From: Sporanaerobium hydrogeniformans
GTDB taxonomy: Bacteria; Bacillota; Clostridia; Lachnospirales; Cellulosilyticaceae
Length of the DNA stretch: 64,000 bases
Direction of reading: 5' to 3'
NCBI RefSeq assembly: GCF_002735925.1
Contig: NZ_PEDL01000002.1
Span: forward strand, 124,001-188,000
This document shows positions 1-64,000 of the stretch, piece after piece. The translations under genes and the position numbers were made by a program. Position 1 is the stretch's first letter. Each line of letters begins with the position of its first letter. The notes below the pieces were generated by a model. The model made no database searches. It was not told the DNA's origin and saw nothing but the letters and a program-made list of their open reading frames with translations.

Positions 1-877
1 TTTCTTAATGATTTCAATGATGTTTATTATGGTGCCACGAGCATCTGTTTCTGCCATAAGGATAGCAGAAGTGCTAGAAACAGAGTTAACGATAAAAGAA
101 CCTAAAAAACTCCTTGCTTTGCCTGAAAAGGTAAGAGGAGAGATAGAATTTAAAAATGTATATTTTAGATATCCAGATGCACAAGAGGATATTTTACACG
201 CTATTAATTTTATAGCAAAACCAGGACAGACAACAGCTTTTATTGGTTCAACAGGAAGTGGAAAATCGACACTTGTTAATCTAATACCACGTTTTTATGA
301 TGTGACACAGGGAGAAATTTTATTAGATGGTATCGATATTAGACAAGTGACACAGCAAGATCTCCGAGAACAAATTGGCTATGTACCTCAAAAGGCAGTG
401 CTTTTTTCCGGAACAATTAGAAGTAATTTAGCCTATGGAAAAGAAAGTCTTTCAAAAGAGGTGCTAGAAGAAATAGTAGAAACAGCACAAGTCAAGGAGT
501 TTATTGATCGAGCAGATGTAGGATTTGAGAAACAGATCGCTCAAGGTGGAACCAATGTTTCAGGAGGACAAAAACAGCGTCTTTGTATTGCGAGAGCATT
601 GGCTAAACAATCACCAGTGTATATTTTTGATGATAGTTTTTCAGCCCTTGATTTCAAGACAGATGCCCTACTAAGAGCAGCACTTAAAAAAACAACTGCT
701 GATAGTACGGTATTTATTGTAGCACAGCGCATTAGTACCATTCGTCATGCAGAGCAGATTATTGTATTAGATGAAGGGCATATTGTGGGTAAAGGGACTC
801 ATAAAGAGCTGATGAAATCTTGTGAGGTTTACAGAGAGATTGCTTCCTCACAATTATCCAAGGAGGAGCTAGCATAA
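1..877 (+). CDS. ABC exporter half-transporter, C-terminal part (5' end outside window)
   Basis: The frame is open from base 2 with no start codon needed, so the gene begins upstream. What remains is the end of the membrane domain and a complete nucleotide-binding domain: Walker A GSTGSGKST, Q-loop GYVPQKAVLF, signature VSGGQKQR, Walker B VYIFDD and D-loop SALD. The residue after Walker B is Asp (DDSFSALD), where a catalytic Glu is normal, so this half supplies the degenerate ATP site. Its TAA overlaps the ATG of the next gene by one base, so the two are translationally coupled and form a heterodimeric exporter of the BmrCD/TM287-288 kind. The substrate (drug, lipid or peptide) cannot be read from sequence. 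Confidence 0.93.
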   Translation, partial: FLMISMMFIMVPRASVSAIRIAEVLETELTIKEPKKLLALPEKVRGEIEFKNVYFRYPDAQEDILHAINFIAKPGQTTAFIGSTGSGKSTLVNLIPRFYDVTQGEILLDGIDIRQVTQQDLREQIGYVPQKAVLFSGTIRSNLAYGKESLSKEVLEEIVETAQVKEFIDRADVGFEKQIAQGGTNVSGGQKQRLCIARALAKQSPVYIFDDSFSALDFKTDALLRAALKKTTADSTVFIVAQRISTIRHAEQIIVLDEGHIVGKGTHKELMKSCEVYREIASSQLSKEELA

Positions 878-2742
878 TGAATGAACAAGATAAAATGAGA
901 CAGCAGCCCAAACGTCCAAGAGGACCAATGGGAGGCCATATGGGAATGAGAAGTATGGGTGCAGGTGAGAAAGCACAAGACTTTAAAGGAACTATGAAAA
1001 AGCTGATAACTTATTTAAGCACTTATAAATTAGGTGTTATAGCTGTTGTTATTTTTGCTATTGCATCCACTCTATTTACTATTGTAGGCCCCTCTCTATT
1101 AGGGAAGGCAACAACGAAATTGTTTGAAGCTATGATGCGATATATGCAAACAGGCGTAATGCAAGTTGACTTTAGATTTATTGGCAGATACCTTATTTTC
1201 TTACTGGTACTTTATAGTATTTCAGCTGCCTTTAGTTATATACAGAACTGGATGATGATAGGTATTTCAAATAAAGTGACTTATGAAATGCGACGGGATA
1301 TTTCTGAGAAAATAAACCGTCTACCTCTTAAGTATTTTGATCGACGTACCCATGGAGAAGTTTTATCTCGCATTACGAATGATGTGGATACGGTAAGTCA
1401 GACTTTAAATCAAAGTATGACGCAAATTATTACTTCAATAGCTACAGTTATTGGTGTACTTGTAATGATGCTACGTATTAGTCCATCTATGACATTAGCT
1501 GCCCTTATTGTTATCCCACTATCACTAGGGTTTGTAATGCTTATTGTAAAAAGCTCTCAAAAATACTTTAAAGAGCAACAAGCTTATTTAGGACATATTA
1601 ATGGGCATATAGAAGAAATGTATTCAGGACATGTAGTGGTAAAAGCATTTAATGGTGAAAAGGCATCTCTAGAAAAATTTCAAAAATATAATAATAAGCT
1701 TTATGATTCAGCATGGAAATCCCAATTTTTATCAGGTTTAATGATGCCAGTTATGGGGTTTGTAGGCAACCTAGGGTATGTATTGGTTTGTATTTTAGGG
1801 GGCTATTTAGCTATTAAAAATAGGATTGAAGTGGGAGATATTCAAGCTTTTATTCAATATATGCGTTCGTTTACACAACCAATATCTCAATTAGCTAATA
1901 TTTCAAATGTTTTACAGTCTACAGCAGCTGCAGCTGAACGTGTCTTCGAATTTTTAGATGAAGAAGAGGAAAGGGAAGAAAGCAAAACACCACTTAAGCT
2001 TCAAGAAGTAGAGGGACATGTGAGTTTTGAAAATGTATGCTTTGGCTATAGCCCAGATAAAATAATTATCAAAAATTTCACGGCAGATATTTCGCAAGGC
2101 AAAAAGGTGGCTATTGTAGGGCCTACAGGAGCAGGTAAAACCACGGTTGTTAAATTACTTATGCGTTTTTATGATATTAATGCAGGTCAAATTAAAATTG
2201 ATGGGCACTCTATTTGCGACTTTACAAGGCAAGATTTAAGAGCTTTATTTGGTATGGTACTTCAAGATACATGGCTCTATAATGCTACTATCATGGAAAA
2301 CATTCGTTATAGTAAAATGAATGCTACTGACCAAGAAGTTATTAAGGCAGCTAAAGCAGCCCATGTAGATAGTTTTATACGTACTTTACCTGCAGGGTAT
2401 CAAATGGTACTTAATGAAGAAGCTAGTAATGTTTCACAAGGTCAAAAGCAACTTCTAACGATAGCTAGGGCCCTATTAGCAGACCCTAAAATCCTTATTT
2501 TAGATGAAGCAACAAGCTCAGTTGATACGCGTACAGAAGTACTCATTCAAAAAGCAATGGAAACCTTGATGAAGGGTAGAACAAGTTTTGTTATTGCACA
2601 TCGCTTATCTACAATTAGAGATGCAGATCTTATTTTAGTGATGAAAGACGGAGATATTATTGAGCAAGGAACGCATGAAGAACTTCTTGCGAAAGGTGAT
2701 TTTTATGCAAGTCTCTATAATAGCCAGTTTGCAGTTTCTTAA
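877..2742 (+). CDS. ABC exporter half-transporter, ATP-binding/permease protein
   Basis: This 621-residue protein has a Met/Gly/Arg-rich N-terminal tail of about 35 residues, an exporter-type six-helix membrane domain (about 40-340) and an ATPase domain with Walker A GPTGAGKTT, signature VSQGQKQL and Walker B ILILDEATS. The catalytic Glu is present, but the signature reads SQGQ instead of SGGQ. That complements the upstream half, which has a normal signature and a degenerate Walker B. One composite site should therefore be fully active and the other impaired. AGGAGG lies about 10 bases before the ATG, inside the end of the upstream gene. A terminator follows, so the pair closes the operon. 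Role: ATP-driven export across the cytoplasmic membrane, substrate unknown. Confidence 0.95.
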   Translation: MNEQDKMRQQPKRPRGPMGGHMGMRSMGAGEKAQDFKGTMKKLITYLSTYKLGVIAVVIFAIASTLFTIVGPSLLGKATTKLFEAMMRYMQTGVMQVDFRFIGRYLIFLLVLYSISAAFSYIQNWMMIGISNKVTYEMRRDISEKINRLPLKYFDRRTHGEVLSRITNDVDTVSQTLNQSMTQIITSIATVIGVLVMMLRISPSMTLAALIVIPLSLGFVMLIVKSSQKYFKEQQAYLGHINGHIEEMYSGHVVVKAFNGEKASLEKFQKYNNKLYDSAWKSQFLSGLMMPVMGFVGNLGYVLVCILGGYLAIKNRIEVGDIQAFIQYMRSFTQPISQLANISNVLQSTAAAAERVFEFLDEEEEREESKTPLKLQEVEGHVSFENVCFGYSPDKIIIKNFTADISQGKKVAIVGPTGAGKTTVVKLLMRFYDINAGQIKIDGHSICDFTRQDLRALFGMVLQDTWLYNATIMENIRYSKMNATDQEVIKAAKAAHVDSFIRTLPAGYQMVLNEEASNVSQGQKQLLTIARALLADPKILILDEATSSVDTRTEVLIQKAMETLMKGRTSFVIAHRLSTIRDADLILVMKDGDIIEQGTHEELLAKGDFYASLYNSQFAVS

Positions 2743-2775
2743 AAGGTTATTGGATAATTGATAGTTAATAATTAA

Positions 2776-2815
2776 AGCCATAAAACTATTTTTCTAGTTT
2801 TATGGCTCTTTTTAT
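2776..2815 (+). terminator. Intrinsic terminator after ABC exporter operon
   Basis: A 12-bp perfect stem (AGCCATAAAACT / AGTTTTATGGCT) is followed by CTTTTTAT. It lies between the exporter and the convergent ABC-F gene. Confidence 0.85.
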
Positions 2816-2828
2816 AAAAGTAGGGTAA

Positions 2829-4385
2829 TTAAATGATTTTAGTTGTCCAGTTTTCTACATTCCAAACATCTGTTACGAAGCTTTGATAAAAATAAGGTTC
2901 GTGGCAAACAAGAAGAACGGTTCCTTTAAATTCACGAATAGCCTTTTCTAGCTCATCTTTAGCTTCTGGGTCAAGGTGATTAGTTGGTTCGTCTAAAACA
3001 AGTAAATTAAGTTCTTCCATAAGGAGTTTGCAAAGGCGTACCTTTGCATTTTCTCCACCAGAGAGAACTTTCATTGGGCTTGTAATATGGTCAGTGGTAA
3101 GACCACATTTAGCAAGCGCTGTACGTACCTCGTGATTACTCATAGAAGGGTAGAGGTTCCAAATTTCTTCAAGTGCTGTATGGGTATTGTTACGTGTATC
3201 TTCTTGTTCGAAATAGCCATACTTCACATTTTCACCAAATTCTACTTTCCCAGAGATAGGTTTAATAATGCCAAGTAGAGTTTTTAAAAGAGTCGATTTA
3301 CCTAATCCATTCACTCCACAAATAGCCACTTTTTGCCCACGCTCTAATTTAAAAGTAAGTGGACTTGTAAGAGGGGTATCATAGCCAAGTACTAAATCAT
3401 CTGCTTCAATGAGGAAACGACTAGGCGCTTTGTAAGGTTTAAAATTGAAAATAGGTTTTGGTTTCTCATGTACTTTTTCGATAATATCCATTTTATCAAG
3501 CTGTTTTTGACGGCTTTTTGCCATACCAGTGGTTGCTACACGCGCTTTGTTACGAGCAATAAAGTCCTCGAGTTTATCGATTTCTTTTTGTTGACGTTCA
3601 TAGGCTTGCTCTTGTTGACGTTTTTTGAGTTCATAGAGACGTTTAAAATCATCATAATTACCTACATAGCGTGTGAGTTCGCAGTTTTCTACATGATAAA
3701 TGAGATTGCATACAGCATTAATAAAGGGGATATCATGAGAAACAAGGATAAAGGCATTTTCATAGTTTTGTAAGTAGCGTGTTAACCATTCAATATGATT
3801 TTCATCTAAATAGTTTGTGGGTTCATCTAATATAAGAATAGTGGGATTTTCGAGAAGGAGTTTCGTTAAAAGAACCTTCGTACGTTGTCCCCCACTTAAT
3901 TCATCTACTTGACGGTCAAGACCAATATCACCTAAGCCAAGACCTTGAGCTACCTCTTCAATTTTAGCGTCAAGAGAATAAAAACCACTTGTATCTAATA
4001 TATTTTGGATTTCAGCAGCATCCTCCATCATCTTAGCTACTTGATTATCATCTGCTTCGCCCATGCTTTCATATAAACCAAGCATTTCAGTTTCAAGTTC
4101 AAAAAGATGATTAAAGGCAAGGCGCAGATTGTCTCTTATAGTACTTCCAGGTTCTAAGGCAGAATGTTGATCCAGGTAGCCGACAGTTACACGGTTAGAC
4201 CATTCAATAGTTCCTTCATCAGGCATTAATTTTCCAGTAATAATATTTAAAAAAGTCGATTTTCCCTCTCCGTTAGCACCAACTAAGGCAACATGCTCAC
4301 CTTTTAAGAGCCGAAAAGAGACATCTTCTAAAATTCCACGGGCTCCAAAGCCATGAGTGACATTTTTTACGTTTAGTATACTCAT
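2829..4385 (-). CDS. ABC-F family ATPase (ribosome-associated)
   Basis: This 518-residue protein has two ABC ATPase domains in tandem and no membrane helices, which is the ABC-F layout. Domain 1 has Walker A GANGEGKST, signature LSGGQRTK and ILDEPTNYLD. Domain 2 has GVNGLGKST, LSGGENAK and VLDEPTNHLD. Between them is a charged helical linker (about 240-310), the part that reaches into the ribosome in this family. ABC-F proteins act on translating ribosomes, either as translation factors (EttA, YkpA/YbiT type) or as antibiotic-protection factors. The sequence alone does not decide between these. The unusual CHEPYF replaces the normal SHD of the second H-loop but keeps the His. A good AGGAG site precedes the ATG. 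Confidence 0.93.
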   Translation of the reverse strand: MSILNVKNVTHGFGARGILEDVSFRLLKGEHVALVGANGEGKSTFLNIITGKLMPDEGTIEWSNRVTVGYLDQHSALEPGSTIRDNLRLAFNHLFELETEMLGLYESMGEADDNQVAKMMEDAAEIQNILDTSGFYSLDAKIEEVAQGLGLGDIGLDRQVDELSGGQRTKVLLTKLLLENPTILILDEPTNYLDENHIEWLTRYLQNYENAFILVSHDIPFINAVCNLIYHVENCELTRYVGNYDDFKRLYELKKRQQEQAYERQQKEIDKLEDFIARNKARVATTGMAKSRQKQLDKMDIIEKVHEKPKPIFNFKPYKAPSRFLIEADDLVLGYDTPLTSPLTFKLERGQKVAICGVNGLGKSTLLKTLLGIIKPISGKVEFGENVKYGYFEQEDTRNNTHTALEEIWNLYPSMSNHEVRTALAKCGLTTDHITSPMKVLSGGENAKVRLCKLLMEELNLLVLDEPTNHLDPEAKDELEKAIREFKGTVLLVCHEPYFYQSFVTDVWNVENWTTKII

Positions 4386-4547
4386 CTTCTTTCTCCTTAT
4401 AAATTATAAAATACATCCTTTTTATGATAATAGAAAAAATAAAAAAAGTATAGTGTTTCCTTATTGTAAATTATTTTACCTACACAAAAAAGGGAATTTA
4501 GAGTAGAATAGATAGGTAACATTTTTATTTTATAAGGAGAACTAGAA

Positions 4548-4907
4548 ATGACTGGAAGAGAAAATGACATAAAAATAGCGACAGTACTGAGAGAGGGTTT
4601 TATAAAGGAATACAATGATGACCAATTATTTAGTTTGCTTTTAGATACAATAAAAGATGGATATGAAGAGCGTTTTATACACAGAGCTACTAAAGAATGT
4701 AAGCTTAATGTAGTGGTGCATTATAAAAGACTTAAAGAAATGGTAGATGAAACGCGTAGACAAAATGTAAGGGAGATTTTTGAAAGGGTGTGCTGTATAG
4801 AGGAGGCACGTGCATGGATTAATGATAATGGAAAGTATACAGAAATTGTTGCTGGAATTTTCTATGATTTTTATAAAGAAAAAGTAATGCTATATGCCAA
4901 AGTTTAA
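4548..4907 (+). CDS. Hypothetical protein, 119 aa
   Basis: I do not recognise this protein. It is 119 residues, predicted soluble and mainly helical, with many charged residues and no signal peptide or membrane segment. AAGGAGA sits 9 bases before the ATG, and composition matches the neighbours, so it is probably a real gene. It stands alone between the divergent ABC-F gene and a secreted protein, so context gives no role. A YKRLKEMVDETRRQ stretch in the middle could form an amphipathic helix. Confidence 0.7.
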   Translation: MTGRENDIKIATVLREGFIKEYNDDQLFSLLLDTIKDGYEERFIHRATKECKLNVVVHYKRLKEMVDETRRQNVREIFERVCCIEEARAWINDNGKYTEIVAGIFYDFYKEKVMLYAKV

Positions 4908-5039
4908 GGAAGAAGAGAGAAATGTAGCTTTTTGTCGAAAAAATATGAATTTATCAATAAAAATGATTGAAAAATCATTAAATATTAAGTATAGTAACTT
5001 AAGAAGATAATCTAAAATTTAACCTGTGAAAGGACTTTA

Positions 5040-5960
5040 ATGATGAATAGAAAAAAATTATCAGCTATACTTCTCTCTTCTTTAATGTTAACAAATAGCC
5101 TACAAGCAGCAGATTTAAAAATTGTTATTAATGGAGAAGCTGCTACATTGGCAAAACCATTACTTCTTGAAGAAAGAACTTACGTGCCTTTACGTTTTGT
5201 AAGTGAAGCCTTGGGGGCAAAAGTAGAGTGGAATGGAGAAGAAAAATCAGCCCTTCTTACAAAGGGGAATAAGCTTATTAAGCTTTTTATTGATAAAAAA
5301 GATTACTTAGTAGACAATAAAGCTGGGGTTTTTGAAACGGCACCTTTTGTAAAAGAGGGGACAACCTATGTTCCAGCGCGTTTTGTAAGCGAAAGCTTAG
5401 ACGGTAAAGTAAATTGGGATCCTAAGACATTTACAGTATCTATTGATACGGCTTCTGAAAGTGTAGTGGAAGTTCCGACAGTAGGAGAAGTAACCTCAGC
5501 AGAAGGGGAAACATTAACTGAAATCATTACTAACCATACACAAGTAGAACAAGAACAAAATAAATATGTTGTAACAGGCACCTACTCACTTTGTGGCTTT
5601 GACATTCCTCTTTATGAGGGAACTGTCATCAAAGATGACTTAACACAAGCAACAGGTATTATTATTGAACAGCCTTTTGGAGTATCTGTATTTGGTTCTA
5701 CAACTATTCCTAAATATGATGATAACTTTAATGACTTAGGTTACTATGAAGTGTTTATGGGATTTGATTTTTCAGATTATAAATCATTAGACAAAGAAAT
5801 GAGTTATCAAATGATTAGAGAGGTATTAGGACAAAAGTTTTCAAAGAAGGTCATTGATACGCTTTTTACAGAAAAACATGAAGAAGAGTATAAAGAAAAG
5901 GGCTATACTCTTGCTTATGAAATAAATATGAATGGTTATGGTTTTTATATCAACAAATAA
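5040..5960 (+). CDS. Secreted protein with copper amine oxidase N-terminal-like domain
   Basis: This 306-residue protein has a signal peptide (about residues 1-23: basic start, hydrophobic core, cleavage near LQA-AD). Residues about 25-135 form a stalk domain of the copper amine oxidase N-terminal type, with the two repeats RTYVPLRFVSEALGAKVEW and TTYVPARFVSESLDGKVNW. Clostridia use this module in many exported cell-surface proteins that are not amine oxidases. The C-terminal half (about 160-306) is not a family I recognise. Two ATGs stand side by side (5040 and 5043) after GAAAGGA; either could be used. Role: probably extracytoplasmic, function unknown. Confidence 0.88.
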   Translation: MMNRKKLSAILLSSLMLTNSLQAADLKIVINGEAATLAKPLLLEERTYVPLRFVSEALGAKVEWNGEEKSALLTKGNKLIKLFIDKKDYLVDNKAGVFETAPFVKEGTTYVPARFVSESLDGKVNWDPKTFTVSIDTASESVVEVPTVGEVTSAEGETLTEIITNHTQVEQEQNKYVVTGTYSLCGFDIPLYEGTVIKDDLTQATGIIIEQPFGVSVFGSTTIPKYDDNFNDLGYYEVFMGFDFSDYKSLDKEMSYQMIREVLGQKFSKKVIDTLFTEKHEEEYKEKGYTLAYEINMNGYGFYINK

Positions 5961-6024
5961 AGTATAAAAAAGAAAATGTACCCTATAAAGTAGAGTACTA
6001 AAAAAGAGACTAGGCAACACTTAA

Positions 6025-6062
6025 AAGATGATTTCTGTATGCTACAGAAGTCATCTTTTTTT
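6025..6062. terminator. Intrinsic terminator between convergent genes
   Basis: A 15-bp stem (AAGATGATTTCTGTA / TACAGAAGTCATCTT, one G-U pair) with loop TGC is followed by a T run on the + strand. It ends the preceding + gene and abuts the stop codon of the PHP gene on the - strand. Confidence 0.85.
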
Positions 6063-6906
6063 AGCTATGTTTGTGTTTAAGACTTTCTAAAATATCATAA
6101 GGAATGGCAAGCTTGCCATAGCCCGTACCAAGGTCAAGCCCAGGTTTATTTTCGCCATGGAAGTCGCTACCACCTGTGGGTAAAAGTTTGTATTTTAAGC
6201 AACATTCTAATAAGCTAAGGACATCAGTATGCTCATGAGTGCAATAAAGTGTTTCAAGTCCATCTAAGCCATCCGCTTTTAAAGTAGATAAAAGCACTTC
6301 AAATTGCTCATTTTCAAAATGATAGAGTAGGGGATGAGCAAGAACAGCTAGGCCTCCTGCTGCATGAATAGTAGCAATACATTCTTCAGGGGTAAAGCGT
6401 TTACGTGATACATAACAAGGTTTTCCACGATTCAAATATTTTTCAAAAGCTTCCAAACGCGTTTCTACATAGCCTTTATGAAAAAATGCATTAGCAAAAT
6501 GAGCTCTTGTGGCAACCACATAAGGGTCACTCAGAAGTAGCTTATCTTCTTCATTAAAGATGAAGCCCAAACTCTCACATTGTGTGAGCATTTGGAGATT
6601 ACGGGCATGACGCCTTGCTAAAATACTTTTTAGTTTGTTTTTAAGAAATACATTTTTAGGGTCAATAAAATAGCCAAGAATATGGATTTCTCTATTTTGG
6701 TATTCGGCAGCAAATTCAATACCTGGTATGACCTCAAGGCCGAGTTCTTCACCTTTTTGCTGACACTCAGCAATACCATCTATTGTATCATGGTCTGTTA
6801 ATGCAATGGCACTTAGTCCTTTTTCTTTAGCATAAATAGCTAACTCTGTAGGGGTAAGTGTCCCGTCTGAAATGGTGGAATGAACATGCAAATCAATTTG
6901 TTTCAT
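6061..6906 (-). CDS. PHP-domain phosphoesterase (RNase AM/TrpH-like)
   Basis: This protein of 281 residues is a PHP-family metal-dependent phosphoesterase: HVHST near the N-terminus, then TDHDT, PGIEF, a late AHPLL and a C-terminal GGSDFHG, all typical metal ligands. Stand-alone PHP proteins of this size act on nucleotides or short oligonucleotides (for example E. coli YciV/RNase AM). An in-frame ATG lies 18 bases further out at 6924, but the AGGAGG there overlaps that codon and sits 8 bases before the ATG at 6906, so 6906 (MKQIDLHVHST) is the start chosen. It is the only gene in its transcription unit. Confidence 0.92.
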   Translation of the reverse strand: MKQIDLHVHSTISDGTLTPTELAIYAKEKGLSAIALTDHDTIDGIAECQQKGEELGLEVIPGIEFAAEYQNREIHILGYFIDPKNVFLKNKLKSILARRHARNLQMLTQCESLGFIFNEEDKLLLSDPYVVATRAHFANAFFHKGYVETRLEAFEKYLNRGKPCYVSRKRFTPEECIATIHAAGGLAVLAHPLLYHFENEQFEVLLSTLKADGLDGLETLYCTHEHTDVLSLLECCLKYKLLPTGGSDFHGENKPGLDLGTGYGKLAIPYDILESLKHKHS

Positions 6907-6995
6907 AAGTAATGCCTCCTTCATTTATTATTTTATCATACTTGGGGTTAAATGTACGTAAAATAATAAGAGTAGAATAAGAAGGAGGAAGGAAT

Positions 6996-7400
6996 ATGCC
7001 CAAACATAAAAGTAAAGAACCTCTTGATATGCCCACTGTTTTTATGACCCTTATTAAAGCAAATGTAATGGCCTACGTTGTAACTGCTATTTTTATCTTA
7101 CTTGGTTCTATCCTACTTACATACACCAATGCATCACCAGCTGTGGAAAACTGGATTGTTATGCTCGGTATTATGCTCTCCGCATTTTTAGCTGGTTTTG
7201 ATACAGCTAAGGTGGAGTCTAGAAATGGCTATAAGTGGGGAACGATAGGAGGTGCGTTGTATTTTGTTCTATTTTTAATATTAGGAACTTTAACAGGTAG
7301 TCTCAAAGCTGTTGCACCTAGTAGTTTATTTCTTGTTGTAGTTGTGATAGTACTAAGTAGTGCCGTAGCTGGAATGGTTTCAGTAAACTGTCAAAAATAG
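6996..7400 (+). CDS. TIGR04086 family small membrane protein
   Basis: This 134-residue protein has four predicted membrane segments (about residues 22-44, 50-68, 80-100 and 106-128) after a basic N-terminal tail. Length, topology and its place directly before a SCIFF precursor and its maturase fit the TIGR04086 family, which I recall as commonly lying next to scfA-scfB and secDF in Clostridia. Its biochemical role is unknown; involvement with the ranthipeptide or the Sec machinery is only suggested by location. AGGAGG is 8-10 bases before the ATG. Confidence 0.8.
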   Translation: MPKHKSKEPLDMPTVFMTLIKANVMAYVVTAIFILLGSILLTYTNASPAVENWIVMLGIMLSAFLAGFDTAKVESRNGYKWGTIGGALYFVLFLILGTLTGSLKAVAPSSLFLVVVVIVLSSAVAGMVSVNCQK

Positions 7401-7430
7401 AACTGTAAGCTATGCAAGCTTGTCAAGATA

Positions 7431-7439
7431 TGGTATAAT
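7431..7439 (+). promoter_or_regulatory. Extended -10 promoter for scfA
   Basis: TGGTATAAT is a perfect extended -10 element (TGnTATAAT). It lies 36 bases before the scfA ATG, between the TIGR04086 gene and scfA. No good -35 is visible, which is usual for extended -10 promoters. Confidence 0.6.
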
Positions 7440-7474
7440 AAGTCTGGTTTGTAATGAGGAGGGAGAATGTTAGT

Positions 7475-7612
7475 ATGAAGCATATTAAAACATTAAACAC
7501 TAAAAACTTACCATGCAGTGCTAAAAAAGGTGGTTGTGGTGAATGCCAAACTTCATGTCAATCAGCATGTAAAACATCTTGTACTGTAGGAAACCAAGCT
7601 TGCGAAAAATAA
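7475..7612 (+). CDS. scfA: SCIFF ranthipeptide precursor (six-cysteines-in-forty-five type)
   Basis: This 45-residue peptide starts MKHIKTLNTKNLPC and ends in a cysteine-rich core (GECQTSCQSACKTSC, then VGNQACEK). Start, length and core match the SCIFF family, the near-universal Clostridia ribosomal peptide in which a radical SAM enzyme makes Cys-to-Thr thioether links. It has seven cysteines (14, 21, 24, 28, 32, 36, 43), one more than the family name implies, with Cys14 lying outside the core. GAGGAGGG stands about 11 bases before the ATG. A terminator and then the maturase gene follow. The biological role of mature SCIFF is unsettled. Confidence 0.95.
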   Translation: MKHIKTLNTKNLPCSAKKGGCGECQTSCQSACKTSCTVGNQACEK

Positions 7613-7623
7613 TTTTGCATGCA

Positions 7624-7654
7624 GCAGTGACGTTATGTCGCTGCTTTTATTTTT
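7624..7654 (+). terminator. Terminator/attenuator between scfA and scfB
   Basis: An 8-bp stem (GCAGTGAC / GTCGCTGC, one G-U) with loop GTTAT is followed by TTTTATTTTT. No separate promoter is evident before scfB, so partial read-through would give much precursor and little enzyme. Confidence 0.75.
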
Positions 7655-7691
7655 GAGCGTATTTCATAAAAGATAGAGGAAGGGAAAATAA

Positions 7692-9050
7692 ATGATTCAC
7701 AAGTTTAAATTTGAAAACAGTAACATTGTCATGGATATACACAGTGGAAGCATTCATCTATTAGATGATGTAGCTTATACCTTAGTAGAAGAAGCAGAGA
7801 CTTTATCCAAAGAGGAGTTGATGCTTAAGTATGCGGGACAATTTGAAAAAGAGCAAATTGAAGAAGCTTATGAAGAACTCATGAGTTTAAAAGAGCAACA
7901 AATGTTATATACCCCTGATCTATATGAAGAATTTGTACCTGCTTTCTTGGAAAGAGAACCAGTTGTAAAAGCACTTTGCCTTCATGTAGCCCATGATTGT
8001 AATCTTGCTTGTCAATATTGTTTTGCTGGTGAAGGGGAATATCATGGTGAACGTGGTATGATGAGTTTTGAAGTAGGGAAAAATGCTATTGACTTTATTA
8101 TTCAAAATTCTAAACATCGTAAGAATATTGAAATTGATTTTTTTGGTGGCGAACCCTTAATGAATTTTGAAGTAGTGAAACAAATTGTAGAGTATGCACG
8201 TTCTAGAGAGGCAGAATCAGGTAAAACTTTCCGTTTTACTATGACAACGAATGGTGTTTTACTAAATGATGAAATAATTGATTATCTTAATGCAAATATG
8301 TATAACGTGGTTTTAAGTTTAGATGGTCGTCCAGAAGTTAATGACCGTATGCGACCCACTTGTAATGGTAAAGGAAGCTATGAGGTGATTTTACCTAAAT
8401 TTAAAAAATTAGTAGAAAAAAGGCAAGGCAAGCAATATTACGTAAGAGGTACCTTTACCCGTCATAACCTTGATTTTGCTGAAGATGTAAAGCATATCCA
8501 TGAAGCAGGCTTTGATGAAGTTTCAGTTGAACCAGTAGTGGCACCAACAACAATGAACTATGCACTTCAGCAAGAAGATGTGAGCCAGCTTTGTAAAGAA
8601 TATGAAACGCTTGCTAAACATATGGTGAAGCTAACTAAACAAGGAAAAGGATTTAACTTTTTCCATTTTATGATTGATTTAGAAGGAGGACCTTGTGTAC
8701 ATAAGCGTTTAGCAGGCTGTGGGTCAGGTACAGAGTATTTGGCTGTAACACCTGATGGTGATCTTTATCCCTGTCATCAATTTGTGGGTCTTCCAGAATT
8801 TAAAATGGGAGATGTGAAACAAGGTATAACGAACCTAGAAAAACGTGCTGAGTTTGAAAAGTGTAATGTTTATAGCAAAGAGATGTGTAAATCCTGTTGG
8901 GCGAAATTCCAATGTAGTGGAGGCTGTGCAGCTAATTCTTATAATTTTCATGGTACGATAAACTCTGTTTATGAAATAGGCTGTGCCCTTCAAAAGAAGC
9001 GTATTGAATGTGCGGTTGGAATAAAGGCAGAGTTACTTGAAAGCGAATAA
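7692..9050 (+). CDS. scfB: SCIFF maturase, radical SAM/SPASM thioether-forming enzyme
   Basis: This 452-residue protein has three parts. Residues about 1-85 are a RiPP-recognition-like region that would bind the precursor leader. The radical SAM core starts at CNLACQYCFAG (CxxxCxxC, about residue 100) and contains FFGGEPLMNFE and TTNGVLL. The C-terminal SPASM region has a cysteine-rich run (CVHKRLAGCGSG, DGDLYPCHQF, CKSCWAKFQCSGGC) for two auxiliary iron-sulfur clusters. This is the architecture of SCIFF maturases such as CteB, and the adjacent scfA confirms it. Reaction: SAM-dependent H abstraction at a Thr and attack by a Cys thiol. A GAGGAAGGG site precedes the ATG. Confidence 0.96.
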   Translation: MIHKFKFENSNIVMDIHSGSIHLLDDVAYTLVEEAETLSKEELMLKYAGQFEKEQIEEAYEELMSLKEQQMLYTPDLYEEFVPAFLEREPVVKALCLHVAHDCNLACQYCFAGEGEYHGERGMMSFEVGKNAIDFIIQNSKHRKNIEIDFFGGEPLMNFEVVKQIVEYARSREAESGKTFRFTMTTNGVLLNDEIIDYLNANMYNVVLSLDGRPEVNDRMRPTCNGKGSYEVILPKFKKLVEKRQGKQYYVRGTFTRHNLDFAEDVKHIHEAGFDEVSVEPVVAPTTMNYALQQEDVSQLCKEYETLAKHMVKLTKQGKGFNFFHFMIDLEGGPCVHKRLAGCGSGTEYLAVTPDGDLYPCHQFVGLPEFKMGDVKQGITNLEKRAEFEKCNVYSKEMCKSCWAKFQCSGGCAANSYNFHGTINSVYEIGCALQKKRIECAVGIKAELLESE

Positions 9051-9092
9051 GAAGTAAAAAGTAATAAAATTTTACAGAATACACCTTTTTAA

Positions 9093-9121
9093 TTGACTAT
9101 ATTTTTCACAAATTATATAAT
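9093..9121 (+). promoter_or_regulatory. Sigma-A promoter of secDF
   Basis: TTGACT, 17 bases, then TATAAT: five of six and six of six consensus positions with ideal spacing, 48 bases before the secD ATG. Confidence 0.85.
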
Positions 9122-9168
9122 CAATAGGACATATTATTTTTTAAGAGGGATCTTAAGGAGGAAGTATA

Positions 9169-10551
9169 ATGAAGGGAAAGAATACGAAAGCGAAAAGTAT
9201 TTTTGTCTTTCTAGGCATGCTCATACTTGTAGCCGCTATAAGTGGCTTAGCTGTTCTAGCATGTATGGGAGTTGGCAAAGAGCAAGTAGCAAAAGTAGAA
9301 GTGACACAAGAAACAAAGGCGGAAACTGAGCAAGCTAAAGAAGTAAAGGATGAAGAAGCAAAAGAAGAGACTACAGAAGAAACAAAGCTTCCACAAATTG
9401 CTCAAAAGAAAATTAGACTCGGACTTGACCTTCAAGGTGGAGTAAATATTGTGTATGAGCCTAAGTTAGATAGAGCTCCTACTGCAGAAGAAATGTCAGC
9501 AGCCCGTCTCATGATTCAAAAGAGACTGGATGCAAAGGGGTATACGGAGGCAGAAGTTTCACAAGAAGGGAACAAACGTATTCGTGTGGATATCCCAGGA
9601 GTAGATGACCCACAAAAAGCTATTGAAGAAATTGGGGCAGCAGGGCTTTTGCGTTTTGTGGATATGCAAGGGAATGAGATTGTAACGGGTAAAAATGTAC
9701 AAAAAGCTACACCACAAGCCTATAATGGTAATGCTGGTACAGAAATAGTGGTAAGCGTAGAGATGGATAGTGAAGGAACAAAACTTTTTTCTGACTTCAC
9801 AAAAGACCATATAGGGGAACAAATTTTTATCTTATTGGATGAGACCTTCTTATCTGCACCTACCATTCAAGCACATATTCAAGATGGAAAAGGGCAAATT
9901 AGTGGTAGTTTTACAATTGAAAGTGCTCAGGAGCTAGCAGATGGTATTAATGCTGGAGCCCTTCCTTTTGCTTTAGAGCCAGTAAACTCAATGGGGATTG
10001 GGGCAAAGCTTGGTCTAGACTCTCTAAACTCAAGTTTAATAGCAGGTCTTATCGGATTTATCCTTATTTTAATCTTTATGGGTGTGATGTATAGAGGATG
10101 TGGACTAGCTGCAGATATCGCTCTTACACTCTATATAGCACTTCTTATTCTTGTTTTAACAGCGATGGAAGCCACACTTACTTTACCTGGTATTGCAGGT
10201 ATTTTGCTTTCAATAGGTATGGCAGTAGATGCAAATATTATTATCTTTGTACGTATTAAAGAGGAGTTAAACTTAGGACGTTCAGTACGTTCAGCAGTAG
10301 ATGCAGGGTTCCAAAAGGCCTTCAGTGCTATTTTAGATGGTAATGTAACAACCCTTATTGCTGCTGTGGTACTTTATATATTTGGTACAGGTCTTATTAA
10401 GAGCTTTGCAACAACACTGGGTATTGGTATTGTCATATCTATGTTTACAGCTCTAGTAGTGACACGTATTTTACTCAAAGCATTTGTAAATATGGACATT
10501 AGAAAACCAGCTTTTTATGCAATAGTTAAAAAGCAAAGTAAGGAGGCCTAA
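9169..10551 (+). CDS. secD: Protein translocase subunit SecD
   Basis: This 460-residue protein has an N-terminal membrane helix (about 12-36), an acidic Lys/Glu-rich spacer (about 45-80), and the first SecD periplasmic segment beginning LGLDLQGGVNIVYEP, the family hallmark. A membrane bundle of about five helices at 285-445 includes GIAGILLSIGMAVDANIIIF, the conserved SecD signature. SecD and SecF use the proton or sodium gradient to pull exported proteins out of the SecYEG channel. AAGGAGG lies 8 bases upstream. secF follows after three bases, so the two are co-translated. Confidence 0.96.
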   Translation: MKGKNTKAKSIFVFLGMLILVAAISGLAVLACMGVGKEQVAKVEVTQETKAETEQAKEVKDEEAKEETTEETKLPQIAQKKIRLGLDLQGGVNIVYEPKLDRAPTAEEMSAARLMIQKRLDAKGYTEAEVSQEGNKRIRVDIPGVDDPQKAIEEIGAAGLLRFVDMQGNEIVTGKNVQKATPQAYNGNAGTEIVVSVEMDSEGTKLFSDFTKDHIGEQIFILLDETFLSAPTIQAHIQDGKGQISGSFTIESAQELADGINAGALPFALEPVNSMGIGAKLGLDSLNSSLIAGLIGFILILIFMGVMYRGCGLAADIALTLYIALLILVLTAMEATLTLPGIAGILLSIGMAVDANIIIFVRIKEELNLGRSVRSAVDAGFQKAFSAILDGNVTTLIAAVVLYIFGTGLIKSFATTLGIGIVISMFTALVVTRILLKAFVNMDIRKPAFYAIVKKQSKEA

Positions 10552-10554
10552 ACA

Positions 10555-11469
10555 ATGAAGTTTATTGAGAATAAAAATAAGTTTTTTATCGCATCATTAG
10601 TTGTTATAGCGATTGGGCTACTTACCATGTGCTTTAATGGCTTTACAGGAAAAGGAGCCTTTGAACAAGATATTGAGTTTAAGGGAGGTTCACTTATTCA
10701 AGTGAATATTGAGCAAAAATTAACTGGGACAATTAAAGAAGAGTTAGTGGAACTTACCAAGGAAATCACAGGAGATGCGAATCCTCGTATTACAGCAGCA
10801 GATAATACGGATGTTATTATTACGATGACACGTGCAGATGCAGACTCTCGTATCAAGTTATTTGAAGCAATTAAAGAAAAGTATAATTTAAAAGATGATC
10901 AAGCACGTGCAGACTCTGACGTGTCACCTTCTATTAGTGGAGAAATTAAATTAGGTGCTTTAAAAGCAGTTGTTTTAGGTGCTGTTTTAATTCTTATTTA
11001 TATTTCTTTTCGTTTTAAAGACTTTAAGTTTGGTGCCAGTGCAGTAATTGCTCTTATGCATGATGTTTTAATTATGTTAGCAGTATATTCCGTTTTCCGT
11101 ATACCACTTAATAATTCCTTTATTGCAGCTATGTTAACTATTGTAGGTTATTCTATCAATGATACGATTATTATTTTTGACCGTATTCGTGAAAATAAAG
11201 GTAAGATGATAACAGATCATATAGACATTATTAATACAAGTATCAATCAAACGTTATCACGTTCTATTTATACTTCTCTTACAACACTTATTATGATTGT
11301 TCTTCTCTTTATATTAGGTGCTGATTCTGTAAAACAATTTGCTTTTCCACTGATTATTGGGATTGTTGCAGGAACCTATTCTTCTATTTTTATTGCTAGC
11401 CCACTTTGGTATATAATGAGTAAAAGTAAAAAAAATAAGAAAAAGAATGGTAAACCTAAAACTGCTTAA
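10555..11469 (+). CDS. secF: Protein translocase subunit SecF
   Basis: This 304-residue partner of SecD has an N-terminal helix (about 9-27), an external segment with DIEFKGGSLIQV, a five-helix bundle (about 130-290) and the signature VGYSINDTIIIFDRIRENKG. The C-terminus is a lysine-rich cytoplasmic tail. Its ribosome site AAGGAGG is inside the end of secD and the two genes are three bases apart. A strong terminator follows, closing a two-gene operon. Confidence 0.96.
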   Translation: MKFIENKNKFFIASLVVIAIGLLTMCFNGFTGKGAFEQDIEFKGGSLIQVNIEQKLTGTIKEELVELTKEITGDANPRITAADNTDVIITMTRADADSRIKLFEAIKEKYNLKDDQARADSDVSPSISGEIKLGALKAVVLGAVLILIYISFRFKDFKFGASAVIALMHDVLIMLAVYSVFRIPLNNSFIAAMLTIVGYSINDTIIIFDRIRENKGKMITDHIDIINTSINQTLSRSIYTSLTTLIMIVLLFILGADSVKQFAFPLIIGIVAGTYSSIFIASPLWYIMSKSKKNKKKNGKPKTA

Positions 11470-11496
11470 AGAGATAAATGAGTTATTATTTTTATT

Positions 11497-11547
11497 AAAA
11501 GAAGATAAGTAATAGTAAGTTTCAAACTATTACTTATCTTCTTTTTT
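11497..11547 (+). terminator. Intrinsic terminator after secF
   Basis: A very long stem (about 20 bp, arms around AGAAGATAAGTAATAGT and its complement) with a 9-base loop ends in TTTTTT. Confidence 0.88.
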
Positions 11548-11645
11548 AATAAAATTATTCTAAATACATAGTAATTACATGTTGCTTTGGTATAATAATA
11601 GTAAAGAATAAGGACAAAGTCATTTTAAAAGAAGAAAGAGGCGAG

Positions 11646-12923
11646 ATGATGGATAATGTATCTTCAGACAAAAAAAGCTTAAAAGAGCGTTTAAAATCTT
11701 TAGTAGTAGGGATTTTAATAGTCCCAGTTATCATCTTTTTATTGATTACTGAAGCTATTGTACATAACTGGGTAAGAAGTATTCTGCTTACAGTATTAGT
11801 AACCATTATTATGATTATAAGTGGAATGATTATTGCTTTGCCTATTAAGAAATTAATAAAAAAATATGGAAGAGAAGTAGCACGTATTAAAGAGGGGGAT
11901 TTTACACTCCTAGAGGAATTAGAGCAATATAAATCGAATAAGGCATTTGCGGCTTTAACGGAAGTTTTAGGTGAAGTTTTAGGTGAGTTTAAGGGACTTA
12001 TTGATTCAACCTTTTATATGATGCAATCTATTGTTGGTTCTAGTAAAAAGGTGCATAAGGTAGCAGATGAAACAGTAACAGCTATGGAAGCGATATGTGA
12101 CACCTTACAAGACATTGCAGTAGGTGCAACTAAGCAAGCTTCACAAAGTCAAAGTTGCCAAGCTATGATGGAAGCTTTATCAACAGAGATTGAAAGCACT
12201 AATAAAAGCTGTAAAAGCATGTTAGAAGCCACTCAAAGAATTACAGTTTTAAGTGATGAAGGAAGTCAGTCTCTCTCTGTCCTTCGTAATAAAACAGGTG
12301 AAACAGCTGATTCCATAGAAAGTATTTCTGTAGCTATTAAAAATTTAAATGAAAAACTTAAGCATATTGCGACTTTCGTAGACTCTATTGAGAATATCGC
12401 TTCTCAAACGAATCTTCTTGCTCTAAATGCAGCAATAGAAGCTGCTCGTGCAGGAGAAGCGGGAAGGGGCTTTGGAGTAGTGGCAGAAGAAATTCGAACA
12501 TTAGCAGACCAAAGTAGACAATCTACAGATGAAATTAAGAATCTTGTGGAAGGCATTTATGCAGAAGCAGATGAAGCAACTCGTGTAATGCAACTGGTGA
12601 ATCGTGCGACAGAAGAAGAAGAAAGGGCTGTTGCTCAAACAGATACAGCATTTAAAGAAATTACTACAGGTATTCAGTTTATCATTGAAAAAATTGATAC
12701 AGCAGCAGTCTCTATTACAAAAGTTAATCATGATAAAGAAGGAGTTGTTTCTGCTATAGAAGCTATTTCAGCTGTTACACAAACCACAGCAGCTTATACA
12801 GAAGAAGTAGCAAGTACAGCTCAAACTCAAATGACAGTTATGGAAGAATTAAAGACCTCTGCCAATGAGCTCAATGAGCAAGTTCTAACTATTGATAAAA
12901 AATTAGCTAAGTATAAGCGATAA
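11646..12923 (+). CDS. Methyl-accepting chemotaxis protein without an external sensor domain
   Basis: This 425-residue protein has two close membrane helices (about 17-38 and 44-66) joined by a loop of a few residues, so there is no room for an extracellular ligand domain. A short HAMP-like region and the long coiled-coil signalling domain follow. The hairpin tip that contacts CheA/CheW is clear ([20 protein letters not shown], then [12 protein letters not shown]). Such receptors sense cytoplasmic, membrane or energy signals. It has its own terminator and no chemotaxis neighbours. Two ATGs (11646, 11649) are possible. Confidence 0.92.
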
Positions 12924-12930
12924 GAATAGA

Positions 12931-12965
12931 AAAAGCATCTTCAGTCTGAAGTATGCTTTTTTATT
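12931..12965 (+). terminator. Intrinsic terminator after chemoreceptor gene
   Basis: The stem AAAAGCAT-CTTCAG / CTGAAG-T-ATGCTTTT has one bulged T and runs into TTTTTT. Confidence 0.85.
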
Positions 12966-12995
12966 CTTATCGGATTGTTCATAAAGAAGGATGAA

Positions 12996-13024
12996 TTGAC
13001 AGGCAACCGTTCTTAGTGTAAAAT
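12996..13024 (+). promoter_or_regulatory. Sigma-A promoter for the CNNM/CorC transcription unit
   Basis: TTGACA, 17 bases, TAAAAT. This is a perfect -35 and a five-of-six -10 at ideal spacing. Transcription should start near 13031, leaving a leader of about 335 nt before the coding sequence at 13365. Confidence 0.85.
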
Positions 13025-13065
13025 AGATTTTAATTTAAATAAATGAGTTAAAAAGGAGAGTATTC

Positions 13066-13150
13066 AATTTATGGAATCTAGCGATGAAGGTGACGAGGCG
13101 GAATGTTTCTGTAGCTACAGAGCCTTATTTTGCGTAACTTTAGATACATA
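13066..13150 (+). promoter_or_regulatory. Structured leader element, candidate riboswitch or peptide-coded sensor (class not recognised)
   Basis: By hand I can fold nested helices. P1 joins 13070-13080 (TATG, then ATCTA) with 13141-13150 (TAGAT, then CATA). ACG (13093-13095) pairs with CGT (13133-13135), AGGC (13096-13099) with GCCT (13122-13125), and TCTGT (13108-13112) with ACAGA (13117-13121). Purine-rich unpaired stretches (GCGATGAAGGTG and GGAATGTT) lie on the 5' side, as in many metabolite- or ion-binding RNAs. ATGAAGG (13084-13090) is also exactly complementary to CCTTCAT (13194-13200) in the 5' arm of the downstream terminator, so the two folds could exclude each other. It does not match the M-box or yybP-ykoY elements as I know them. 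Confidence 0.55.
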
Positions 13151-13187
13151 TAAAAAAATGAAAATAGAATATAAAAAGAGAGAATGA
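13071..13187 (+). CDS. Possible 38-aa leader peptide with acidic N-terminus
   Basis: An ATG lies 12 bases after AAGGAG and opens a 38-codon frame starting MESSDEGDEAE, then CFCSYRALFCV, and ending with a basic tail (YKKRE). Six of the first eleven residues are Asp or Glu. The TGA (13185-13187) touches the first base of the terminator stem, the arrangement expected for translation-coupled attenuation. It shares its DNA with the foldable element, so it may instead be a by-product of RNA structure. No homologue is known to me. Confidence 0.4.
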   Translation: MESSDEGDEAECFCSYRALFCVTLDTYKKMKIEYKKRE

Positions 13188-13244
13188 ACATAGCCTTCAT
13201 GTGCATATAAATTAAGATGCTAAAAATGTAGGTTATGTTTTTTT
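13187..13244 (+). terminator. Leader terminator upstream of CNNM/CorC gene
   Basis: The outer stem 13187-13200 (AACATAGCCTTCAT) pairs with 13226-13239 (ATGTAGGTTATGTT; one mismatch, one G-U). An inner GCAT/ATGC helix sits in the loop, and a run of seven T follows. It lies 120 bases before the coding sequence in the same transcript as the promoter at 12996, so it should act as a conditional terminator. Confidence 0.75.
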
Positions 13245-13364
13245 GCTTATTTTTAGGATATTAAGAGAGGGGGAGAAAGAGCGTTTTGTGTATAAAGTAT
13301 AGATAGAGAATATAAAAATAGGGTATATATAATAGTATAGGATGTATTAAGAAGGGATAAATAT

Positions 13365-14612
13365 ATGAGTAGTAGTGATATAGGAACGTTGGGATTATTA
13401 AGTATATTAATTTTAATGTCTGCATATTTTTCGGCAACAGAAACAGCTTTTTCATCTTTAAATAGAATTAGGCTTAAGAACATGGCTGGCAAAGGTAATA
13501 AGCGTGCAGCTCTTGCATTAAAGCTTTCAGAAGATTATGATCAAGTACTTTCTAGTATTTTGATTGGAAATAATATTGTAAATATTGCTTCAGCCTCTAT
13601 TGCAACAGTATTTTTTACGAAGACTTGGGGGGATGCAGCTGTTACTTTATCCACCATTATTACAACCGTTGTAGTTCTTATTTTTGGTGAGATTTGTCCT
13701 AAAAGTATTGCAAAAGATATGCCAGAGCGCTTTGCGATTTTATCTGCACCTATTTTGAATGTGATTTGCTACCTCCTTACTCCTCTAAACTTTTTATTTA
13801 AAGGACTTAAAAAGCTTATAAATAAGTTGCTTAACTCCAAAGAGGATAGAGGGATTACTGAGGAAGAAATACTTACTTTGGTAGAAGAGGCACAAAGTGA
13901 TGGTGGCATTAATAAAGAAGAAGGCGAGCTTATTAGAAGCGCTATTGAGTTTAATGATTTAGATGCAGTTGACGTATTTACACCTAGAGTAGATGTAGTA
14001 GCCGTAGAAGAAACAGCCACACGAGAAGAAGTAAAAAAAGCTTTTATGGAAAGTGGTTATTCGAGATTGCCTGTCTATAGAGGGGATATTGATAATATTA
14101 TAGGCATTATTAATGAGAAAGATTTTTATAATAAAGTAGTTGACTTAAATGAAGTATTAGATAGTATTATTGCACCACCTATTTTTGTTGCACCAACTAT
14201 TAAGATTTCTCATCTTATGAAGCTTTTACAACAAAAACAGTCCCACATTGCTATCATTGTGGATGAATATGGGGGAACAAAGGGGATTGTAACATTAGAG
14301 GATATTATTGAAGAATTAGTGGGAGAAATTTGGGATGAACATGATGAGGTAGTAAGTGAAATCATTCAAGTTTCTGAAAATGAATATAAAGTATTAGGTT
14401 CTGCCAATGTAGAGAAGGTGTTTAGAGAGCTTAATAGGGATGAAGAAATGGATGCTATGTCTATAAATGGGTGGGTATTTAATGAATTTTCAGCTATACC
14501 TGAAGAAGGTGATAGCTTTCAGTACAAAAATCTTAAGGTAGTTGTTTTGAAAATGGAAGAGAGACGGGTGCTGGAGGTAAGTATTACTGTATACCCTGAA
14601 AATGAAGAGTAA
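13365..14612 (+). CDS. CNNM/CorC (HlyC) family transporter with CBS domains
   Basis: This 415-residue protein has an N-terminal DUF21/CNNM membrane domain (about 5-150) with [20 protein letters not shown] and [15 protein letters not shown], two CBS domains (about 205-320, including [18 protein letters not shown] and [15 protein letters not shown]), and the CorC_HlyC C-terminal domain (about 335-412). Bacterial members (CorC, MpfA, B. subtilis YhdP) are linked to Mg2+ efflux, and the CBS pair binds ATP-Mg. Older annotations call them hemolysins. AGAAGGGA precedes the ATG. It is a single-gene unit controlled by a long leader with its own terminator. Confidence 0.92.
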
Positions 14613-14657
14613 ACTACAGGCTCAAGTAACAAATTACTTTGAACCTGTAGTATTTTT
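14613..14657 (+). terminator. Intrinsic terminator after CNNM/CorC gene
   Basis: The stem CTACAGG-C-TCAAGTAA / TTACTTTGA-A-CCTGTAG is followed by TATTTTT. Confidence 0.85.
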
Positions 14658-14700
14658 AGAAACTAGGTATAAGGAGAAGAATTTAGTAAGAAATATAAAA

Positions 14701-14745
14701 ATAAGGTATAGGTTTTAAATATAAAAACCTATACCTTATTTTTAA
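14701..14745 (-). terminator. Terminator downstream of tRNA-Lys
   Basis: A 16-bp stem (ATAAGGTATAGGTTTT and its complement) lies just past the 3' end of the tRNA on the - strand, with T-rich flanks on both sides. It could work in either direction. Confidence 0.7.
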
Positions 14746-14747
14746 AG

Positions 14748-14820
14748 TGAGCCATCTGGGACTCGAACCCAGGACCCTCAGATTAAGAGTCTGATGCTCT
14801 ACCAACTAAGCTAATGACCC
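14748..14820 (-). tRNA. tRNA-Lys (anticodon CTT)
   Basis: On the - strand the 73-nt sequence folds as a cloverleaf: acceptor GGGTCAT / ATGGCTC (two G-U pairs), D arm with AGCTTAGTTGGTAGAGC, anticodon arm TCAGA-CTCTTAA-TCTGA with anticodon CTT, and T arm with GGTTCGAGTCC. CCA is not encoded. It reads AAG (Lys). Confidence 0.95.
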
Positions 14821-15194
14821 ATTTACTAAATAAAGGAAAATAATTCTTTTTCACAAAAAATATTATAACACAGAATTGCTTTTTGTCAACTAAATAAAAT
14901 GTATTTCTACAAATTTTTAAAGGAAACAAGAAAAAAGACCACTGGGGAGAGTAGTCTTTTTTCTTGCAATATAATATATAAAATGGGGAGAAAAGAAGAA
15001 TATTATGTCTTCTTCATGTGTTTATTATAGAAAAAACACATGTAGAAAATATGTTTATTTCATTTTTTTGTAAAGGAAGGATTGCGGCTTAGGTAGGCTT
15101 CCTGTAAGATAGAAAAGAAAGCTTTTAAAAAATGGTTTAGAATAAGGCTTAAAGATAAATACTAAGGTTATAAACACAGATAAAGGAGTTTATT
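14821..15194. other. Intergenic region with two inverted repeats, no gene seen
   Basis: This 374-base AT-rich gap lies between tRNA-Lys (-) and tcdA (+). It holds a 17-bp inverted repeat (14927-14943 with 14950-14966, one G-U, loop GGGGAG; arms CAAGAAAAAAGACCACT and its partner) that could terminate on either strand, and a 9-bp repeat CATGTGTTT / AAACACATG (15015-15042). No ORF with a ribosome site is visible. The promoters of tcdA and the tRNA must lie here, but I cannot place them with confidence. Confidence 0.55.
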
Positions 15195-15953
15195 ATGTTA
15201 CATGCTTTTTCACGAACAGAAATGTTAATTGGTACAGAAGCTTTAGAAAAACTAAAGAAAAGTACAATAGCCATATTTGGTGTAGGGGGTGTAGGTTCTT
15301 ATACCGTTGAAGCATTAGCGCGAAGTGGTATAGGGAAATTGGTTTTAATTGATTATGATGAGGTTTGTCTAACAAACATTAATCGTCAGCTTCATGCAAC
15401 CTATGAAACCATTGGTAAGGCAAAAGTTGAGTTAATGAAAGAACGTATAAAAGTGATTAACCCAGCGTGTGAGGTGACAATCTTCAAGGCATTTTATACG
15501 CCTGAAACAGCTGAGGAGCAGTTAAAGGCAGAATATGATTATGTTGTAGATGCTATTGATATGGTATCTTCTAAATTGCATTTAGTAGAACGTTGTAAAG
15601 CACTAGGCGTGCCTATTATAAGCGCTATGGGAGCAGCTAATAAACTAGATCCTACAGTCTTAAAGGTAACGGATATTTATAAAACAAGTATGTGTCCATT
15701 GGCTAAAGTAATGCGTAGTGAATTAAAAAAAAGAGGCATAAAAAAGTTAAAGGTAGTTTACTCTACCGAACAGCCTCTTAAGCCTTTACATTTAGAAGGA
15801 AGCTGTCCAGAAAATTGTAGTTGTGAAGGTAAAGGTGTAGCTAAGGTTGAGAAAAGGCAGACACCAGGTTCTATCTCTTTTGTACCATCTGTAGCGGGAC
15901 TTATTATTGCAGGTGAAGTCATTAAGGATCTTATTGGTTATACCACTAAATAA
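15195..15953 (+). CDS. tcdA: tRNA threonylcarbamoyladenosine dehydratase
   Basis: This 252-residue protein is of the ThiF/E1 superfamily: ATP-binding GVGGVGSYTVEALARSGIG near residue 29, LIDYDEVCLTNINRQLHA, and DAIDMVSSK. Length and the C-terminal FVPSVAGLIIAGEVIKDLIG match TcdA/CsdL, which dehydrates t6A37 of tRNA to the cyclic ct6A form. Cysteines at CPENCSC in the late region may bind metal. A convergent terminator follows. Confidence 0.9.
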   Translation: MLHAFSRTEMLIGTEALEKLKKSTIAIFGVGGVGSYTVEALARSGIGKLVLIDYDEVCLTNINRQLHATYETIGKAKVELMKERIKVINPACEVTIFKAFYTPETAEEQLKAEYDYVVDAIDMVSSKLHLVERCKALGVPIISAMGAANKLDPTVLKVTDIYKTSMCPLAKVMRSELKKRGIKKLKVVYSTEQPLKPLHLEGSCPENCSCEGKGVAKVEKRQTPGSISFVPSVAGLIIAGEVIKDLIGYTTK

Positions 15954-15955
15954 TA

Positions 15956-15984
15956 AAAAGGCACCCTACGCAAGGTGCCTTTTA
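15956..15984. terminator. Bidirectional terminator between tcdA and S1 gene
   Basis: AAAAGGCACC / GGTGCCTTTT gives A and T flanks on both sides, between two convergent genes. Confidence 0.88.
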
Positions 15985-15986
15985 AA

Positions 15987-16358
15987 CTATCGATTTAAAC
16001 GTTTATTAAGATCAGTTTGACGGTCATTAGAGAGTTTTAGGAAATCTTTCATTAGATTTTCAAAACTTTCTTGTGGGCTTTCTTTTTTTTGTGGCTTTGA
16101 AGTCGGTCTATTTTCTCTATTGGCTTCTTTAATAGAAAGAGAAATTTTACCTTTCTCACTGTCAATAGATAAGATTTTTACTTTTACCTGATCCCCCACT
16201 TTAATAGCATCATTAATATTGCTTAGATAACCTTGAGTAATGTGTGAGATATGAACAAGACCTTGAGTTGTGCCATCCAGTGAAATAAATGCTCCGAATG
16301 GTTTGATGCCTGTTACAGTCCCTTCAATGATTTGGCCTACTTGAAATTTTTCCGACAT
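15987..16358 (-). CDS. S1-domain RNA-binding protein (YugI/CvfD-like)
   Basis: This 123-residue protein has one S1 RNA-binding domain at residues about 4-75 (VGQIIEGTVTGIKPFGAFIS, GLVHISHI, VGDQVKVKILSID, KISLSIK) followed by a charged, proline-containing tail. Small S1 proteins of this layout (YugI, CvfD, GSP13) bind ribosomes or mRNA and act as post-transcriptional regulators. AGGAGTG stands about 7 bases before the ATG. It is a single-gene unit. Confidence 0.88.
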   Translation of the reverse strand: MSEKFQVGQIIEGTVTGIKPFGAFISLDGTTQGLVHISHITQGYLSNINDAIKVGDQVKVKILSIDSEKGKISLSIKEANRENRPTSKPQKKESPQESFENLMKDFLKLSNDRQTDLNKRLNR

Positions 16359-16463
16359 GACAACACTCCTATTATAATAGATAACGCCTATAGTATACCA
16401 TAGTTTTTCCTAACATGTATAGTAATTTGAAAAATAATTCATTAATAATAGAAATAAAAAATA

Positions 16464-16472
16464 TGCTATAAT
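16464..16472 (+). promoter_or_regulatory. Extended -10 promoter for recJ
   Basis: TGCTATAAT is a perfect TGnTATAAT element, 40 bases before the recJ start codon. No convincing -35 was found. Confidence 0.55.
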
Positions 16473-16511
16473 GAAGGTTGACGTGAAAGCAGAATGAAGG
16501 AGGTGGAATGT

Positions 16512-18863
16512 ATGCTACCAAGTCGTTATAAATGGCAATATAAAATATCAGACCCAAAAGGGTCATTAGTTGAAGAGATTCTCTATAGAAGAGGATTACA
16601 AGATAAGGAGGAGATTGCCAACTTTTTAGCTCCTACCAAAGAAAGCTTATATTCCCCTTATCTTTTAAAGGACATGGAAAAGGCTGTAGAAAGGCTGATA
16701 CATGCCAAAGAAAAAAAAGAGCAAGTTGTTGTATATGGTGATTATGATGTAGATGGCATCACAAGCACTTCTATTTTATATTTATTTTTAAAGGAAATAG
16801 GTTATAAGGTTTCCTATTATATCCCAAACCGTCAGGTGGAAGGATATGGTTTAAATAAAGAAGCCTTGGCAAAGATTAATACTTATGCCCAGCTAGTTAT
16901 TACTGTTGATACAGGTATTGCTGCTAATAGGGAAGCAGATTTTGCTAAATCGATAGGAATGGATCTAATCATTACAGACCATCATGAATGTCAAGAGGTT
17001 CTGCCAGACGCCTATTGTATTATTAATCCTAAAAGAAAAGATAGTAACTATCCTTTTGATGCCTTAGCAGGTGTAGGAGTAACCTTTAAGCTTATTCAAG
17101 CTTTAGGCATGAAAATTGAAAGAGAAGAGTTAGCCTGGAAATACATAGATATTGTTGCATTAGGGACAGTAGCTGATGTAGTGCCTTTAGTAGGAGAAAA
17201 TCGTATTATTACTTCTTTGGGTTTTAAGCAAATGCAAGGAACAACGCATGTTGGTTTAGAGGCACTTTTAACACTAGTAGGGGATGGAAACAAAGAAGAG
17301 AAAATGACTTCTAATAAGGTTGCTTATCAAATTGGTCCAAGGATTAATGCAGCAGGAAGATTAAGTGATGCTAAAATAGGGGTAGAACTATTAACCACTA
17401 CTGATAAAGAAAGAGCTCAGATATTAGCGAAAACCTTAGATGAAGAAAATCGTAGACGTCAAGAAATGGAAGCAGAAATCCTTTTACAAGCTGAAGAATA
17501 CATGGCGCAATATATTCATGCTGATAAAGAGAAGTTTATTATTGTAGTAGGAAAAGGCTGGCATCATGGTGTTATAGGTATAGTGGCATCTAAATTAATG
17601 ACGAAATATTATCGTCCTACTATTGTTTTAACAGAAGAAGAAGGAATTCTTTCTGGTTCAGCTAGAAGTATAGAGGGTTTTAATATTTTTGAGGCTGTTA
17701 ATAGTGCAAAAGAAGAGCTTCTTCGTTTTGGTGGACATGAAATGGCAGCAGGACTTTCGCTAGAGGTCGGGCGATTAGAAGCTTTTAAACAGAAACTAGA
17801 GGCTTATAGTGAACAATTTATTGATGAGGAGCTGCTGATTCCTACTTTAAATATTGATTTAACACTAGATGAGAAAACAATTAATCTTCATGCATGTGAA
17901 GAAATTGAGCAGTTAGAACCTTTTGGAGCAGCAAATCCCTCTCCTATCTTTTGTGTAAGAGGAAAGGTACAATATGCTCAAAAAATAGGACAAAATGAAA
18001 GACATTTACGTCTGACTTTACGAGTAGGTGAGCAACTTTTTTCGGGTATCGGTTTTGATAAAGGTGAACTTGTCGATTATCTAAGTGAAGGAGAAGAAAT
18101 ATTAGTTGCTTGTGAGATTCTTAAAAACACATGGAATAATCGAGTAAGTATACAATTACGAATCAAGGATATTCAATCACCTGAAGAGGAGAGACTCAGA
18201 AGTTTTTATTATCGTTCTTTAATGAATTATCTAGAGAGACCTGCACCACTGGAAAAAAACACTATTTTTTTCAAGCAGTCTTCGTTAACTTTAGAAAATA
18301 AAGGAGTTGTGCATGTCTATACAGAAGAAGGCTTATTAGAGGTTTATAAAAAACTTAGAAATAAAGGAAAAGCTGTTAACTTCGATTTTAAAGTATGTTA
18401 TAATGAAGTCTGTTCAAAAAATGCAGTAATACTTATTTGTGTCAACCCACTAAAAAGAGTGAGTGGAAGTGTGGATTATGAATGGGACTTTAAGTCTCAA
18501 TTAGATAGCTATGAAGTATGTAATCCGCATTTAGTTTTTCATAAAAAGCAATTAGTTAAGATGATTCCAAGTCGTGAAGATTGCCTAGCAGTTTATAGAG
18601 TTCTTAAAAACAATAGTTCAGGTACTATTGTTTGTCATAAACTTATCACTAGTCTGCAGGCGAGCAACATGACAGAATATAAATTATTTCATATTTTAAT
18701 GATTTTTAAAGAACTTGGTTTATTAGTATATGAAATAAAAAATGAAAAGATAGACTATCAAGTTATTTCTACAGCAAAAACTAATTTAGAACATTCTACT
18801 CTCTATCGAACGATGCACAAATTTTCGAGTACCATTTTACAACTTAAAGAAACTCATTTCTAA
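16512..18863 (+). CDS. recJ: Single-stranded-DNA-specific exonuclease RecJ
   Basis: This 783-residue protein has DHH motifs VYGDYDVDGITSTSILY and VDTGIAA...ITDHHE, then the DHHA1 motifs VVGKGWHHGVIGIVASKL and GSARSIEGFNIFEAV / RFGGHEMAAGLSL, an OB-fold region, and a long C-terminal part. The length resembles B. subtilis RecJ (about 786) rather than the shorter E. coli enzyme. It degrades single-stranded DNA 5' to 3' in recombination and repair. The open frame extends to an ATG at 16494, but AAGGAGG (16497-16503) lies inside that extension and 8 bases before 16512, so 16512 (MLPSRYKW) is the start. Confidence 0.95.
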   Translation: MLPSRYKWQYKISDPKGSLVEEILYRRGLQDKEEIANFLAPTKESLYSPYLLKDMEKAVERLIHAKEKKEQVVVYGDYDVDGITSTSILYLFLKEIGYKVSYYIPNRQVEGYGLNKEALAKINTYAQLVITVDTGIAANREADFAKSIGMDLIITDHHECQEVLPDAYCIINPKRKDSNYPFDALAGVGVTFKLIQALGMKIEREELAWKYIDIVALGTVADVVPLVGENRIITSLGFKQMQGTTHVGLEALLTLVGDGNKEEKMTSNKVAYQIGPRINAAGRLSDAKIGVELLTTTDKERAQILAKTLDEENRRRQEMEAEILLQAEEYMAQYIHADKEKFIIVVGKGWHHGVIGIVASKLMTKYYRPTIVLTEEEGILSGSARSIEGFNIFEAVNSAKEELLRFGGHEMAAGLSLEVGRLEAFKQKLEAYSEQFIDEELLIPTLNIDLTLDEKTINLHACEEIEQLEPFGAANPSPIFCVRGKVQYAQKIGQNERHLRLTLRVGEQLFSGIGFDKGELVDYLSEGEEILVACEILKNTWNNRVSIQLRIKDIQSPEEERLRSFYYRSLMNYLERPAPLEKNTIFFKQSSLTLENKGVVHVYTEEGLLEVYKKLRNKGKAVNFDFKVCYNEVCSKNAVILICVNPLKRVSGSVDYEWDFKSQLDSYEVCNPHLVFHKKQLVKMIPSREDCLAVYRVLKNNSSGTIVCHKLITSLQASNMTEYKLFHILMIFKELGLLVYEIKNEKIDYQVISTAKTNLEHSTLYRTMHKFSSTILQLKETHF

Positions 18864-18875
18864 GGAGGAATTGTG

Positions 18876-19388
18876 ATGAATTTATATTCTCTCATTCGTG
18901 ATGTAAAAGATTTTCCAACAGAAGGCATCCTATTTAAAGATATTACACCTCTTCTTCAAGACAGAGAAGGTTTAAGAGCTTCTATTGATCAAATTGCAGA
19001 AAAATTAGAGGGGGTAGAGTTTGACCTTGTGGTAGGACCTGAATCAAGAGGTTTTATATTTGGAGTGCCGACAGCTTACAAATTAGGAAAAGGTTTTGTA
19101 CCTGTTCGTAAACCAGGGAAATTACCTTATGAGCATATTTCTGAAACCTATGCATTAGAGTATGGCACTTCCACAATTGAAATGCATATTGATGCGATTA
19201 AGCCTGGCCAAAAGGTAGTTATTGTAGATGATCTTTTAGCAACAGGTGGAACAACTCGTGCAATGGTTAACCTTATTGAAAAAGTAGGTGGAGAGGTGGC
19301 TAAAATTGTATTTGTGATTGAACTTGACAGTTTAAATGGCCGATCTGTACTTGAAGGATATGAAGTAGAATCTTTATTGCACTACTAG
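18876..19388 (+). CDS. apt: Adenine phosphoribosyltransferase
   Basis: This 170-residue protein has the PRPP-binding loop [17 protein letters not shown], the family motif [13 protein letters not shown] and the start [20 protein letters not shown], all typical of Apt. It makes AMP from adenine and PRPP. A GTG lies one codon earlier (18873); AGGAGG is 7 bases before the ATG at 18876 and only 4 before the GTG, so the ATG is preferred. It starts about 10 bases after recJ, and the pair recJ-apt upstream of rsh is a common Gram-positive order. Confidence 0.95.
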
Positions 19389-19417
19389 TATCGAAAATTA
19401 TTTTTGTTTATTAAGTG

Positions 19418-19446
19418 AACCTTAGGTTTTTAGCCTAAGGTTTTTT
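19418..19446 (+). terminator. Intrinsic terminator after apt
   Basis: The stem AACCTTAGG / CCTAAGGTT is followed by TTTTTT. Confidence 0.9.
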
Positions 19447-19557
19447 GTGCTTCATTAAAAGTTGGTTTAATTTTATGAAAGTTAAAGATAAAAAAGAAAC
19501 TTTAGGTTAAAAAAATGTGAAAAAAGAGCGCATATAATAAGATTATGTATAATAGCA

Positions 19558-19587
19558 TTGAATTTTAATAAGGATTTGGTCTATAAT
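19558..19587 (+). promoter_or_regulatory. Probable sigma-A promoter for rsh
   Basis: TTGAAT, 18 bases, TATAAT, 68 bases before the rsh start. The -10 is perfect and the -35 has four matches. Confidence 0.5.
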
Positions 19588-19654
19588 ATAAGATAACTTA
19601 TAAAGTAAGTATGAAGTTAGAGGAGCAAGAGTGGACTACACAAGGGGGTAAACG

Positions 19655-21883
19655 ATGTCGGATGAAATTTATGACAAACTAATAAAAAGAATACGTTCCT
19701 ATCACCCTTCAGATAACTTGATGATGGTAGAAAAGGCTTATCAGATAGCAAAAAAGGCCCATGAAGGGCAATTTAGGAAATCAGGTGAGCCTTATATTAT
19801 CCATCCTTTGGAGGTAGCATGTATTCTTGCAGATTTAGAACTGGATATTGAATCCATTGTGGCAGGCCTTTTGCACGATGTTGTAGAGGATACAGACTAC
19901 ACGTTAGAAGATATTGAGCAACTCTTTAATAAAGAAGTTGCTTTACTTGTAGATGGCGTAACAAAATTAGGTAAAATCCAGTTTTCTTCTCAGAATAGAC
20001 AGCTTCAAAAAGAAGAGATACAAGCGGAAAATTACCGTAAGATGTTTTTGGCAATGGCACAAGATATTCGGGTCGTACTTATTAAGCTAGCAGATAGGCT
20101 GCATAATATGCAAACACTTAAATATATGCCATCAGGAAAGCAACGGGAGAAAGCAGAAGAAACTCTCAGTATTTATGCACCTATTGCCCATCGTTTGGGA
20201 ATTTGTAAAATCAAAGCAGATCTTGAGGATTTATCACTTCGCTATATTGAACCAGAAGTTTACTATGATCTTGCCCATAAGATAGCTAAGAAAAGGGTAG
20301 AACGCACCCAGTACATTGAACAGATTGTAGCCCAAATCAAAGAAAAAGTAGAGGAGGCGGGTATTGATGCTGTCATCGAAGGTCGTCCTAAACATTTTTT
20401 TAGTATTTATAAAAAGATAGTCAATAAAAATAAGACGCTTGACCAGATTTATGATCTTTTTGCTCTGCGTGCTATTGTGAAAAGTGTAAAGGATTGCTAT
20501 GGTGTTTTAGGAATTGTACATGAACTTTATACGCCGATTCCAGGTCGTTTTAAGGACTATATTGCTATGCCAAAGACGAATATGTACCAATCCTTGCATA
20601 CAACACTAATGGGATCTGAAGGGACACCCTTTGAACTCCAAATTCGTACGGAAGAGATGCATCGTACAGCAGAGTATGGGATTGCAGCTCACTGGAAGTA
20701 TAAAGAAGGTAAAATTGATGGAACGATACGTGACCAATCAGAAGAAAAGTTAACTTGGCTAAGACAAATTCTAGAATGGCAAAGGGATATGAGTGACAAT
20801 AGGGAGTTTATGTCGGCTCTTAAAGGTGACTTAGATGTATATGGTGACCAAGTATATGTCTTTACACCTAAGGGAGAACTTTTAACACTTCCTAAAGGTT
20901 CTACGCCTATTGATTTTGCTTATAGCATCCATAGCGGTGTAGGCAATAAGATGATAGGTGCAAAAGTAAATGGCAAAATTGTAACTTTTGATTATGTTAT
21001 TAAAAATGGAGATCGTATAGAAATTCTTACTTCCCAAGGGGCGAAAGGCCCTAGTCGAGACTGGCTTAATATTGTTAAGAGTACTCAGGCACGTACAAAG
21101 ATTAATCAATGGTTCCGTAAACAATTTAAAGAAGAGGATATCCTAAAGGGGAAGGAACTTCTTGAAATAGCAGCGAAGCAAAGAGGTTATAACTTATCCT
21201 ATTTAACAGATAGTGCAGTAGTAGAGGCGATTTATAAACGCTATGGCATGAAGGATTGGAACTCGATTTACGCAGCTATTGGTTATGGAAGCATGAAAGA
21301 ACGTCAAATTATTCAAAAATTAATTGATGAAACCCTTAAAGTGAAGAAAGAACTGGTAACACCTGAGCAGATATTACAAGCTCATAATACACCTGAAAAT
21401 ATAACCACACCTCATAAGGTAAAGAAACACTCTAGCGGTATCGTGGTAAAAGGCGTAGGTGATATTGCAGTACGTTTTTCTAAGTGTTGTGGACCACTTC
21501 CTGGTGATGATATTGTAGGGTATATAACAAGAGGACGTGGTGTATCTATTCATCGTAAGGACTGTGTTAATATGCAGCATTTACCAGATGATGAAAAGGA
21601 TCGTTTGATTGAAGCAACCTGGATGGAACAAGAGATTGTAAAACGTACCTATGTAACAGAAATTCAAATCACTTGCTTTGATCGCTTAGGTATTATTGTA
21701 GATATTTCTAAGATTTTGACGGATATGAAATTACCTGTTAAATCTTTTAATGCAAAAACAACTAAAAGTCATGCGGTATTTAATGTAAAAATTGAAATTA
21801 CAAACATTTATCAATTAGAAGAATTAACACGTAAGCTAGAACAAGTAAAAGATGTGGAAGAAATTATACGTGTTTCTTCATAG
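19655..21883 (+). CDS. relA: Bifunctional (p)ppGpp synthetase/hydrolase (RSH)
   Basis: This 742-residue protein has the complete RSH order: HD hydrolase (about 40-190, with GLLHDVVEDTDYTLEDIE), synthetase (about 240-350, with RPKHFFSIYKK and PKTNMYQSLHTT), TGS (about 390-450, VFTPKGELLTLPKGSTPIDF), a zinc-finger-like region with CCGPLPGDDIVG, and a C-terminal ACT domain. Intact motifs in both catalytic domains indicate it can make and degrade (p)ppGpp. It starts the unit rsh-dtd. Confidence 0.96.
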   Translation: MSDEIYDKLIKRIRSYHPSDNLMMVEKAYQIAKKAHEGQFRKSGEPYIIHPLEVACILADLELDIESIVAGLLHDVVEDTDYTLEDIEQLFNKEVALLVDGVTKLGKIQFSSQNRQLQKEEIQAENYRKMFLAMAQDIRVVLIKLADRLHNMQTLKYMPSGKQREKAEETLSIYAPIAHRLGICKIKADLEDLSLRYIEPEVYYDLAHKIAKKRVERTQYIEQIVAQIKEKVEEAGIDAVIEGRPKHFFSIYKKIVNKNKTLDQIYDLFALRAIVKSVKDCYGVLGIVHELYTPIPGRFKDYIAMPKTNMYQSLHTTLMGSEGTPFELQIRTEEMHRTAEYGIAAHWKYKEGKIDGTIRDQSEEKLTWLRQILEWQRDMSDNREFMSALKGDLDVYGDQVYVFTPKGELLTLPKGSTPIDFAYSIHSGVGNKMIGAKVNGKIVTFDYVIKNGDRIEILTSQGAKGPSRDWLNIVKSTQARTKINQWFRKQFKEEDILKGKELLEIAAKQRGYNLSYLTDSAVVEAIYKRYGMKDWNSIYAAIGYGSMKERQIIQKLIDETLKVKKELVTPEQILQAHNTPENITTPHKVKKHSSGIVVKGVGDIAVRFSKCCGPLPGDDIVGYITRGRGVSIHRKDCVNMQHLPDDEKDRLIEATWMEQEIVKRTYVTEIQITCFDRLGIIVDISKILTDMKLPVKSFNAKTTKSHAVFNVKIEITNIYQLEELTRKLEQVKDVEEIIRVSS

Positions 21884-21912
21884 AGCTCATATGAAAACAA
21901 AGAGGAGAAGTT

Positions 21913-22362
21913 ATGCGAGCAGTTGTACAAAGAGTAAGTGAGGCTTCTGTAGCTATTGAAAATCAAGTTGTAGGGAAGATTCAAAAAGGTCTTTTAGCCC
22001 TTGTTGCAGTAAGAGCCGAAGATACAGAAAAGGATATAGATTATCTCATTAATAAACTGATTGGACTGAGGGTTTTTGAAGATACAGAGGGCAAGATGAA
22101 TCTATCCTTTAGTGAAGTAGGTGGACAGCTTTTAATTGTACCTAATTTTACTGTTTATGGGAGTGTTATCAAGGGAATGCGTCCAAGCTTTATTGCTTCA
22201 GGAAGTGTACAAGAGGCAAGAAAAAAATATGATTGCTTTATTGAAAAGTTAACTCAGACAGGTATTAATTTTGAGCAAGGTGTTTTTCAAGCCAATATGC
22301 AGGTGAGCCTCGTGAATGATGGTCCCATTACTCTAGTGATAGATAGTGATAAATTATTTTAG
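21913..22362 (+). CDS. dtd: D-aminoacyl-tRNA deacylase
   Basis: This 149-residue protein is of DTD type: MRAVVQRVSEASV at the start, KGMRPSF in the middle and the NxGPxT motif (NDGPITLV) at the end. It removes D-amino acids (and glycine) wrongly loaded on tRNA. The first active-site motif, normally SQFTLYA, reads PNFTVYG here: the FT core is kept but Ser-Gln is replaced by Pro-Asn. It lies 29 bases after rsh, the usual neighbour in Firmicutes. Confidence 0.92.
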   Translation: MRAVVQRVSEASVAIENQVVGKIQKGLLALVAVRAEDTEKDIDYLINKLIGLRVFEDTEGKMNLSFSEVGGQLLIVPNFTVYGSVIKGMRPSFIASGSVQEARKKYDCFIEKLTQTGINFEQGVFQANMQVSLVNDGPITLVIDSDKLF

Positions 22363-22381
22363 AGTTAAAGGTAAGATGAAG

Positions 22382-22426
22382 GAGTAGAGTATGTGCAAAT
22401 TTTTCTGGCACAACTACTCTTTTTAT
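22382..22426 (+). terminator. Intrinsic terminator after dtd
   Basis: A two-part stem (GAGTAG / CTACTC, then TGTGC / GCACA) ends in TTTTTATTT. Confidence 0.7.
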
Positions 22427-22446
22427 TTGTTTAAAAAGACCTTATC

Positions 22447-22475
22447 TTTACATCTTTTAGGAGGAGGTCTATAAT
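22447..22475 (+). promoter_or_regulatory. Sigma-A promoter for the MBL-hydrolase/hemZ unit
   Basis: TTTACA, 17 bases, TATAAT: five of six and six of six at ideal spacing, 38 bases before the ATG at 22514. Confidence 0.75.
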
Positions 22476-22513
22476 AGGCAGTGCAAATAAAATATGTTTA
22501 TTAGGAGGTCATT

Positions 22514-23149
22514 ATGATACAAAGAGTGACAGTAGGTATGCTCCAAGAGCATACATATTTCTTTATAGATGAAAAAACAAAACATGGTTTTGTTATAGAT
22601 CCTGGGGCGGAAGGAAAACGTCTTTTAGACTATATTAAGGAAAAAGGTTGGGTGATTGAAAAAATTCTTTTAACCCACGGTCATTTTGATCATATGGGGG
22701 CAGCAGACTTTTTAAAGCAAGAATTACATTGTCCAATCGTATGTCATGAAGAGGGAAAAGCTTATTTAAGTGACCCTGCCTGGAATATGTCAGGAGCTTT
22801 AGGGGAACATTTTATCTGTGAGGCAGATAGTTATGTTAAGCATGGTGATTTTATTAGGCTAGAGGCAAATGATAAAATGACTCTTCGTGTGATTCATGCA
22901 CCAGGGCATACTTTAGATGGGATTGCTTTTTACTGTGAAGAGGAAGGGGTAGCTTTTGTGGGAGATATTTTATTTGCGGGAGCTATTGGTCGTAGTGATT
23001 TACCAGGAGGCAATATGCAGCGCTTAATGAGTGCCATCCGCGCCCAGCTTTTTACTTTGCCAGAAAACACAGTAGTTTATCCAGGTCATGGTGATACAAC
23101 AACTATTGGTAAGGAAAAAGAAACCAATCCTTTTTTTAATTTTGACTAA
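22514..23149 (+). CDS. MBL-fold metallo-hydrolase (glyoxalase II-like)
   Basis: This 211-residue metallo-beta-lactamase-fold enzyme has the metal motif LTHGHFDHMGA, later ligands in HAPGHTLDGIAFY and VYPGHGDTTT, and GDILFAGAIGRSDLPGGN, a run typical of the YqgX/GloB-like branch. It likely hydrolyses thioesters such as S-lactoylglutathione analogues; the natural substrate in clostridia is not certain. It shares a promoter with hemZ, which starts 24 bases later. Confidence 0.9.
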   Translation: MIQRVTVGMLQEHTYFFIDEKTKHGFVIDPGAEGKRLLDYIKEKGWVIEKILLTHGHFDHMGAADFLKQELHCPIVCHEEGKAYLSDPAWNMSGALGEHFICEADSYVKHGDFIRLEANDKMTLRVIHAPGHTLDGIAFYCEEEGVAFVGDILFAGAIGRSDLPGGNMQRLMSAIRAQLFTLPENTVVYPGHGDTTTIGKEKETNPFFNFD

Positions 23150-23173
23150 ACTTCCCCTTGAAGGAGTAGAGTA

Positions 23174-24613
23174 ATGATTCATTTAAAATGTATAGATCAT
23201 AGTATCAGCTATGAGCTTCAAAATATTATTAATTTGTATGAGCCTTATGTGAAAGAAGAGTATAAATTAGAAGCTATCTATACTCCTTGTAAAGTTATAG
23301 GCCGTTTGTATAAAGAGGATACATGTCTTATAAGCAAAGAACATGTTTTTATTGAAACGGGCAAGACAGATGGAGATCATAAAAATACTAAGCAGGCCCT
23401 TAAGAAAGCAATCTATGATGTGTTAGTAGACCTTACGGGGAAGCAAATGCCTTGGGGAATATTAACAGGGATTCGTCCCACTAAGATTGCCCATGAATAT
23501 ATTCATGAAGGTAGAAGTGACCAAAATATTAGGCGTCTTTTTGAGGCGGAATATTATTTAAATCCAGCTAAAGCCAAGCTCCTTGTAGAGGTAGCAAGAC
23601 ATGAAGTAGCAATCCTTGAAAGTAATCAAAAAGATGAGATGAGTTTATATATAGGTATTCCTTTTTGTCCGACACGTTGCGTCTATTGTTCCTTTACAGC
23701 CTTTTCTTTAGAAAAAAAAGGAGGACTTGTAGATAGGTATTTAGAGGCGCTTTGCAAGGAAATTGATTTTGTAGCAGAAGCTAAAAAAACTAATCGCATC
23801 CGCTCACTTTATATAGGTGGGGGAACACCTACTAGCTTGACAGCTTCTCAGCTCCAAAAGCTTCTTAGTCATATAGCAAACCGTCTCAATCTTAGTGAAT
23901 TAGAAGAATATACAATAGAAGCTGGTAGACCAGATACTATTACTAAAGAAAAATTGAAGATTATGAAGTTATATGGTGTAAATCGTATTTCTATTAATCC
24001 TCAAACGATGAATCAAAAAACATTAGATATTATAGGAAGAAAGCATAGTGTAGAAGCTATTAAACAGGTGTTTGCAGAAGCCAGAGCACTTGGGCATAAT
24101 ACAATCAACATGGATATGATTATAGGCTTACCAGGTGAAGGGATAGAGGAGGTAAAGCATACCTTAGAAGAGCTTAAGAAGCTTGATCCAGAAAATATTA
24201 CAATACACACCATGGCTATTAAGCGTGCATCACGTCTTAGAGAAGAACAAGAGGACTATGTATTAACTTCTACTGAAACAATAGAGAAAATGCTTAACTT
24301 ATGTGAAAAAGAAATGTATCACATAGGACTTAGGCCATACTATATGTATCGTCAAAAAAACATGCTTGGTAATTTTGAAAATGTAGGTTATGCAAAGCCT
24401 GGTACAGAATGTATTTATAATATTGAAATCATGGAAGAAAAGCAAAGTATTATTGCTTTGGGTGCCGGTGCAATTAGTAAATTAGTCTATCAAAAGGGTG
24501 AACGTTTAGATCGTGTGCCAAATGTCAAAAATTTAGAAGACTATATTGAACGAATAGATGAAATGATTGAGAGAAAACGAGAAGGTTTCATGCGATTTTG
24601 TGATAAAGAATAA
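23174..24613 (+). CDS. hemZ: Coproporphyrinogen dehydrogenase HemZ (radical SAM)
   Basis: This 479-residue protein has an N-terminal domain of about 160 residues followed by a radical SAM core with GIPFCPTRCVYCSF (CxxxCxxC), YIGGGTPTSLTASQL, a NRISINPQTM run and the DMIIGLPGEG motif. The extra N-terminal domain and the motif details match HemZ, the HemN-like protein of Firmicutes, rather than HemN/HemW. It is assigned to anaerobic oxidation of coproporphyrinogen III, although in organisms without heme synthesis its true substrate is unproven. It is co-transcribed with the MBL hydrolase. Confidence 0.92.
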   Translation: MIHLKCIDHSISYELQNIINLYEPYVKEEYKLEAIYTPCKVIGRLYKEDTCLISKEHVFIETGKTDGDHKNTKQALKKAIYDVLVDLTGKQMPWGILTGIRPTKIAHEYIHEGRSDQNIRRLFEAEYYLNPAKAKLLVEVARHEVAILESNQKDEMSLYIGIPFCPTRCVYCSFTAFSLEKKGGLVDRYLEALCKEIDFVAEAKKTNRIRSLYIGGGTPTSLTASQLQKLLSHIANRLNLSELEEYTIEAGRPDTITKEKLKIMKLYGVNRISINPQTMNQKTLDIIGRKHSVEAIKQVFAEARALGHNTINMDMIIGLPGEGIEEVKHTLEELKKLDPENITIHTMAIKRASRLREEQEDYVLTSTETIEKMLNLCEKEMYHIGLRPYYMYRQKNMLGNFENVGYAKPGTECIYNIEIMEEKQSIIALGAGAISKLVYQKGERLDRVPNVKNLEDYIERIDEMIERKREGFMRFCDKE

Positions 24614-24615
24614 GT

Positions 24616-24665
24616 AAGAAAGCACCTTGATGGTTTATGAAGACCATTAAGGTGCTTTCTTATAG
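24616..24665. terminator. Bidirectional terminator after hemZ
   Basis: A long stem (AAGAAAGCACCTTGATGGT with AGACCATTAAGGTGCTTTCTT) with A/T flanks lies between convergent genes. Confidence 0.88.
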
Positions 24666-24668
24666 TTA

Positions 24669-25199
24669 TTAAGAGAAAAGTCCTTCTTCTTCCCACCAAC
24701 CTAAGGCAACAATAGCGCTATCTGTTTTAAGAGGAAGGTAGCCACCTAGATAGATAGTAAGTACTTGGTGGGGGGCAATAATAATTTGGCTGCCATCAAT
24801 GACAAGAGTAGTAAGGGAAGGCACAATGCGACTAAAAATAGGGATGCCAGAAGTAGGTGGCTGTGATGTAGTTGTTACATAGTGGATTTCGCCTTTTGGA
24901 GTAGGCGTGATAGCTGTGTTAGTACAGCTTACTAAATGACTTTTTTTACTATTTACAAAAGGAGTATGAAGGTAGATTTCGGCAGATACAGGAGATGATG
25001 AAATATTAGTAACAGTTATAGCATTTAGATAAATATTTACATGGGAATTACAGGGGTTTTTAAGAGTAACTAAAGCACGTTCATGAACAAGTCCAGTTAA
25101 AAGAGGTGTTTGGCCAATAAAATAGTTTCCTTTTTCAGATTGATAGAGGGGATAGGGAAGAGAAACTTCTTGTTTTATACTAGGAGAACAACATTTCAT
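24669..25199 (-). CDS. Hypothetical beta-rich protein
   Basis: This protein of 176 residues has no signal peptide, few charged residues and many Ser, Thr, Val and Ile in alternating hydrophobic patterns, which suggests a beta-sandwich. It starts MKCCSPSIKQE and ends with tryptophans (GWWEEEG). The frame can open with GTG at 25208, but a GGGTG site about 7 bases before the ATG at 25199 favours that start. It lies next to the spoVA operon, so a spore or envelope role is conceivable, but nothing in the sequence proves it. I recall similar DUF6143-like proteins in clostridia; this match is tentative. Confidence 0.65.
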   Translation of the reverse strand: MKCCSPSIKQEVSLPYPLYQSEKGNYFIGQTPLLTGLVHERALVTLKNPCNSHVNIYLNAITVTNISSSPVSAEIYLHTPFVNSKKSHLVSCTNTAITPTPKGEIHYVTTTSQPPTSGIPIFSRIVPSLTTLVIDGSQIIIAPHQVLTIYLGGYLPLKTDSAIVALGWWEEEGLFS

Positions 25200-25398
25200 A
25201 AAAATCACCCATTCCTTAAAAGGATTTAAATAAGTATGAATAGTTTATTATATTAAAAGAATAGACAAGTGGTGACAACTTAGATATTAGAAATTTTTAA
25301 GCAGAAATATAATAAAAGTCAAAAAATAGTTTGAAGAATAATTTAGTTGCATTAGGTAAAACTAAAAAAGAATAAAGAAATAAAGGGGAGAGCAGGAC

Positions 25399-25548
25399 AT
25401 GAAAAAAATACTTTTTGGCTTTGTTTTTGTACTTGCGTTACTAGTAGGAGGTTTAATCACAACGTACAAATATAAGGGATATGAAGTAGGAGAACATTAC
25501 AAAAATGGTTTATTTGTGATAAGGGAAGTGAATGTAAGTTATGTCTAA
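25399..25548 (+). CDS. Small single-span membrane protein, 49 aa, overlapping spoVAA
   Basis: ATG at 25399, after AGCAGGAC and GGGGAG, opens a 49-codon frame: basic start MKKILFGF, a hydrophobic helix to about residue 22, then a polar tail ending NVSYV. Its TAA overlaps the spoVAA ATG by eight bases, so the two would be translationally coupled. It has no match I recognise. It may be a small sporulation membrane protein or act only as a coupling ORF. Confidence 0.6.
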   Translation: MKKILFGFVFVLALLVGGLITTYKYKGYEVGEHYKNGLFVIREVNVSYV

Positions 25549-26170
25549 TGAAATAGCTTATATACGCCTTTATAGAAAAGTAACCTTAGAGGCTAAAAAA
25601 CAAGTATATATGAAGGATATATCAGAGATTTATGCAGCACCTCAATTAAGAGTGGTATTAGAAAATTTATCTGTTTTTAATATACCCAAAGTTGATAAAA
25701 AGGGGCACTATGTACTATCTATCATTCAAATAATTGCAGTTATTACTGCTAAGTACCCACAGATTATATTGCAAAGTGTTGGGGAAATGGATACAATGAT
25801 TGACTATTCACCTAAGGTAACAGAGCAAAAACCTCTGTTAGAATGGCTTAAGGTAAGTGTGGTTAGCCTTATTGTATTTGTAGGAGCAACTGTGGCGATT
25901 ATGACTTATAATACAGATACATCTTTACCAGAAACCTTTATTATTTTAAACCGTATGTTTACAGGAGAAGAAGTAAAAAATCCAATATATATCACTGTTC
26001 CTTATTCCTTCGGCATTGCTTGTGGAGTTATTGTTTTCTTTAATCATATAGGAAGAAAAAAGCTTTCAGATGATCCAAGTCCAATGCAAGTAGAGATGAA
26101 TCAATATGAGAAACAGGTTGAAGAAAGTGTGATAGACAGTTTAACAGATAAGAAGAGGGGGGAGCCTTAA
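25541..26170 (+). CDS. spoVAA: Stage V sporulation protein AA
   Basis: This 209-residue protein has a soluble N-terminal domain (about 1-105) starting YIRLYRKVTLEAKKQVYMKD and containing a LSIIQIIAVI stretch, then two membrane helices (about 108-128 and 150-170) and a cytoplasmic tail. This is the layout of SpoVAA, first member of the SpoVA complex that moves Ca-dipicolinate into the forespore and releases it in germination. The following four genes confirm the call. Its stop overlaps the spoVAB start (TAATG). Confidence 0.9.
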   Translation: MSNEIAYIRLYRKVTLEAKKQVYMKDISEIYAAPQLRVVLENLSVFNIPKVDKKGHYVLSIIQIIAVITAKYPQIILQSVGEMDTMIDYSPKVTEQKPLLEWLKVSVVSLIVFVGATVAIMTYNTDTSLPETFIILNRMFTGEEVKNPIYITVPYSFGIACGVIVFFNHIGRKKLSDDPSPMQVEMNQYEKQVEESVIDSLTDKKRGEP

Positions 26171-26607
26171 TGAAAGAAGGCTTTATACTTATACTTCGCA
26201 TCCTATTAGGTTTTGGAACAGGTCTCTTTATTTCGGGAGGAGTTGTAGCATTTATTTCAATTATTGGAATTGTACCTATCATGGCACATCGTACAGGGAC
26301 AAAACACTATATGTTTTATTACGAAACAGCTATTATGATAGGAGCAGTACTTGGAAGTATTTTTGCAATCTGGGAACCTTATGTACCTCTTGGAAAGATG
26401 ATAATAAGTATTTTGGCTTTTGGGTATGGTATTTTTTTAGGTGTTCTTATTATTGCACTTGCAGAAGTTTTAGATGTATTTCCTATTACTAATCGGATTA
26501 TACAACTTAAAAAGGGTATTTATTTTGTTGTATTTGCGATAGCTTTAGGTAAACTTGTAGGTTCCTTATGTTATTATTTTTATCCTATCTTTTTAGAAAT
26601 CATATAA
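26170..26607 (+). CDS. spoVAB: Stage V sporulation protein AB
   Basis: This 145-residue, very hydrophobic protein has about four membrane helices and begins with LRILLGFGTGLFISGGVVAF. Size, topology and position between spoVAA and spoVAC identify SpoVAB. The start codon overlaps the spoVAA stop by one base, with AGGGGGGAG upstream. Confidence 0.9.
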   Translation: MKEGFILILRILLGFGTGLFISGGVVAFISIIGIVPIMAHRTGTKHYMFYYETAIMIGAVLGSIFAIWEPYVPLGKMIISILAFGYGIFLGVLIIALAEVLDVFPITNRIIQLKKGIYFVVFAIALGKLVGSLCYYFYPIFLEII

Positions 26608-26620
26608 AGGAGTAAAAAAC

Positions 26621-27064
26621 ATGGCAAATATGAAGCAGTTTAAGAATGAGTATCAGCAAATTGTAGATGCCCATTCGCCTAAAAATAAAGTATGGGCAAA
26701 TTCCATGAAGGCCTTTTTAGTAGGTGGTATTATCTGCACCTTGGGACAAGGATTAGTCTATCTCTATATGTACTGGGGGCTATCTTTTGATGAGTCAAGT
26801 ATGCTCTCTACGATTACACTGATCTTAGCAAGTATGGTTTGTACAGCTTTTAATGTCTATGATAATATAGGGAAATTCGGAGGAGCAGGGGCACTCATTC
26901 CTATTACGGGCTTTGCAAATTCCATGGTAAGCTCTGCAATGGAATATAAAAAAGAAGGTTATATTTATGGTTTAGGGGCAAAACTCTTTTCTATAGCAGG
27001 TCCTGTTATTGTATTTGGAACCATTGCCAGTGTTGTTGTAGGCATTATTTATTACTTTGTATAG
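26621..27064 (+). CDS. spoVAC: Stage V sporulation protein AC
   Basis: This 147-residue membrane protein has the SpoVAC features FLVGGIICTLGQGL and GAGALIPITGFANSMVSSA. SpoVAC behaves as a mechanosensitive channel subunit for dipicolinate in other species. It starts 13 bases after spoVAB behind AAAGGAG. Confidence 0.95.
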   Translation: MANMKQFKNEYQQIVDAHSPKNKVWANSMKAFLVGGIICTLGQGLVYLYMYWGLSFDESSMLSTITLILASMVCTAFNVYDNIGKFGGAGALIPITGFANSMVSSAMEYKKEGYIYGLGAKLFSIAGPVIVFGTIASVVVGIIYYFV

Positions 27065-27075
27065 GAGGCAATTTT

Positions 27076-28083
27076 ATGGGACGCGTAGGCAAACAAACAA
27101 TAGTATTTAAAAATCCTCCAGTGATAAGTTGCGCTTACTCTAGTGTAGGACCTAAGGAAGCAGCAGGACCTTTAAGTACTTATTTTGATCACTCCTATGA
27201 AGATGAGCTTTTGGGGCAAGATACATGGGAAAAAGCAGAAAGTAAACTGATTGAAAACACTATTCAAGGATTACTTACCCGTTCGGGGAAAAATCCAACA
27301 GATATTGAATTCATTTTTGCAGGGGACCTGGAAAATCAGATTGTAGCTAGTACCTTTGGCGTAAGTAGCTTTAATATTCCTTATTTTGGGCTTTACGGTG
27401 CGTGTTCAACAATGGGAGAGTCCTTATGTCTAGCAAGTATGGCAATAGGTGGAGGTATGGCACAGACAGTTATTGCAGGAACAAGTAGTCATTATTGTGC
27501 AGCAGAAAAGCAATTCCGTTATCCTCTAGAATATGCAGGCCAACGGACACTTACTCAACAATGGACTGTTACAGGTAGTGGGTATGTTTTAGTAACACAT
27601 GGTGGAAAGGGGCCACAGGTTGAAGCTATTACACCAGGTAAGATTGTAGACCTAGGCATTTCGGATACTTTTAATATGGGTGCAGCTATGGCACCTGCTG
27701 CAATTGATACAATTGTGACACATTTAGAAGATACAGGAAGGCGTCCTTGTGATTTTGATGCCATTATTACGGGAGACTTAGGAAATTGTGGAGTAGATAT
27801 TGCAATAACCCTAGCGCATAAATTAGGGTATGATTTAAAGGGAATTTTAAATGATTGTGGAAAAATGATTTTTGATAATGAAAAGCAAGATACCCATAGC
27901 GGAGGGAGTGGGTGTGGGTGTAGTGCATCTGTTTTTACAGGATATTTGTATAAACAACTTTTGGAGGGCAAGCTAAAAAGGATTTTGCTAGTTCCTACAG
28001 GAGCTCTTATGAGCCCAACTAGTGGTTTTCAGGGAAATACAATACCAGGTATTGCACACGCCGTAAGTATTGTTATGAAATAG
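27076..28083 (+). CDS. spoVAD: Stage V sporulation protein AD
   Basis: This 335-residue soluble protein has a thiolase-like fold, with YGACSTMGES around the active-site-like Cys and SGGSGCGCSASVFTGY near the C-terminus. SpoVAD binds dipicolinic acid and is essential for its uptake. It starts 11 bases after spoVAC with AGGAGGC upstream. Confidence 0.96.
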   Translation: MGRVGKQTIVFKNPPVISCAYSSVGPKEAAGPLSTYFDHSYEDELLGQDTWEKAESKLIENTIQGLLTRSGKNPTDIEFIFAGDLENQIVASTFGVSSFNIPYFGLYGACSTMGESLCLASMAIGGGMAQTVIAGTSSHYCAAEKQFRYPLEYAGQRTLTQQWTVTGSGYVLVTHGGKGPQVEAITPGKIVDLGISDTFNMGAAMAPAAIDTIVTHLEDTGRRPCDFDAIITGDLGNCGVDIAITLAHKLGYDLKGILNDCGKMIFDNEKQDTHSGGSGCGCSASVFTGYLYKQLLEGKLKRILLVPTGALMSPTSGFQGNTIPGIAHAVSIVMK

Positions 28084-28094
28084 GAGGAAGCAAG

Positions 28095-28463
28095 ATGGAA
28101 ATGTTAATGGAATATATGAAAGCTTTTGTAGTAGGTGGGCTGATTTGTGTGGTTGGACAAATTTTGTTAGATCGAGTCAAGCTAACAAATGGTGTTATTA
28201 TGGTGACCTTTCTTATTGCTGGAGCAGTACTTACAGCTATAGGCCTATATCAACCACTTGTAGAGTTTGCGGGAGCAGGAGCAACAGTTCCTATTTCTGG
28301 CTTTGGGTATGCATTAGCCAAGGGTGCAATGGATGAAGTAGCAGCAAGTGGGATTATGGGAGCTTTTACAGGTGGAATTAAAGCTACAGCTGCAGGTATC
28401 ACAGCAGCCATTGTTTTTGGATATTTAGCAGCTATGTTTTCTAATCCTAAAAGCAAATCTTAA
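28095..28463 (+). CDS. spoVAE: Stage V sporulation protein AE (SpoVAEb)
   Basis: This 122-residue membrane protein has the repeated motifs FVVGGLICVVGQILLD and EFAGAGATVPISGFGYALA, closely related to SpoVAC. It is the last gene of the spoVA operon; AGGAGG is in the 11-base gap after spoVAD. Confidence 0.95.
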   Translation: MEMLMEYMKAFVVGGLICVVGQILLDRVKLTNGVIMVTFLIAGAVLTAIGLYQPLVEFAGAGATVPISGFGYALAKGAMDEVAASGIMGAFTGGIKATAAGITAAIVFGYLAAMFSNPKSKS

Positions 28464-28523
28464 AAAATAGATTTTAATGGATTAGGTTTTTAGGAAACAT
28501 TTAAGTAAATAGATGAATGTATA

Positions 28524-28602
28524 AAAAAAATTGCTTATAAGTCTTTTAAAATGAGAAGGATACAATTTCCTAAAATAAAAAGGACAATTTAAGCAATTTT
28601 TT
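28524..28602 (+). terminator. Probable terminator after spoVA operon
   Basis: AAAAAATTGCTTA pairs with TTAAGCAATTTTTT about 50 bases later. The loop can form a further helix (GTCTTTT with AAAAGGAC). The long loop makes it weaker than a simple hairpin. Confidence 0.5.
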
Positions 28603-28712
28603 ACATAAGTGAGTAGAAATAGATGAAATATTAAGTTATTAATAAAATTTACTAGCGTAATAAAGTAATGTTCTTTATAATAAGAGTTATATCGTAAAAA
28701 GGAGTGGATAGT

Positions 28713-29198
28713 ATGAAAAATGAAATTTTAAAGTTACTTCAACAAAATAGTAAATATACGGCCAGTGACATAGCCACTATGTTAGGATTAGAAATAGAAG
28801 CAGTAGAAAAAGCAGTCGCGGAAATGGAAAAAGACCAAATTATTTGTGGGTATAATACCCTTATTAACTGGGATAAAACAGACCGCAAGGATATGGTAAC
28901 AGCTCTTATTGAAGTAAAAGTAACTCCTCAACGTGGAGAAGGTTTCGACCGTGTAGCAGAACGAATTTATAAGTTCAAAGAAGTAAAGGCTGTTTACTTA
29001 ATGTCAGGAGGATTTGATTTTACTGTAATTATCGAAGGGAAAAGCTTAAAGGAAGTGGCCCTATTTGTGGGTCAGAAATTGGCACCTCTTGAATCTGTAC
29101 TTAGTACAGGAACTCATTTCGTACTTAAAAAGTACAAAGACCATGGCGTTATCTTTGAGGAAAGCAAAAAGGATGAAAGGATGATTGTTTCACCATGA
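28713..29198 (+). CDS. Lrp/AsnC-family transcriptional regulator
   Basis: This 161-residue protein has an N-terminal winged helix (about 1-60; SKYTASDIATMLGLEIEAVE) and an AsnC/RAM ligand domain (about 70-145; MSGGFDFTVIIEG). AAAAAGGAG is 8 bases before the ATG at 28713. A GTG at 28704 lies within that site and is rejected. Its end overlaps the following aminotransferase by four bases (ATGA), a coupling that suggests it senses an amino acid handled by that enzyme. Confidence 0.9.
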   Translation: MKNEILKLLQQNSKYTASDIATMLGLEIEAVEKAVAEMEKDQIICGYNTLINWDKTDRKDMVTALIEVKVTPQRGEGFDRVAERIYKFKEVKAVYLMSGGFDFTVIIEGKSLKEVALFVGQKLAPLESVLSTGTHFVLKKYKDHGVIFEESKKDERMIVSP

Positions 29199-30361
29199 TA
29201 ATAGAAAATATGATAGCTAAACATGTAAGAGAAGTACCACCTTCAGGAATTCGTAAATTTTTTGACATTGCCAATGAGATGGGTGATGCCATTTCATTAG
29301 GAGTAGGAGAGCCAGACTTTGATACACCTTGGCATATCCGTGAAGAAGGGATCTATTCTTTAGAAAAAGGGAAAACGATCTATAGTGCTAATGCAGGTTT
29401 ATTGGAACTTCGTCAAGAAATATGTCGTTATATGGAAAGGAGATTTAATCTTGAATATTCACCCACTAAGCAAGCACTTGTTACAGTAGGTGGAAGTGAA
29501 GGGATTGATATTGCTCTTCGAACAATTCTTGAAAGAGGAGATGAAGTGCTTATACCAGAGCCTTGTTTTGTTTCTTACAGACCATGTGTTATTTTTGCAG
29601 GGGGTGTACCAGTAGCGATTCCAACTCGTGAAGAAGATAACTTTAAGCTTTTGCCAGAGGAATTAGAAAAGGCTATTACGCCTCGTACGAAAGCATTAGT
29701 TCTTCCCTATCCTAATAATCCAACAGGAGCTATTATGGAAAAAGAAGACTTAGAGAAAATTGTAGAAGTATTAAAGGATAAAGATATCTTAGTTATTTCA
29801 GATGAAATTTATGCTGAGCTTACATATGGTAAAGAGCACGTATCCATTGCAAGTATTGGGAATATGTATGAACGTACGATTTTACTAAGTGGTTTTTCTA
29901 AAGCTTATGCCATGACAGGTTGGCGATTGGGCTATGCTTTAGGACCTGCTCCGATTATTCAAATGATGACTAAAATGCATCAGTTTACCATTATGTGTGC
30001 GCCTACTACTAGTCAATATGCAGCGATTGAGGCAATGCGTAATGGAGATGAAGATATTGTGATGATGCGTGATGCATATAATCAAAGACGACGCTTTATG
30101 GTAGAAAACTTTAGAAAAATGGGGTTATCTTGCTTTGAACCTGAAGGAGCTTTTTATGTATTTCCTTCTATTCAGATGACAGGGTTAACAAGTGAAACAT
30201 TTTGCGAAAAACTTCTTTTAGACCAAAAAGTAGCAGTAGTGCCAGGAACAGCCTTTGGTGATTCAGGAGAAGGTTTTGTAAGATGTTCCTACGCTTATTC
30301 TATAGCGGAGCTAAAGGAAGCTTTAGAACGTATTGAGAAGTTTATAGAGCGCTTTAAGTAA
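29195..30361 (+). CDS. Class I/II pyridoxal-phosphate aminotransferase (PatA-like)
   Basis: This 388-residue fold-type I aminotransferase has SLGVGEPDFDTP at the start, VLPYPNNPTGAIM, ISDEIYAELTYG, the PLP lysine in LSGFSKAYAMTGWRLGY and VRCSYAYS near the end. It resembles Firmicute PatA/AspC-like enzymes that transfer amino groups from aspartate, methionine or aromatic residues; the exact substrate is open. It is translationally coupled to the Lrp-type regulator. Confidence 0.92.
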   Translation: MIIENMIAKHVREVPPSGIRKFFDIANEMGDAISLGVGEPDFDTPWHIREEGIYSLEKGKTIYSANAGLLELRQEICRYMERRFNLEYSPTKQALVTVGGSEGIDIALRTILERGDEVLIPEPCFVSYRPCVIFAGGVPVAIPTREEDNFKLLPEELEKAITPRTKALVLPYPNNPTGAIMEKEDLEKIVEVLKDKDILVISDEIYAELTYGKEHVSIASIGNMYERTILLSGFSKAYAMTGWRLGYALGPAPIIQMMTKMHQFTIMCAPTTSQYAAIEAMRNGDEDIVMMRDAYNQRRRFMVENFRKMGLSCFEPEGAFYVFPSIQMTGLTSETFCEKLLLDQKVAVVPGTAFGDSGEGFVRCSYAYSIAELKEALERIEKFIERFK

Positions 30362-30393
30362 AGAAAGAGGTTTATAAGATAAGCTAAATGCAT

Positions 30394-30438
30394 AAAAGGG
30401 ATTGGAACTACCATAGTAGATGTTCCAATCCCTTTTAA
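30394..30438. terminator. Bidirectional terminator
   Basis: AAAAGGGATTGGAAC / GTTCCAATCCCTTTT is a perfect 15-bp stem between convergent genes. Confidence 0.9.
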
Positions 30439-30439
30439 A

Positions 30440-30856
30440 TTAATTCTTTTGACAAGTAGGACAAGTGCCGAAGAAATAGAGCTGCTCATGCATTAAATCA
30501 AAATGCGTGAGAGCTTTTACTTCTTCACGAAGTCCTTTTATTGTTTGCATATTATGAATATCCATGACCTGGCCACACTTCACGCATTTCACATGAGGGT
30601 GTGAAAGGACAGTGGCATCGTATCTAAAACTATCTTCACCAACATTAAGTTGTTGAATAAGTCCATGCTGAACAAGTGTGTCTAAAGTTTTATAGACAGT
30701 TGCTAAACTCATTGTAGGAAATTCATTTTTTAAAGAATTATAAATGGCTTCTGCAGTAGGATGTTCAGTGGTTTCACATAAAATTTTAAAGATACAAAGA
30801 CGTTGAGGTGTGACTTTAAGTTTATGCTCTTTGAGAATTTGTGTTAATTCTAACAT
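30440..30856 (-). CDS. Fur-family regulator (PerR-like)
   Basis: This 138-residue protein has an N-terminal winged helix (VTPQRLCIFKIL, TVYKTLDTLVQHGLIQQ) and a metal-binding dimerisation half. Two CxxC pairs (CVKCGQ and CPTCQ) form the structural zinc site, and the regulatory metal residues include His in HPHVKC. Spacing and size fit PerR (peroxide sensing) better than Fur or Zur, but the subtype is inferred. An AGGTGA site precedes the ATG. AT-rich dyads just upstream look like its own operator. Confidence 0.88.
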   Translation of the reverse strand: MLELTQILKEHKLKVTPQRLCIFKILCETTEHPTAEAIYNSLKNEFPTMSLATVYKTLDTLVQHGLIQQLNVGEDSFRYDATVLSHPHVKCVKCGQVMDIHNMQTIKGLREEVKALTHFDLMHEQLYFFGTCPTCQKN

Positions 30857-30870
30857 AAATCACCTCCAGA

Positions 30871-30890
30871 TGATAATTATTCTTAGATAA
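30871..30890. promoter_or_regulatory. Possible Fur/PerR operator
   Basis: GATAATTATTCTTAGATAAT lies 15 bases upstream of the Fur-family start codon. It contains GATAAT repeats and a TTAT/ATAA dyad like a Fur/PerR box and would allow autoregulation. AT-rich background makes chance likely enough to keep confidence low. Confidence 0.4.
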
Positions 30891-31011
30891 TTTAAATTAT
30901 AATATAGAAAGGAACAAAAAGCAATGGGTAACTAATTTTTTATTTATTGTTATATTTCTGAATACTAATTAATACATATAGGGTAAATAAAGCAAATGAG
31001 GGGGAGTTTAA

Positions 31012-31326
31012 ATGGTTGAGTTAGGTAGTATAGAATTTGAGTTTTTGGAATATATAGAGGAGGAGTGGGATAGCTATATGGAAGCTGGGTGTAGCATTGA
31101 AGATGCCACTACTCAGATTTTAGCACAATATGAAGACATGCTAGAGCAAGATGAACGGGTAATTTTATATATTGTATTAGGGGATATACAAGTAGACTTA
31201 GATTATGTAGATGAGAGAGTTAGAAACGAATTAATGGAAATTATTACATCTAAGGGAGCGCTAGATAGTTTTGAAGGAAATAAGCAGCTTAAAAAAACTC
31301 TTAATTATATAAAAAAACGTCTTTAA
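31012..31326 (+). CDS. Hypothetical acidic protein, 104 aa
   Basis: I do not recognise this protein. It is 104 residues, strongly acidic in the first 70 (many Asp/Glu), predicted all-helical and soluble, with a basic C-terminus (LNYIKKRL). GAGGGGGAG lies about 8 bases before the ATG. It is monocistronic between the Fur-family gene and traX, so context gives no clue. Confidence 0.65.
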   Translation: MVELGSIEFEFLEYIEEEWDSYMEAGCSIEDATTQILAQYEDMLEQDERVILYIVLGDIQVDLDYVDERVRNELMEIITSKGALDSFEGNKQLKKTLNYIKKRL

Positions 31327-31410
31327 AAAGGCATTTAGGACGAAAAAGGTAAAATATGCTATACTGATAAGGTATAGCTTTTTTATTGAAAAAAGATAAA
31401 GGAGAAACAG

Positions 31411-32118
31411 ATGTTAAAGTTAATTGCTCTATGCTTGATGCTTGTTGATCACTTTGGAATGGTTTTCTTCCCAGAAGTTATTGGCTTTCGGATGATTGGA
31501 AGGCTTTCAATGCCACTTTTTGCCTATGGACTTGCTAGGGGTTTTCAAAAAACGCGAAGTTTAAAAAAATATAAGGAAAGAATTCTTTTGTTTGCTTTTA
31601 TATCACAGATTCCTTATGGTTTGATGAACGTAGCTGTCTATCAGACGCAAGAAAGTTTTTGGAAATTTAATATAGGGTTTACCTTTTGGGCAGCACTCGG
31701 AGTGTTAAGTAGCTATAAAGGATTAAAGACATTCTGGCATACTAAGAGGAAGATACAGGAAAATTTTTTAAAAAGCAGTGGTTATTTGATAAGTATTATG
31801 CTTTTAGTGGGTTTTGTGGAACTATTCCAATGTGACTATGGAGCTTATGGTATTTTACTTGTTGTAGCTTTTTATGAAGGATATGTATGCCAAAAAAACA
31901 TCCTTTTAACTTTGGTACTCATTTTTGGAGCTACGTTAATGCTTTTTGCAACAGGAGGAAGTTTTCTTGTTGCTATGCAATTAGGTGGTGGAGTCTTAGG
32001 CTTTTTACTTGTTTTATTTGTAGAAGATACGTACTTTAAATCAGCTAATAAATGGTTATATAGCGTGTATCCTATGCATATGCTTCTATTTGCCTTTATT
32101 AAGCAACTTCAAAGATAA
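31411..32118 (+). CDS. TraX-family membrane protein
   Basis: This 235-residue protein has about seven membrane helices and the TraX-family start LIALCLMLVDHFGMV, followed by RMIGRLSMPLFAYGLARGF and SQIPYGLMN. TraX of plasmid F acetylates pilin; chromosomal Firmicute copies belong to the same acyltransferase-like family with unknown targets, perhaps surface components. AAAGGAG precedes the ATG. Confidence 0.88.
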   Translation: MLKLIALCLMLVDHFGMVFFPEVIGFRMIGRLSMPLFAYGLARGFQKTRSLKKYKERILLFAFISQIPYGLMNVAVYQTQESFWKFNIGFTFWAALGVLSSYKGLKTFWHTKRKIQENFLKSSGYLISIMLLVGFVELFQCDYGAYGILLVVAFYEGYVCQKNILLTLVLIFGATLMLFATGGSFLVAMQLGGGVLGFLLVLFVEDTYFKSANKWLYSVYPMHMLLFAFIKQLQR

Positions 32119-32162
32119 GAATTTTAAAATGCAATGTTAGAAAATAAAGGAGTTAGGACAGC

Positions 32163-33245
32163 ATGAGGACAAAAAAAAAGACAACTTTTTATACACTACC
32201 AATACTAGGAGTATTCATTCTTCTTATTAGTTTCTTAGGAGGGTGTCATTCAAATAAAGAAATCACTACACCTTCTATTCAAGAAACTATCAAGCTTCAT
32301 TTTATAGATACAGGCAATTCAGATGCCATTCTTATACAAGATGGTAAGATAGGTGTACTAATTGATGGAGGAGATAATGATGATGAAGAGTTTGTGCCTA
32401 ATTATATAAAAGCTCAGGGTATAGAAAAGTTAAATTATGTGATAGCAACACATCCTGATGCAGATCACATTGGAGGGTTGGATGGAGTTGTAAGGAATAT
32501 AAAAGTGGAACGTGTATTAGTAAGTAATGGAGATGCGGATACAAAAACCTATAGAGATTTTATATCTGCACTGATAGATAAAGGACTTTCACCCAGTGTT
32601 CCTCTTGTAGGCAGTACATTTTCTTTTGGTAAAGGGGAATTTAAAGTATTAAGTGCAGCAGATGTAAAAGATCCTAATGAGCGCTCTATTGTACTTTTAT
32701 ATACTTATGGTAAAGATAAGATGTTGTTTATGGGGGATGCAGGGACAGAAGTTGAAAAGAATTTAGAGTGTGGACCGGTAGATTTGATCAAATTAGGGCA
32801 TCATGGGTCTTCTTCTTCAAGTAGTTTAGCTTTTTTAAAGCAAGTTACCCCTCAAAAAGCTGTTTTAACAGTAGGGAGTGGTAATAAATATGGACATCCT
32901 CATAAAGAAATAATGGAACATCTTAAAACACTTAATATTCCTGTTTATCGTACCGATGAAGGTGGTACATTAGTTTTTGAATCCACAGGTAAAGGGATAA
33001 AGGCTTTGCAAGAACCACATAGTTATTTAAATGGTTCAACTAATCAGAGTGTAGTAGAGGGACAAATGAATGAGACTCCTACACCAATCGAATCCACTAT
33101 AAAAAATGAAGCCTTAGGAAAGGTATATTTTACTTCAACCAGCAAAAAATATCATAGTACACCAACCTGTTCCAATATGAAAGCACCTATAGAGGCAACT
33201 ATTAAAGAAGTAGGAAAACGAAAGGCATGTCAAATTTGTTTTTAA
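32163..33245 (+). CDS. Exported MBL-fold lipoprotein (ComEC C-terminal-like)
   Basis: This 360-residue protein has an N-terminal hydrophobic segment and lipobox (FLGGC, about residue 28), so it is probably a lipoprotein outside the membrane. Residues about 40-275 are a metallo-beta-lactamase fold of the ComEC/Rec2 type: FIDTGNSDAILI, LIDGG, THPDADHIGGLDG, FMGDAG and KLGHHGSSSS. The C-terminal 45 residues carry a YHSTPTCSNM...ACQICF motif, a small Cys module seen in secreted nucleases. Together this suggests an extracellular nuclease or phosphodiesterase. No ComEC channel is present here. Confidence 0.88.
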   Translation: MRTKKKTTFYTLPILGVFILLISFLGGCHSNKEITTPSIQETIKLHFIDTGNSDAILIQDGKIGVLIDGGDNDDEEFVPNYIKAQGIEKLNYVIATHPDADHIGGLDGVVRNIKVERVLVSNGDADTKTYRDFISALIDKGLSPSVPLVGSTFSFGKGEFKVLSAADVKDPNERSIVLLYTYGKDKMLFMGDAGTEVEKNLECGPVDLIKLGHHGSSSSSSLAFLKQVTPQKAVLTVGSGNKYGHPHKEIMEHLKTLNIPVYRTDEGGTLVFESTGKGIKALQEPHSYLNGSTNQSVVEGQMNETPTPIESTIKNEALGKVYFTSTSKKYHSTPTCSNMKAPIEATIKEVGKRKACQICF

Positions 33246-33249
33246 AAAC

Positions 33250-33271
33250 AGCGCATTATGCGCTTTTTTTG
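33250..33271 (+). terminator. Intrinsic terminator
   Basis: AGCGCA-TTA-TGCGCT is followed by TTTTTTGTTTT. Confidence 0.85.
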
Positions 33272-33345
33272 TTTTAAATAAAGTATGAGAACTTAAAATT
33301 TGCTTATAATAAAAAGAACAAAGAATAACTTTAGGGGATGATCAA

Positions 33346-34443
33346 GTGAAACATATGAGGGTGTTTAGCATAGTGATTTTAATGAGTTTAGTTTTAAGTC
33401 AAACATTAACCTATAGTAGTACCCCATTTATAACGTTAGAGATAGATAATGAGCCTATTTCAAGGGAGAAAGGACAAGTAGAAGTAATTGATGGAACAGC
33501 TTATATTTCCTTTCGTTTTTTAAAGCCAGCCTTGCAGATGCAGATTGAATGGGAAGAAGATCTGCAACAAGTGAAGCTTACAAAAAATGAAAAGCAAATA
33601 CTTTTAGATTTAAATCAGAATACGCTAACCTTAGATGGGGTTACACCGCAGAGTCACGCTATTATTAATAAACGAGCAGACATCCTTCTACCCTTGCGCC
33701 TTGTAGGGGAATATTTAGGTTATCAAATTAACTTTGAGCCCAAAGGACCCATTATTTCAATGATAGATGGAAAACTTTTAAAGCAAGTACCAGATTTGAG
33801 TTTAAATCAGAAAAAGCAAGAAGAAACATCCCACAAGAAGGAAATACCCAAAAAAGTTATGTACTTAACTTTTGATGATGGACCGAGTCCTTATACAGCA
33901 GAATTATTGGATTTATTGAAAGAATATAATATGAAAGCAACATTTTTTATGTTAGATGCAGAGATGAAACAAAATGAAGCAATCGTCAAACGAATTGTGG
34001 AAGAAGGGCATGGTGTAGGATTACATGGCGTCAGCCATGAAAAAGATATCTTTTACTGTGGTAATAATGGTCCCCTTAAAGAAATGGAAAAAGCAAATCA
34101 AACTTTAGAGAGTATTGTAGGTTTTAAGACGTGCATTGTAAGGACACCGTATGGAAGTTCACCCTATTTAACTAAAAATCAATATATGGCTCTTTGCAGC
34201 CATGATTATCGTATTTGGGATTGGAATATTGATTCAAGAGATTGGGCTTACCGTAATGCAGAGCGAACTTTTTACGCAACCATTAAAATGATTAAAACTA
34301 CCCAACATGAACCAAAGGTTGTTCTTTTCCATGACATCAAACAAGTTATACAAACGATGAAATTATTTTTAAGATGGATGGAAGAAAATCAATACACATC
34401 AGATGCTATTACACCCGATCTTGTTCCAGTAAAAATGAATTAG
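33346..34443 (+). CDS. Exported polysaccharide deacetylase with copper-amine-oxidase-N stalk
   Basis: This 365-residue protein has a signal peptide (about 1-26), a copper amine oxidase N-like stalk (about 28-140) and a NodB-type deacetylase domain (about 170-355) with YLTFDDGPSPYTAELL, GLHGVSHEKD (metal His pair) and RTPYGSSPYL. It should remove acetyl groups from peptidoglycan or another surface glycan. A GTG at 33346 lies 6 bases after AGGGGATG and is the likely start; the next ATG (33355) is too far from that site. Confidence 0.9.
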   Translation: MKHMRVFSIVILMSLVLSQTLTYSSTPFITLEIDNEPISREKGQVEVIDGTAYISFRFLKPALQMQIEWEEDLQQVKLTKNEKQILLDLNQNTLTLDGVTPQSHAIINKRADILLPLRLVGEYLGYQINFEPKGPIISMIDGKLLKQVPDLSLNQKKQEETSHKKEIPKKVMYLTFDDGPSPYTAELLDLLKEYNMKATFFMLDAEMKQNEAIVKRIVEEGHGVGLHGVSHEKDIFYCGNNGPLKEMEKANQTLESIVGFKTCIVRTPYGSSPYLTKNQYMALCSHDYRIWDWNIDSRDWAYRNAERTFYATIKMIKTTQHEPKVVLFHDIKQVIQTMKLFLRWMEENQYTSDAITPDLVPVKMN

Positions 34444-34486
34444 TGTTAGTAAGAAAAAGAAGTTTAATCAACAGGAAATAAAATTA

Positions 34487-34524
34487 AAAGAGGCATAATC
34501 TCTTAAGAGATTATGCCTCTTTTA
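34487..34524. terminator. Bidirectional terminator
   Basis: A 19-bp palindromic stem (AAAAGAGGCATAATCTCTT and its exact complement) lies between the deacetylase gene (+) and tRNA-Thr (-). Confidence 0.88.
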
Positions 34525-34528
34525 GTTC

Positions 34529-34601
34529 AGCTAGCAACGGGAATCGAACCCGTGACCTCAACACTACCAATGTTGCGCACTACCGACTGTGCTATGCCAG
34601 C
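34529..34601 (-). tRNA. tRNA-Thr (anticodon GGT)
   Basis: On the - strand the 73-nt sequence folds as a cloverleaf: acceptor GCTGGCA / TGCTAGC (one G-U), anticodon arm CAACA-TTGGTAG-TGTTG giving GGT, and T arm with GGGTTCGATTCCC. No encoded CCA. It reads ACC/ACU (Thr). Confidence 0.95.
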
Positions 34602-34791
34602 AAATACTTAACTTTCTAATGCTTTATTATGATAGCATGGAGCCAGACATTTGTCAACATGTCCTAATAAGTAAAAACAAGAATAAATAATATAAACATT
34701 TTAAAAAATTAAAATAATGTCACAAAATACTGGATTATATTAGGAAAAATGTAATATAATGAGTTTATATGTATCATAAGGGAGGCTGTAG

Positions 34792-35505
34792 ATGATGCTT
34801 CGAATAGGAATGTGTGATGATTGTAGTATTTTTTTAAATGAGACACAAAGGCTTATAAAGGAATATTTAAAAGCTATTAATCATTCGGCTGAAATATTTA
34901 CTTATGAAAAGGGAGAAGCATTATTGCAAGATTTAAGAAAGGAGAAATTTCAGCTGGATCTTATTTTTTTAGATATAGATATGCCAAGTATAGATGGTCT
35001 CCAAGTTGCACAAAAAATTAGAGAGCAAAATCAAAAGGTACTCCTTGTTTTTTTATCAGGGATAGAGGAAAGAGTCTATGAAACATTTAGAGTTTATCCT
35101 TTTCGGTTTATAAGAAAAAAAACTGTAGGTATGGAATTAAAGGAATGTCTGGAAGGTGCTATAAATTACTTTAATGAAAATCAAGATTTATTTACCTTTA
35201 AATCACAAGAAGGGACTATACGTCTACCTATTGGGGAGATTATGTATTTTTATTACTTTAACCGTCGCTTAGAGGTGTATACTTTAAATGCACATTACTA
35301 TTCGGTATCTATGGTATTTAAGGAGGTTATTGAACAATTTAATAACAAGGGTTTTGTGTGTATTCATAGGAGTAGTATGGTGAATGTAAGACATATAAAG
35401 GCAATTAATAAGTTGTACATTGTGTTAGACAATAATCAAAGACTTTCTATTAGCCGACATAAATATAATGAAGTATTTGAAGCATTTACAAATTATGCAA
35501 GGTAG
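34792..35505 (+). CDS. agrA: AgrA-like LytTR response regulator
   Basis: This 237-residue protein has a receiver domain (about 1-125; acidic pair in CDDC, phospho-acceptor Asp61 in FLDIDMPSIDG, Lys in RFIRKKT) and a LytTR DNA-binding domain (about 140-235; HRSSMVNVRHIKAINK, LSISRHKY). It is the response regulator for the adjacent AgrC-like kinase and should bind the direct repeats before agrB. AAGGGAGG precedes two adjacent ATGs (34792, 34795). TATAAT at 34755 is a possible -10 for agrA-agrC. Confidence 0.93.
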   Translation: MMLRIGMCDDCSIFLNETQRLIKEYLKAINHSAEIFTYEKGEALLQDLRKEKFQLDLIFLDIDMPSIDGLQVAQKIREQNQKVLLVFLSGIEERVYETFRVYPFRFIRKKTVGMELKECLEGAINYFNENQDLFTFKSQEGTIRLPIGEIMYFYYFNRRLEVYTLNAHYYSVSMVFKEVIEQFNNKGFVCIHRSSMVNVRHIKAINKLYIVLDNNQRLSISRHKYNEVFEAFTNYAR

Positions 35506-35513
35506 GGGATAAG

Positions 35514-36833
35514 ATGGGGAATGAGTATATTTGGAGTTTATTTGAAATAGCCATTACTTTGATGGAAGTTTATCTATTTAATGTATTCTTAGAAAATTTT
35601 TTAAGCCACAAAAAGAAAATACCAAATTATTGGGATTGGTTAGGAATTATTCTTATAGCAATAGTAAATTTAAAATTTAATAGTATAGCTGCTTTTTCTT
35701 TAAAAGTTGTAGTAGTTATTCTAGTATACATTATTTTCAGTCATTTATTATATGAAGGTGGATTGAAAATTAAGTTTATTTATTCTGTACTCTTTTTACT
35801 TTCCGTAGCCATTATCGATATTACTGTATTTCAATTAACTACCATTTTTTTAAAGGTAGATTACAAGGAAGTTTTAATGCAAGATACGGCATATCGTATA
35901 GTTGTATGTATTTTAACAAAGCTTGTTTTGTTTATTCTTATAAAAAGTGTTTATAGACCTAAAGGGAAAAAAGTTTCCCTTATTCCACAAAATATTTGGC
36001 GATTAATTTTTTTTATATTTATAACAGGTATAATCAGTTTGCTTGTTATTAGTGAAATTATTATGTGTGCTTCTAAAAATGTAGAAGAGAATTTCAGTTT
36101 AGTTATTATTGCATTAAGCATTTTTATTTGTAATATTGTAGTATTTTTTTCTTTTGAAGAAGTATGTGATTATTTTATTAAAAGTAAGGAATATGAATTA
36201 GTTGAGTATCAGAATCAGATGTTGACGCGTGCTGTGAAAGAAAATGAAGAGTATCAAAAAGAAGCACGTAAAATGCATCATGATTTTAATAACCATCTTA
36301 GTTGTATTGATATGCTTCTGCAAATGAATAATATAGAAAAGGCACGAAAGTATATACAAAATATGCTAGTATCAACGAATGAAAATAAAATGCTTATTCG
36401 ACTAGGAAATGAAATTGCAGAAGCAGTGGTGAATCAAAAATATCAATTAGCCCATAAACAAGGCATTGCATTTCAGGTAGAAGGAAGCTTAGATGAAAAA
36501 ATACCTATTGAAGCTGTGGATTTATGCGCTTTACTAAGTAATGCATTAGATAATGCCATTGAAGCTAGTTTAAAGATTGAGGAAGAAAAAGACAGAAGTA
36601 TTTATTTACAAATTAAACCGTATAAAGATTACTTAATGATTCAAGTGAGGAATGCAGTAGCTGAGGAAGTTAATGTAAAAAATCTTAAAACTTCTAAAGA
36701 AGATAAAAATAGACATGGGATAGGTATGCTCAGTATGAAATCTGTTGTAGAAAAATATGAGGGGTATTTAAAATATACTTGTGAAAATAAATACTTTAAT
36801 CTTTCTATGATGCTAAAAGTTGTAAATGTTTAA
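35514..36833 (+). CDS. agrC: AgrC-like quorum-sensing histidine kinase
   Basis: This 439-residue protein has about six membrane helices (1-225) as peptide sensor, a coiled linker and a GHKL kinase domain. The phospho-acceptor His is in HHDFNNHLSCIDMLL (His256), the N box is ALLSNALDNAIEAS and the G box is NRHGIGMLSMKS. This architecture is that of AgrC/FsrC-type receptors of cyclic peptides. It lies 8 bases after agrA; its stop codon touches the first copy of the repeats that precede agrB. Confidence 0.93.
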   Translation: MGNEYIWSLFEIAITLMEVYLFNVFLENFLSHKKKIPNYWDWLGIILIAIVNLKFNSIAAFSLKVVVVILVYIIFSHLLYEGGLKIKFIYSVLFLLSVAIIDITVFQLTTIFLKVDYKEVLMQDTAYRIVVCILTKLVLFILIKSVYRPKGKKVSLIPQNIWRLIFFIFITGIISLLVISEIIMCASKNVEENFSLVIIALSIFICNIVVFFSFEEVCDYFIKSKEYELVEYQNQMLTRAVKENEEYQKEARKMHHDFNNHLSCIDMLLQMNNIEKARKYIQNMLVSTNENKMLIRLGNEIAEAVVNQKYQLAHKQGIAFQVEGSLDEKIPIEAVDLCALLSNALDNAIEASLKIEEEKDRSIYLQIKPYKDYLMIQVRNAVAEEVNVKNLKTSKEDKNRHGIGMLSMKSVVEKYEGYLKYTCENKYFNLSMMLKVVNV

Positions 36834-36893
36834 CCATTCGTACATAAAAACATACCATTCGTACATATTTTCACATAAGAGTAAAAATATAAT
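36833..36893 (+). promoter_or_regulatory. agrBD promoter with paired LytTR-type binding sites
   Basis: ACCATTCGTACATA occurs twice without mismatch (36833-36846 and 36854-36867), 21 bases start to start, which is two helical turns. Twin direct repeats with this spacing are typical sites for LytTR regulators such as AgrA and VirR. A perfect -10 TATAAT lies at 36888-36893 with no good -35; the second repeat ends where the -35 should be, as expected for an activator-dependent promoter. Confidence 0.8.
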
Positions 36894-36920
36894 GTAGAAT
36901 ACTTTCAAGAGGTGAGAGGT

Positions 36921-37535
36921 ATGCTAAAAATGATAAGTGAAGATTTTTCTTTTATTTTAGTAAGAAATCGTTTGATTTCTGAAGAAGATCGAGAAGTTTA
37001 TATCTATGGCATAGAACTCCTTCTTACAGGTTTAGTAACAACACTATTCCTTATTTTCCTAGGAATCATCTTTAATCAGCTAGCATTCACCTTGTTGTTT
37101 ATGCTCATCATGGTAACGGTGCGCGGATACTCTGGAGGTTATCATGCCAACAGCTATAATCGGTGTTTTCTGGTGACGAGTTTAGGATGTTTAGTAGGTA
37201 TTGTTCTAAGCATGAGATTGCAGGTTGCTTTAAAACTGGGGGCGAGTCTTGTCTTTTTGATAATAGCTTTAGTGGTATTAGGCTATGTAGGTTCTATTAA
37301 TAGCTTTAAAAATCCTAAGACATTAGAGGAAATGAAAAAACGTAAAAGGAAAGTACGTTTACTCATTAGTTTTAATGCAGGGCTTGCAGGACTTTTTATT
37401 TTAAGTAATAGCGAAGCTTATGGTGTATATTACTTTGCTATTGCCTACACTTTATTTTTTATCACTCTTTTAATGGTGATAGAACTTTTACAGAGGAGGT
37501 ATTTAGATGAATACATGGAAAGAAAAAGTTCTTAA
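36921..37535 (+). CDS. agrB: AgrB-type peptide-processing membrane protease
   Basis: This protein of 204 residues is of the accessory gene regulator B family: several membrane helices and the catalytic motif RGYSGGYHANSYNRC, with His75 and Cys82 seven residues apart as in AgrB. It cleaves the AgrD C-terminus and closes the ring. The frame opens at GTG 36912, but AAGAGGTG lies over that codon and 6 bases before the ATG at 36921, so the ATG is taken as start. The gene overlaps agrD by 29 bases. Confidence 0.95.
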   Translation: MLKMISEDFSFILVRNRLISEEDREVYIYGIELLLTGLVTTLFLIFLGIIFNQLAFTLLFMLIMVTVRGYSGGYHANSYNRCFLVTSLGCLVGIVLSMRLQVALKLGASLVFLIIALVVLGYVGSINSFKNPKTLEEMKKRKRKVRLLISFNAGLAGLFILSNSEAYGVYYFAIAYTLFFITLLMVIELLQRRYLDEYMERKSS

Positions 37536-37653
37536 AGGTGTTGTAAAGATGGCAGATAAAGCAGTAGAAGGGGCAAGTGGTTCTAAATCCTTTTGGTGGT
37601 CTTATGAGCCTCAAATGCCAGAGAAGTTAAAGCGAGCTAAAGGATTAAAATAA
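37507..37653 (+). CDS. agrD: AgrD-type autoinducing peptide precursor
   Basis: This 48-residue peptide has an amphipathic N-terminal helix (MNTWKEKVLKGVVKMADKAV), a core SKSFWWS and a C-terminal recognition tail YEPQMPEKLKRAKG. Aligned with clostridial AgrD (for example the C. perfringens ring Cys-Leu-Trp-Phe-Thr before YEP), the ring residue is Ser28, giving a predicted Ser-Phe-Trp-Trp-Ser lactone. There is no cysteine at all. AGGAGG lies 7 bases before the ATG, inside agrB. A terminator follows. Confidence 0.9.
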   Translation: MNTWKEKVLKGVVKMADKAVEGASGSKSFWWSYEPQMPEKLKRAKGLK

Positions 37654-37676
37654 TAAGAAAAGTAGTAGAAAAGATG

Positions 37677-37705
37677 GGAGAAGCCTTGTGCTTTCTCCTT
37701 TTTTT
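37677..37705 (+). terminator. Intrinsic terminator after agrBD
   Basis: GGAGAAGC pairs with GCTTTCTCC (one extra T) and runs into a T run. Confidence 0.75.
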
Positions 37706-37775
37706 GATGAATGATTTCAAGTTAGAATAGGGCATACTAGAAAGAAATAGATTAAAAAAAGAATGAGGAACGACA

Positions 37776-38444
37776 ATGAAAGTAATGAGTGTATTTGACA
37801 TTATTGGTCCTAATATGATAGGACCCTCGAGTTCTCATACAGCAGGTGCGTTAAGACTAGCTCGAGTGATGTATAAACTGGCACCACAGCCTATTAAAGA
37901 AGTCACCTTTGTACTTTATGGATCTTTTGCTAAAACATATAAAGGACATGGAACGGATAAAGCTTTAGTTGCAGGGCTATTAGGTATGGAAGAGGAAGAT
38001 GAACGAATCAAGGAAGCTTTTAACTATGCAAGGGAGGCGGGACTTTATTATCGTTTTGAGATCAATGACAGTAAGCACTATAAGCATCCTAATACTGTAG
38101 AAATTATTGTAAAAGGAGGTAAAGGAGAGCATATTAGTTTAACAGGAGCTTCAATTGGAGGAGGAGCCATTCGTGTAGATAAAGTAAATGGCATAGAAGT
38201 TTTCTTTACAGGAGAATATTATACACTTTTTATCATACATCAAGATAAACCAGGGGTGGTAGCACATATAAGCCAGTGTCTTAGTAAATATGAGATTAAT
38301 ATTGCTTATATGCGTCTTTATAGAGAGCAAAAAGGAACGATAGCATCAACTATTATTGAAGCAGACGAACCATTAACAAAGGAAGTACTAAAAGCTATTG
38401 AAGCAAACCCTGCTATATATAATGCGAAGCTTATTCATTTGTAG
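37776..38444 (+). CDS. sdaAB: L-serine dehydratase, iron-sulfur dependent, beta subunit
   Basis: This 222-residue protein has the diagnostic start FDIIGPNMIGPSSSHTAGA and a C-terminal ACT domain (about 148-220). With the alpha subunit downstream it forms the oxygen-sensitive 4Fe-4S enzyme that converts L-serine to pyruvate and ammonia. It leads the sdaAB-sdaAA operon. Confidence 0.96.
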   Translation: MKVMSVFDIIGPNMIGPSSSHTAGALRLARVMYKLAPQPIKEVTFVLYGSFAKTYKGHGTDKALVAGLLGMEEEDERIKEAFNYAREAGLYYRFEINDSKHYKHPNTVEIIVKGGKGEHISLTGASIGGGAIRVDKVNGIEVFFTGEYYTLFIIHQDKPGVVAHISQCLSKYEINIAYMRLYREQKGTIASTIIEADEPLTKEVLKAIEANPAIYNAKLIHL

Positions 38445-38472
38445 AAGATCGAAAGTTAAGAAGGAGACCAAC

Positions 38473-39342
38473 ATGGACTTTAGAAATGCAGTAGAATTGC
38501 TTGAATACTGTGAAGTGAAAAATAAAAGTTTATCTGAAGCAATGCTTGAAAGAGAGATGACATTATTTCATCTCTCTCAAGAAAAGGTATGGGAGAGGAT
38601 GAAGCATGCCTATGCGATCATGAAAAGGGCAACGCATTTACCTCTTGAAAAAGACTTAAAGTCAATGGGGGGGCTTTTAGGAGGAGAAGCAAAAAGACTC
38701 TATAAACGCTATGAAGAGGGTAAAACTGTATGCGGCAGTTTAATGGCGAAAGCTATTAGCTATGCAGTGGGCGTTTTGGAAGTGAATAGTTCAATGGGAC
38801 TTATTGTAGCAGCTCCAACAGCTGGGTCTTCTGGCGTTATTCCAGGTGTACTTTTGGCCATACAAGAAGAATATGCCTTAGAAGACGAGGTTATGGTTCA
38901 GGCACTTTTTAATGCAGGAGCAGTAGGGTATTTGATTACATTAAATGCTACGGTATCTGGAGCTGAAGGCGGGTGTCAGGCAGAGGTAGGTGCAGCTTCG
39001 GCTATGGCAGCAGCAGCTCTATGTGAATTAATGGGAGGTAGTCCAAGGGAATGCTTAGATGCAGCTTCTACAGCACTTACGAATATTTTAGGCTTAGTTT
39101 GTGATCCCATTGCTGGGCTTGTAGAAGCACCCTGTCAAAAACGTAATGCCATGGGGGCGTCTAATGCTTTAATTAGTGCAGAAATGACTTTAAGTGGTAT
39201 TCGTCACCTGATTCCTTTTGATGAAACAGTAGAAGCTATGTACAAGGTAGGTAAAAGTATGCCAAGTGAACTACGTGAGACAGCTATGGGAGGTGTGGCT
39301 GCTACGCCAACAGCCTGTCAGCTCTGCAAAGGTATTTTTTAA
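38473..39342 (+). CDS. sdaAA: L-serine dehydratase, iron-sulfur dependent, alpha subunit
   Basis: This 289-residue catalytic subunit has VNSSMGLIVAAPTAGSSGVI, GAEGGCQAEVG, CDPIAGLVEAPCQKRNAMGA and CQLC, containing the cluster cysteines. The open frame reaches back to 38398 inside sdaAB, but AAGGAGA 8 bases before the ATG at 38473 (MDFRNAVELL) fixes the start there. Confidence 0.95.
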   Translation: MDFRNAVELLEYCEVKNKSLSEAMLEREMTLFHLSQEKVWERMKHAYAIMKRATHLPLEKDLKSMGGLLGGEAKRLYKRYEEGKTVCGSLMAKAISYAVGVLEVNSSMGLIVAAPTAGSSGVIPGVLLAIQEEYALEDEVMVQALFNAGAVGYLITLNATVSGAEGGCQAEVGAASAMAAAALCELMGGSPRECLDAASTALTNILGLVCDPIAGLVEAPCQKRNAMGASNALISAEMTLSGIRHLIPFDETVEAMYKVGKSMPSELRETAMGGVAATPTACQLCKGIF

Positions 39343-39408
39343 AATAAGAGAAGAGATGTTCTAAAAGGAAGGCATGCCCCATAAATTAATAAAAAAGGGG
39401 ATGATGAA

Positions 39409-40086
39409 ATGGTGCAGGGGTATGTCTTGTTAATTGGAACTTGTATCCTAGCAATAGGTGTGGTGCTTTGCAATATGAAGAATATACTTAAAAATCCATA
39501 TAAGCTTTTAAGGAGCATATGTTTTGGGTTATTTACCTTTTCCTTGCTACGCTATTTTACATTAATTGTTTATGGAGATAGTCCAAGCTACGAACAACTT
39601 GTTCATTTAAGAATATTTTATTTTGCTACGAGTATAGGACTTACAATGACAACAGCTTCAGCAATATGGTATGTGACACCTTTTTATCGTGAAAGATGGC
39701 ATTACGGGAAGTACTTAGCCTTCTTTATTCCATGGATACTATTTTATTTATGGCTTATTGTAAAGCAACCAACACGCATTATACAAGGAAAATATTATGG
39801 ATATATATTACAACTTTTGCCACCTTATGAGGCTTGGTTAGCTAGTGTTCAAAGTATCTTTGTTGGAGTTGCTATTTTACTATGTGTATTAGGGATGCTA
39901 AGGCATAAGCATATCGAAATAAGAGTGAAGCTTTTTATACTTATTTTAGCGCAGTTAATCCTGCTACTTGATGGGCTAACTTACTATTTACCTCTATTAC
40001 ATACTTTTGCACCTTTTACAGTCAGTGAAGTCTTAGGATTTTTAGCTGTGTTATACGGATTTAGTGGTTTTAGTGAAAAGATTTAG
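39409..40086 (+). CDS. Seven-helix membrane protein of unknown function
   Basis: This 225-residue protein is almost entirely membrane: about seven predicted helices and short loops. The topology resembles N-terminal sensor modules of some histidine kinases (histidine-kinase-N-7TM type), but no output domain follows. AAAAAGGGGATG precedes the ATG. Monocistronic; no function can be given. Confidence 0.7.
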   Translation: MVQGYVLLIGTCILAIGVVLCNMKNILKNPYKLLRSICFGLFTFSLLRYFTLIVYGDSPSYEQLVHLRIFYFATSIGLTMTTASAIWYVTPFYRERWHYGKYLAFFIPWILFYLWLIVKQPTRIIQGKYYGYILQLLPPYEAWLASVQSIFVGVAILLCVLGMLRHKHIEIRVKLFILILAQLILLLDGLTYYLPLLHTFAPFTVSEVLGFLAVLYGFSGFSEKI

Positions 40087-40111
40087 GAAGACATTAGATT
40101 GTTTAAAACAT

Positions 40112-40158
40112 AAAAATAAGTGCTACTTATCCTTTAAGATGGAGTAACACTTATTTTT
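40112..40158. terminator. Bidirectional terminator
   Basis: AAAAATAAGTG-C-TACT pairs with AGTA-A-CACTTATTTTT; it lies between convergent genes. Confidence 0.8.
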
Positions 40159-40181
40159 ATTATGTTAATAGATAAAATTTT

Positions 40182-41063
40182 TTAAAGATATTGTTCATAT
40201 TTTTTAATAAGGCAGATTCCTCCTACATCTGGTCCTGTATTAACCCCAATAGTAGTTCCGATTAAGGTATAAGGATTGTTAAAAGTGACACCAAGAGCAG
40301 AAGAAAGGTCTTTGGCAAGTTGCTCTGCATACTTCAGGTTATCAGCATGAGCAAAAGCAATATGAAAGGCTTCAGGTTGCCCTGCTATATACTTAGCAGT
40401 ATCTTCGATGAGTTTAGCCATGGCTTTTTTAATACCGCGTACTTTGCCACCTGGAAATAAAAGCCCATCTTGTAAGTAGATAAGTGGTTTAACATTGAGC
40501 ATGCTGCCAAGTAGTGCAGCAGCCTTGCCGATGCGTCCACCATGTTCTAGATAATCCAGTGACTCAACAAAGAAGAAAATACGTGCGCTTTCTCTAAGTT
40601 TTTCAGCTGTTTGTACAATTGTGTCAAAAGGTAAGCCATCAGCAATCATCCGTCCAATTTCTTGGACCAATAAGCCTTGGCCTGCCGTAGCATTTAATGA
40701 ATTAATAATTGCAATTTGCGCATTGGGATAATTTTCTAAAATAAGTTCACGAGCATTTAAAGCGGCATTATGAGAACCACTAAAATGAGCAGATAAGTTG
40801 ACACAAATAATACTTTTACCAGCTGCTACTAGAGGCTTAAAAGTTTCTACATAATCATTAATAGCAGGTAGAGATGTTTTAGGAAAGATTTTCTCTTTGC
40901 GAAGCTTGGCGTAAAAATCAGGTATAGTTAACTCTGTTATTTCTTTATAATAAGTCGTCTGGTCAAAAGACACATAAAAAGGAATAATTTGAACATTATA
41001 TTCCTTAACGAGAAGCTCAGGAAGGTCACAGGAACTATCACTTAGTAGTACAATTTCAGACAT
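40182..41063 (-). CDS. DegV-family fatty-acid-binding protein
   Basis: This 293-residue protein starts IVLLSDSSCDLPELLVKEY and contains FPKTSLPAINDY, CVNLSAHFSGSHNAALNA, DSLDYLEHGGRIGKAAALLG and GTTIGVNTGPDVGGIC, all DegV hallmarks. DegV/FakB proteins hold a fatty acid for phosphorylation by FakA kinase; no fakA is adjacent. A strong AGGAGGTG site precedes the ATG. Confidence 0.93.
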   Translation of the reverse strand: MSEIVLLSDSSCDLPELLVKEYNVQIIPFYVSFDQTTYYKEITELTIPDFYAKLRKEKIFPKTSLPAINDYVETFKPLVAAGKSIICVNLSAHFSGSHNAALNARELILENYPNAQIAIINSLNATAGQGLLVQEIGRMIADGLPFDTIVQTAEKLRESARIFFFVESLDYLEHGGRIGKAAALLGSMLNVKPLIYLQDGLLFPGGKVRGIKKAMAKLIEDTAKYIAGQPEAFHIAFAHADNLKYAEQLAKDLSSALGVTFNNPYTLIGTTIGVNTGPDVGGICLIKKYEQYL

Positions 41064-41225
41064 ACATTCACCTCCTTTTATTAAATTGTCCTCCTCCCCA
41101 TATTAATATGCATTACTAGAGACTGTCAATTCATAAAATAAAACTTATTTTCAAATAGAAGCAGTTCTTTTGAAGAATTGTTTTGCATATATTTACTGTA
41201 GTGATGATTAGAAGGGGGAACATAG

Positions 41226-41681
41226 ATGCTATCTTCAAGTTTAGAAAAATATCTCATGTGCCTTTATAGAATGATGGAGGCGGATAAAGAATTAAAAAGT
41301 ACAGATATTGCAAAGCAAATGAATCAGCCACTTCAAAAAACCATTCAAGCTTTGCAACGTATGCATTACCAAAAATATATTGTTTATTCTCCCTATCAAC
41401 CACTTAAAATAACAGATCAAGGTAAAGAAATGGCTAAGTATCTTATTGCAAGAGGTCAATTAATTGAAGAATTTTTAGATTTCTTACAAGTTCAGATTAA
41501 TAAAGAAACAGAAAAAGAAGCCATGGAACAATATTTATCTTATGAGACGTTAGAAAATATCGAAAAATTTATGCTTTTTAACCGTCAATATCCTGAGGTT
41601 ACAGAGCGTTACCATATCCTTCTTAAAAAAAATATTAAAAATCAACTCCTACCACCTCTTCCTGAAAATGAGCGTCTTTAA
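41226..41681 (+). CDS. DtxR/MntR-like metal-dependent regulator
   Basis: This 151-residue protein has an N-terminal winged helix (LEKYLMCLYRMMEADKELKS, TDIAKQMNQPLQKTIQALQRM) and a helical second domain (about 75-140) with the DtxR-type layout LIARGQLIEEFLDFLQV. The usual metal His/Glu residues (such as the HxxxE of MntR) are not obvious, so the family call is moderate. No metal transporter is next to it. GAAGGGGG precedes the ATG. Confidence 0.65.
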   Translation: MLSSSLEKYLMCLYRMMEADKELKSTDIAKQMNQPLQKTIQALQRMHYQKYIVYSPYQPLKITDQGKEMAKYLIARGQLIEEFLDFLQVQINKETEKEAMEQYLSYETLENIEKFMLFNRQYPEVTERYHILLKKNIKNQLLPPLPENERL

Positions 41682-41707
41682 AGAATAGTCCTGGCTATTC
41701 TTTTTTT
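41681..41707 (+). terminator. Intrinsic terminator
   Basis: AAGAATAG-TCCTGG-CTATTCTT is followed by TTTTT. Confidence 0.88.
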
Positions 41708-41803
41708 GTTAACAAAAATTAAGATGTATTCCCACAGGAAATGTGCTAAAATGTGTTAAGTACATAAAAATTGTTAATAATTATAAAAAAAATAGAGGAA
41801 GTT

Positions 41804-43459
41804 ATGGAAGAGAAAAAAAGTTCACAAAGCCTTATGAAAGGTGCTATGATTTTAAGTATAGGTATTTTTGTTAGTCGAATCATAGGTTTATTGTATCGAA
41901 TTCCCATTACAAACATCATTGGAGATGAAGGGAATGCCCTATATAATGTAGCCTATTCTATTTATGCAAATATATTAGCTTTAACAGCTATTGCTATGCC
42001 AGGAGCGCTTTCAAAGTTAGTAGCTGAAAGAGAAGCTATTGGTGCTTATCGTGATGCCCATCGTGTCTATCAGATTACGCTAAGGTATTTTACTTTATTA
42101 GCAGGCTTACTAGCCTTTTTAATGGCAGTAGGAGCACCTTGGATTGCACGTACCTTTTTCCCAGAGCAAGATGTAGTGATGCCTATACAAGCTCTTGCAC
42201 CAACAGTTGTGATTGCCACCGTAATTGCTATTATGCGAGGGTACTTTCAGGGACGTAATCATATGACGCCTACAGCTATTTCACAGGTTATAGAACAAAT
42301 TTTTAATGTTATTTTTAGTGTTGCTCTAGCATACATGATGGTAGGTATTTCTTTAACAGCAGGAGCTACAGGGAGTACTTTGGGAACAGGCATAGGTGCG
42401 CTAGCTGGTTTTATCGTTCTTTTATTTATTTATTATAAGCAAAGACCCGCTTTAAAACAGCAAATAGGTCGTAGCCAGAACACTACCTATGAAAGCACCT
42501 GGATCATTTTAAAAAAGCTTATGGTTATTATGGTACCTATGGTCATAACTACATCGGTATTTTCAGTTATGACCACTATTGATCAAAGTATGATCACAAA
42601 ATTCCTACCTCAGTCAATTGATAGCTTAAAAGCAAGGGGTATGGCAGATTATATTCCTATAGCTCAGGCGTCTAATCTAGAAACAAATGAGATTGTAGCA
42701 AAGCTTTTGGGACAGTTTGGCTTTCAATATACGACCTTTATCAATATTCCTATTAGCTTGGTTTTACAGTTGGCGGCAGCTGCCGTACCTGCTATAGCAG
42801 CTGCTATGTCGGTGGGAAATTATAAAGAGGTGCGTCATAAGACAAAACTGATCTTTAAAATAGGTTTATTAGTAGCAACTCCTTGTAGCATTGCTTTCTT
42901 ACTTTTTGGAGAACCGATTATTGCACTTATTCTTAGCAATCCTACAGGAGGAAAGCTATTAGCAGCAGGAGGTATCGGACTTATTTTCATCACTTTAGCC
43001 CAATTAAGTGCGGGGATTTTACAAGGAATGGGTAGGCCACAAGTGGCTACTTTTAATGCATTAATTGCATGTTTTATAAAGGTAGTTTTAAATAGCATAG
43101 CCCTTTCTATTCCTATTTTAAATATTTACGGCTTTATTCATAGTACAGCACTTTGTTATTTTATTTATGCACTTCTGAACATACGCTATTTAAGTAAGCT
43201 TTTACACCTTCGTTTCAATTGGAGAAAGTTGCTTTTAAAGCCATTGGGTAGCAGTATAGTGATGGGGATTATTTCAATGCTTGTTTACGTCTTGGTAGAG
43301 AAGATTTTAGATGGCTCTAAATGGAGCATGCTTTTTGTTATTCCAGTAGCAATGCTTACGTATTTTATTGTAGGTTTAAAGACAGGTACTATTACAAAAC
43401 AAGATTTACTTTATTTACCTGGAGGAAAGAAGCTTATTCATTTTTTAAATAAAGAATAA
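41804..43459 (+). CDS. Lipid-linked sugar flippase, MurJ/SpoVB-like (YtgP type)
   Basis: This protein of 551 residues has 14 predicted membrane helices and the MOP-superfamily start MKGAMILSIGIFVSRIIGLLYRIPI. It belongs to the polysaccharide-export flippases that include SpoVB, YtgP/MurJ-like and YabM. It probably moves lipid II or another undecaprenyl-linked sugar outward. The frame extends to a TTG at 41771, but AGAGGAAG lies 4-10 bases before the ATG at 41804, which is chosen. TGCTAAAAT at 41744 is a possible extended -10. Confidence 0.88.
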   Translation: MEEKKSSQSLMKGAMILSIGIFVSRIIGLLYRIPITNIIGDEGNALYNVAYSIYANILALTAIAMPGALSKLVAEREAIGAYRDAHRVYQITLRYFTLLAGLLAFLMAVGAPWIARTFFPEQDVVMPIQALAPTVVIATVIAIMRGYFQGRNHMTPTAISQVIEQIFNVIFSVALAYMMVGISLTAGATGSTLGTGIGALAGFIVLLFIYYKQRPALKQQIGRSQNTTYESTWIILKKLMVIMVPMVITTSVFSVMTTIDQSMITKFLPQSIDSLKARGMADYIPIAQASNLETNEIVAKLLGQFGFQYTTFINIPISLVLQLAAAAVPAIAAAMSVGNYKEVRHKTKLIFKIGLLVATPCSIAFLLFGEPIIALILSNPTGGKLLAAGGIGLIFITLAQLSAGILQGMGRPQVATFNALIACFIKVVLNSIALSIPILNIYGFIHSTALCYFIYALLNIRYLSKLLHLRFNWRKLLLKPLGSSIVMGIISMLVYVLVEKILDGSKWSMLFVIPVAMLTYFIVGLKTGTITKQDLLYLPGGKKLIHFLNKE

Positions 43460-43557
43460 ATAAAGTAGTAGAAAAAGATATGTGAAAATGTATAAAAAAT
43501 TGAACATTTAGACATAATTCTAATAAAGAGATTATATTCCATTTAAGGAAGTGAATT

Positions 43558-44199
43558 ATGTTTAAGAAAAAGGAGTACTTTATGCTGTTAGGGATTGGCA
43601 TAGGAGTGTTTTTTATCGTCTTTTTTGTGACGTACTTTATAATGAGAAAAGTAACACCTGAACCAGAATATGGAGCACCTCAAGGACTAGGACAAGTAGC
43701 TAGAGAGGTGGGAAGTCAGAACATTAAGGAACAGGGGATAAAAGAACAGGCTGTATTGCCAGATATAAAACAGATAACCATTAAGTCTATGACTTCTATT
43801 GAGCTAATGCTTATAGATGAAACGGGGAGACTTGTCGAAACTCAAAGTTTAGATCCACTAACACTTATAAGCTATGATGAAAAAACATTAAAGCAAAAGT
43901 TTAATCCTTGTGAGATTATAAAATTTACAGAAGAAAAAGTTGTCCTTCAAAAAGTAGTAAAAGGTTCTAGTGTAGAACCTCATTATACGTTAGGTATTCA
44001 AGATGGTGTACTCTGTATTATTGAAAGAGGAGAAGCCAATCAATTTATCAAATTAGGAATAGATGTCAATCAATTTTCAAGGCAAACCTATAGTGCTCTC
44101 TTAAAAGAGGAAATTCATATCACATCCCAAGAAAGAGAAAAGCTACTTAAGAATGCAACTTATATAGAAACAATTTTACAATCTTATGAAGGAGAATAA
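43558..44199 (+). CDS. Membrane-anchored protein, possible BofC C-terminal domain
   Basis: This 213-residue protein has an N-terminal membrane helix (about 8-30), a variable linker, and an external domain. The last 70 residues (HYTLGIQDGVLCIIERG, IDVNQFS, LLKEEIHITSQEREKLL) resemble the BofC C-terminal domain, found in sporulation checkpoint proteins that act on SpoIVB. The match is from pattern only. It follows the SpoVB-like flippase by about 100 bases. A 12-bp hairpin overlaps its stop codon. Confidence 0.6.
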   Translation: MFKKKEYFMLLGIGIGVFFIVFFVTYFIMRKVTPEPEYGAPQGLGQVAREVGSQNIKEQGIKEQAVLPDIKQITIKSMTSIELMLIDETGRLVETQSLDPLTLISYDEKTLKQKFNPCEIIKFTEEKVVLQKVVKGSSVEPHYTLGIQDGVLCIIERGEANQFIKLGIDVNQFSRQTYSALLKEEIHITSQEREKLLKNATYIETILQSYEGE

Positions 44200-44222
44200 G
44201 GCTGCCTAAAAAGGCAGCCTTA
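44193..44222 (+). repeat. Hairpin over the stop codon, no T run
   Basis: AATAAGGCTGCC / GGCAGCCTTATT is a perfect 12-bp stem that includes the TAA of the preceding gene. The downstream bases (CCCGTAG) give no T run, so termination would be weak. It may stabilise the 3' end of the mRNA or reduce read-through into the flavoprotein genes. Confidence 0.6.
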
Positions 44223-44254
44223 TTCCCGTAGAAATAAATGGAAAGGATGAAAAG

Positions 44255-45493
44255 ATGGTAGATATTATTGTAGTAGGTGGTGGAGCAGCAGGCATGATTG
44301 CTAGCATTGTAGCAGCTAGGCAAGGAGCTGAAGTATTACTTCTAGAACGCTTAAATCGTGTGGGTAAGAAGTTACTTGTTACGGGTAATGGACGTTGTAA
44401 TTTAACCAATATAGAAATTGAAAAAAGATGGTACCATACCAGTGGAAAAGCTGATTTTTCCTATCCTCTTAATGATTTAGATGCAACTAGGACAAGGATT
44501 TTTTTTGAAGAACTTGGTATTGTCCCACTTATAGAAGGAAAAAAGGTATATCCTCTTTCTGAACAAGCTTCCAGTGTATTAGATGTTTTACGTATGGAGA
44601 TGAAACATCAGGGTGTGAAGGAGCAAACAGATACGCATGTAATTCGTTTAAAGCAAAAGGAGGAAGTGTGGGAACTTACGGCGGAAGATGGAGCTACATA
44701 TAAAGCACCAAAAGTCATTTGGGCAACAGGTGGTTTAGCAGGTGGGTTAAGCTTTGGATGTAGTGAGGAAGGCTATATGCTTTTAAAACCAGTTGGGCAT
44801 AGTGTGATTAAGCCTTTTCCTACACTTGTTCATCTTGTTTCTAATGCACCTTATTGCAAAATGTTAAAAGGAACAAAAATTAAGGCAAAAGCAGCTATTT
44901 GGATAGCAGATAAAGAAAGAAGAAAGGAGTATGGAGAAGTACTTTTCACAGAAGATGGCCTTTCCGGTCCACCTATTTTTCAGCTGAGTCGTTTAGCAGG
45001 AGAAGCAAGTCTTAAGAAGCAAAGTTGCGAGGTGAAACTAGACTTATTTCCAGAGGAACCATTAGAGGACTTAGTAAGTAAAATTTATGAACGCATTGCT
45101 AGGCATCCGGAGCGTTCTATAGAAGAGCTTTTTATTGGTTTTCTGCATAAACGTTTGGTATTAGCTTTAATGAAATATGCAGAGATAACCTCCATACATC
45201 GTTCTTGTGAGGGGTTGGAATATGAGGAAATTATGCGTTTGGTAGAAGGAATGAAAGCATTTTGCTTTAAGATTCAAGGCACGCGTAGTTTCAAGCATGC
45301 CCAAGCTACAGCAGGAGGTATTTCTATTGATGAAATTGACCTTGAGACCATGGCCTCTAAAAAAGCAAAAGGACTTTATTTGGCAGGAGAGGTTTTAGAT
45401 ATAGATGGAGATTGTGGTGGTTTTAATTTACAATGGGCATGGTCTTCGGGTTATCTAGCCGGATTAAGTGCCAGTAGAAAAAATGAGGAGTAA
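44255..45493 (+). CDS. HI0933-family flavoprotein (NAD(P)/FAD-dependent oxidoreductase)
   Basis: This 412-residue protein has an N-terminal dinucleotide site IIVVGGGAAGMIASIVAARQGA, the HI0933 motif KKLLVTGNGRCNLTN, FTEDGLSGPPIFQLSR, and a C-terminal AGEVLDIDGDCGGFNLQWAW. This family (YtfP/HI0933, BaiN-like) binds FAD; some members reduce bile acids or other enones, most are uncharacterised. The next flavoprotein starts three bases after its stop. Confidence 0.92.
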   Translation: MVDIIVVGGGAAGMIASIVAARQGAEVLLLERLNRVGKKLLVTGNGRCNLTNIEIEKRWYHTSGKADFSYPLNDLDATRTRIFFEELGIVPLIEGKKVYPLSEQASSVLDVLRMEMKHQGVKEQTDTHVIRLKQKEEVWELTAEDGATYKAPKVIWATGGLAGGLSFGCSEEGYMLLKPVGHSVIKPFPTLVHLVSNAPYCKMLKGTKIKAKAAIWIADKERRKEYGEVLFTEDGLSGPPIFQLSRLAGEASLKKQSCEVKLDLFPEEPLEDLVSKIYERIARHPERSIEELFIGFLHKRLVLALMKYAEITSIHRSCEGLEYEEIMRLVEGMKAFCFKIQGTRSFKHAQATAGGISIDEIDLETMASKKAKGLYLAGEVLDIDGDCGGFNLQWAWSSGYLAGLSASRKNEE

Positions 45494-45496
45494 GGC

Positions 45497-47080
45497 ATGA
45501 TACGTGTACAAGATATTAAACTGACCTTAGAGGAAGATAGCAAGGATATTTCTCTAAAAGTAGCTAAAAAGTTAAAAATAAAACCAAGTGATATTAAGAG
45601 TTATACCCTCTTTAAAGAAGCGATTGATGCAAGAAAGAAAGAAGAGATACGTCTTGTTTATACAGTGGATATTGAAACACCTAGAGAGGCTCAGCTCTTA
45701 AAAAAATATCCACAAATTCAAGTTGCTTATGAGGGATATGTTTATCCAGAAAGTGGAGAAAAGGAGTTAGTGCACCGGCCAGTAGTTGTGGGAAGTGGTC
45801 CCTGTGGTTTATTTGCAGCATTACTTCTTGCTCAATGTGGTTATAAACCTCTTGTTGTTGAGAGAGGTAAAAAGGTAGAAGATAGAGTAAAGGATATTGC
45901 CCACTTTTGGCAAGAAGGTATCCTTCAGCCTAACTCCAATGTCCAGTTTGGAGAAGGAGGAGCAGGTACCTTTTCAGATGGTAAGCTCACTACTCAAATT
46001 AAAAATAAAAGATGTCGAAAAGTATTAGAAGAACTTGTAGAAAGTGGTGCGCCATCAGATATTCTCTATAAAAGTAAACCTCATGTAGGGACAGATGTAC
46101 TTAGAGGGGTTGTCAAAAACCTCAGAGAGCGTATTATTGAATTAGGGGGAGAGTTTCGATTTGAAACAACGCTTACTGGAGTAAAGGTAAAAGACAATCA
46201 GTTGGAGGCTATTTATTTAAATGATGAAGAAGTGAAAACACAGGTATGTGTGATAGCCATTGGGCATAGTGCAAGGGATACTTTTGAAATGCTTTATAAT
46301 GCTCATTTATACATGGAACAAAAACCCTTTTCCATAGGCATGCGTATTGAGCATTTGCAAGAATGGATAAATGAAGCTCAATATGGTAAGGTAAAGGAGC
46401 ATCCAAAGTTAGGAGCAGCTGAATATAAACTGGTTCATCATTGTGAAAATGGACGTACAGTTTATAGTTTTTGTATGTGTCCAGGTGGGTATGTTATTGC
46501 ATCAGCTTCTGAAGAAGGTGGGGTAGTAACGAATGGAATGAGTGAACACGCAAGGGATGGTATAAATGCGAATAGTGGTATTCTGGTTAATGTAGTACCT
46601 AAAGATTACGAAGATGACCATCCTCTGGCAGGTATAAAGTTGCAACGTTATTTTGAGAATCTAGCGTATCGTTTAGGAGGAAAAAATTATCAAGCACCCG
46701 TTCAGCGTGTAGGTGATTTTTTAAAAGGACGTCCCACAACTGAGTTTGGCTTGGTGCAGCCAAGTTATAAGCCGGGAGTAGCCTTTACCAATTTGAGAAG
46801 TGAACTACCTGATTTTATGGGGGAAGCTCTTGAGGAAGCCCTTGTAGAATTTGGTAAGAAAATTAAAAACTTTGACCATCCTGATGCCGTTCTTACAGGT
46901 TTTGAAACCCGTAGCTCCTCACCAGTACGTCTCTTAAGGGATAAACTTTATCAAAGTAACATTAGAGGACTGTATCCAGCAGGAGAAGGTGCAGGTTATG
47001 CAGGAGGAATTACATCTGCTGCTGTAGATGGTATTGAAGTAGCAGAAGCCATTATTCACTATTATAAAAAAACGCAGTAA
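45497..47080 (+). CDS. FAD-dependent dehydrogenase, COG2509 type
   Basis: This 527-residue protein has an N-terminal extension of about 90 residues before the FAD site PVVVGSGPCGLFAALLLAQCG, then NVQFGEGGAGTFSDGKL, TQIKNKRCRKVLEELV, FCMCPGGYVIASASEEGG and PAGEGAGYAGGITSAAVDG. It matches the large uncharacterised FAD-dependent oxidoreductases of COG2509. Tight coupling to the HI0933 flavoprotein suggests a shared pathway, not identified here. Confidence 0.92.
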   Translation: MIRVQDIKLTLEEDSKDISLKVAKKLKIKPSDIKSYTLFKEAIDARKKEEIRLVYTVDIETPREAQLLKKYPQIQVAYEGYVYPESGEKELVHRPVVVGSGPCGLFAALLLAQCGYKPLVVERGKKVEDRVKDIAHFWQEGILQPNSNVQFGEGGAGTFSDGKLTTQIKNKRCRKVLEELVESGAPSDILYKSKPHVGTDVLRGVVKNLRERIIELGGEFRFETTLTGVKVKDNQLEAIYLNDEEVKTQVCVIAIGHSARDTFEMLYNAHLYMEQKPFSIGMRIEHLQEWINEAQYGKVKEHPKLGAAEYKLVHHCENGRTVYSFCMCPGGYVIASASEEGGVVTNGMSEHARDGINANSGILVNVVPKDYEDDHPLAGIKLQRYFENLAYRLGGKNYQAPVQRVGDFLKGRPTTEFGLVQPSYKPGVAFTNLRSELPDFMGEALEEALVEFGKKIKNFDHPDAVLTGFETRSSSPVRLLRDKLYQSNIRGLYPAGEGAGYAGGITSAAVDGIEVAEAIIHYYKKTQ

Positions 47081-47101
47081 ATCAAGAAAAGGAGCAGAAA
47101 A

Positions 47102-47641
47102 ATGAAACGTGACATTGAAAAAATATTATTCTCAGAGGAACAATTAGAAGCAAGACTAAATGAGCTAGGTCAACAAATTACAAAGGATTATCAAGGAAAA
47201 GAGCTCCTTGTTATAGGGATTTTAAAGGGATCTAATATTTTCACGAGTGATCTTGTGAGAAAGATTAATTTACCTTTAAATATGGATTTCATGGTGGTAT
47301 CAAGTTATGGGAATGCAGCATCTTCATCAGGTGTTGTGCGTATTTTAAAAGATTTGGAGCAAAGTGCAGAGGGGAAACATCTTCTAATTGTAGAAGACAT
47401 TGTAGATAGCGGTTTAACCTTGAATTACTTAAAGGATGTACTACAAAGTCGTAAACCAGCCAGTGTAAAAATTTGCACCTTACTAGATAAACCAGCAGGA
47501 CGTAAGCAATCCATACAAATTGATTATTGTGGTTTTGAAGTACCCGATGAGTTTATTGTAGGATATGGCATTGACTATGCAGAAAAGTATAGAAATTTAC
47601 CTTTTGTAGGGGTTCTTAAAAGAGAAGTATACAGCCATTAA
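47102..47641 (+). CDS. hpt: Hypoxanthine phosphoribosyltransferase
   Basis: This 179-residue protein has the PRPP motif [17 protein letters not shown], the start [17 protein letters not shown] and [20 protein letters not shown] near the end, all diagnostic for HPRT. It salvages hypoxanthine and guanine. It starts 21 bases after the flavoprotein. Confidence 0.95.
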
Positions 47642-47670
47642 AAAGAGTAAGTTAAAGGTGAGGAAAAGAC

Positions 47671-48375
47671 ATGAAATATGAAAAGGTGAGAGAAGCCATT
47701 TTTTTAGAGCGCCCCAATCGTTTTATTGCCTTTTGCGAGATAGAGGGTAAAAGAGAAAAGGTTCATGTCAAAAATACTGGGCGCTGTAAAGAATTATTAG
47801 TTCCAGGAGCTAAAGTTTATTTAGAGGAAAGTATGAATCCTCAGCGTAAAACAAAGTATACCCTTATTGCTGTACAAAAAGGCAGAAGGCTTATTAATAT
47901 GGACTCACAAGCCCCTAATCAAGTTGTTTATGAAGCATTAAATGCTGGAAGAGTATATTTACCTGATTTAGAGAAGATTTTAAAAGTGATTAAAAGAGAG
48001 AAGGTCTATGGTACCTCACGCTTTGATTTTTATTTAGAGACACAAAGTGAAAAGGCTTTTATAGAAGTTAAGGGTGTCACACTAGAAGAAGAGAATCATG
48101 TACTGTTTCCTGATGCACCTACTGAAAGAGGCGTTAAACATATACGTGAGCTTATGGATGCTTATAGGGTAGGTTATAAATGCTATATTCTATTTGTTAT
48201 TCAAATGAGTGAGGTAGCCTATTTTACACCTCATACAGCAAGACATCCTGAATTTGCAGCTTGTTTAAAAGAGGCTGAGGCGTTAGGGGTAAAAATACTT
48301 GCGTATGACTGTAAAGTAGAGCCTACAAGTCTTAGTTTAGGGAAACCGATAAAAGTCATATTAGACGATGTGTGA
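47671..48375 (+). CDS. sfsA: SfsA-family DNA-binding/nuclease protein
   Basis: This 234-residue protein has RPNRFIAFCEIEGKREKVHV, NTGRCKELLVPGAKVYLE, RFDFYL, FIEVKGVTLEEEN and LFPDAPTERGVKHIRELM. The PD-(D/E)xK-like core supports nuclease activity; the older name refers to sugar fermentation stimulation. It overlaps the extended frame of the next gene. Confidence 0.95.
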   Translation: MKYEKVREAIFLERPNRFIAFCEIEGKREKVHVKNTGRCKELLVPGAKVYLEESMNPQRKTKYTLIAVQKGRRLINMDSQAPNQVVYEALNAGRVYLPDLEKILKVIKREKVYGTSRFDFYLETQSEKAFIEVKGVTLEEENHVLFPDAPTERGVKHIRELMDAYRVGYKCYILFVIQMSEVAYFTPHTARHPEFAACLKEAEALGVKILAYDCKVEPTSLSLGKPIKVILDDV

Positions 48376-48398
48376 GGCTAAAGGAAAGGAGAAAGGAT

Positions 48399-49049
48399 AT
48401 GTATACATTAGCATTATTTGATTTAGATGGTACACTTCTTAATACATTAGAAGATTTAGCAGATGCTACCAATGTAGCTTTGAGAGAGCATGGCTTTAAG
48501 GAGCATCCTATAGAAGCCTATAAGACTTATGTGGGAAATGGAGTCTATAAACTCGTCGAAAGAGCCTTGCCACCAGAAAGTAGACAAGAAGAAATAATTT
48601 TAAAGGTAAAGGCCAGCTTTGATGCTTATTATGGTATACATAGTCAAGATAAGACTAAGCCCTATGAAGGAATCCTACCACTTCTTAAGAAGTTAAAGGA
48701 GAATGAGGTGAGTTGTGCTGTGATTACCAATAAACCTCATGCTTATGCTGTGGAATTGGTAAACGATGTATTTGGTGACCTTATAGCCTGTACCTATGGT
48801 CAAAGACAAGGCATTCCTACTAAACCAGATCCTACAGGAGTTTTAGACTGTATTGAATATTTAAAGATTCCCAAAAATCAGTGTGTTTACATAGGAGATT
48901 CGAATGTAGATATAGAAACGGCAGCACGTGCTGAGCTTCCAAGTATAGGTGTGTTATGGGGTTTTCGTACAAAGAAAGAGCTTCTAGAGGCAGGGGCTAA
49001 AGCGCTTGTAGCTTCACCAAAGGAATTAGAAAGGCATATTTTAGAATAA
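48399..49049 (+). CDS. HAD-family phosphatase (phosphoglycolate phosphatase-like)
   Basis: This protein of 216 residues has HAD motif I ALFDLDGTLLNTLEDL, motif II VITNKP, motif III lysine in PTKPDP and motif IV YIGDSNVDIETA, with an alpha-helical cap typical of Gph/PpaX. It probably hydrolyses phosphoglycolate or pyrophosphate-like substrates. The frame extends to GTG 48372 inside sfsA, but GGAAAGGAG sits just before the ATG at 48399 (MYTLALFDLDG). Confidence 0.92.
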   Translation: MYTLALFDLDGTLLNTLEDLADATNVALREHGFKEHPIEAYKTYVGNGVYKLVERALPPESRQEEIILKVKASFDAYYGIHSQDKTKPYEGILPLLKKLKENEVSCAVITNKPHAYAVELVNDVFGDLIACTYGQRQGIPTKPDPTGVLDCIEYLKIPKNQCVYIGDSNVDIETAARAELPSIGVLWGFRTKKELLEAGAKALVASPKELERHILE

Positions 49050-49113
49050 ATCTTTCTAGAATGAAAAAGGTAATAGATAGAACTATATTTTAAAAGGAGG
49101 AAGGGGAGTAAAC

Positions 49114-49590
49114 ATGAAAATGAGAAGAGCAGATAGGGAGATAACAGATGTTACAGAGATACTAAAAATAATTGATGCATGTAAAGTATGCCGAATGGCT
49201 ATGGTGGAACAAGGAAAACCTTATATAGTTCCGCTTAATTTTGGGTATACCTATCAAGAAGGACGATTTGAATTTTATTTTCATAGCGCCCTCAGAGGAA
49301 GAAAACTAGATATTTTACAAGAAAATCCAGTAGTATGTTTAGAACTAGACGGTGAGCATCAATTGATAGAGGGAGATATAGCTTGCAGGTATAGTTTTTT
49401 ATTTGCCAGCGTTATTGCAGAGGGAGAAGTTACTTTTATTGAAGAGTTAGAAGAGAAGAAAAAGGCTCTTAATGTCATGATGAAGCATATAACAGGCAAA
49501 ACTTTTGTTTTTGAGGATAAACATGCAAAAGGAGTTGCAGTATTTAAGGTTACCGTAACAGCCATCAGTGCTAAAGCAAGAAGAAAATAA
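49114..49590 (+). CDS. Pyridoxamine 5'-phosphate oxidase-like flavin protein (NimA-like)
   Basis: This 158-residue protein has the split-barrel start MRRADREITD, CRMAMVEQGKPYIVPLNFGY and FYFHSALRGRKLDILQENP. It is closest in pattern to clostridial NimA/PNPOx-like proteins that bind FMN or F420-like cofactors; some reduce nitroimidazoles. The native substrate is unknown. AAAGGAGG and AAGGGGAG stand before the ATG. Confidence 0.88.
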   Translation: MKMRRADREITDVTEILKIIDACKVCRMAMVEQGKPYIVPLNFGYTYQEGRFEFYFHSALRGRKLDILQENPVVCLELDGEHQLIEGDIACRYSFLFASVIAEGEVTFIEELEEKKKALNVMMKHITGKTFVFEDKHAKGVAVFKVTVTAISAKARRK

Positions 49591-49592
49591 AG

Positions 49593-49662
49593 CTAAGGAG
49601 GCACCGCTCATTTGTTTTTCATACACTACTTTGTATGGAAATAAATAAGGGGTGCCTCTTAT
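49593..49662. terminator. Long hairpin between convergent genes, probable terminator
   Basis: AAGGAGGCACC pairs with GGTGCCTCTT over about 45 bases; inside, an ATTTG...CATACA arm pairs with TGTATG...AAAT. T runs are short, so efficiency is uncertain. Confidence 0.6.
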
Positions 49663-49665
49663 AAG

Positions 49666-50406
49666 TTATTTAATTTCTACGTTATAAATCTTTTGAAGTT
49701 CTTCTTGCTTTTGAATATAAATGTCTTGACGTTTTGCAAGAAGGCATTGCTCAGAAGCTTTTGCTTTAACTGCTTCAAAATCAGCTTCCCCTTCTTTAAC
49801 GAGTTGGTCTAGCTGAATAAGGTGATAGCCAAATTGAGTTTGGATAGGTCCAGCTATTTCACCAGGTGTCATAGCAAAAACAGCCTTATCAAATTCGGGT
49901 ACCATGCGGCCGCGTGTGAATTCACCTAAAGCCCCGCCTTGAGCACTAGAAGGGCAGGTAGAATATTTTTTAGCAGCCTCATCAAAAGCTAAACCGTTTT
50001 GAATTTCAGTTAAAATATGTGTTGCCTCATCCTCGGTAGCTACTAAAATATGAGAAGCAGAAGCTGTTTCTGGTGTTTTGAAAGCATCTTTGTGTGCTTC
50101 GTAGTAAGCTTTCACCTCTTCAGCTGAAACGTGTACAGCTGTAAGCAATTTATTCATAGCATATTGTTTGAGTAATGATTTTTTCATACGTTCAAGAGCT
50201 TGTAAGTAGGCAGGTTCTTTGTCAAAGTCTTGGCTAAGTGCATCTGAGTAAAGTAATTCTTGCATAACAAGTTCATTGACAAGTTGTTTTTGGCCTTCTG
50301 GGCTCTGAAATTGAGAAGCACCTTGACCAATTGATTGTAATAATTCATAAAGGTCGGCATCTGTAATGTTGCGACCGTCTACGACAGCCAGTATTTTGTT
50401 TTCCAT
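49666..50406 (-). CDS. Parvulin-type peptidyl-prolyl isomerase (PpiC domain), cytoplasmic
   Basis: This 246-residue protein has a SurA-like helical N-terminal part (about 1-110) and a rotamase domain (about 115-215) with ASHILVATEDEA, FDEAAKKYSTCPSSAQGGAL, LGEFTRGRMVPEFDKAVF and TQFGYHLI. There is no signal peptide or lipobox, unlike PrsA, so it should act as a chaperone inside the cell. AAGGAGA precedes the ATG. Convergent to the PNPOx-like gene. Confidence 0.93.
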   Translation of the reverse strand: MENKILAVVDGRNITDADLYELLQSIGQGASQFQSPEGQKQLVNELVMQELLYSDALSQDFDKEPAYLQALERMKKSLLKQYAMNKLLTAVHVSAEEVKAYYEAHKDAFKTPETASASHILVATEDEATHILTEIQNGLAFDEAAKKYSTCPSSAQGGALGEFTRGRMVPEFDKAVFAMTPGEIAGPIQTQFGYHLIQLDQLVKEGEADFEAVKAKASEQCLLAKRQDIYIQKQEELQKIYNVEIK

Positions 50407-50487
50407 AGATAGAAATCTCCTTTTAAATGAGTGGACAAGTTATGTCCTTAGAGCTAGTTTAACATTATTAAAGAAAAAGGAAAAGAG

Positions 50488-51030
50488 CTAGAAAGTTTCT
50501 GAAGCTAAAAGTTTTCCATCTAAGGTATAAATGCTAATGGTATGGTTTTCATAAACACCATAGGTAGCCGGACGACCTTCTTTAGGTAGTGAAAGGGAGC
50601 CAGGGTTACAGATGCATATATCTTTTTCTTTGCGTATTTCCCATAAATGCGTATGACCATATAGGAAAAGAGCTGTTCCTTCTAATGGAGGAAGCTCCTG
50701 CGGGTTATAGAGATGACCATGAGTTGCAAAGAGACGAATTCCTTCATCTACAATGAAAGTATAATCACTTAAACAAGGAAAGTTTAAAAGCATCTGATCT
50801 ACTTCCGCCTCACAGTTACCACGGCAAGCAAAGATTTGCTTGGCATATGCATTGAGACGAGTCACTACACCTGAAGGATTATGGCCCTCAGGAAGAGGAT
50901 TACGAGGACCATGATAAAGAATATCTCCTAAAAGGATTAAAAAATCAAAATGACCGTCTTCAAAGTGACTAAGAGCTTTTTGGAGACAAGTTTCAGAACC
51001 ATGAATATCTGAAAGAATCATATATTTCAT
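50488..51030 (-). CDS. yfcE: YfcE-family metallo-phosphodiesterase
   Basis: This 180-residue calcineurin-like enzyme has LSDIHGSETCL, LGDILYHGPRN, CRGNCEAEVD, ATHGHLY and YGHTHLWEI. The HGPRNPLPEGHNP insertion is typical of YfcE, a phosphodiesterase with unknown natural substrate. AGGAAATG precedes the ATG. Confidence 0.93.
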   Translation of the reverse strand: MKYMILSDIHGSETCLQKALSHFEDGHFDFLILLGDILYHGPRNPLPEGHNPSGVVTRLNAYAKQIFACRGNCEAEVDQMLLNFPCLSDYTFIVDEGIRLFATHGHLYNPQELPPLEGTALFLYGHTHLWEIRKEKDICICNPGSLSLPKEGRPATYGVYENHTISIYTLDGKLLASETF

Positions 51031-51150
51031 TTGTGCATTTCCTTTCTATACTGAAGTTATCTTTATTATATTACTGTTTGCATTCATCTTACAATATGTT
51101 ACAATATTAGTTAATGAATTCAGACTATAATATAAAGTAGGTGCTAAATA

Positions 51151-52338
51151 ATGAATTATTTATTTTCTAATCGTATGTCCGGTTTACAGCCATCCGCTAT
51201 CCGTGAAATTTTAAAAATGTCTTCTGATCCTTCTGTTATTTCTTTAGCAGCAGGAAATCCTGCCCCAGAAGCTTTTCCAAAAGAAGAAATTGCAGCAATC
51301 TCTCAAGAGATTTTAACAAATAATCCCATCGCAGCGCTTCAATACTCCTTAACAGAGGGATATCCAGCTCTTCGCGATACGTTAAAAGATTTTGTAGCAT
51401 CGCGCTATGGAATAGGTAAAAGCTTTGATGAGCTCATTGTGGTTTCTGGTGCTCAGCAAGGGATGGAATTAACTTGTAAGGTGCTGTGTAATGAAGGAGA
51501 TACTGTTATTTGTGAAGACCCTTCATTTATTGGTTCTCTTAACTCCTTTCGCTCTTATAAAGCTAATCTTGTAGGAGTAGAAATGGAGGAGGATGGGATG
51601 AATATGGCAGCTTTAGAAAAAGCAGTGGATGCAAATCCTAATACTCGTTTTATCTATGTCATTCCTAACTTCCAAAACCCTACTGGTAAAACCATGAGCT
51701 ATGAAAAGCGTAAAGCGCTTTATGAGATTGCCAAGGCACGTCATCTTATTATTTTAGAAGATAATCCTTATGGGGACTTACGTTTTGCAGGTGAAGATAT
51801 TCCTTCTATTAAATCAATGGATACAGAAGGTATTGTCATCTATGTAGGAAGTTTTTCAAAGGTATTAGCACCTGGTATGCGTGTAGGCTATTTAGTTGGC
51901 CATCAGGAAATAGTCGCTAAAATTATTGTGGCTAAACAATGTACGGATGTTCACTCCAATATTTTGGCACAAATGATTTGTCATGAATTTATGACTACAC
52001 GTGATATGGCAGGGCACCTTCAAAAACTGAAGGCTATTTATAAGCACAAATGTGAACTCATGTTAGGAGAGATGGATAAGCATTTTGCAAAATGTGTGAC
52101 CTATACACGGCCTCAAGGTGGTCTCTTTATCTGGTGTACACTTCCAGACGGTGTAGATATGGTAGAATTCTGTACAAGAGCTGTAAAAGAATATAAGGTT
52201 GCTGTTGTACCTGGGTCAGCTTTTTCAATTGTAGAAGGAACGCCTACGCAATCTTTCAGAATGAATTTCTCTACACCTACTGATGAACAAATCATTAAAG
52301 GAATTGAAATATTAGGTAAAATGACCCATGAACTTTAA
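51151..52338 (+). CDS. PLP-dependent aminotransferase (2-aminoadipate/MocR-like class)
   Basis: This 395-residue fold-type I enzyme has VISLAAGNPAPEAFPKEE, YVIPNFQNPTGKTMS, ILEDNPYGDLRF, YVGSFSKVLAPGMRVGY (PLP lysine) and FIWCTLPDG. This is the LysN/KAT-like branch, which transaminates aromatic or aminoadipate-type substrates. Monocistronic with its own terminator. Confidence 0.93.
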   Translation: MNYLFSNRMSGLQPSAIREILKMSSDPSVISLAAGNPAPEAFPKEEIAAISQEILTNNPIAALQYSLTEGYPALRDTLKDFVASRYGIGKSFDELIVVSGAQQGMELTCKVLCNEGDTVICEDPSFIGSLNSFRSYKANLVGVEMEEDGMNMAALEKAVDANPNTRFIYVIPNFQNPTGKTMSYEKRKALYEIAKARHLIILEDNPYGDLRFAGEDIPSIKSMDTEGIVIYVGSFSKVLAPGMRVGYLVGHQEIVAKIIVAKQCTDVHSNILAQMICHEFMTTRDMAGHLQKLKAIYKHKCELMLGEMDKHFAKCVTYTRPQGGLFIWCTLPDGVDMVEFCTRAVKEYKVAVVPGSAFSIVEGTPTQSFRMNFSTPTDEQIIKGIEILGKMTHEL

Positions 52339-52343
52339 GAAAT

Positions 52344-52395
52344 AAAAAAGCGTGTTGCAGAACAGATGATTTGTTTTTGCAACACGCTTTTTTTT
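52344..52395 (+). terminator. Intrinsic terminator after aminotransferase gene
   Basis: AAAAAAGCGTGTTGCA pairs with TGCAACACGCTTTTTT and continues in a T run. Confidence 0.92.
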
Positions 52396-52519
52396 GTTTT
52401 TTTGACAGAAAGCTATAAAAACTAAGCAAACAAGCACTTCCTTTTTACACTTTTAATACTATATAGCAAGGAGTGATTTCCAAGGACACCAGAAAAAGGT
52501 GCAAGGGGGAGGTGGATGA

Positions 52520-53119
52520 ATGACTAATATTATTGAAATTAAACATGTATATAAAAATTTTTATACCGATGATGGAGAAATTAGTGTATTAAAAGATGTA
52601 AATCTAACCTTGCAAAAGGGGAAAATTTTAGCCATATTAGGTCCTTCAGGAAGTGGTAAATCTACTATTTTAAATTTACTAACAAATCTTATTGAACCAA
52701 CCAGTGGCGAAGTAAAAATAGATGGTAAAATTGGCTATATGTTTCAAAAGGACCATCTATTAGAGTGGCGTACAATCATTGACAATATTACATTGGGACT
52801 AGAAATCCAACATGCTAAAACCCAGGAGTCTATGCAAAAGATAGAGAGATTATTAAAAATGTATGATTTATGGGAGTTTCGAAGTCGTTTTCCAAAAGAG
52901 CTATCAGGAGGAATGCGTCAGAGAGTGGCACTTATACGGACATTAGCTACAAATCCTGATATTTTATTACTGGATGAGCCTTTTTCGGCTTTAGACTATC
53001 AAACGCGGCTCTTAGTAAGTGATGATATTTATAAAATTATTAAAAACGAGCATAAGGAGGCTGTTCTTGTAACACATGATATCTCAGAAGCAATCTCATT
53101 GAAATGGAAACATTTTTAG
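52520..53119 (+). pseudogene. ABC transporter ATPase (NitT/TauT type), 3'-truncated
   Basis: The first 190 residues form an intact ABC ATPase: Walker A GPSGSGKST, Q-loop MFQKDHLLEW, signature LSGGMRQR, Walker B LLLDEPFSALD and H-loop LVTHDISEAISL. Then the match stops and KWKHF precedes the stop, where relatives continue about 50-60 residues. The break, near 53100, falls beside the 3' end of the serine recombinase gene, so insertion of that element probably cut the gene. No permease or binding-protein gene of the transporter is in the window. GGGGAGGTGG precedes the ATG. The ATPase core could still be made. Confidence 0.8.
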
Positions 53120-54759
53120 AGCTCCCCTAAGGAGGCATCTCCCCAAATATCAAGTAGTAGGTTTTCGCCATCCCATGTTGCCTTATCAATCATCTGCTTG
53201 ATCATCTCTCTTTTTTGATAGGTGGTAGCGTGGTCTACATTATCAGCAAAATGTTTAAGTGTAGAAGACATCAAATCTAAATTAAAGGTATTCATAGTAG
53301 TTTTGATCCTTTGCTCTTCCAATTTATTTATTTGAGCGTAAAGTGTACTTATTTCATTGCCAAGTAGGTTAACTTTATTCAATATATAATTGCTAGCGGG
53401 AGAGTTTTTAGTAGCTCCCAAAGTAGTAAGAAGATTATCAATTAAAATTTCATTATCAGCAATATGTTTTTTTAGCTTTTCTATTTCTTTATTTAGGTCA
53501 CTTGGTTCAGTGGTATTTCTCAAGTTATCTAAGTTGATTTTATCGGCTAGTGTAGAAGAGGACTGACTAAGTTTTTTGAGCTCTTTCATTAAAATGCTAT
53601 CAAGCTTATGGCCCGTGATATTATTGATATTACATTTCTTACCATGACTCTTTTCTTTTAACTCACAGATGTAATAGTAATGATGGGTACTCCCATCTGC
53701 ACTCATTCGGCTACTTTTAGGCCGCATGTAGCTCCCACAGTTGCCACACCTTAATACGCCAGGAAGAAGAGCTTCTTGATTATGAACCTTTCTAAAACTT
53801 TTATCACTATTTTGTTCCATTTTAATTTGTACCGCTATCCAATCTTTACTAGGTAAGATAGCAGGATGCTCACCAATTGCAATAACCCAAGATGTTATGT
53901 CATTTTTTATGGTTGTATGTTTACTTTGATTCGTTCGATTATATACCATGATTCCTTTTGTTCCATCAAACTCACTAAGGTGCCTATAAATTTCACAACC
54001 TTTATTTTTAAAATACTCGTAAGAAGTAGAGTCTGCAGTGAGATAAGTAGGATTAGTTAGTATAAATTTAAGGGAGGTAAGGTCAAAATACTTTTCCTTT
54101 TTCGTTTTGATAGCATGATCGATAAGATAACTTTCCAGTTTAATCACACTTCCCAATTCAAGGAATTTATCAAAAAAGAGCTTTACCTTTTTTATTTCCT
54201 CTGGCTCAACAACTAAGCGATGTTGTTTTCTTGTTTTGCCACTTTCATCTGTTGTTATAACTTGCTCACTGCGAAACCCTAAGGGGGTTACGCCTCCTAA
54301 CCATCTGCCGGTACGGGCAAGTTGTATCATATTGTCTCTAATACGTTCTGCAATTGTTTCACGCTCTAATTGGGCAAATACACTTGCAATATACATCATG
54401 GCACGGCCCATAGGCGTAGAAGTATCGAACTGTTCTCTAATACTAATAAATGCCACATTATTATTCTCTAAAGTAGTAAGTGTAGATGAGAAGTCAGCCA
54501 CATTACGTGAGATTCGATCTAAACGATAACATATAAGTACATTTAACTTTTTATTAGCAACATCTTTCATAAGCCTTTTAAATTCTGGCCTATCTGTATT
54601 AGCACCCGTAAATCCTTCATCCTCATAAACAACAATCTTTATATCTTGGTCATGAAAATGAGATTTAGCATAGGAAGTTCCCATTTCAATTTGATTTTCT
54701 ATAGATTCTCCTTTGCCAGTAAATTTGCTTTTTCTTGAATAAATACCTACATATAGCAT
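53116..54759 (-). CDS. Large serine recombinase
   Basis: This 547-residue protein has an N-terminal resolvase catalytic domain (about 1-145): YSRKS with nucleophile Ser11, YEDEGFTGANTDRPEFKRLM, CYRLDRISRNVADF and GRAMMYIASVFAQLERETIAERI. A recombinase domain (about 165-290), a zinc ribbon (about 335-385; CGNCGSYMRP ... CELKEKSHGKKC) and a coiled-coil end (about 400-520) follow. This is the TnpX/phiC31 integrase class, which moves elements between att sites without host factors. Its stop lies at the truncation point of the ABC gene. Confidence 0.95.
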   Translation of the reverse strand: MLYVGIYSRKSKFTGKGESIENQIEMGTSYAKSHFHDQDIKIVVYEDEGFTGANTDRPEFKRLMKDVANKKLNVLICYRLDRISRNVADFSSTLTTLENNNVAFISIREQFDTSTPMGRAMMYIASVFAQLERETIAERIRDNMIQLARTGRWLGGVTPLGFRSEQVITTDESGKTRKQHRLVVEPEEIKKVKLFFDKFLELGSVIKLESYLIDHAIKTKKEKYFDLTSLKFILTNPTYLTADSTSYEYFKNKGCEIYRHLSEFDGTKGIMVYNRTNQSKHTTIKNDITSWVIAIGEHPAILPSKDWIAVQIKMEQNSDKSFRKVHNQEALLPGVLRCGNCGSYMRPKSSRMSADGSTHHYYYICELKEKSHGKKCNINNITGHKLDSILMKELKKLSQSSSTLADKINLDNLRNTTEPSDLNKEIEKLKKHIADNEILIDNLLTTLGATKNSPASNYILNKVNLLGNEISTLYAQINKLEEQRIKTTMNTFNLDLMSSTLKHFADNVDHATTYQKREMIKQMIDKATWDGENLLLDIWGDASLGEL

Positions 54760-54799
54760 AGATCACCTCTCAAATAAAATGATAGCAAACAATTATAAT

Positions 54800-54841
54800 A
54801 AGGCATGACGGTATATTTTATAAATGATACCACCATGCCTT
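54800..54841. repeat. Imperfect 42-bp dyad upstream of the recombinase gene
   Basis: AAGGCATG-AC-GGTAT is mirrored by ATACC-AC-CATGCCTT around a 12-base AT-rich centre. It lacks a T run on either strand, so it is not a usual terminator. Length and symmetry suit a recombinase binding site or an operator. The rest of the 54760-55085 gap is AT-rich and shows no gene. Confidence 0.5.
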
Positions 54842-55085
54842 GATGTTGTTTTAAATGCTCAGGTAAGATTAATATTAAGTAAAATATCTTAATAATATAA
54901 AAATTATACAACTATAAATTGAGAGTGTAAATAATAAACTGGAAGAATATGTATATAACTATAAGTTGTGTTAAAGCAAAAAATAATTAGGATGTATTTT
55001 TTACAGCTGTTAATAGAGAGTTATAAGAATAAGACAATATATCTCATTCATATTTTAAATTAAAAGATAATCAGGGGGGATCAGC

Positions 55086-55304
55086 ATGAATATTATTTTT
55101 AGGTTTGCTGATTTAGCGGTAGATGACTTATCAAGATTGGATGAAATTTCAGGAATATCTTTGAATGCGAAAGATGCTATAGAAAAATTTAAAGATGCAG
55201 CTATAAACTGGCAGGTAAACTTTATTGAAAGTTATTTAAATCAACAACCTCTATCTTATCAAGAGAAGTTACAGATTTTAGATAAAATAAAAGTAGATGA
55301 TTAG
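55086..55304 (+). CDS. Hypothetical protein, 72 aa
   Basis: I do not recognise this small protein. It is predicted soluble and helical, begins MNIIFRFADLAVDDLSRLDE and has no signal. CAGGGGGGATC lies before the ATG. It stands alone between the recombinase and the AraC-type gene, so it may be cargo of the element or a native orphan. Confidence 0.55.
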   Translation: MNIIFRFADLAVDDLSRLDEISGISLNAKDAIEKFKDAAINWQVNFIESYLNQQPLSYQEKLQILDKIKVDD

Positions 55305-55349
55305 GTATAGTTATAAGTAATATCTATATTTTATCGTACAAATGAATTA

Positions 55350-56261
55350 TTAATAAATCATATTTGAAATATTTCGGTATTTCCCTGGGGAAATACCTTC
55401 TTTTTTTGTAAAGCATTTCGTAAAATAAAACACATCTTTAAATCCTACTGAAAGTGCAATTTGTTCAATACTATAGGGTGTTTCAATTAACTGTTTTTTT
55501 GCCTGTTCAATGCGGATTTCACATAAATAGGTTTGCACTGTTTTTCCTGTGATCTTAAGAAAAAGGGAGCCAAAGTATTTGGGTGATAAGTGAATAACTT
55601 GTGCCAGTTGATAAGTAGTGAGTTCTTCACTGTAATGGGTATACATATAGTCAATTGCTGCACTGATTGTGGATTGATGACGGTGCTGCTTAATGACACC
55701 ATGGTCAGTTAATCGGTATTGCATGATATAGCTAATAATTTCTAAGAAAAGAGCACGCTCTTTTATACGCCTACTAACACCTTGCTGCTTAGAGGTATAA
55801 TAAAGTTCTTTAAAATAAGGAGCAATGAACTGTTCATCTAGGCCTTTTAAAAGAATAGGCATGTAAAAATCAGAAACCTGATAAGAGGGTCTTTGAACCA
55901 ATTGATGATAAAGTTGAGGATTATCAAGTGCAAATTGTGGATTTAAATAGGTTTCTTCCACTGTAAAATTGAATTGTTCATCTAAAAGTGTCCAATCAAA
56001 ATGGACGCAGTGGGCTTCAAACTGGTCGTGTGGTGATACAAATAAGCTATTGGGAATATGAGGTTTTAAATAAAATAAATCCCCTTTTTCTAGACTATAG
56101 TCTTGATTGTCATAATGAATAGAGGCTTTTCCCTGTAAGCAATAGATGAGTTCATAATCATAAATAATACGTTGAGGGAGTTTTTCTCCCCCTTTACAAT
56201 GAAAATGATTAATAAATCGAATATAAGGGGAGATTTTATGAATGTCAATTTCTTGAATCAT
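55350..56261 (-). CDS. AraC-family transcriptional regulator
   Basis: This 303-residue protein has an N-terminal cupin-like sensor (about 1-150; GKASIHYDNQDYSLEKGDLF) and two C-terminal helix-turn-helix motifs (about 200-300; LTTYQLAQVIHLSPKYFGSLF and IEQIALSVGFKDVFYFTKCF). It is divergent from the UroD-like gene and next to rhamnose genes, so it is a likely local activator responding to a sugar such as rhamnose; this link is inference. Confidence 0.92.
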   Translation of the reverse strand: MIQEIDIHKISPYIRFINHFHCKGGEKLPQRIIYDYELIYCLQGKASIHYDNQDYSLEKGDLFYLKPHIPNSLFVSPHDQFEAHCVHFDWTLLDEQFNFTVEETYLNPQFALDNPQLYHQLVQRPSYQVSDFYMPILLKGLDEQFIAPYFKELYYTSKQQGVSRRIKERALFLEIISYIMQYRLTDHGVIKQHRHQSTISAAIDYMYTHYSEELTTYQLAQVIHLSPKYFGSLFLKITGKTVQTYLCEIRIEQAKKQLIETPYSIEQIALSVGFKDVFYFTKCFTKKEGISPGKYRNISNMIY

Positions 56262-56378
56262 GGGCTATTCACTCTCTTTCCTAATTACAAAAAGTATCTA
56301 CCAAATAACATGGTTTATTGTCTAAAAAAAGTTATACTCAATCTATAGAAAATTATAACATAAAAAGGGAGAAAACAC

Positions 56379-57503
56379 ATGAACAATACAGAACGTGCAC
56401 TCAATATTTTACAATTTAAACCGGTAGATAGGATGCCTGCTGTTCACTTTGGCTATTGGAGTGAACTTTTAGAAGAATGGGCAGAGCAAGGACATATTTC
56501 AAAAGAGCTTAGTAGAAGTATTCGCGATTCTAACGAAGCCGATAAAGAATTAGATCGCCTACTAGGATGGGATTTTAACTGGCAAAACATTAAAAGTGGG
56601 GAAGTAGGTCTCTATCCAGCCTTTGAACGTAAAATTTTAGAGAAATTACCCAATGGTTTTTTAAGAGTTCAAAATTATCAGGGTTTAATTGAGAGAGTTA
56701 AGGAAGGGATTGAATCCATTCCTGCAGAAGATGACTATCAACTCAAAGATAGAGAAGCATTTGAAAGTCTTTATAAGGAAAAAATGCAATTTAAACCTGA
56801 GCGTATCCCTTATGCGTATTTTGAGAAAGAATTTAACCGAGAAGAAAAAACGGGACCAGTAGGGCTCAATTTAGGAAGCATCTTTGGTTCCATTCGTGAC
56901 ATGCTTTCCGTTGTGGGGATGAGTTACTTAATGTGTGATGATTTTGAGCTTTTACAAGAAATTGTAGATACTTATGCAGAAATGCAGTATCAATGTACAG
57001 AAGAAGTATTAAAGACAGGAGCAAAATTTGATTTTGCTCATTATTGGGAAGATATCTGCTTTAAAAATGGTCCTCTTCTTTCACCCAGTATGTTTGAAGA
57101 GCTTTGTGGCAAGCACTATAAAAAGAGAAATGACTTAGTACGTTCTTATGGCATTGACATTATTTCACTGGATTGTGATGGGGTAACAGAAGCCCTCCAA
57201 CCCATATGGTTTAAAAATGGGGTCAATACATTATTTCCGATAGAAATAGGAACATGGGGAGACCAGTTTGAAAAGGCAAGAACCCATTTTGGAAAAGAAC
57301 TTCGAGGTGTAGGAGGAGTAAATAAGCTTGTACTGAGGGAGGATAAAGGCGCTGTTGATGAGGAACTCAAACGGATAGAAAAACTCGTAAAATTAGGAGG
57401 ATTTTTACCTTGTCCGGATCATCGCTTGATGCCAGGGACTCGTTTTGAATTAGTTCAGTATTATATTGAGAAAATCAAAGAAATAAAGGTAGCCTCTTTT
57501 TAA
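56379..57503 (+). CDS. Uroporphyrinogen decarboxylase-superfamily protein (methyltransferase-like), copy 1
   Basis: This 374-residue protein is of the UroD/MtaA superfamily: TERALNILQFKPVDRMPAVHFG at the start, FAHYWEDICFKNGPLLSPSMF, SLDCDGVTEALQPIWF and GGFLPCPDHRLMPGT at the end. No heme pathway genes surround it. Members outside heme synthesis are often corrinoid-linked methyltransferases. Cys in DCDG and in PCPDH could help bind zinc as in MtaA. It starts the + strand unit opposite AraC and precedes the MFS carrier. AAAAAGGGAG lies before the ATG. Substrate unknown. Confidence 0.85.
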   Translation: MNNTERALNILQFKPVDRMPAVHFGYWSELLEEWAEQGHISKELSRSIRDSNEADKELDRLLGWDFNWQNIKSGEVGLYPAFERKILEKLPNGFLRVQNYQGLIERVKEGIESIPAEDDYQLKDREAFESLYKEKMQFKPERIPYAYFEKEFNREEKTGPVGLNLGSIFGSIRDMLSVVGMSYLMCDDFELLQEIVDTYAEMQYQCTEEVLKTGAKFDFAHYWEDICFKNGPLLSPSMFEELCGKHYKKRNDLVRSYGIDIISLDCDGVTEALQPIWFKNGVNTLFPIEIGTWGDQFEKARTHFGKELRGVGGVNKLVLREDKGAVDEELKRIEKLVKLGGFLPCPDHRLMPGTRFELVQYYIEKIKEIKVASF

Positions 57504-57586
57504 CATACACAATACCTAAAAATTATATTTATTATTGTAAATAAATATAATTTAAAAATGATATTAAATAGTATATATTCTAAGTT

Positions 57587-59089
57587 ATGGGTCTTATAAA
57601 GGGACTGAATAGTAAATTTTTTAATATAAGACAGGAGCTTAGTAGAATAATGCTTAGAAGAAGTATGGAAAATATGAAATTAGTGGTGAATTACACATTA
57701 GGAAGGGCAAGAAAAGTTTATTTCATGGCTATACCAGAAAATGAACAAGAACTCAAAAAAAGTAGATTTTATTTTACAATAAGTGATGCAGCGGCACAAA
57801 CCATTGTTCAACTGGCAGGAGGCACCTTTTTAGTTGCATTAATGGCTTATGTAGGCATATCAGATGCTAATATTGGTGTGATTACTTCTTTAGGGAGCTT
57901 TGTAGCACTTTTTCAGCTTCTAACATTAGGTTATGTAATGAAACTCAAAAAATATAAATTTTTTGTATGTTTTACAGCTTTACAACGTCTATTTTTCGTA
58001 TGGATGTATTTTGTTCCTTTACTAACTATTCCTCTCACTTTAAAAATGGGTTTAATTATTATTTTCTATTGTATAGCGCAAATTTTTGTACAAATAGGGA
58101 CACCGGCTACACAGGATTGGATTGCTAGTCTTGTGCCTAATCAAGTAAGAGGAAGGTATTTGGCAACAAAAGACAGTGTAGCAGTAGGAGTAGTGGCTAC
58201 CATTATGCTACTGAGTGGTATGATTTTAGATTATTTTAAGAAAGACAATATTATAGTAGGATTTAGTTTGCTAGGTAGTCTAATTTTGCTTCTTGTAGCG
58301 GTTAACTTTATTTGTTTATCCAAGATGAAAGAACCAAAACTTGCTTATCTCAATAGAGAAGGGAAAGAAATACATGGCAGAATGGTAAAAAGACTCCATG
58401 AATCAGAAACAGAATATAAGGGAGAAAGTTTATGGACAGGCTTGAAAGAAGCTTTAAAATCCTCTCATTTTAGAAAAGCTATTTCCTTAAATTTTTTATG
58501 GATGTTATCTTTTTATATAGCCTTACCATTTAATGCCAGTTATCAGATTAAAGAACTACAGCTTCCTTATACTTTTATCATGATGGTAGGCTTTTTATCT
58601 AATATGATGCGTGTTTGTTTGACGCCTAAGCTAGGGAAGTTAGCAGATACTTATGGTATGGCGAGAATTTTGAAATATGTACTTTTTGCTTTAGGAATAA
58701 GTCAACTCATGATTGCCTGTACAGTACCGAGTAATGCTTATAGAATGACGATTATAAGTACTTTTTTTGCAGCATTAGGGTGGACATTTATTGGACCTGG
58801 ATTATTTGGTATACAGTTGGAATTTCTGGAAAAAGATAAAAGGGTTATTCAGCTGACTATACTTTCTTCTTTGTCTGGCATGTTTGGTTTCTTTATTTCA
58901 TTAATTGGTGGATGTATTTTAGATTATTTACAACATAATCCCTTTATGTTAATGGGACGAGAACTTTATGCACAACAAGTACTTAATCTGCTAGGTTTTA
59001 TAATGATTTTAATGACTATTGGATACATTCAATTTTTTATACAAACAGCACATGTTCAGGTAAATTGTGAAGATGGGACAGTTATCTAA
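57587..59089 (+). CDS. MFS transporter
   Basis: This 500-residue protein has 12 predicted membrane helices starting near residue 70, after an unusually long cytoplasmic N-terminus. Motifs include TQDWIASLVPNQVRGRYLATK, the loop-2 type signature. No clear ribosome site precedes the ATG at 57587; AGGAG lies before the in-frame ATG at 57650 (MLRRSMEN), so that may be the true start. Location between the UroD-like and rhamnose genes suggests uptake or export of a rhamnoside or its product. Confidence 0.85.
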   Translation: MGLIKGLNSKFFNIRQELSRIMLRRSMENMKLVVNYTLGRARKVYFMAIPENEQELKKSRFYFTISDAAAQTIVQLAGGTFLVALMAYVGISDANIGVITSLGSFVALFQLLTLGYVMKLKKYKFFVCFTALQRLFFVWMYFVPLLTIPLTLKMGLIIIFYCIAQIFVQIGTPATQDWIASLVPNQVRGRYLATKDSVAVGVVATIMLLSGMILDYFKKDNIIVGFSLLGSLILLLVAVNFICLSKMKEPKLAYLNREGKEIHGRMVKRLHESETEYKGESLWTGLKEALKSSHFRKAISLNFLWMLSFYIALPFNASYQIKELQLPYTFIMMVGFLSNMMRVCLTPKLGKLADTYGMARILKYVLFALGISQLMIACTVPSNAYRMTIISTFFAALGWTFIGPGLFGIQLEFLEKDKRVIQLTILSSLSGMFGFFISLIGGCILDYLQHNPFMLMGRELYAQQVLNLLGFIMILMTIGYIQFFIQTAHVQVNCEDGTVI

Positions 59090-59297
59090 AACTTTTTCCC
59101 CTAAAGCAAATTTATATTATAGTTTATAGATGAAGATCTTTAACATAATATAAATATCATTACTATTTAGTTACTAACTTTTATTTCCATTGACGGCTAC
59201 TAAAATAAATTTCCATAAGTTTAGACATGAAAATAGTCAGTACCTTAGGGTTAAATATAATTACCACATCATATCACCCGAAAGAAGGACACTGACC

Positions 59298-59490
59298 ATG
59301 GATAATTATATTACTTTATTTGAAAAATTTACAGGTTATATTGACTGGAAATTATTTCAGGCATGTGCTGTTAAGCTTAACTCTGACTTCAAAATACGCT
59401 CGTTTTATACCCATCATCATTTAGCCAGTATGATTTACTTTCATATTTGTGAACATGATGGATTAAGAGACTTAAATCAAAGTATTCAAG
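59298..59490 (+). pseudogene. IS4-type transposase N-terminal fragment (DUF4372-like)
   Basis: From the ATG at 59298 (after AGAAGGAC) the reading MDNYITLFEKFTGYIDWKLF ... HHHLASMIYFHI ... GLRDLNQSI resembles the N-terminal domain of IS4/DUF4372 transposases. The similarity ends after about 64 residues at an inverted repeat, and no DDE domain follows. It is therefore a remnant that was cut when joined to the beta-helix fragment. Confidence 0.65.
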
Positions 59491-59531
59491 ATACTGATAC
59501 GTTGTCCATTTTATTGACAACGTATCAGTAT
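59491..59531. repeat. Perfect 16-bp inverted repeat at transposase/beta-helix junction
   Basis: ATACTGATACGTTGTC and its exact complement GACAACGTATCAGTAT are separated by 9 bases. It marks the break between the IS remnant and the beta-helix gene fragment; the T run expected of a terminator is missing. Confidence 0.7.
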
Positions 59532-60342
59532 TAATGATGGAACATGGGGAGGTCATGTTATAGAGTATAATGACATTCATGATACCGTTAAAGAAACAGG
59601 AGATCATGGACCTTTTAATTCATGGGGAAGGGATAGATTTTGGTGTTTAGAACAATCTCATGGACCAGCCTCACATAGGTCAGGAAATGTATTATTAGAT
59701 GCAAAGCATACGACCATTATTAGGAATAATCGATTTGAAGATTACAAGGGGGGGAGAATTGATTTAGATGATGGTTCATCTAATTACCATATTTATAATA
59801 ACCTTTGCATAGGTATAGGCATTAAGCTGAGGGAAGGAAACTATAGAATCATTGAAAATAATATATTTATTAATTGTGCGAATCCACCTGGTTTCCATAT
59901 AGGTTACGAAGATAATGAGGATATATTTAGAAGAAATATTATAGTCATGAATACGCAGTTTGATAATCCAGAAGTAGATATTGATTTTAAAAAGTCAGCA
60001 GCAGATGGAGCCATCTATGAGCTTATAGGACCTCCTATGAAAGGAAAATGGTTAAAAGAGATAGATTATAATCTGTTCTTTAATGATAAAGATGCTTTTA
60101 AGGCTATTGTACACATGAGACCTTTAGGAAGCGAAACATACTATTATAATTTGAAAGAATGGCAAGATATAGGATTTGATATGCATTCCATGTATGCAAA
60201 TCCTTTGTTTTTAGATAGTGATAAGTGTGACTTCAGATTAGATGAAAAGTCTCCAGCCTATAGTATAGGATTTAAACCTTTCGAATTAGACAAATATGGA
60301 ATAGATGAAAACTTTGAAAACAGATATATTAAATTTAGTTAA
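59521..60342 (+). pseudogene. Right-handed beta-helix protein (pectate-lyase-like), 5'-truncated
   Basis: One reading frame stays open from about 59521 to the stop at 60340-60342, about 273 codons, but without a start codon or ribosome site at the front. The text has parallel beta-helix features: repeated short NN turns (IRNNRFED, HIYNNLCIG, IIENNIFINC), and a C-terminal NPLFLDSDKCDFRLDEKSPA typical of secreted polysaccharide-degrading beta-helix proteins. The N-terminal coils and signal are gone. A pectin or rhamnogalacturonan role would fit the neighbours but is not shown. An internal ATG (59947) could give a short product. Confidence 0.7.
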
Positions 60343-60564
60343 CAAGAATCTGTATTAAAATAATATTTGGTCTATTACTTATTAATAACATGATTAGATA
60401 GAAAATAGGTTAAGTAGCGTATTAAGAGATAACCAATTGTTTTGTATATTATATAAAAAAATTTGATTATTACATGTTGAATACAATGATAAATCGATAT
60501 AATAAAATCAGTGATAAAAGTATATAGCGAAATAATAAGATACTTGATAAGAGGAGGGTATAGT

Positions 60565-61755
60565 ATGATTACAGCAAGAGAAAGGCAAAGACAAACGTTA
60601 AACTTTGGTAAGCCAGAAGGGAGAGGTGCAGTCACAGAAACATTTTATCCTTGGGCACTGACAACTGAACGTTTTAAAAAAGAAGGGATGCCAACAGATA
60701 TTGCGGATGGAGCGAAGGATATTACCAATGATATTGTAGGCAATAAATCCAATCAATCAGAAAAGTATCTCATTGGAAAATGGGGAGAAGGGGTCATGAA
60801 CTATGAAAGGTATCTAGGATTTGATCCCGTAATGAGAGTTCATTTTGTGTTGCCTTTTAGACGTTTTGAGGAAAAAGTAATTGAAGAAACAGCAGAGCAT
60901 GTGATTAAACAAGATCTTTTTGGAAGACAGGTTATAAAGTATTCAACATCAGAGTTTGAGTTAGAGTATAAACCAGTGATTAGTACTCAAGAAGATTGGG
61001 ATAAATTAAAAGAACATGCCCGTAAGGAGCTAGAACAGTATTATTCTGATGAGCAAATTCAACAGGCTTACGGTCATCTCGTAGAAGGTCATGAAAAAGG
61101 AGACTATTCTATTCGTCTAAATATTGAAGGATTTTTCTGGGTGCCTAGAGAGCTGATGGGAATCGAAGCGCATATGTACAATTTTTATGATGAACCGGAA
61201 CTGATGAAGGATATCAATGATTTTATATTTGAAGTCTACTCGAATCAGTTATTGAAAGTGATTGATTTATTGAAGCCAGATGTACTTTATTTGATGGAAG
61301 ATATGAGTGGTAAAAATGGTCCTATGGTATCTCCAGATATTTTTGAAGAATTTGTACTATCTTATTATAAAAAGCTTATTCCGATGTTCAAGGAACATGG
61401 AGTAGATAATGTATTTGTCGATACAGATGGTTGTTTTGAGATCATGATTCCTTATTTTATAGAAGCGGGTGTAGATGGATTTTTGCCTATGGATGTGAAT
61501 GCAGGAATGGATATTGTCAAAGTAAGACAAATGTTTCCTCGACTTAAATTTATAGGAAGTTTTAACAAATTAGAAATAGCAAAAGGAAAAGAGGCAATTG
61601 ATCAAGAATTTGAGCGTCTACTGCCTATCATTCGACAAGGTGGATTTTTACCTGGCTCAGATCATCAAGTAGCTCCTTCAACGTCTTTAGAGGATTATCA
61701 ATATTATATTCAAAAATTAAAACAAGTGATGGAACAATGTGGAGCAGATTTATAA
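60565..61755 (+). CDS. Uroporphyrinogen decarboxylase-superfamily protein (methyltransferase-like), copy 2
   Basis: This protein of 396 residues is of the UroD superfamily: TARERQRQTLNFGKPEGRG, LMEDMSGKNGPMVSPDIF, VDTDGCFEIMIPYFIEAG and GGFLPGSDHQVAPSTS. It is clearly paralogous to the copy at 56379 but lacks the two Cys seen there in DCDG and PCPDH. The frame extends to 60511, yet GAGGAGGG lies 7 bases before the ATG at 60565, which is chosen. L-rhamnose mutarotase follows after 18 bases, so it is in the rhamnose operon. Substrate unknown. Confidence 0.85.
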   Translation: MITARERQRQTLNFGKPEGRGAVTETFYPWALTTERFKKEGMPTDIADGAKDITNDIVGNKSNQSEKYLIGKWGEGVMNYERYLGFDPVMRVHFVLPFRRFEEKVIEETAEHVIKQDLFGRQVIKYSTSEFELEYKPVISTQEDWDKLKEHARKELEQYYSDEQIQQAYGHLVEGHEKGDYSIRLNIEGFFWVPRELMGIEAHMYNFYDEPELMKDINDFIFEVYSNQLLKVIDLLKPDVLYLMEDMSGKNGPMVSPDIFEEFVLSYYKKLIPMFKEHGVDNVFVDTDGCFEIMIPYFIEAGVDGFLPMDVNAGMDIVKVRQMFPRLKFIGSFNKLEIAKGKEAIDQEFERLLPIIRQGGFLPGSDHQVAPSTSLEDYQYYIQKLKQVMEQCGADL

Positions 61756-61773
61756 GTAAAGGAGAGCAATAAA

Positions 61774-62085
61774 ATGATAAAAACCTTTAAAATGAAACTT
61801 TATCCGGGAATGGAAGCAGAGTATGAGAAAAGACATAATGAATTGTGGCCTGAGATGATTGATATGATTCATGAGCATGGTGGTAAAAATTATACCATTT
61901 CATTAGATCCAGAGAGTTTGATACTTTATGGTTATATTGAAATAGAGGATGAAGAAAAATGGAGTAGAAGTGCAGATACACCTATTAATCGTAAATGGTG
62001 GGATTTTATGGCTGATATTATGGAAACAAATGCAGATAATAGTCCTGTTTGTAAGGATTTAAAAGTTTTATTTCATTTAGATTAA
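61774..62085 (+). CDS. rhaM: L-rhamnose mutarotase
   Basis: This 103-residue protein has MKLYPGMEAEYEKRHNELWPE, GGKNYTISLDPESLILYGYI and NRKWWDFMADIM, which identify RhaM. It interconverts alpha and beta L-rhamnose and so feeds rhamnose isomerase. AAAGGAG lies 9 bases before the ATG. The terminator that follows separates it from the GH78-like gene. Confidence 0.95.
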   Translation: MIKTFKMKLYPGMEAEYEKRHNELWPEMIDMIHEHGGKNYTISLDPESLILYGYIEIEDEEKWSRSADTPINRKWWDFMADIMETNADNSPVCKDLKVLFHLD

Positions 62086-62125
62086 TGGTGAAGTCTGTTT
62101 TTCTTGAATGGATAGGTACATGAAC

Positions 62126-62193
62126 AAAAAGCCGTCTAGATAAATAGATGTTCTTATTTTACAAGAATATTTATTTATCTAGGCGGCTTTTTA
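62126..62193 (+). terminator. Intrinsic terminator after rhaM
   Basis: A stem of about 20 bp (AAAAAGCCGTCTAGATAAAT with its complement, one G-U) ends in TTTTT. Confidence 0.88.
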
Positions 62194-62375
62194 AGTCGTA
62201 TTTTTTAAATACTTGAGAGATTATCAGTAGTTTATAGAAAAAAACTTATGATAAATAGGTTCGTAGAATGGAAAAACTCTAGCAGTCTTTAAATTTTGTA
62301 TAAAAGCTTTAAATTTTAGATATTATACTGAAATCAAAGCAGTTATACTATAGAAAACAGAAAGGGAGATTGACT

Positions 62376-64000
62376 ATGACTTATTTCAAACCTGATCAAA
62401 CCATGAAACCAGAGCTGTGGCAAGCACAGTGGATTTGGCTAAACAAACAAAAATATGCAGACTATCAAAAGACACATTACACTTATTTTAGCGATAAACA
62501 AGATATGCACTATGCTTTGGCTTTATTTCGTAAGCAATTTGAGGTAAATAAAGCTATCAAGAAGGTCATGCTCTATATCAGTGCGGACGTCAAATATAGA
62601 CTACATATTAATGGAGAAAGAGTAGGACGAGGACCAGCAGAAATTGGGGGAGATTACGGTAATCAAGATGTATTAGATTACTGGTTTTATGATACCTATG
62701 AAGTGAAGGAGTCTATCAAACAGGGAACTAATATACTGGGTGTAGAAATTTCTTTGCAAACAGGTATACAATGTGATTATTCTCAGGGACAAGGTGGACT
62801 AATTTTGGAAATGCATATTCAGTATAGTGATGGTACTGAGGAAACGATTATCTCTGATGAAACGTTTAAGGCAGTAAGAAATGAAGCAGCACTTGAGGCG
62901 GATTGCTATGATGCAAGGTTAGATAGAGGGGAGTGGTTAAAGGACAACTTCGACGATACAAGCTGGGAACAAGCAGAAGTTATTCCTTCAAGAAGTCTGA
63001 TTCATAAACCTATTCCTCATTTGACAGAAGAAATGTTATACCCTAAAACGGTTCTTATTCATTATCCACAGTATGAAACCCGAATACAAGATAAAGAAAA
63101 TTTACTTCAAGAAGCAGGAGAGACGCTTTTAACGAAGGGCTCTCCACTTACGTTTAGTTTGGATTTTGGAAGAATTTACTCCGGTAGAATTCAGTTAGAA
63201 ATAGAAGGTGCAGCAGGAACACATCTCACTTTTTATACTCAAGAAATAGCAGGGAAAAATGAACAAAAGATCGTGTATACGCTGAAAGAAGGTTTACAAA
63301 CTTTTGAGAATATGAACCTTTTAAGTGTGCGCTACTTATATCTAACGGTTTCCAATTTCACATCCCCTATTCGTATTAAAAAAATAGGTCTTCTTTTTTC
63401 ACATTATCCTACACCAAGGCAAGGCTATTTTCAGTGTAATGACTCTTTACTAACAGCCATTTATGAGGCAGGTAAAAACACTTTAGAAATGTGTCGTCAA
63501 AGTTATCACTTAGATTCGCCGATTCACCAAGAAGCCTTAGGGTGTACGGGAGATTATATGATACTGAGTTTAATGAACTATTATGTATTTGGAGATAAGC
63601 ATTTAAGTCGACTGGATATATGGCGTACGGCACAGATGCTTAAGAAGCATCAAGGTTTTATGTTTCATACCAGCTATAGCTTGCTATATGTCCAGATGGT
63701 TAAGGACTATGTCTTCTTTACAGGAGATCAAACGATCTTGGAGGATGTTCTGCCAGTTATTGAAGCACTGATGACTCGTTTTAAAGGTTATATAGGTTCA
63801 AGTGGAACGATTGAACAGGCTCCCAATTATATGTTTATGGATTGGGTACCTTGTGGAACCTATAATTTACATCATCCACCTAAGACTGTAGGGCAAGGTT
63901 ATCTGACAGCCTTTTATTATAAGGCACTTCAAGATGTTGCACATCTAGAAGCGTTAAGAGGAAGAGACGCAGAAGAAAGAAGCTATAGGCAAGAAGCAGA
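62376..64000 (+). CDS. Alpha-L-rhamnosidase-like protein (GH78-type), 3' end outside window
   Basis: From the ATG at 62376 (AAAGGGAG upstream) the frame is open to the window edge, 541 codons. The start MTYFKPDQTMKPELWQAQWI and the lectin-like beta domains (RLHINGERVGRGPAE, FDDTSWEQAEV) are those of family 78 enzymes, followed by the start of the (alpha/alpha)6 domain. The active-site region reads DSPIHQEALGCTGDYM, where typical GH78 has DCPQRDERLGWTGD. Asp, Pro, Glu, LG and TGD are kept; Arg, Asp, Arg and Trp are changed. No signal peptide is seen, so the substrate would be imported. Confidence 0.85.
   Translation, partial: MTYFKPDQTMKPELWQAQWIWLNKQKYADYQKTHYTYFSDKQDMHYALALFRKQFEVNKAIKKVMLYISADVKYRLHINGERVGRGPAEIGGDYGNQDVLDYWFYDTYEVKESIKQGTNILGVEISLQTGIQCDYSQGQGGLILEMHIQYSDGTEETIISDETFKAVRNEAALEADCYDARLDRGEWLKDNFDDTSWEQAEVIPSRSLIHKPIPHLTEEMLYPKTVLIHYPQYETRIQDKENLLQEAGETLLTKGSPLTFSLDFGRIYSGRIQLEIEGAAGTHLTFYTQEIAGKNEQKIVYTLKEGLQTFENMNLLSVRYLYLTVSNFTSPIRIKKIGLLFSHYPTPRQGYFQCNDSLLTAIYEAGKNTLEMCRQSYHLDSPIHQEALGCTGDYMILSLMNYYVFGDKHLSRLDIWRTAQMLKKHQGFMFHTSYSLLYVQMVKDYVFFTGDQTILEDVLPVIEALMTRFKGYIGSSGTIEQAPNYMFMDWVPCGTYNLHHPPKTVGQGYLTAFYYKALQDVAHLEALRGRDAEERSYRQEA

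Follow-up and report, generated by a model that had tools for sequence, protein, structure and literature searches.

In pyrBI attenuation of Escherichia coli, the ORF of the leader extends as far as an intrinsic terminator or beyond it, termination is prevented by a ribosome following close behind the polymerase, and UTP is sensed via polymerase pausing. The CNNM/CorC proteins are tied, at the level of the family, to Mg2+ efflux rather than uptake. Nascent chains with acidic or acidic-proline starts destabilise the ribosome that translates them, the more so at low Mg2+, an effect described in E. coli and there used for Mg2+ uptake genes, whose control it underlies in MgtL and MgtQ (PMC11282234, PMC8092293). 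MgtL, the leader of mgtA in E. coli and Salmonella, carries EPDP in its first codons, and ribosome drop-off serves as its Mg2+ sensor (PMC11282234); in MgtQ, the upstream ORF of Salmonella mgtB, Asp2 and Glu5 induce ribosome destabilisation and set mgtB expression (PMC8092293). CorC-type proteins give protection when Mg2+ is in excess, and in Salmonella high Mg2+ raises corC (PMC12421838); passages of that paper also cite a proposed translation-level control of enterobacterial CorC-domain proteins at high Mg2+, viz., YoaL and mgpA (yoaE), and a sequence for intrinsic ribosome destabilisation (IRD) in the N-terminus of enterobacterial CorC (YbeX) itself.

Here we consider the leader of a CNNM/CorC transporter gene in a 64,000-nucleotide stretch of Sporanaerobium hydrogeniformans DNA (the window, to which all coordinates refer; features lie on the forward strand unless stated). 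The leader (13025-13244) is laid out as a promoter, followed by an ORF of 38 codons and then an intrinsic terminator. The controlled gene (13365-14612), which has a Shine-Dalgarno-like AGAAGGG at 13350-13356, codes for a protein of 415 aa with a CNNM domain (PF01595, 1e-51), a CBS pair (PF00571, 2e-18) and a CorC_HlyC domain (PF03471, 7e-14), bearing out its first-pass assignment to the family, and its product would be expected to export Mg2+. The gene upstream of the leader contains an MCP signal domain (Pfam) and is closed by a bidirectional terminator-like hairpin flanked by runs of A and T (12919-12971, assigned to neither strand), whose long stem also appears in the Rfam scan region 12900-13450. 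The promoter, of the sigma-A type (TTGACA-17-TAAAAT, 12996-13024), matches the consensus at 11 of 12 positions, and transcription probably starts near 13031. The first-pass annotation had described a near-perfect promoter and an attenuator-type leader in front of a CNNM/CorC gene, and the promoter, the terminator and the domains of the gene product agree with it on both points. Further upstream in the window, at 7692-9050, lies a SCIFF-peptide radical SAM maturase gene (TIGR03974), which is ordinary for Clostridia.

The 38-codon ORF, overlooked in the first-pass annotation, is the conserved part of this leader. It runs from an ATG at 13071 to a TGA at 13185-13187 (13071-13187; MESSDEGDEAECFCSYRALFCVTLDTYKKMKIEYKKRE), and its product begins MESSDEGDEAECFCSY. 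A Shine-Dalgarno sequence, AAGGAG (13053-13058), is separated from the ATG by 12 nt, a long spacing that counts against the translation model proposed below and that has comparable counterparts in three related leaders (L125, L178, L193). Six of the ten residues encoded by codons 2-11 (13074-13103) are Asp or Glu, and by analogy to the EPDP of MgtL and to Asp2/Glu5 of MgtQ this acidic start is the predicted site of Mg2+-sensitive ribosome drop-off. The terminator (13187-13244), whose stem at 13187-13239 has a folding energy of about -15 to -17 kcal/mol and is followed by a T run at 13238-13244, begins its 5' arm at the final base of the ORF's stop codon.

We propose that this leader is a leader-peptide attenuator that senses Mg2+ via the ribosome, i.e., an IRD sensor of the MgtL kind with an inverted output, a reading that we consider probable. 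The RNA would begin near 13031, with a ribosome initiating on the ORF behind RNA polymerase, and the Asp/Glu-rich first codons, joined by Pro in sister leaders, would destabilise this ribosome at low Mg2+. Under that condition it would abort within the first codons, the terminator would form and the CNNM gene would be off; at adequate or high Mg2+ it would continue to the stop codon adjoining the 5' arm and block the terminator, so that polymerase would read through and the exporter be made. In those sister leaders where the ORF passes through the hairpin, translation would itself prevent the terminator. For these leaders, the anatomy and its conservation are demonstrated below, whereas the peptide-induced drop-off, its dependence on Mg2+ and the direction of control are what we infer. 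A rapid release of the ribosome at the stop codon might leave the terminator unprotected, which counts against the proposal.

For a survey of related leaders, CNNM orthologues of about 43-61% identity were drawn from relatives, the order, the class and a named genome collection, nearly all of them belonging to Clostridia and a small number to Mycoplasmatota or Spirochaetota. To count as a leader, an ORF had to be 8-60 codons long, to have a ribosome site and to start with acidic residues, either alone or together with proline. Automatic calling recovered such ORFs in 52 of 194 distinct CNNM upstream regions, and curation by inspection, in which some leaders were dropped and others added, resulted in 61 listed leaders (about 60, as L002 is doubtful); about two thirds of the CNNM upstream regions are without an acidic leader, a point against the proposal. 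The named carriers include Acetobacterium wieringae, Intestinimonas butyriciproducens, Hungatella hathewayi, Lactonifactor longoviformis and Pseudoflavonifractor. The acidic-start rule was fixed after the first examples had been viewed, and the weight of the enrichment therefore lies on the controls. Among other genes at the same loci with an upstream gap of at least 150 nt, 5 of 229 pass, two of which are CNNM genes (Fisher 3e-16 with these two set aside); so do 4 of the 194 regions when reverse-complemented, 2 of 20 distant CNNM paralogues, none of 23 corA genes and 1 of 12 mgtE genes. On the contig that contains the window, 4 of the 145 qualifying genes in the 400 kb examined pass, the acidic start of the CNNM leader being much the densest. 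Promoters are likewise placed just before the ORF in the 59 related leaders: 35 have one matching at least 10 of the 12 consensus positions (1.8 expected) and 27 one matching at least 11 (0.13 expected). We think it fairly likely that IRD leader-peptide Mg2+ sensors are widespread in Clostridia, in two peptide forms and with an inverted logic in which the exporter is turned on by blocking a terminator. Upstream of three CNNM genes closely related to the MDDSP group (L048, L051, L052), the promoter and terminator are kept and the acidic ORF is absent, with MANSKPLE... in its stead; the sensor may have been swapped in these.

The two forms of the peptide are distinguished by their starts, the first comprising MDEPPL, MDDVPL, MDDGPY or MEDPL, mostly with a GTG or TTG start codon, and the second MDSDDGDCN, MADSADGDTGP or MESSDEGDEAE, mostly with ATG. 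The CNNM tree places them on separate branches, with four changes between them, and they have the acidic start in common. The window's CNNM protein falls in the same 31-row tree group as the Lachnospiraceae-type clade, nearly all of whose members carry the second type. When 391 Clostridia genomes were searched with a pattern of the DEPP type, a single match was returned, which is uninformative because few sampled genomes have this type; a DNA search for the window's leader in 59 relatives returned short AT-rich chance matches only, and a scan of viral contigs returned no relative. At the kept residues the codons vary synonymously: Pro5 of the first type uses all four proline codons (CCG 9, CCT 7, CCC 5, CCA 2), Asp occurs as GAC and GAT, and Glu as GAA and GAG, which indicates that the peptide rather than the RNA is conserved. 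Pairwise synonymous and non-synonymous counts over the first 12 codons give a weak signal (24% vs 20% expected), the kept positions alone being informative.

The composition of these peptides bears on two alternatives. Several leaders look like acidic metal-binding loops (MDSEDGDCN, MADSADGDTGP), and an Asp-rich, DxDxDG-like start could form a metal site, such that the nascent peptide would bind metal or another ligand and stall the ribosome rather than release it; however, the DEPP/DDVP type occupies the same place without the metal-loop pattern, and acidic residues 2-9 are still at or near the peptidyl-transferase centre, and we hold this to be improbable. The runs of Asp codons, with the leader-and-terminator anatomy, would also suit a classical amino-acid attenuator reading the charging of Asp/Glu (or Pro) tRNA. 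Against this, the controlled gene codes for an ion transporter rather than belonging to a biosynthetic operon whose product the codon run would match, the DEPP type has two acidic codons only, and no alternative antiterminator is conserved, making such an attenuator very improbable.

The relation of the ORF to the terminator was scored in the 32 leaders with a scorable terminator, leaving aside L002, L083 and L100, in which the terminator call is doubtful. In all 32, the stem starts no more than 11 nt past the stop codon or within the ORF, so that it would lie beneath a ribosome at the stop codon or inside the translated stretch; the other two frames read from the same start reach the stem in 21 of 64 instances (p 1e-11). 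Ten of the leader ORFs extend beyond the T run. An ORF reaching or traversing an intrinsic terminator is the arrangement of pyrBI-type attenuation, and with the ORF so placed the simplest reading is that a surviving ribosome blocks the terminator and turns the exporter on. As a further observation, a terminator core of the second type, AGGCATAyCTGCG...GTGCCTTTTTGCG, is common to L190, L192, L193, L197, L199, L178 and L114, and translates as AYLR...AFL in one frame, indicating that in several genomes no stop codon interrupts the ORF within the terminator.

The geometry also bears on the possibility that an IRD leader peptide of the MgtL kind operates here with the opposite output, whereby, after drop-off, 13081-13091 would pair with 13193-13204 and the gene would be on at low Mg2+. 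In the window this pairing is strong: folding without the 3' arm of the terminator joins 13081-13091 to about 13193-13204 of the 5' arm, the duplex amounts to -14.1 kcal/mol, and it can form before the 3' arm is synthesised. It includes the complementarity of ATGAAGG (13084-13090) to CCTTCAT (13194-13200) from which the first-pass annotation had deduced a competition between an upstream fold and the terminator; the positions are correct, CCTTCAT lies inside the 5' arm, and within the window the competition stands. However, pairing of the early ORF with the 5' arm is not above shuffles in the 32 leaders (mean z +0.24; window -1.16), and on this duplex test the competing fold was rejected as a conserved switch. 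ORFs abutting or crossing the terminator would, moreover, make full translation the natural antiterminator, and the CNNM/CorC family is linked to efflux and not to uptake, leaving the opposite output unlikely. In the window itself, this extra pairing of codons 4-7 with the 5' arm could act as an antiterminator without a ribosome and thereby invert the logic locally.

The same annotation had treated the nested helices and purine-rich loops of the leader as signs of an RNA-fold sensor outside the known classes. The fold of the leader is no better than that of shuffled sequences (z -1.22; 21 of 200 shuffles fold equally well), and these features therefore do not count as evidence for such a sensor. 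RNAalifold on 16 second-type leaders yields the terminator as the sole consensus helix, with 10 of its 13 pairs covarying and no other conserved helix, and this helix aligns with the terminator of the window (ACATAGCC...GGTTATGT). The first-pass annotation had named a lack of conservation in related genomes as refuting its reading; this applies to the pairing of the early ORF with the 5' arm, while the terminator is kept. The feature that the leaders conserve is the acidic peptide, the reading frame of which extends to the terminator without exception. Rfam covariance models gave no match at gathering score for the window's leader, nor any at E<=10 for 12900-13450, and no match for the leaders of relatives; the M-box and yybP-ykoY riboswitches were rejected for the window on this basis. 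The claim of an attenuator outside the Rfam classes is thus upheld and its suggested ion signal is plausible, while the sensor built of upstream helices finds no support. A riboswitch or protein-bound RNA of a new class, with the ORF incidental, was the earlier view and could appeal to the pairing present in the window; but the lack of Rfam matches in the window's and relatives' leaders, the terminator as the sole conserved helix and the conservation of the peptide despite synonymous codon change make it exceedingly improbable. The attenuator is real and is not a riboswitch.

Other Mg2+ transport genes and the CNNM proteins offer several side observations. In relatives, two mgtE genes are preceded by an M-box. 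A further mgtE (L254, genome G028), with no M-box match, carries in its leader, about 460 nt along the reverse complement of the locus, an ORF of the acidic-proline kind, MDASPLPEEPNQQKTRRAIISNRDLWL, the end of which forms a hairpin adjoining the mgtE ribosome site; the same sensor may here act on the translation of an importer. The mgtE match in the genome of the window (G000:C22:30103-30473; L265, L267), which lies on the same contig but outside the window, is split between frames with an internal TGA and TAG, and the gene may be broken or misassembled. Acidic N-termini are frequent in the CNNM proteins themselves at many loci (e.g., MDSDS, MDDSL, MEDHI), as reported for enterobacterial CorC, and these may add another layer to this control or merely reflect membrane topology.

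In the open-licence literature we found no earlier report of such leaders in Bacillota, which is not proof of novelty. If the proposal is true, they would be, as far as that literature shows, the first IRD sensor beyond enterobacteria and also the first that controls an exporter. Ribosome stability would then be a general bacterial gauge of Mg2+, serving uptake genes, switched on at low Mg2+, as well as export genes, switched on at high Mg2+, and would fill the role of sensor for the CNNM/CorC exporters, no Mg2+ riboswitch having matched in the leaders tested. The approximately 60 natural leaders of two types would also constitute a ready mutational series on destabilising nascent chains for Gram-positive ribosomes.

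Among the described systems, MgtL shares with these leaders a short ORF that lies upstream of a gene for Mg2+ transport and encodes Asp/Glu (and Pro) in its first codons: the window has a translated-looking ORF between the promoter and a Mg2+-related transporter gene at 13071-13187, and the acidic cluster, with or without Pro, is kept at the level of the peptide. MgtL, however, controls an importer by Rho-dependent termination, with full translation turning the gene off, whereas the CNNM leaders, found in Clostridia, precede an exporter-type gene, have an intrinsic terminator at or in the ORF and are predicted to be on upon full translation; instead of a Rho site exposed by alternative folds there is the intrinsic terminator, the alternative pairing is not conserved, and sequence similarity to MgtL is limited to the acidic start. 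MgtQ is comparable as a small ORF with acidic early codons before a Mg2+ transporter gene, and differs in that it controls the translation of an importer, by making its ribosome site accessible, and has no terminator. YoaL and CorC differ in having no attenuator formed of a leader ORF and a terminator; YoaL overlaps mgpA, and the mechanism there is unproven. The M-box (ykoK) riboswitch likewise exerts Mg2+-responsive terminator control over Mg2+ transport genes in Bacillota, but does so through a large RNA aptamer. By inspection, the window's leader has no U-rich polymerase pause tract of the pyrBI kind, and the downstream gene is a CNNM rather than a pyrimidine gene; it is nevertheless pyrBI that the CNNM leaders resemble in the layout of ORF and terminator, with the variable in their case being the survival of the ribosome at the acidic codons, should the proposal hold.

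Follow-up and report, generated by a model that had tools for sequence, protein, structure and literature searches.

The locus studied here raises the question of whether a short acidic peptide, encoded ahead of a membrane protein gene in Sporanaerobium hydrogeniformans, could tie the expression of that gene to Mg2+. The window, that is the whole 64 kb stretch of DNA that was analysed, contains a leader with a predicted promoter, a Shine-Dalgarno (SD) site, a short ORF and a terminator, followed by a gene of the CNNM/CorC family (Table 1).

Anatomy of the leader and a proposed mechanism

The 38-codon ORF starting MESSDEGDEAE, on which the sequence-only reading was built, is present, with a promoter and an SD site upstream. 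From the predicted promoter, transcription is expected to start at about 13031. The distance from the SD motif to the ATG is about 11 nt, which is slightly long. The N-terminus of the encoded peptide reads MESSDEGDEAECF..., and five of its residues 2-9 are acidic. The stop codon had been said to touch the terminator stem and it does: the 5' arm starts with the second base of this codon, giving a two-base overlap. This hairpin is omitted by a simple terminator scan because its loop exceeds the allowed length. The ORF, its acidic N-terminus, the terminator and their overlap are read from the DNA itself. The gene upstream (11646-12923), for a chemotaxis-type protein, is followed by a separate terminator-like hairpin, seen by eye near 12933-12965, and the leader is therefore an independent unit. 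As a whole, the leader folds barely better than shuffled sequences (z -1.84; 5/200 shuffles equally good).

Table 1. Features of the leader and of the following gene (positions in the window).
Feature	Position	Strand	Remarks
Predicted sigma-A promoter: TTGACA (12996-13001), 17 nt, TAAAAT (13019-13024)	12996..13024	+	11/12 matches
SD site AGGAGA of the leader ORF	13054..13059	+	computed duplex energy -8.7 kcal/mol
Leader ORF, 38 codons/38 aa, MESSDEGDEAECFCSYRALFCVTLDTYKKMKIEYKKRE	13071..13187	+	ATG at 13071, stop TGA at 13185-13187
Intrinsic terminator hairpin GAACATAGCC...GGTTATGTTT	13186..13240	+	-16.5 kcal/mol, T run to about 13244
CNNM/CorC (DUF21-CBS-CorC_HlyC) membrane protein, 415 aa, probable Mg2+ export protein	13365..14612	+	domain matches

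The product of the downstream gene carries CNNM, CBS and CorC_HlyC domains, which place it in the CNNM/CorC family, and it matches solved CNNM/CorC proteins across most of its length. It is encoded by the sole CNNM gene above cut-off in the genome. The "efflux-type transporter" of the earlier reading can thus be specified as a member of a family linked to Mg2+ export, export itself being predicted from homology. The CNNM homologue MpfA of Staphylococcus aureus is reported to mediate Mg2+ export (PMC6711546) and, by homology to MpfA, the gene is a probable Mg2+ exporter gene.

It can be proposed that the leader attenuates transcription of this probable Mg2+-export gene in a translation-dependent way. 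By default the gene would be off, transcription ending at the terminator. A ribosome reaching the leader stop codon would cover the 5' arm, the terminator would not form and the exporter would be transcribed. The sensor would be the acidic codons 2-10. At low Mg2+, the ribosome would fall off the acidic stretch by intrinsic ribosome destabilization (IRD), leaving the exporter off, while at ample Mg2+ it would complete the ORF and the exporter would be on. Such an attenuator, switching the exporter on at high Mg2+ through ribosome drop-off, appears to be the best reading of the sequence, and a reasonably probable one.

Over both strands of the window, the leader ORF is the only SD-preceded ORF of 8-70 codons with at least four acidic residues at positions 2-9. 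Moreover, five acidic residues at positions 2-9 were reached by 0/3360 dinucleotide shuffles of the orthologous leaders. The leader DNA occurs in one copy in its own genome. Searches for DNA-level homologues returned only short AT-rich chance matches in 24 family genomes, and found none in phages. No Rfam family matched the leader at the gathering cut-off; one lncRNA match (E 2.6) was taken as chance. An acidic leader peptide of a clostridial CNNM/CorC gene was not found in the open-access literature, to which the search was confined. Because the leader has no DNA homologue in the 24 family genomes, conservation was tested on the leaders of orthologous genes.

Acidic leader peptides in orthologous genes

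Orthologues were collected from 80 loci of named genomes and from further genomes of the same order and class. Among them, 172 had at least 200 nt upstream, giving 168 distinct leaders. ORFs were chosen by SD duplex energies; earlier word-based SD rules had mis-picked several leaders. For terminators, an initial finder was too noisy and was replaced by a rule based on a hairpin and a T run. An IRD-like rule scored 68/168 leaders, and hand curation (-7, +11) brought this set to 72. L144, L131, L151, L197, L196, L182 and a wrong pick in L114 were dropped as apparent ends or parts of other genes, and L114, L085, L093, L102, L111, L127, L077, L079, L129, L130 and L133 were added by eye. Within the curated 72, L077, L130 and L133 are weak members, and in L079 and L129 a single acidic residue precedes a proline. 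Curation leaves 96/168 leaders without an acidic ORF; 28 of these 96 have a hairpin and T run in the last 260 nt (some checked by eye). Two of the 28, L156 and L184, proved on inspection to have acidic ORFs, which brings the 96 to 94. These two were included in the ribosome-footprint and antiterminator tests described below, which cover 74 leaders, 44 of them with terminators.

Some genes depart from this arrangement in other ways. In the clade of L090, L103 and L115, the acidic leader upstream of the CNNM gene is replaced by a small conserved protein whose C-terminal region contains FHGEVPDCCKL and which recalls the putative metal-binding proteins with an "LDCC motif". Several CNNM genes without a leader themselves start with an acidic MDD, MDG or MDS, e.g., L161 (ATGGACGACAGT) and L147 (ATGGACGATGGT); they were excluded from the counts, and their starts recall the N-terminus of E. 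coli CorC, reported to be of the IRD type.

SD-preceded ORFs with at least three D/E at residues 2-9 were found in 43/168 leaders, with at least four in 17 and with five in 7. The score of at least three was reached by far fewer controls: 3/168 on the reverse complement, 4/168 in frame +1, 7/168 in frame +2, 62/3360 dinucleotide shuffles and 2/21 paralogue leaders. Upstream of other genes at the same loci it was reached in 25/277 cases (Fisher p 5e-6), many of which are start codons within real genes. When the ORF was picked by the strongest SD, blind to acidity, 29/90 were acidic, versus 6/160 for other genes and 5/841 for shuffled sequences. In these blind-picked N-termini, Asp is enriched (0.164 vs 0.024 for other genes) and Glu is not (0.056 vs 0.045). 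This counts against the proposed mechanism, since general acidity does not predict a preference for Asp. Past residue 12, acidic content is ordinary (0.060 vs 0.065).

Two types of peptide can be recognised, one with Asp runs (MDSDAGD, MDDSDDSD, MDDSDDSDSD, MDDADSDAD, MDESDDSDG) and one with Asp/Glu and Pro (MDEPP, MDDVPL, MEDLP and, in L112, MEPDD). Each occurs in several parts of a tree of the full-length proteins. This tree took in 112 of the 168 orthologues, 919-base pieces without the full gene being left out. Its 59/112 members with an acidic leader are clustered yet scattered: the trait requires 21 changes, versus 37.6 when shuffled, and 8 are forced by well-supported branches. Carriers include gut and soil bacteria and belong to Lachnospiraceae, Oscillospiraceae, Eubacteriaceae, Christensenellaceae and Clostridiaceae. 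A pattern joining an SD to MDEPP gave 6 matches in 391 genomes, its fixed spacing also missing genuine leaders. As candidates for MDEPP leaders before other genes, five of the six were rejected as lying within, or running on as, a longer coding sequence; the remaining one (L226) was an unrelated frame of 78 codons and was rejected too.

Codon-level conservation, which the sequence-only reading had proposed as a check, was found: the homologous leaders behave as coding sequence, and the conserved part is the acidic N-terminus. In all 11 alignable clusters, pN/pS is below 1 (0.10 to 0.82), with values of 0.10, 0.15, 0.25, 0.39 and 0.50 in five and 0.61-0.82 in six more divergent ones; the clusters were selected by peptide similarity, which biases them toward low pN/pS. 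Between nearest pairs, third positions hold 45/92 changes at residues 2-10 (p 0.0014) and 187/480 beyond residue 10 (p 0.006), and identity is 76% at residues 2-10 versus 49% for the rest of the peptide. Codon use at the N-terminus is varied, Pro being encoded by CCC, CCG, CCA or CCT and Asp by GAC or GAT. As judged from these substitutions, it is the leader peptide, above all its start, that is under selection, and not the RNA alone.

Output geometry and the predicted sign of a possible switch

A hairpin followed by a T run was found in 42/72 curated acidic leaders, versus 18.6% of shuffles, and hairpins at -14 kcal/mol or better in 37/72, versus 4.4%. In 40/42 terminator leaders, the hairpin starts inside the ORF or at most 12 nt past its stop (permutation mean 35.2, p 0.0026), and in 13/42 the ORF traverses the entire hairpin. 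The exceptions are L073 and L087, with the hairpin 56-59 nt beyond the stop. In another 13/72 leaders, the ORF ends at the start of the gene (-4 to +12 nt), a geometry of translational coupling. Within or just after the ORF, 5/17 remaining leaders have 8-9 nt complementary to the SD region of the gene (0.7 expected at 7 nt or more). No output mode fits 12/72 leaders; among these, L095, L100, L108 and L132 show by eye a hairpin and then a short T run. Many acidic leaders have similar terminators (approximately GGCATA-CC ... GG-TATGCC, TTTTTGCG), as seen at 13186-13244 of the window and in L066, L091 and L180, and the likeness persists where the ORFs differ. It could mean that whole leaders descend from a common ancestor, or that another constraint acts on them.

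The effect of a ribosome on the 44 terminators was modelled by letting it cover the RNA from 15 nt upstream to 13 nt downstream of the first nucleotide in the A-site codon. At codon 6, the ribosome disturbs 0/44 terminators. Placed between codon 12 and the stop, it leaves a hairpin of less than 7 kcal/mol in 33/44; in the other 11/44, a hairpin of at least 7 kcal/mol persists wherever the ribosome stands in this interval. For the window leader, the model predicts that a ribosome standing on the stop codon weakens the hairpin from -16.5 to -2.2 kcal/mol. In each output mode the ORF ends at the off-switch or at the gene start, and we infer from this anatomy that finishing the ORF would turn the gene on and early drop-off would leave it off. 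That one sign would be shared by all output modes is the strongest reason to prefer the logic of the sequence-only reading.

That a finished ORF switches the gene on is thus what the geometry and the modelled occlusion predict. The claim is weakened by L078, L081 and L145, which have a terminator without an acidic ORF. L078 and L081 are the two closest sisters of the acidic leader L027 and have kept the terminator, and in L145 the terminator lies directly past the transcription start. Terminators can therefore exist at CNNM leaders without the peptide. These three leaders also bear on whether homologues ever keep the RNA helices and lose the reading frame, which would speak against a role of the peptide: close pairs retain the reading frame and a conserved antiterminator was not found, but such terminators without an acidic ORF do occur. 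RNA polymerase probably moves ahead of the ribosome in Bacillus subtilis. This would weaken the occlusion of the window terminator, with the end of its 3' arm about 55 nt past the stop.

Which signal would act on the ribosome is a separate matter, as the anatomy of the leader cannot tell signals apart. The same attenuator geometry could respond to a different cause of slowed or aborted early elongation over Asp/Pro codons, such as ribosome stress, an ABC-F factor (EttA), EF-P or ATP. EttA is reported to relieve pausing and drop-off at early acidic residues, those of MgtL included (PMC11282234), and the proline-rich class (MDEPP) would respond to EF-P too. We nevertheless regard another signal as rather unlikely: the gene is related to Mg2+ export, and Mg2+ as input makes the simplest closed loop. 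Mg2+ is proposed because the CNNM family is tied to Mg2+ export (PMC6711546), because early acidic or acidic-proline residues are reported to provoke drop-off at low Mg2+ in MgtL (PMC11282234), because acidic residues of MgtQ are reported to set mgtB expression (PMC8092293), and because corC and mgpA of Salmonella are reported to be more highly expressed at high Mg2+, CorC itself having a reported IRD sequence (PMC12421838). Both sequence types known to destabilize ribosomes, acidic runs and acidic residues with proline, are present among the leaders.

Classical amino-acid attenuation, where a shortage of Asp (or Pro) would stall the ribosome on the N-terminal codons, would agree with the enrichment in Asp and not Glu, and with the many leaders in which 3-5 Asp codons are consecutive or alternating. 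It is very unlikely, however, in view of a whole class with Glu and Pro and one Asp (MDEPP, MEDLP), and since a stall at codon 6 leaves 44/44 terminators intact, a shortage would shut the gene off. Furthermore, the gene is unrelated to Asp synthesis. Unlike attenuators of amino-acid biosynthesis (trp/his type), the leader precedes a transporter gene and no antiterminator is conserved. Indeed, when pairing between ORF start and terminator arm was ranked against shuffled sequences in 44 leaders, the median rank was 0.58 and the window ranked at 0.20; a rank of 0.05 or below was reached in 1/44, and conserved antiterminator pairing was not found.

This last result also bears on an RNA-only switch of reversed polarity, in which ATGAAGG of the ORF (13084-13090) would pair with CCTTCAT of the terminator 5' arm, so that an untranslated leader would antiterminate. 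A shortened transcript does fold in this way, but the full-length leader prefers the terminator, Rfam gives no match and codon-wise conservation would not be expected, making this explanation highly improbable. Just as improbable is a functional small acidic protein (metal-binding, DxDxD-like, DxDxD patterns resembling metal-binding loops) that merely precedes the gene while the terminator sets a basal ratio: purifying selection would look alike, but the character is kept only at residues 2-10, lengths (12 to 88 codons) and C-termini vary freely, and several ORFs run through the terminator and encode its hairpin.

Drop-off at low Mg2+ is thus the preferred reading for the window, where we infer that it would occur in S. 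hydrogeniformans itself, with Mg2+ as the signal and the exporter gene switched accordingly. For clostridia at large, the balance is even: acidic or acidic-proline leaders with three or more types of output (intrinsic terminator, SD-hiding hairpin, coupling to the gene start) may turn CNNM/CorC exporters on at high Mg2+. The leaders would supply natural test sequences, some of them from culturable acetogens such as Acetobacterium wieringae DSM 1911, whose leader (L068) is of the coupled type.

Comparison with known Mg2+-responsive leaders

In MgtL, the leader of mgtA in E. coli and Salmonella, an EPDP sequence is reported to destabilize the ribosome at low Mg2+ and to set transcription of the transporter (PMC11282234). 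L112 (MEPDD) and the MDEPP leaders resemble this EPDP. As in MgtL-like leaders of the IRD type, the window has an SD-preceded ORF with an acidic N-terminus, predicted to be translated, before a gene of a Mg2+ transport family. However, MgtL acts on an importer gene by Rho-dependent termination, and its completion turns the gene off, whereas here the gene is of the export type, the terminator is intrinsic and completion is predicted to turn the gene on. With a CNNM/CorC gene and an intrinsic terminator overlapping the stop, the leader falls outside the MgtL family proper; it resembles MgtL by mechanism and is not a family member, the gene, the type of terminator and the sign being different.

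MgtQ, a translation-aborting short ORF of Salmonella mgtCBRU, is reported to set Mg2+ transporter expression through Asp2 and Glu5 (PMC8092293). The window likewise has a short acidic ORF proposed to govern a Mg2+ transporter; MgtQ differs in acting on the translation of an importer within an operon, abortion turning mgtB on. Closer in physiology are the enterobacterial corC (ybeX) and yoaL-mgpA, which are Mg2+-tolerance, export-side genes. Salmonella corC and mgpA are reported to be raised by high Mg2+, and the N-terminus of CorC is reported to be prone to IRD; loss of the start of YoaL, the leader of mgpA, lowers MgpA translation (PMC12421838). In CorC, by difference, the IRD sequence lies within the protein itself, and the available text of that source describes no terminator attenuator (PMC12421838).

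The M-box (ykoK, RF00380) is also a Mg2+-responsive leader of Mg2+ transport genes, but it is an RNA aptamer that is off at high Mg2+. Its covariance model gives no match in the window leader. The only match in the genome (G000:C22:28698-28870, at about 1500-2000 of locus L220) lies upstream of an mgtE-like gene, and import and export would therefore fall under two unrelated Mg2+ sensors. Between this M-box and the mgtE-like gene stands an SD-preceded short ORF, MEDEWNSRQDINRNRKKNSFYRAKESSVLQLLL (L220, 1786); a related ORF, MDGECSGQGINRNRKKKRFYVAKKPSVLWPI, occurs at the M-box locus of another member of the family (L233, 1787). In L230 (1794), an SD-preceded ORF starting MDSDSSKNSSDN follows another M-box just before a different gene, which we take to resemble that of an undecaprenyl-diphosphatase; possibly the acidic-leader idea recurs there on another gene. 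A combination of an M-box and an upstream ORF is reported in Mycobacterium tuberculosis (PMC12810186). M-box riboswitches were found in 7/59 relatives, and the proposed mechanism, if true, would explain how excess Mg2+ is sensed where they are uncommon. So far, the link between destabilization by acidic nascent chains and Mg2+ control comes from enterobacteria and mostly concerns importers. If the present reading is correct, the ribosome would serve generally as a Mg2+ sensor, connected by evolution with either sign, and the leaders of clostridial exporters would mirror both MgtL and the M-box.
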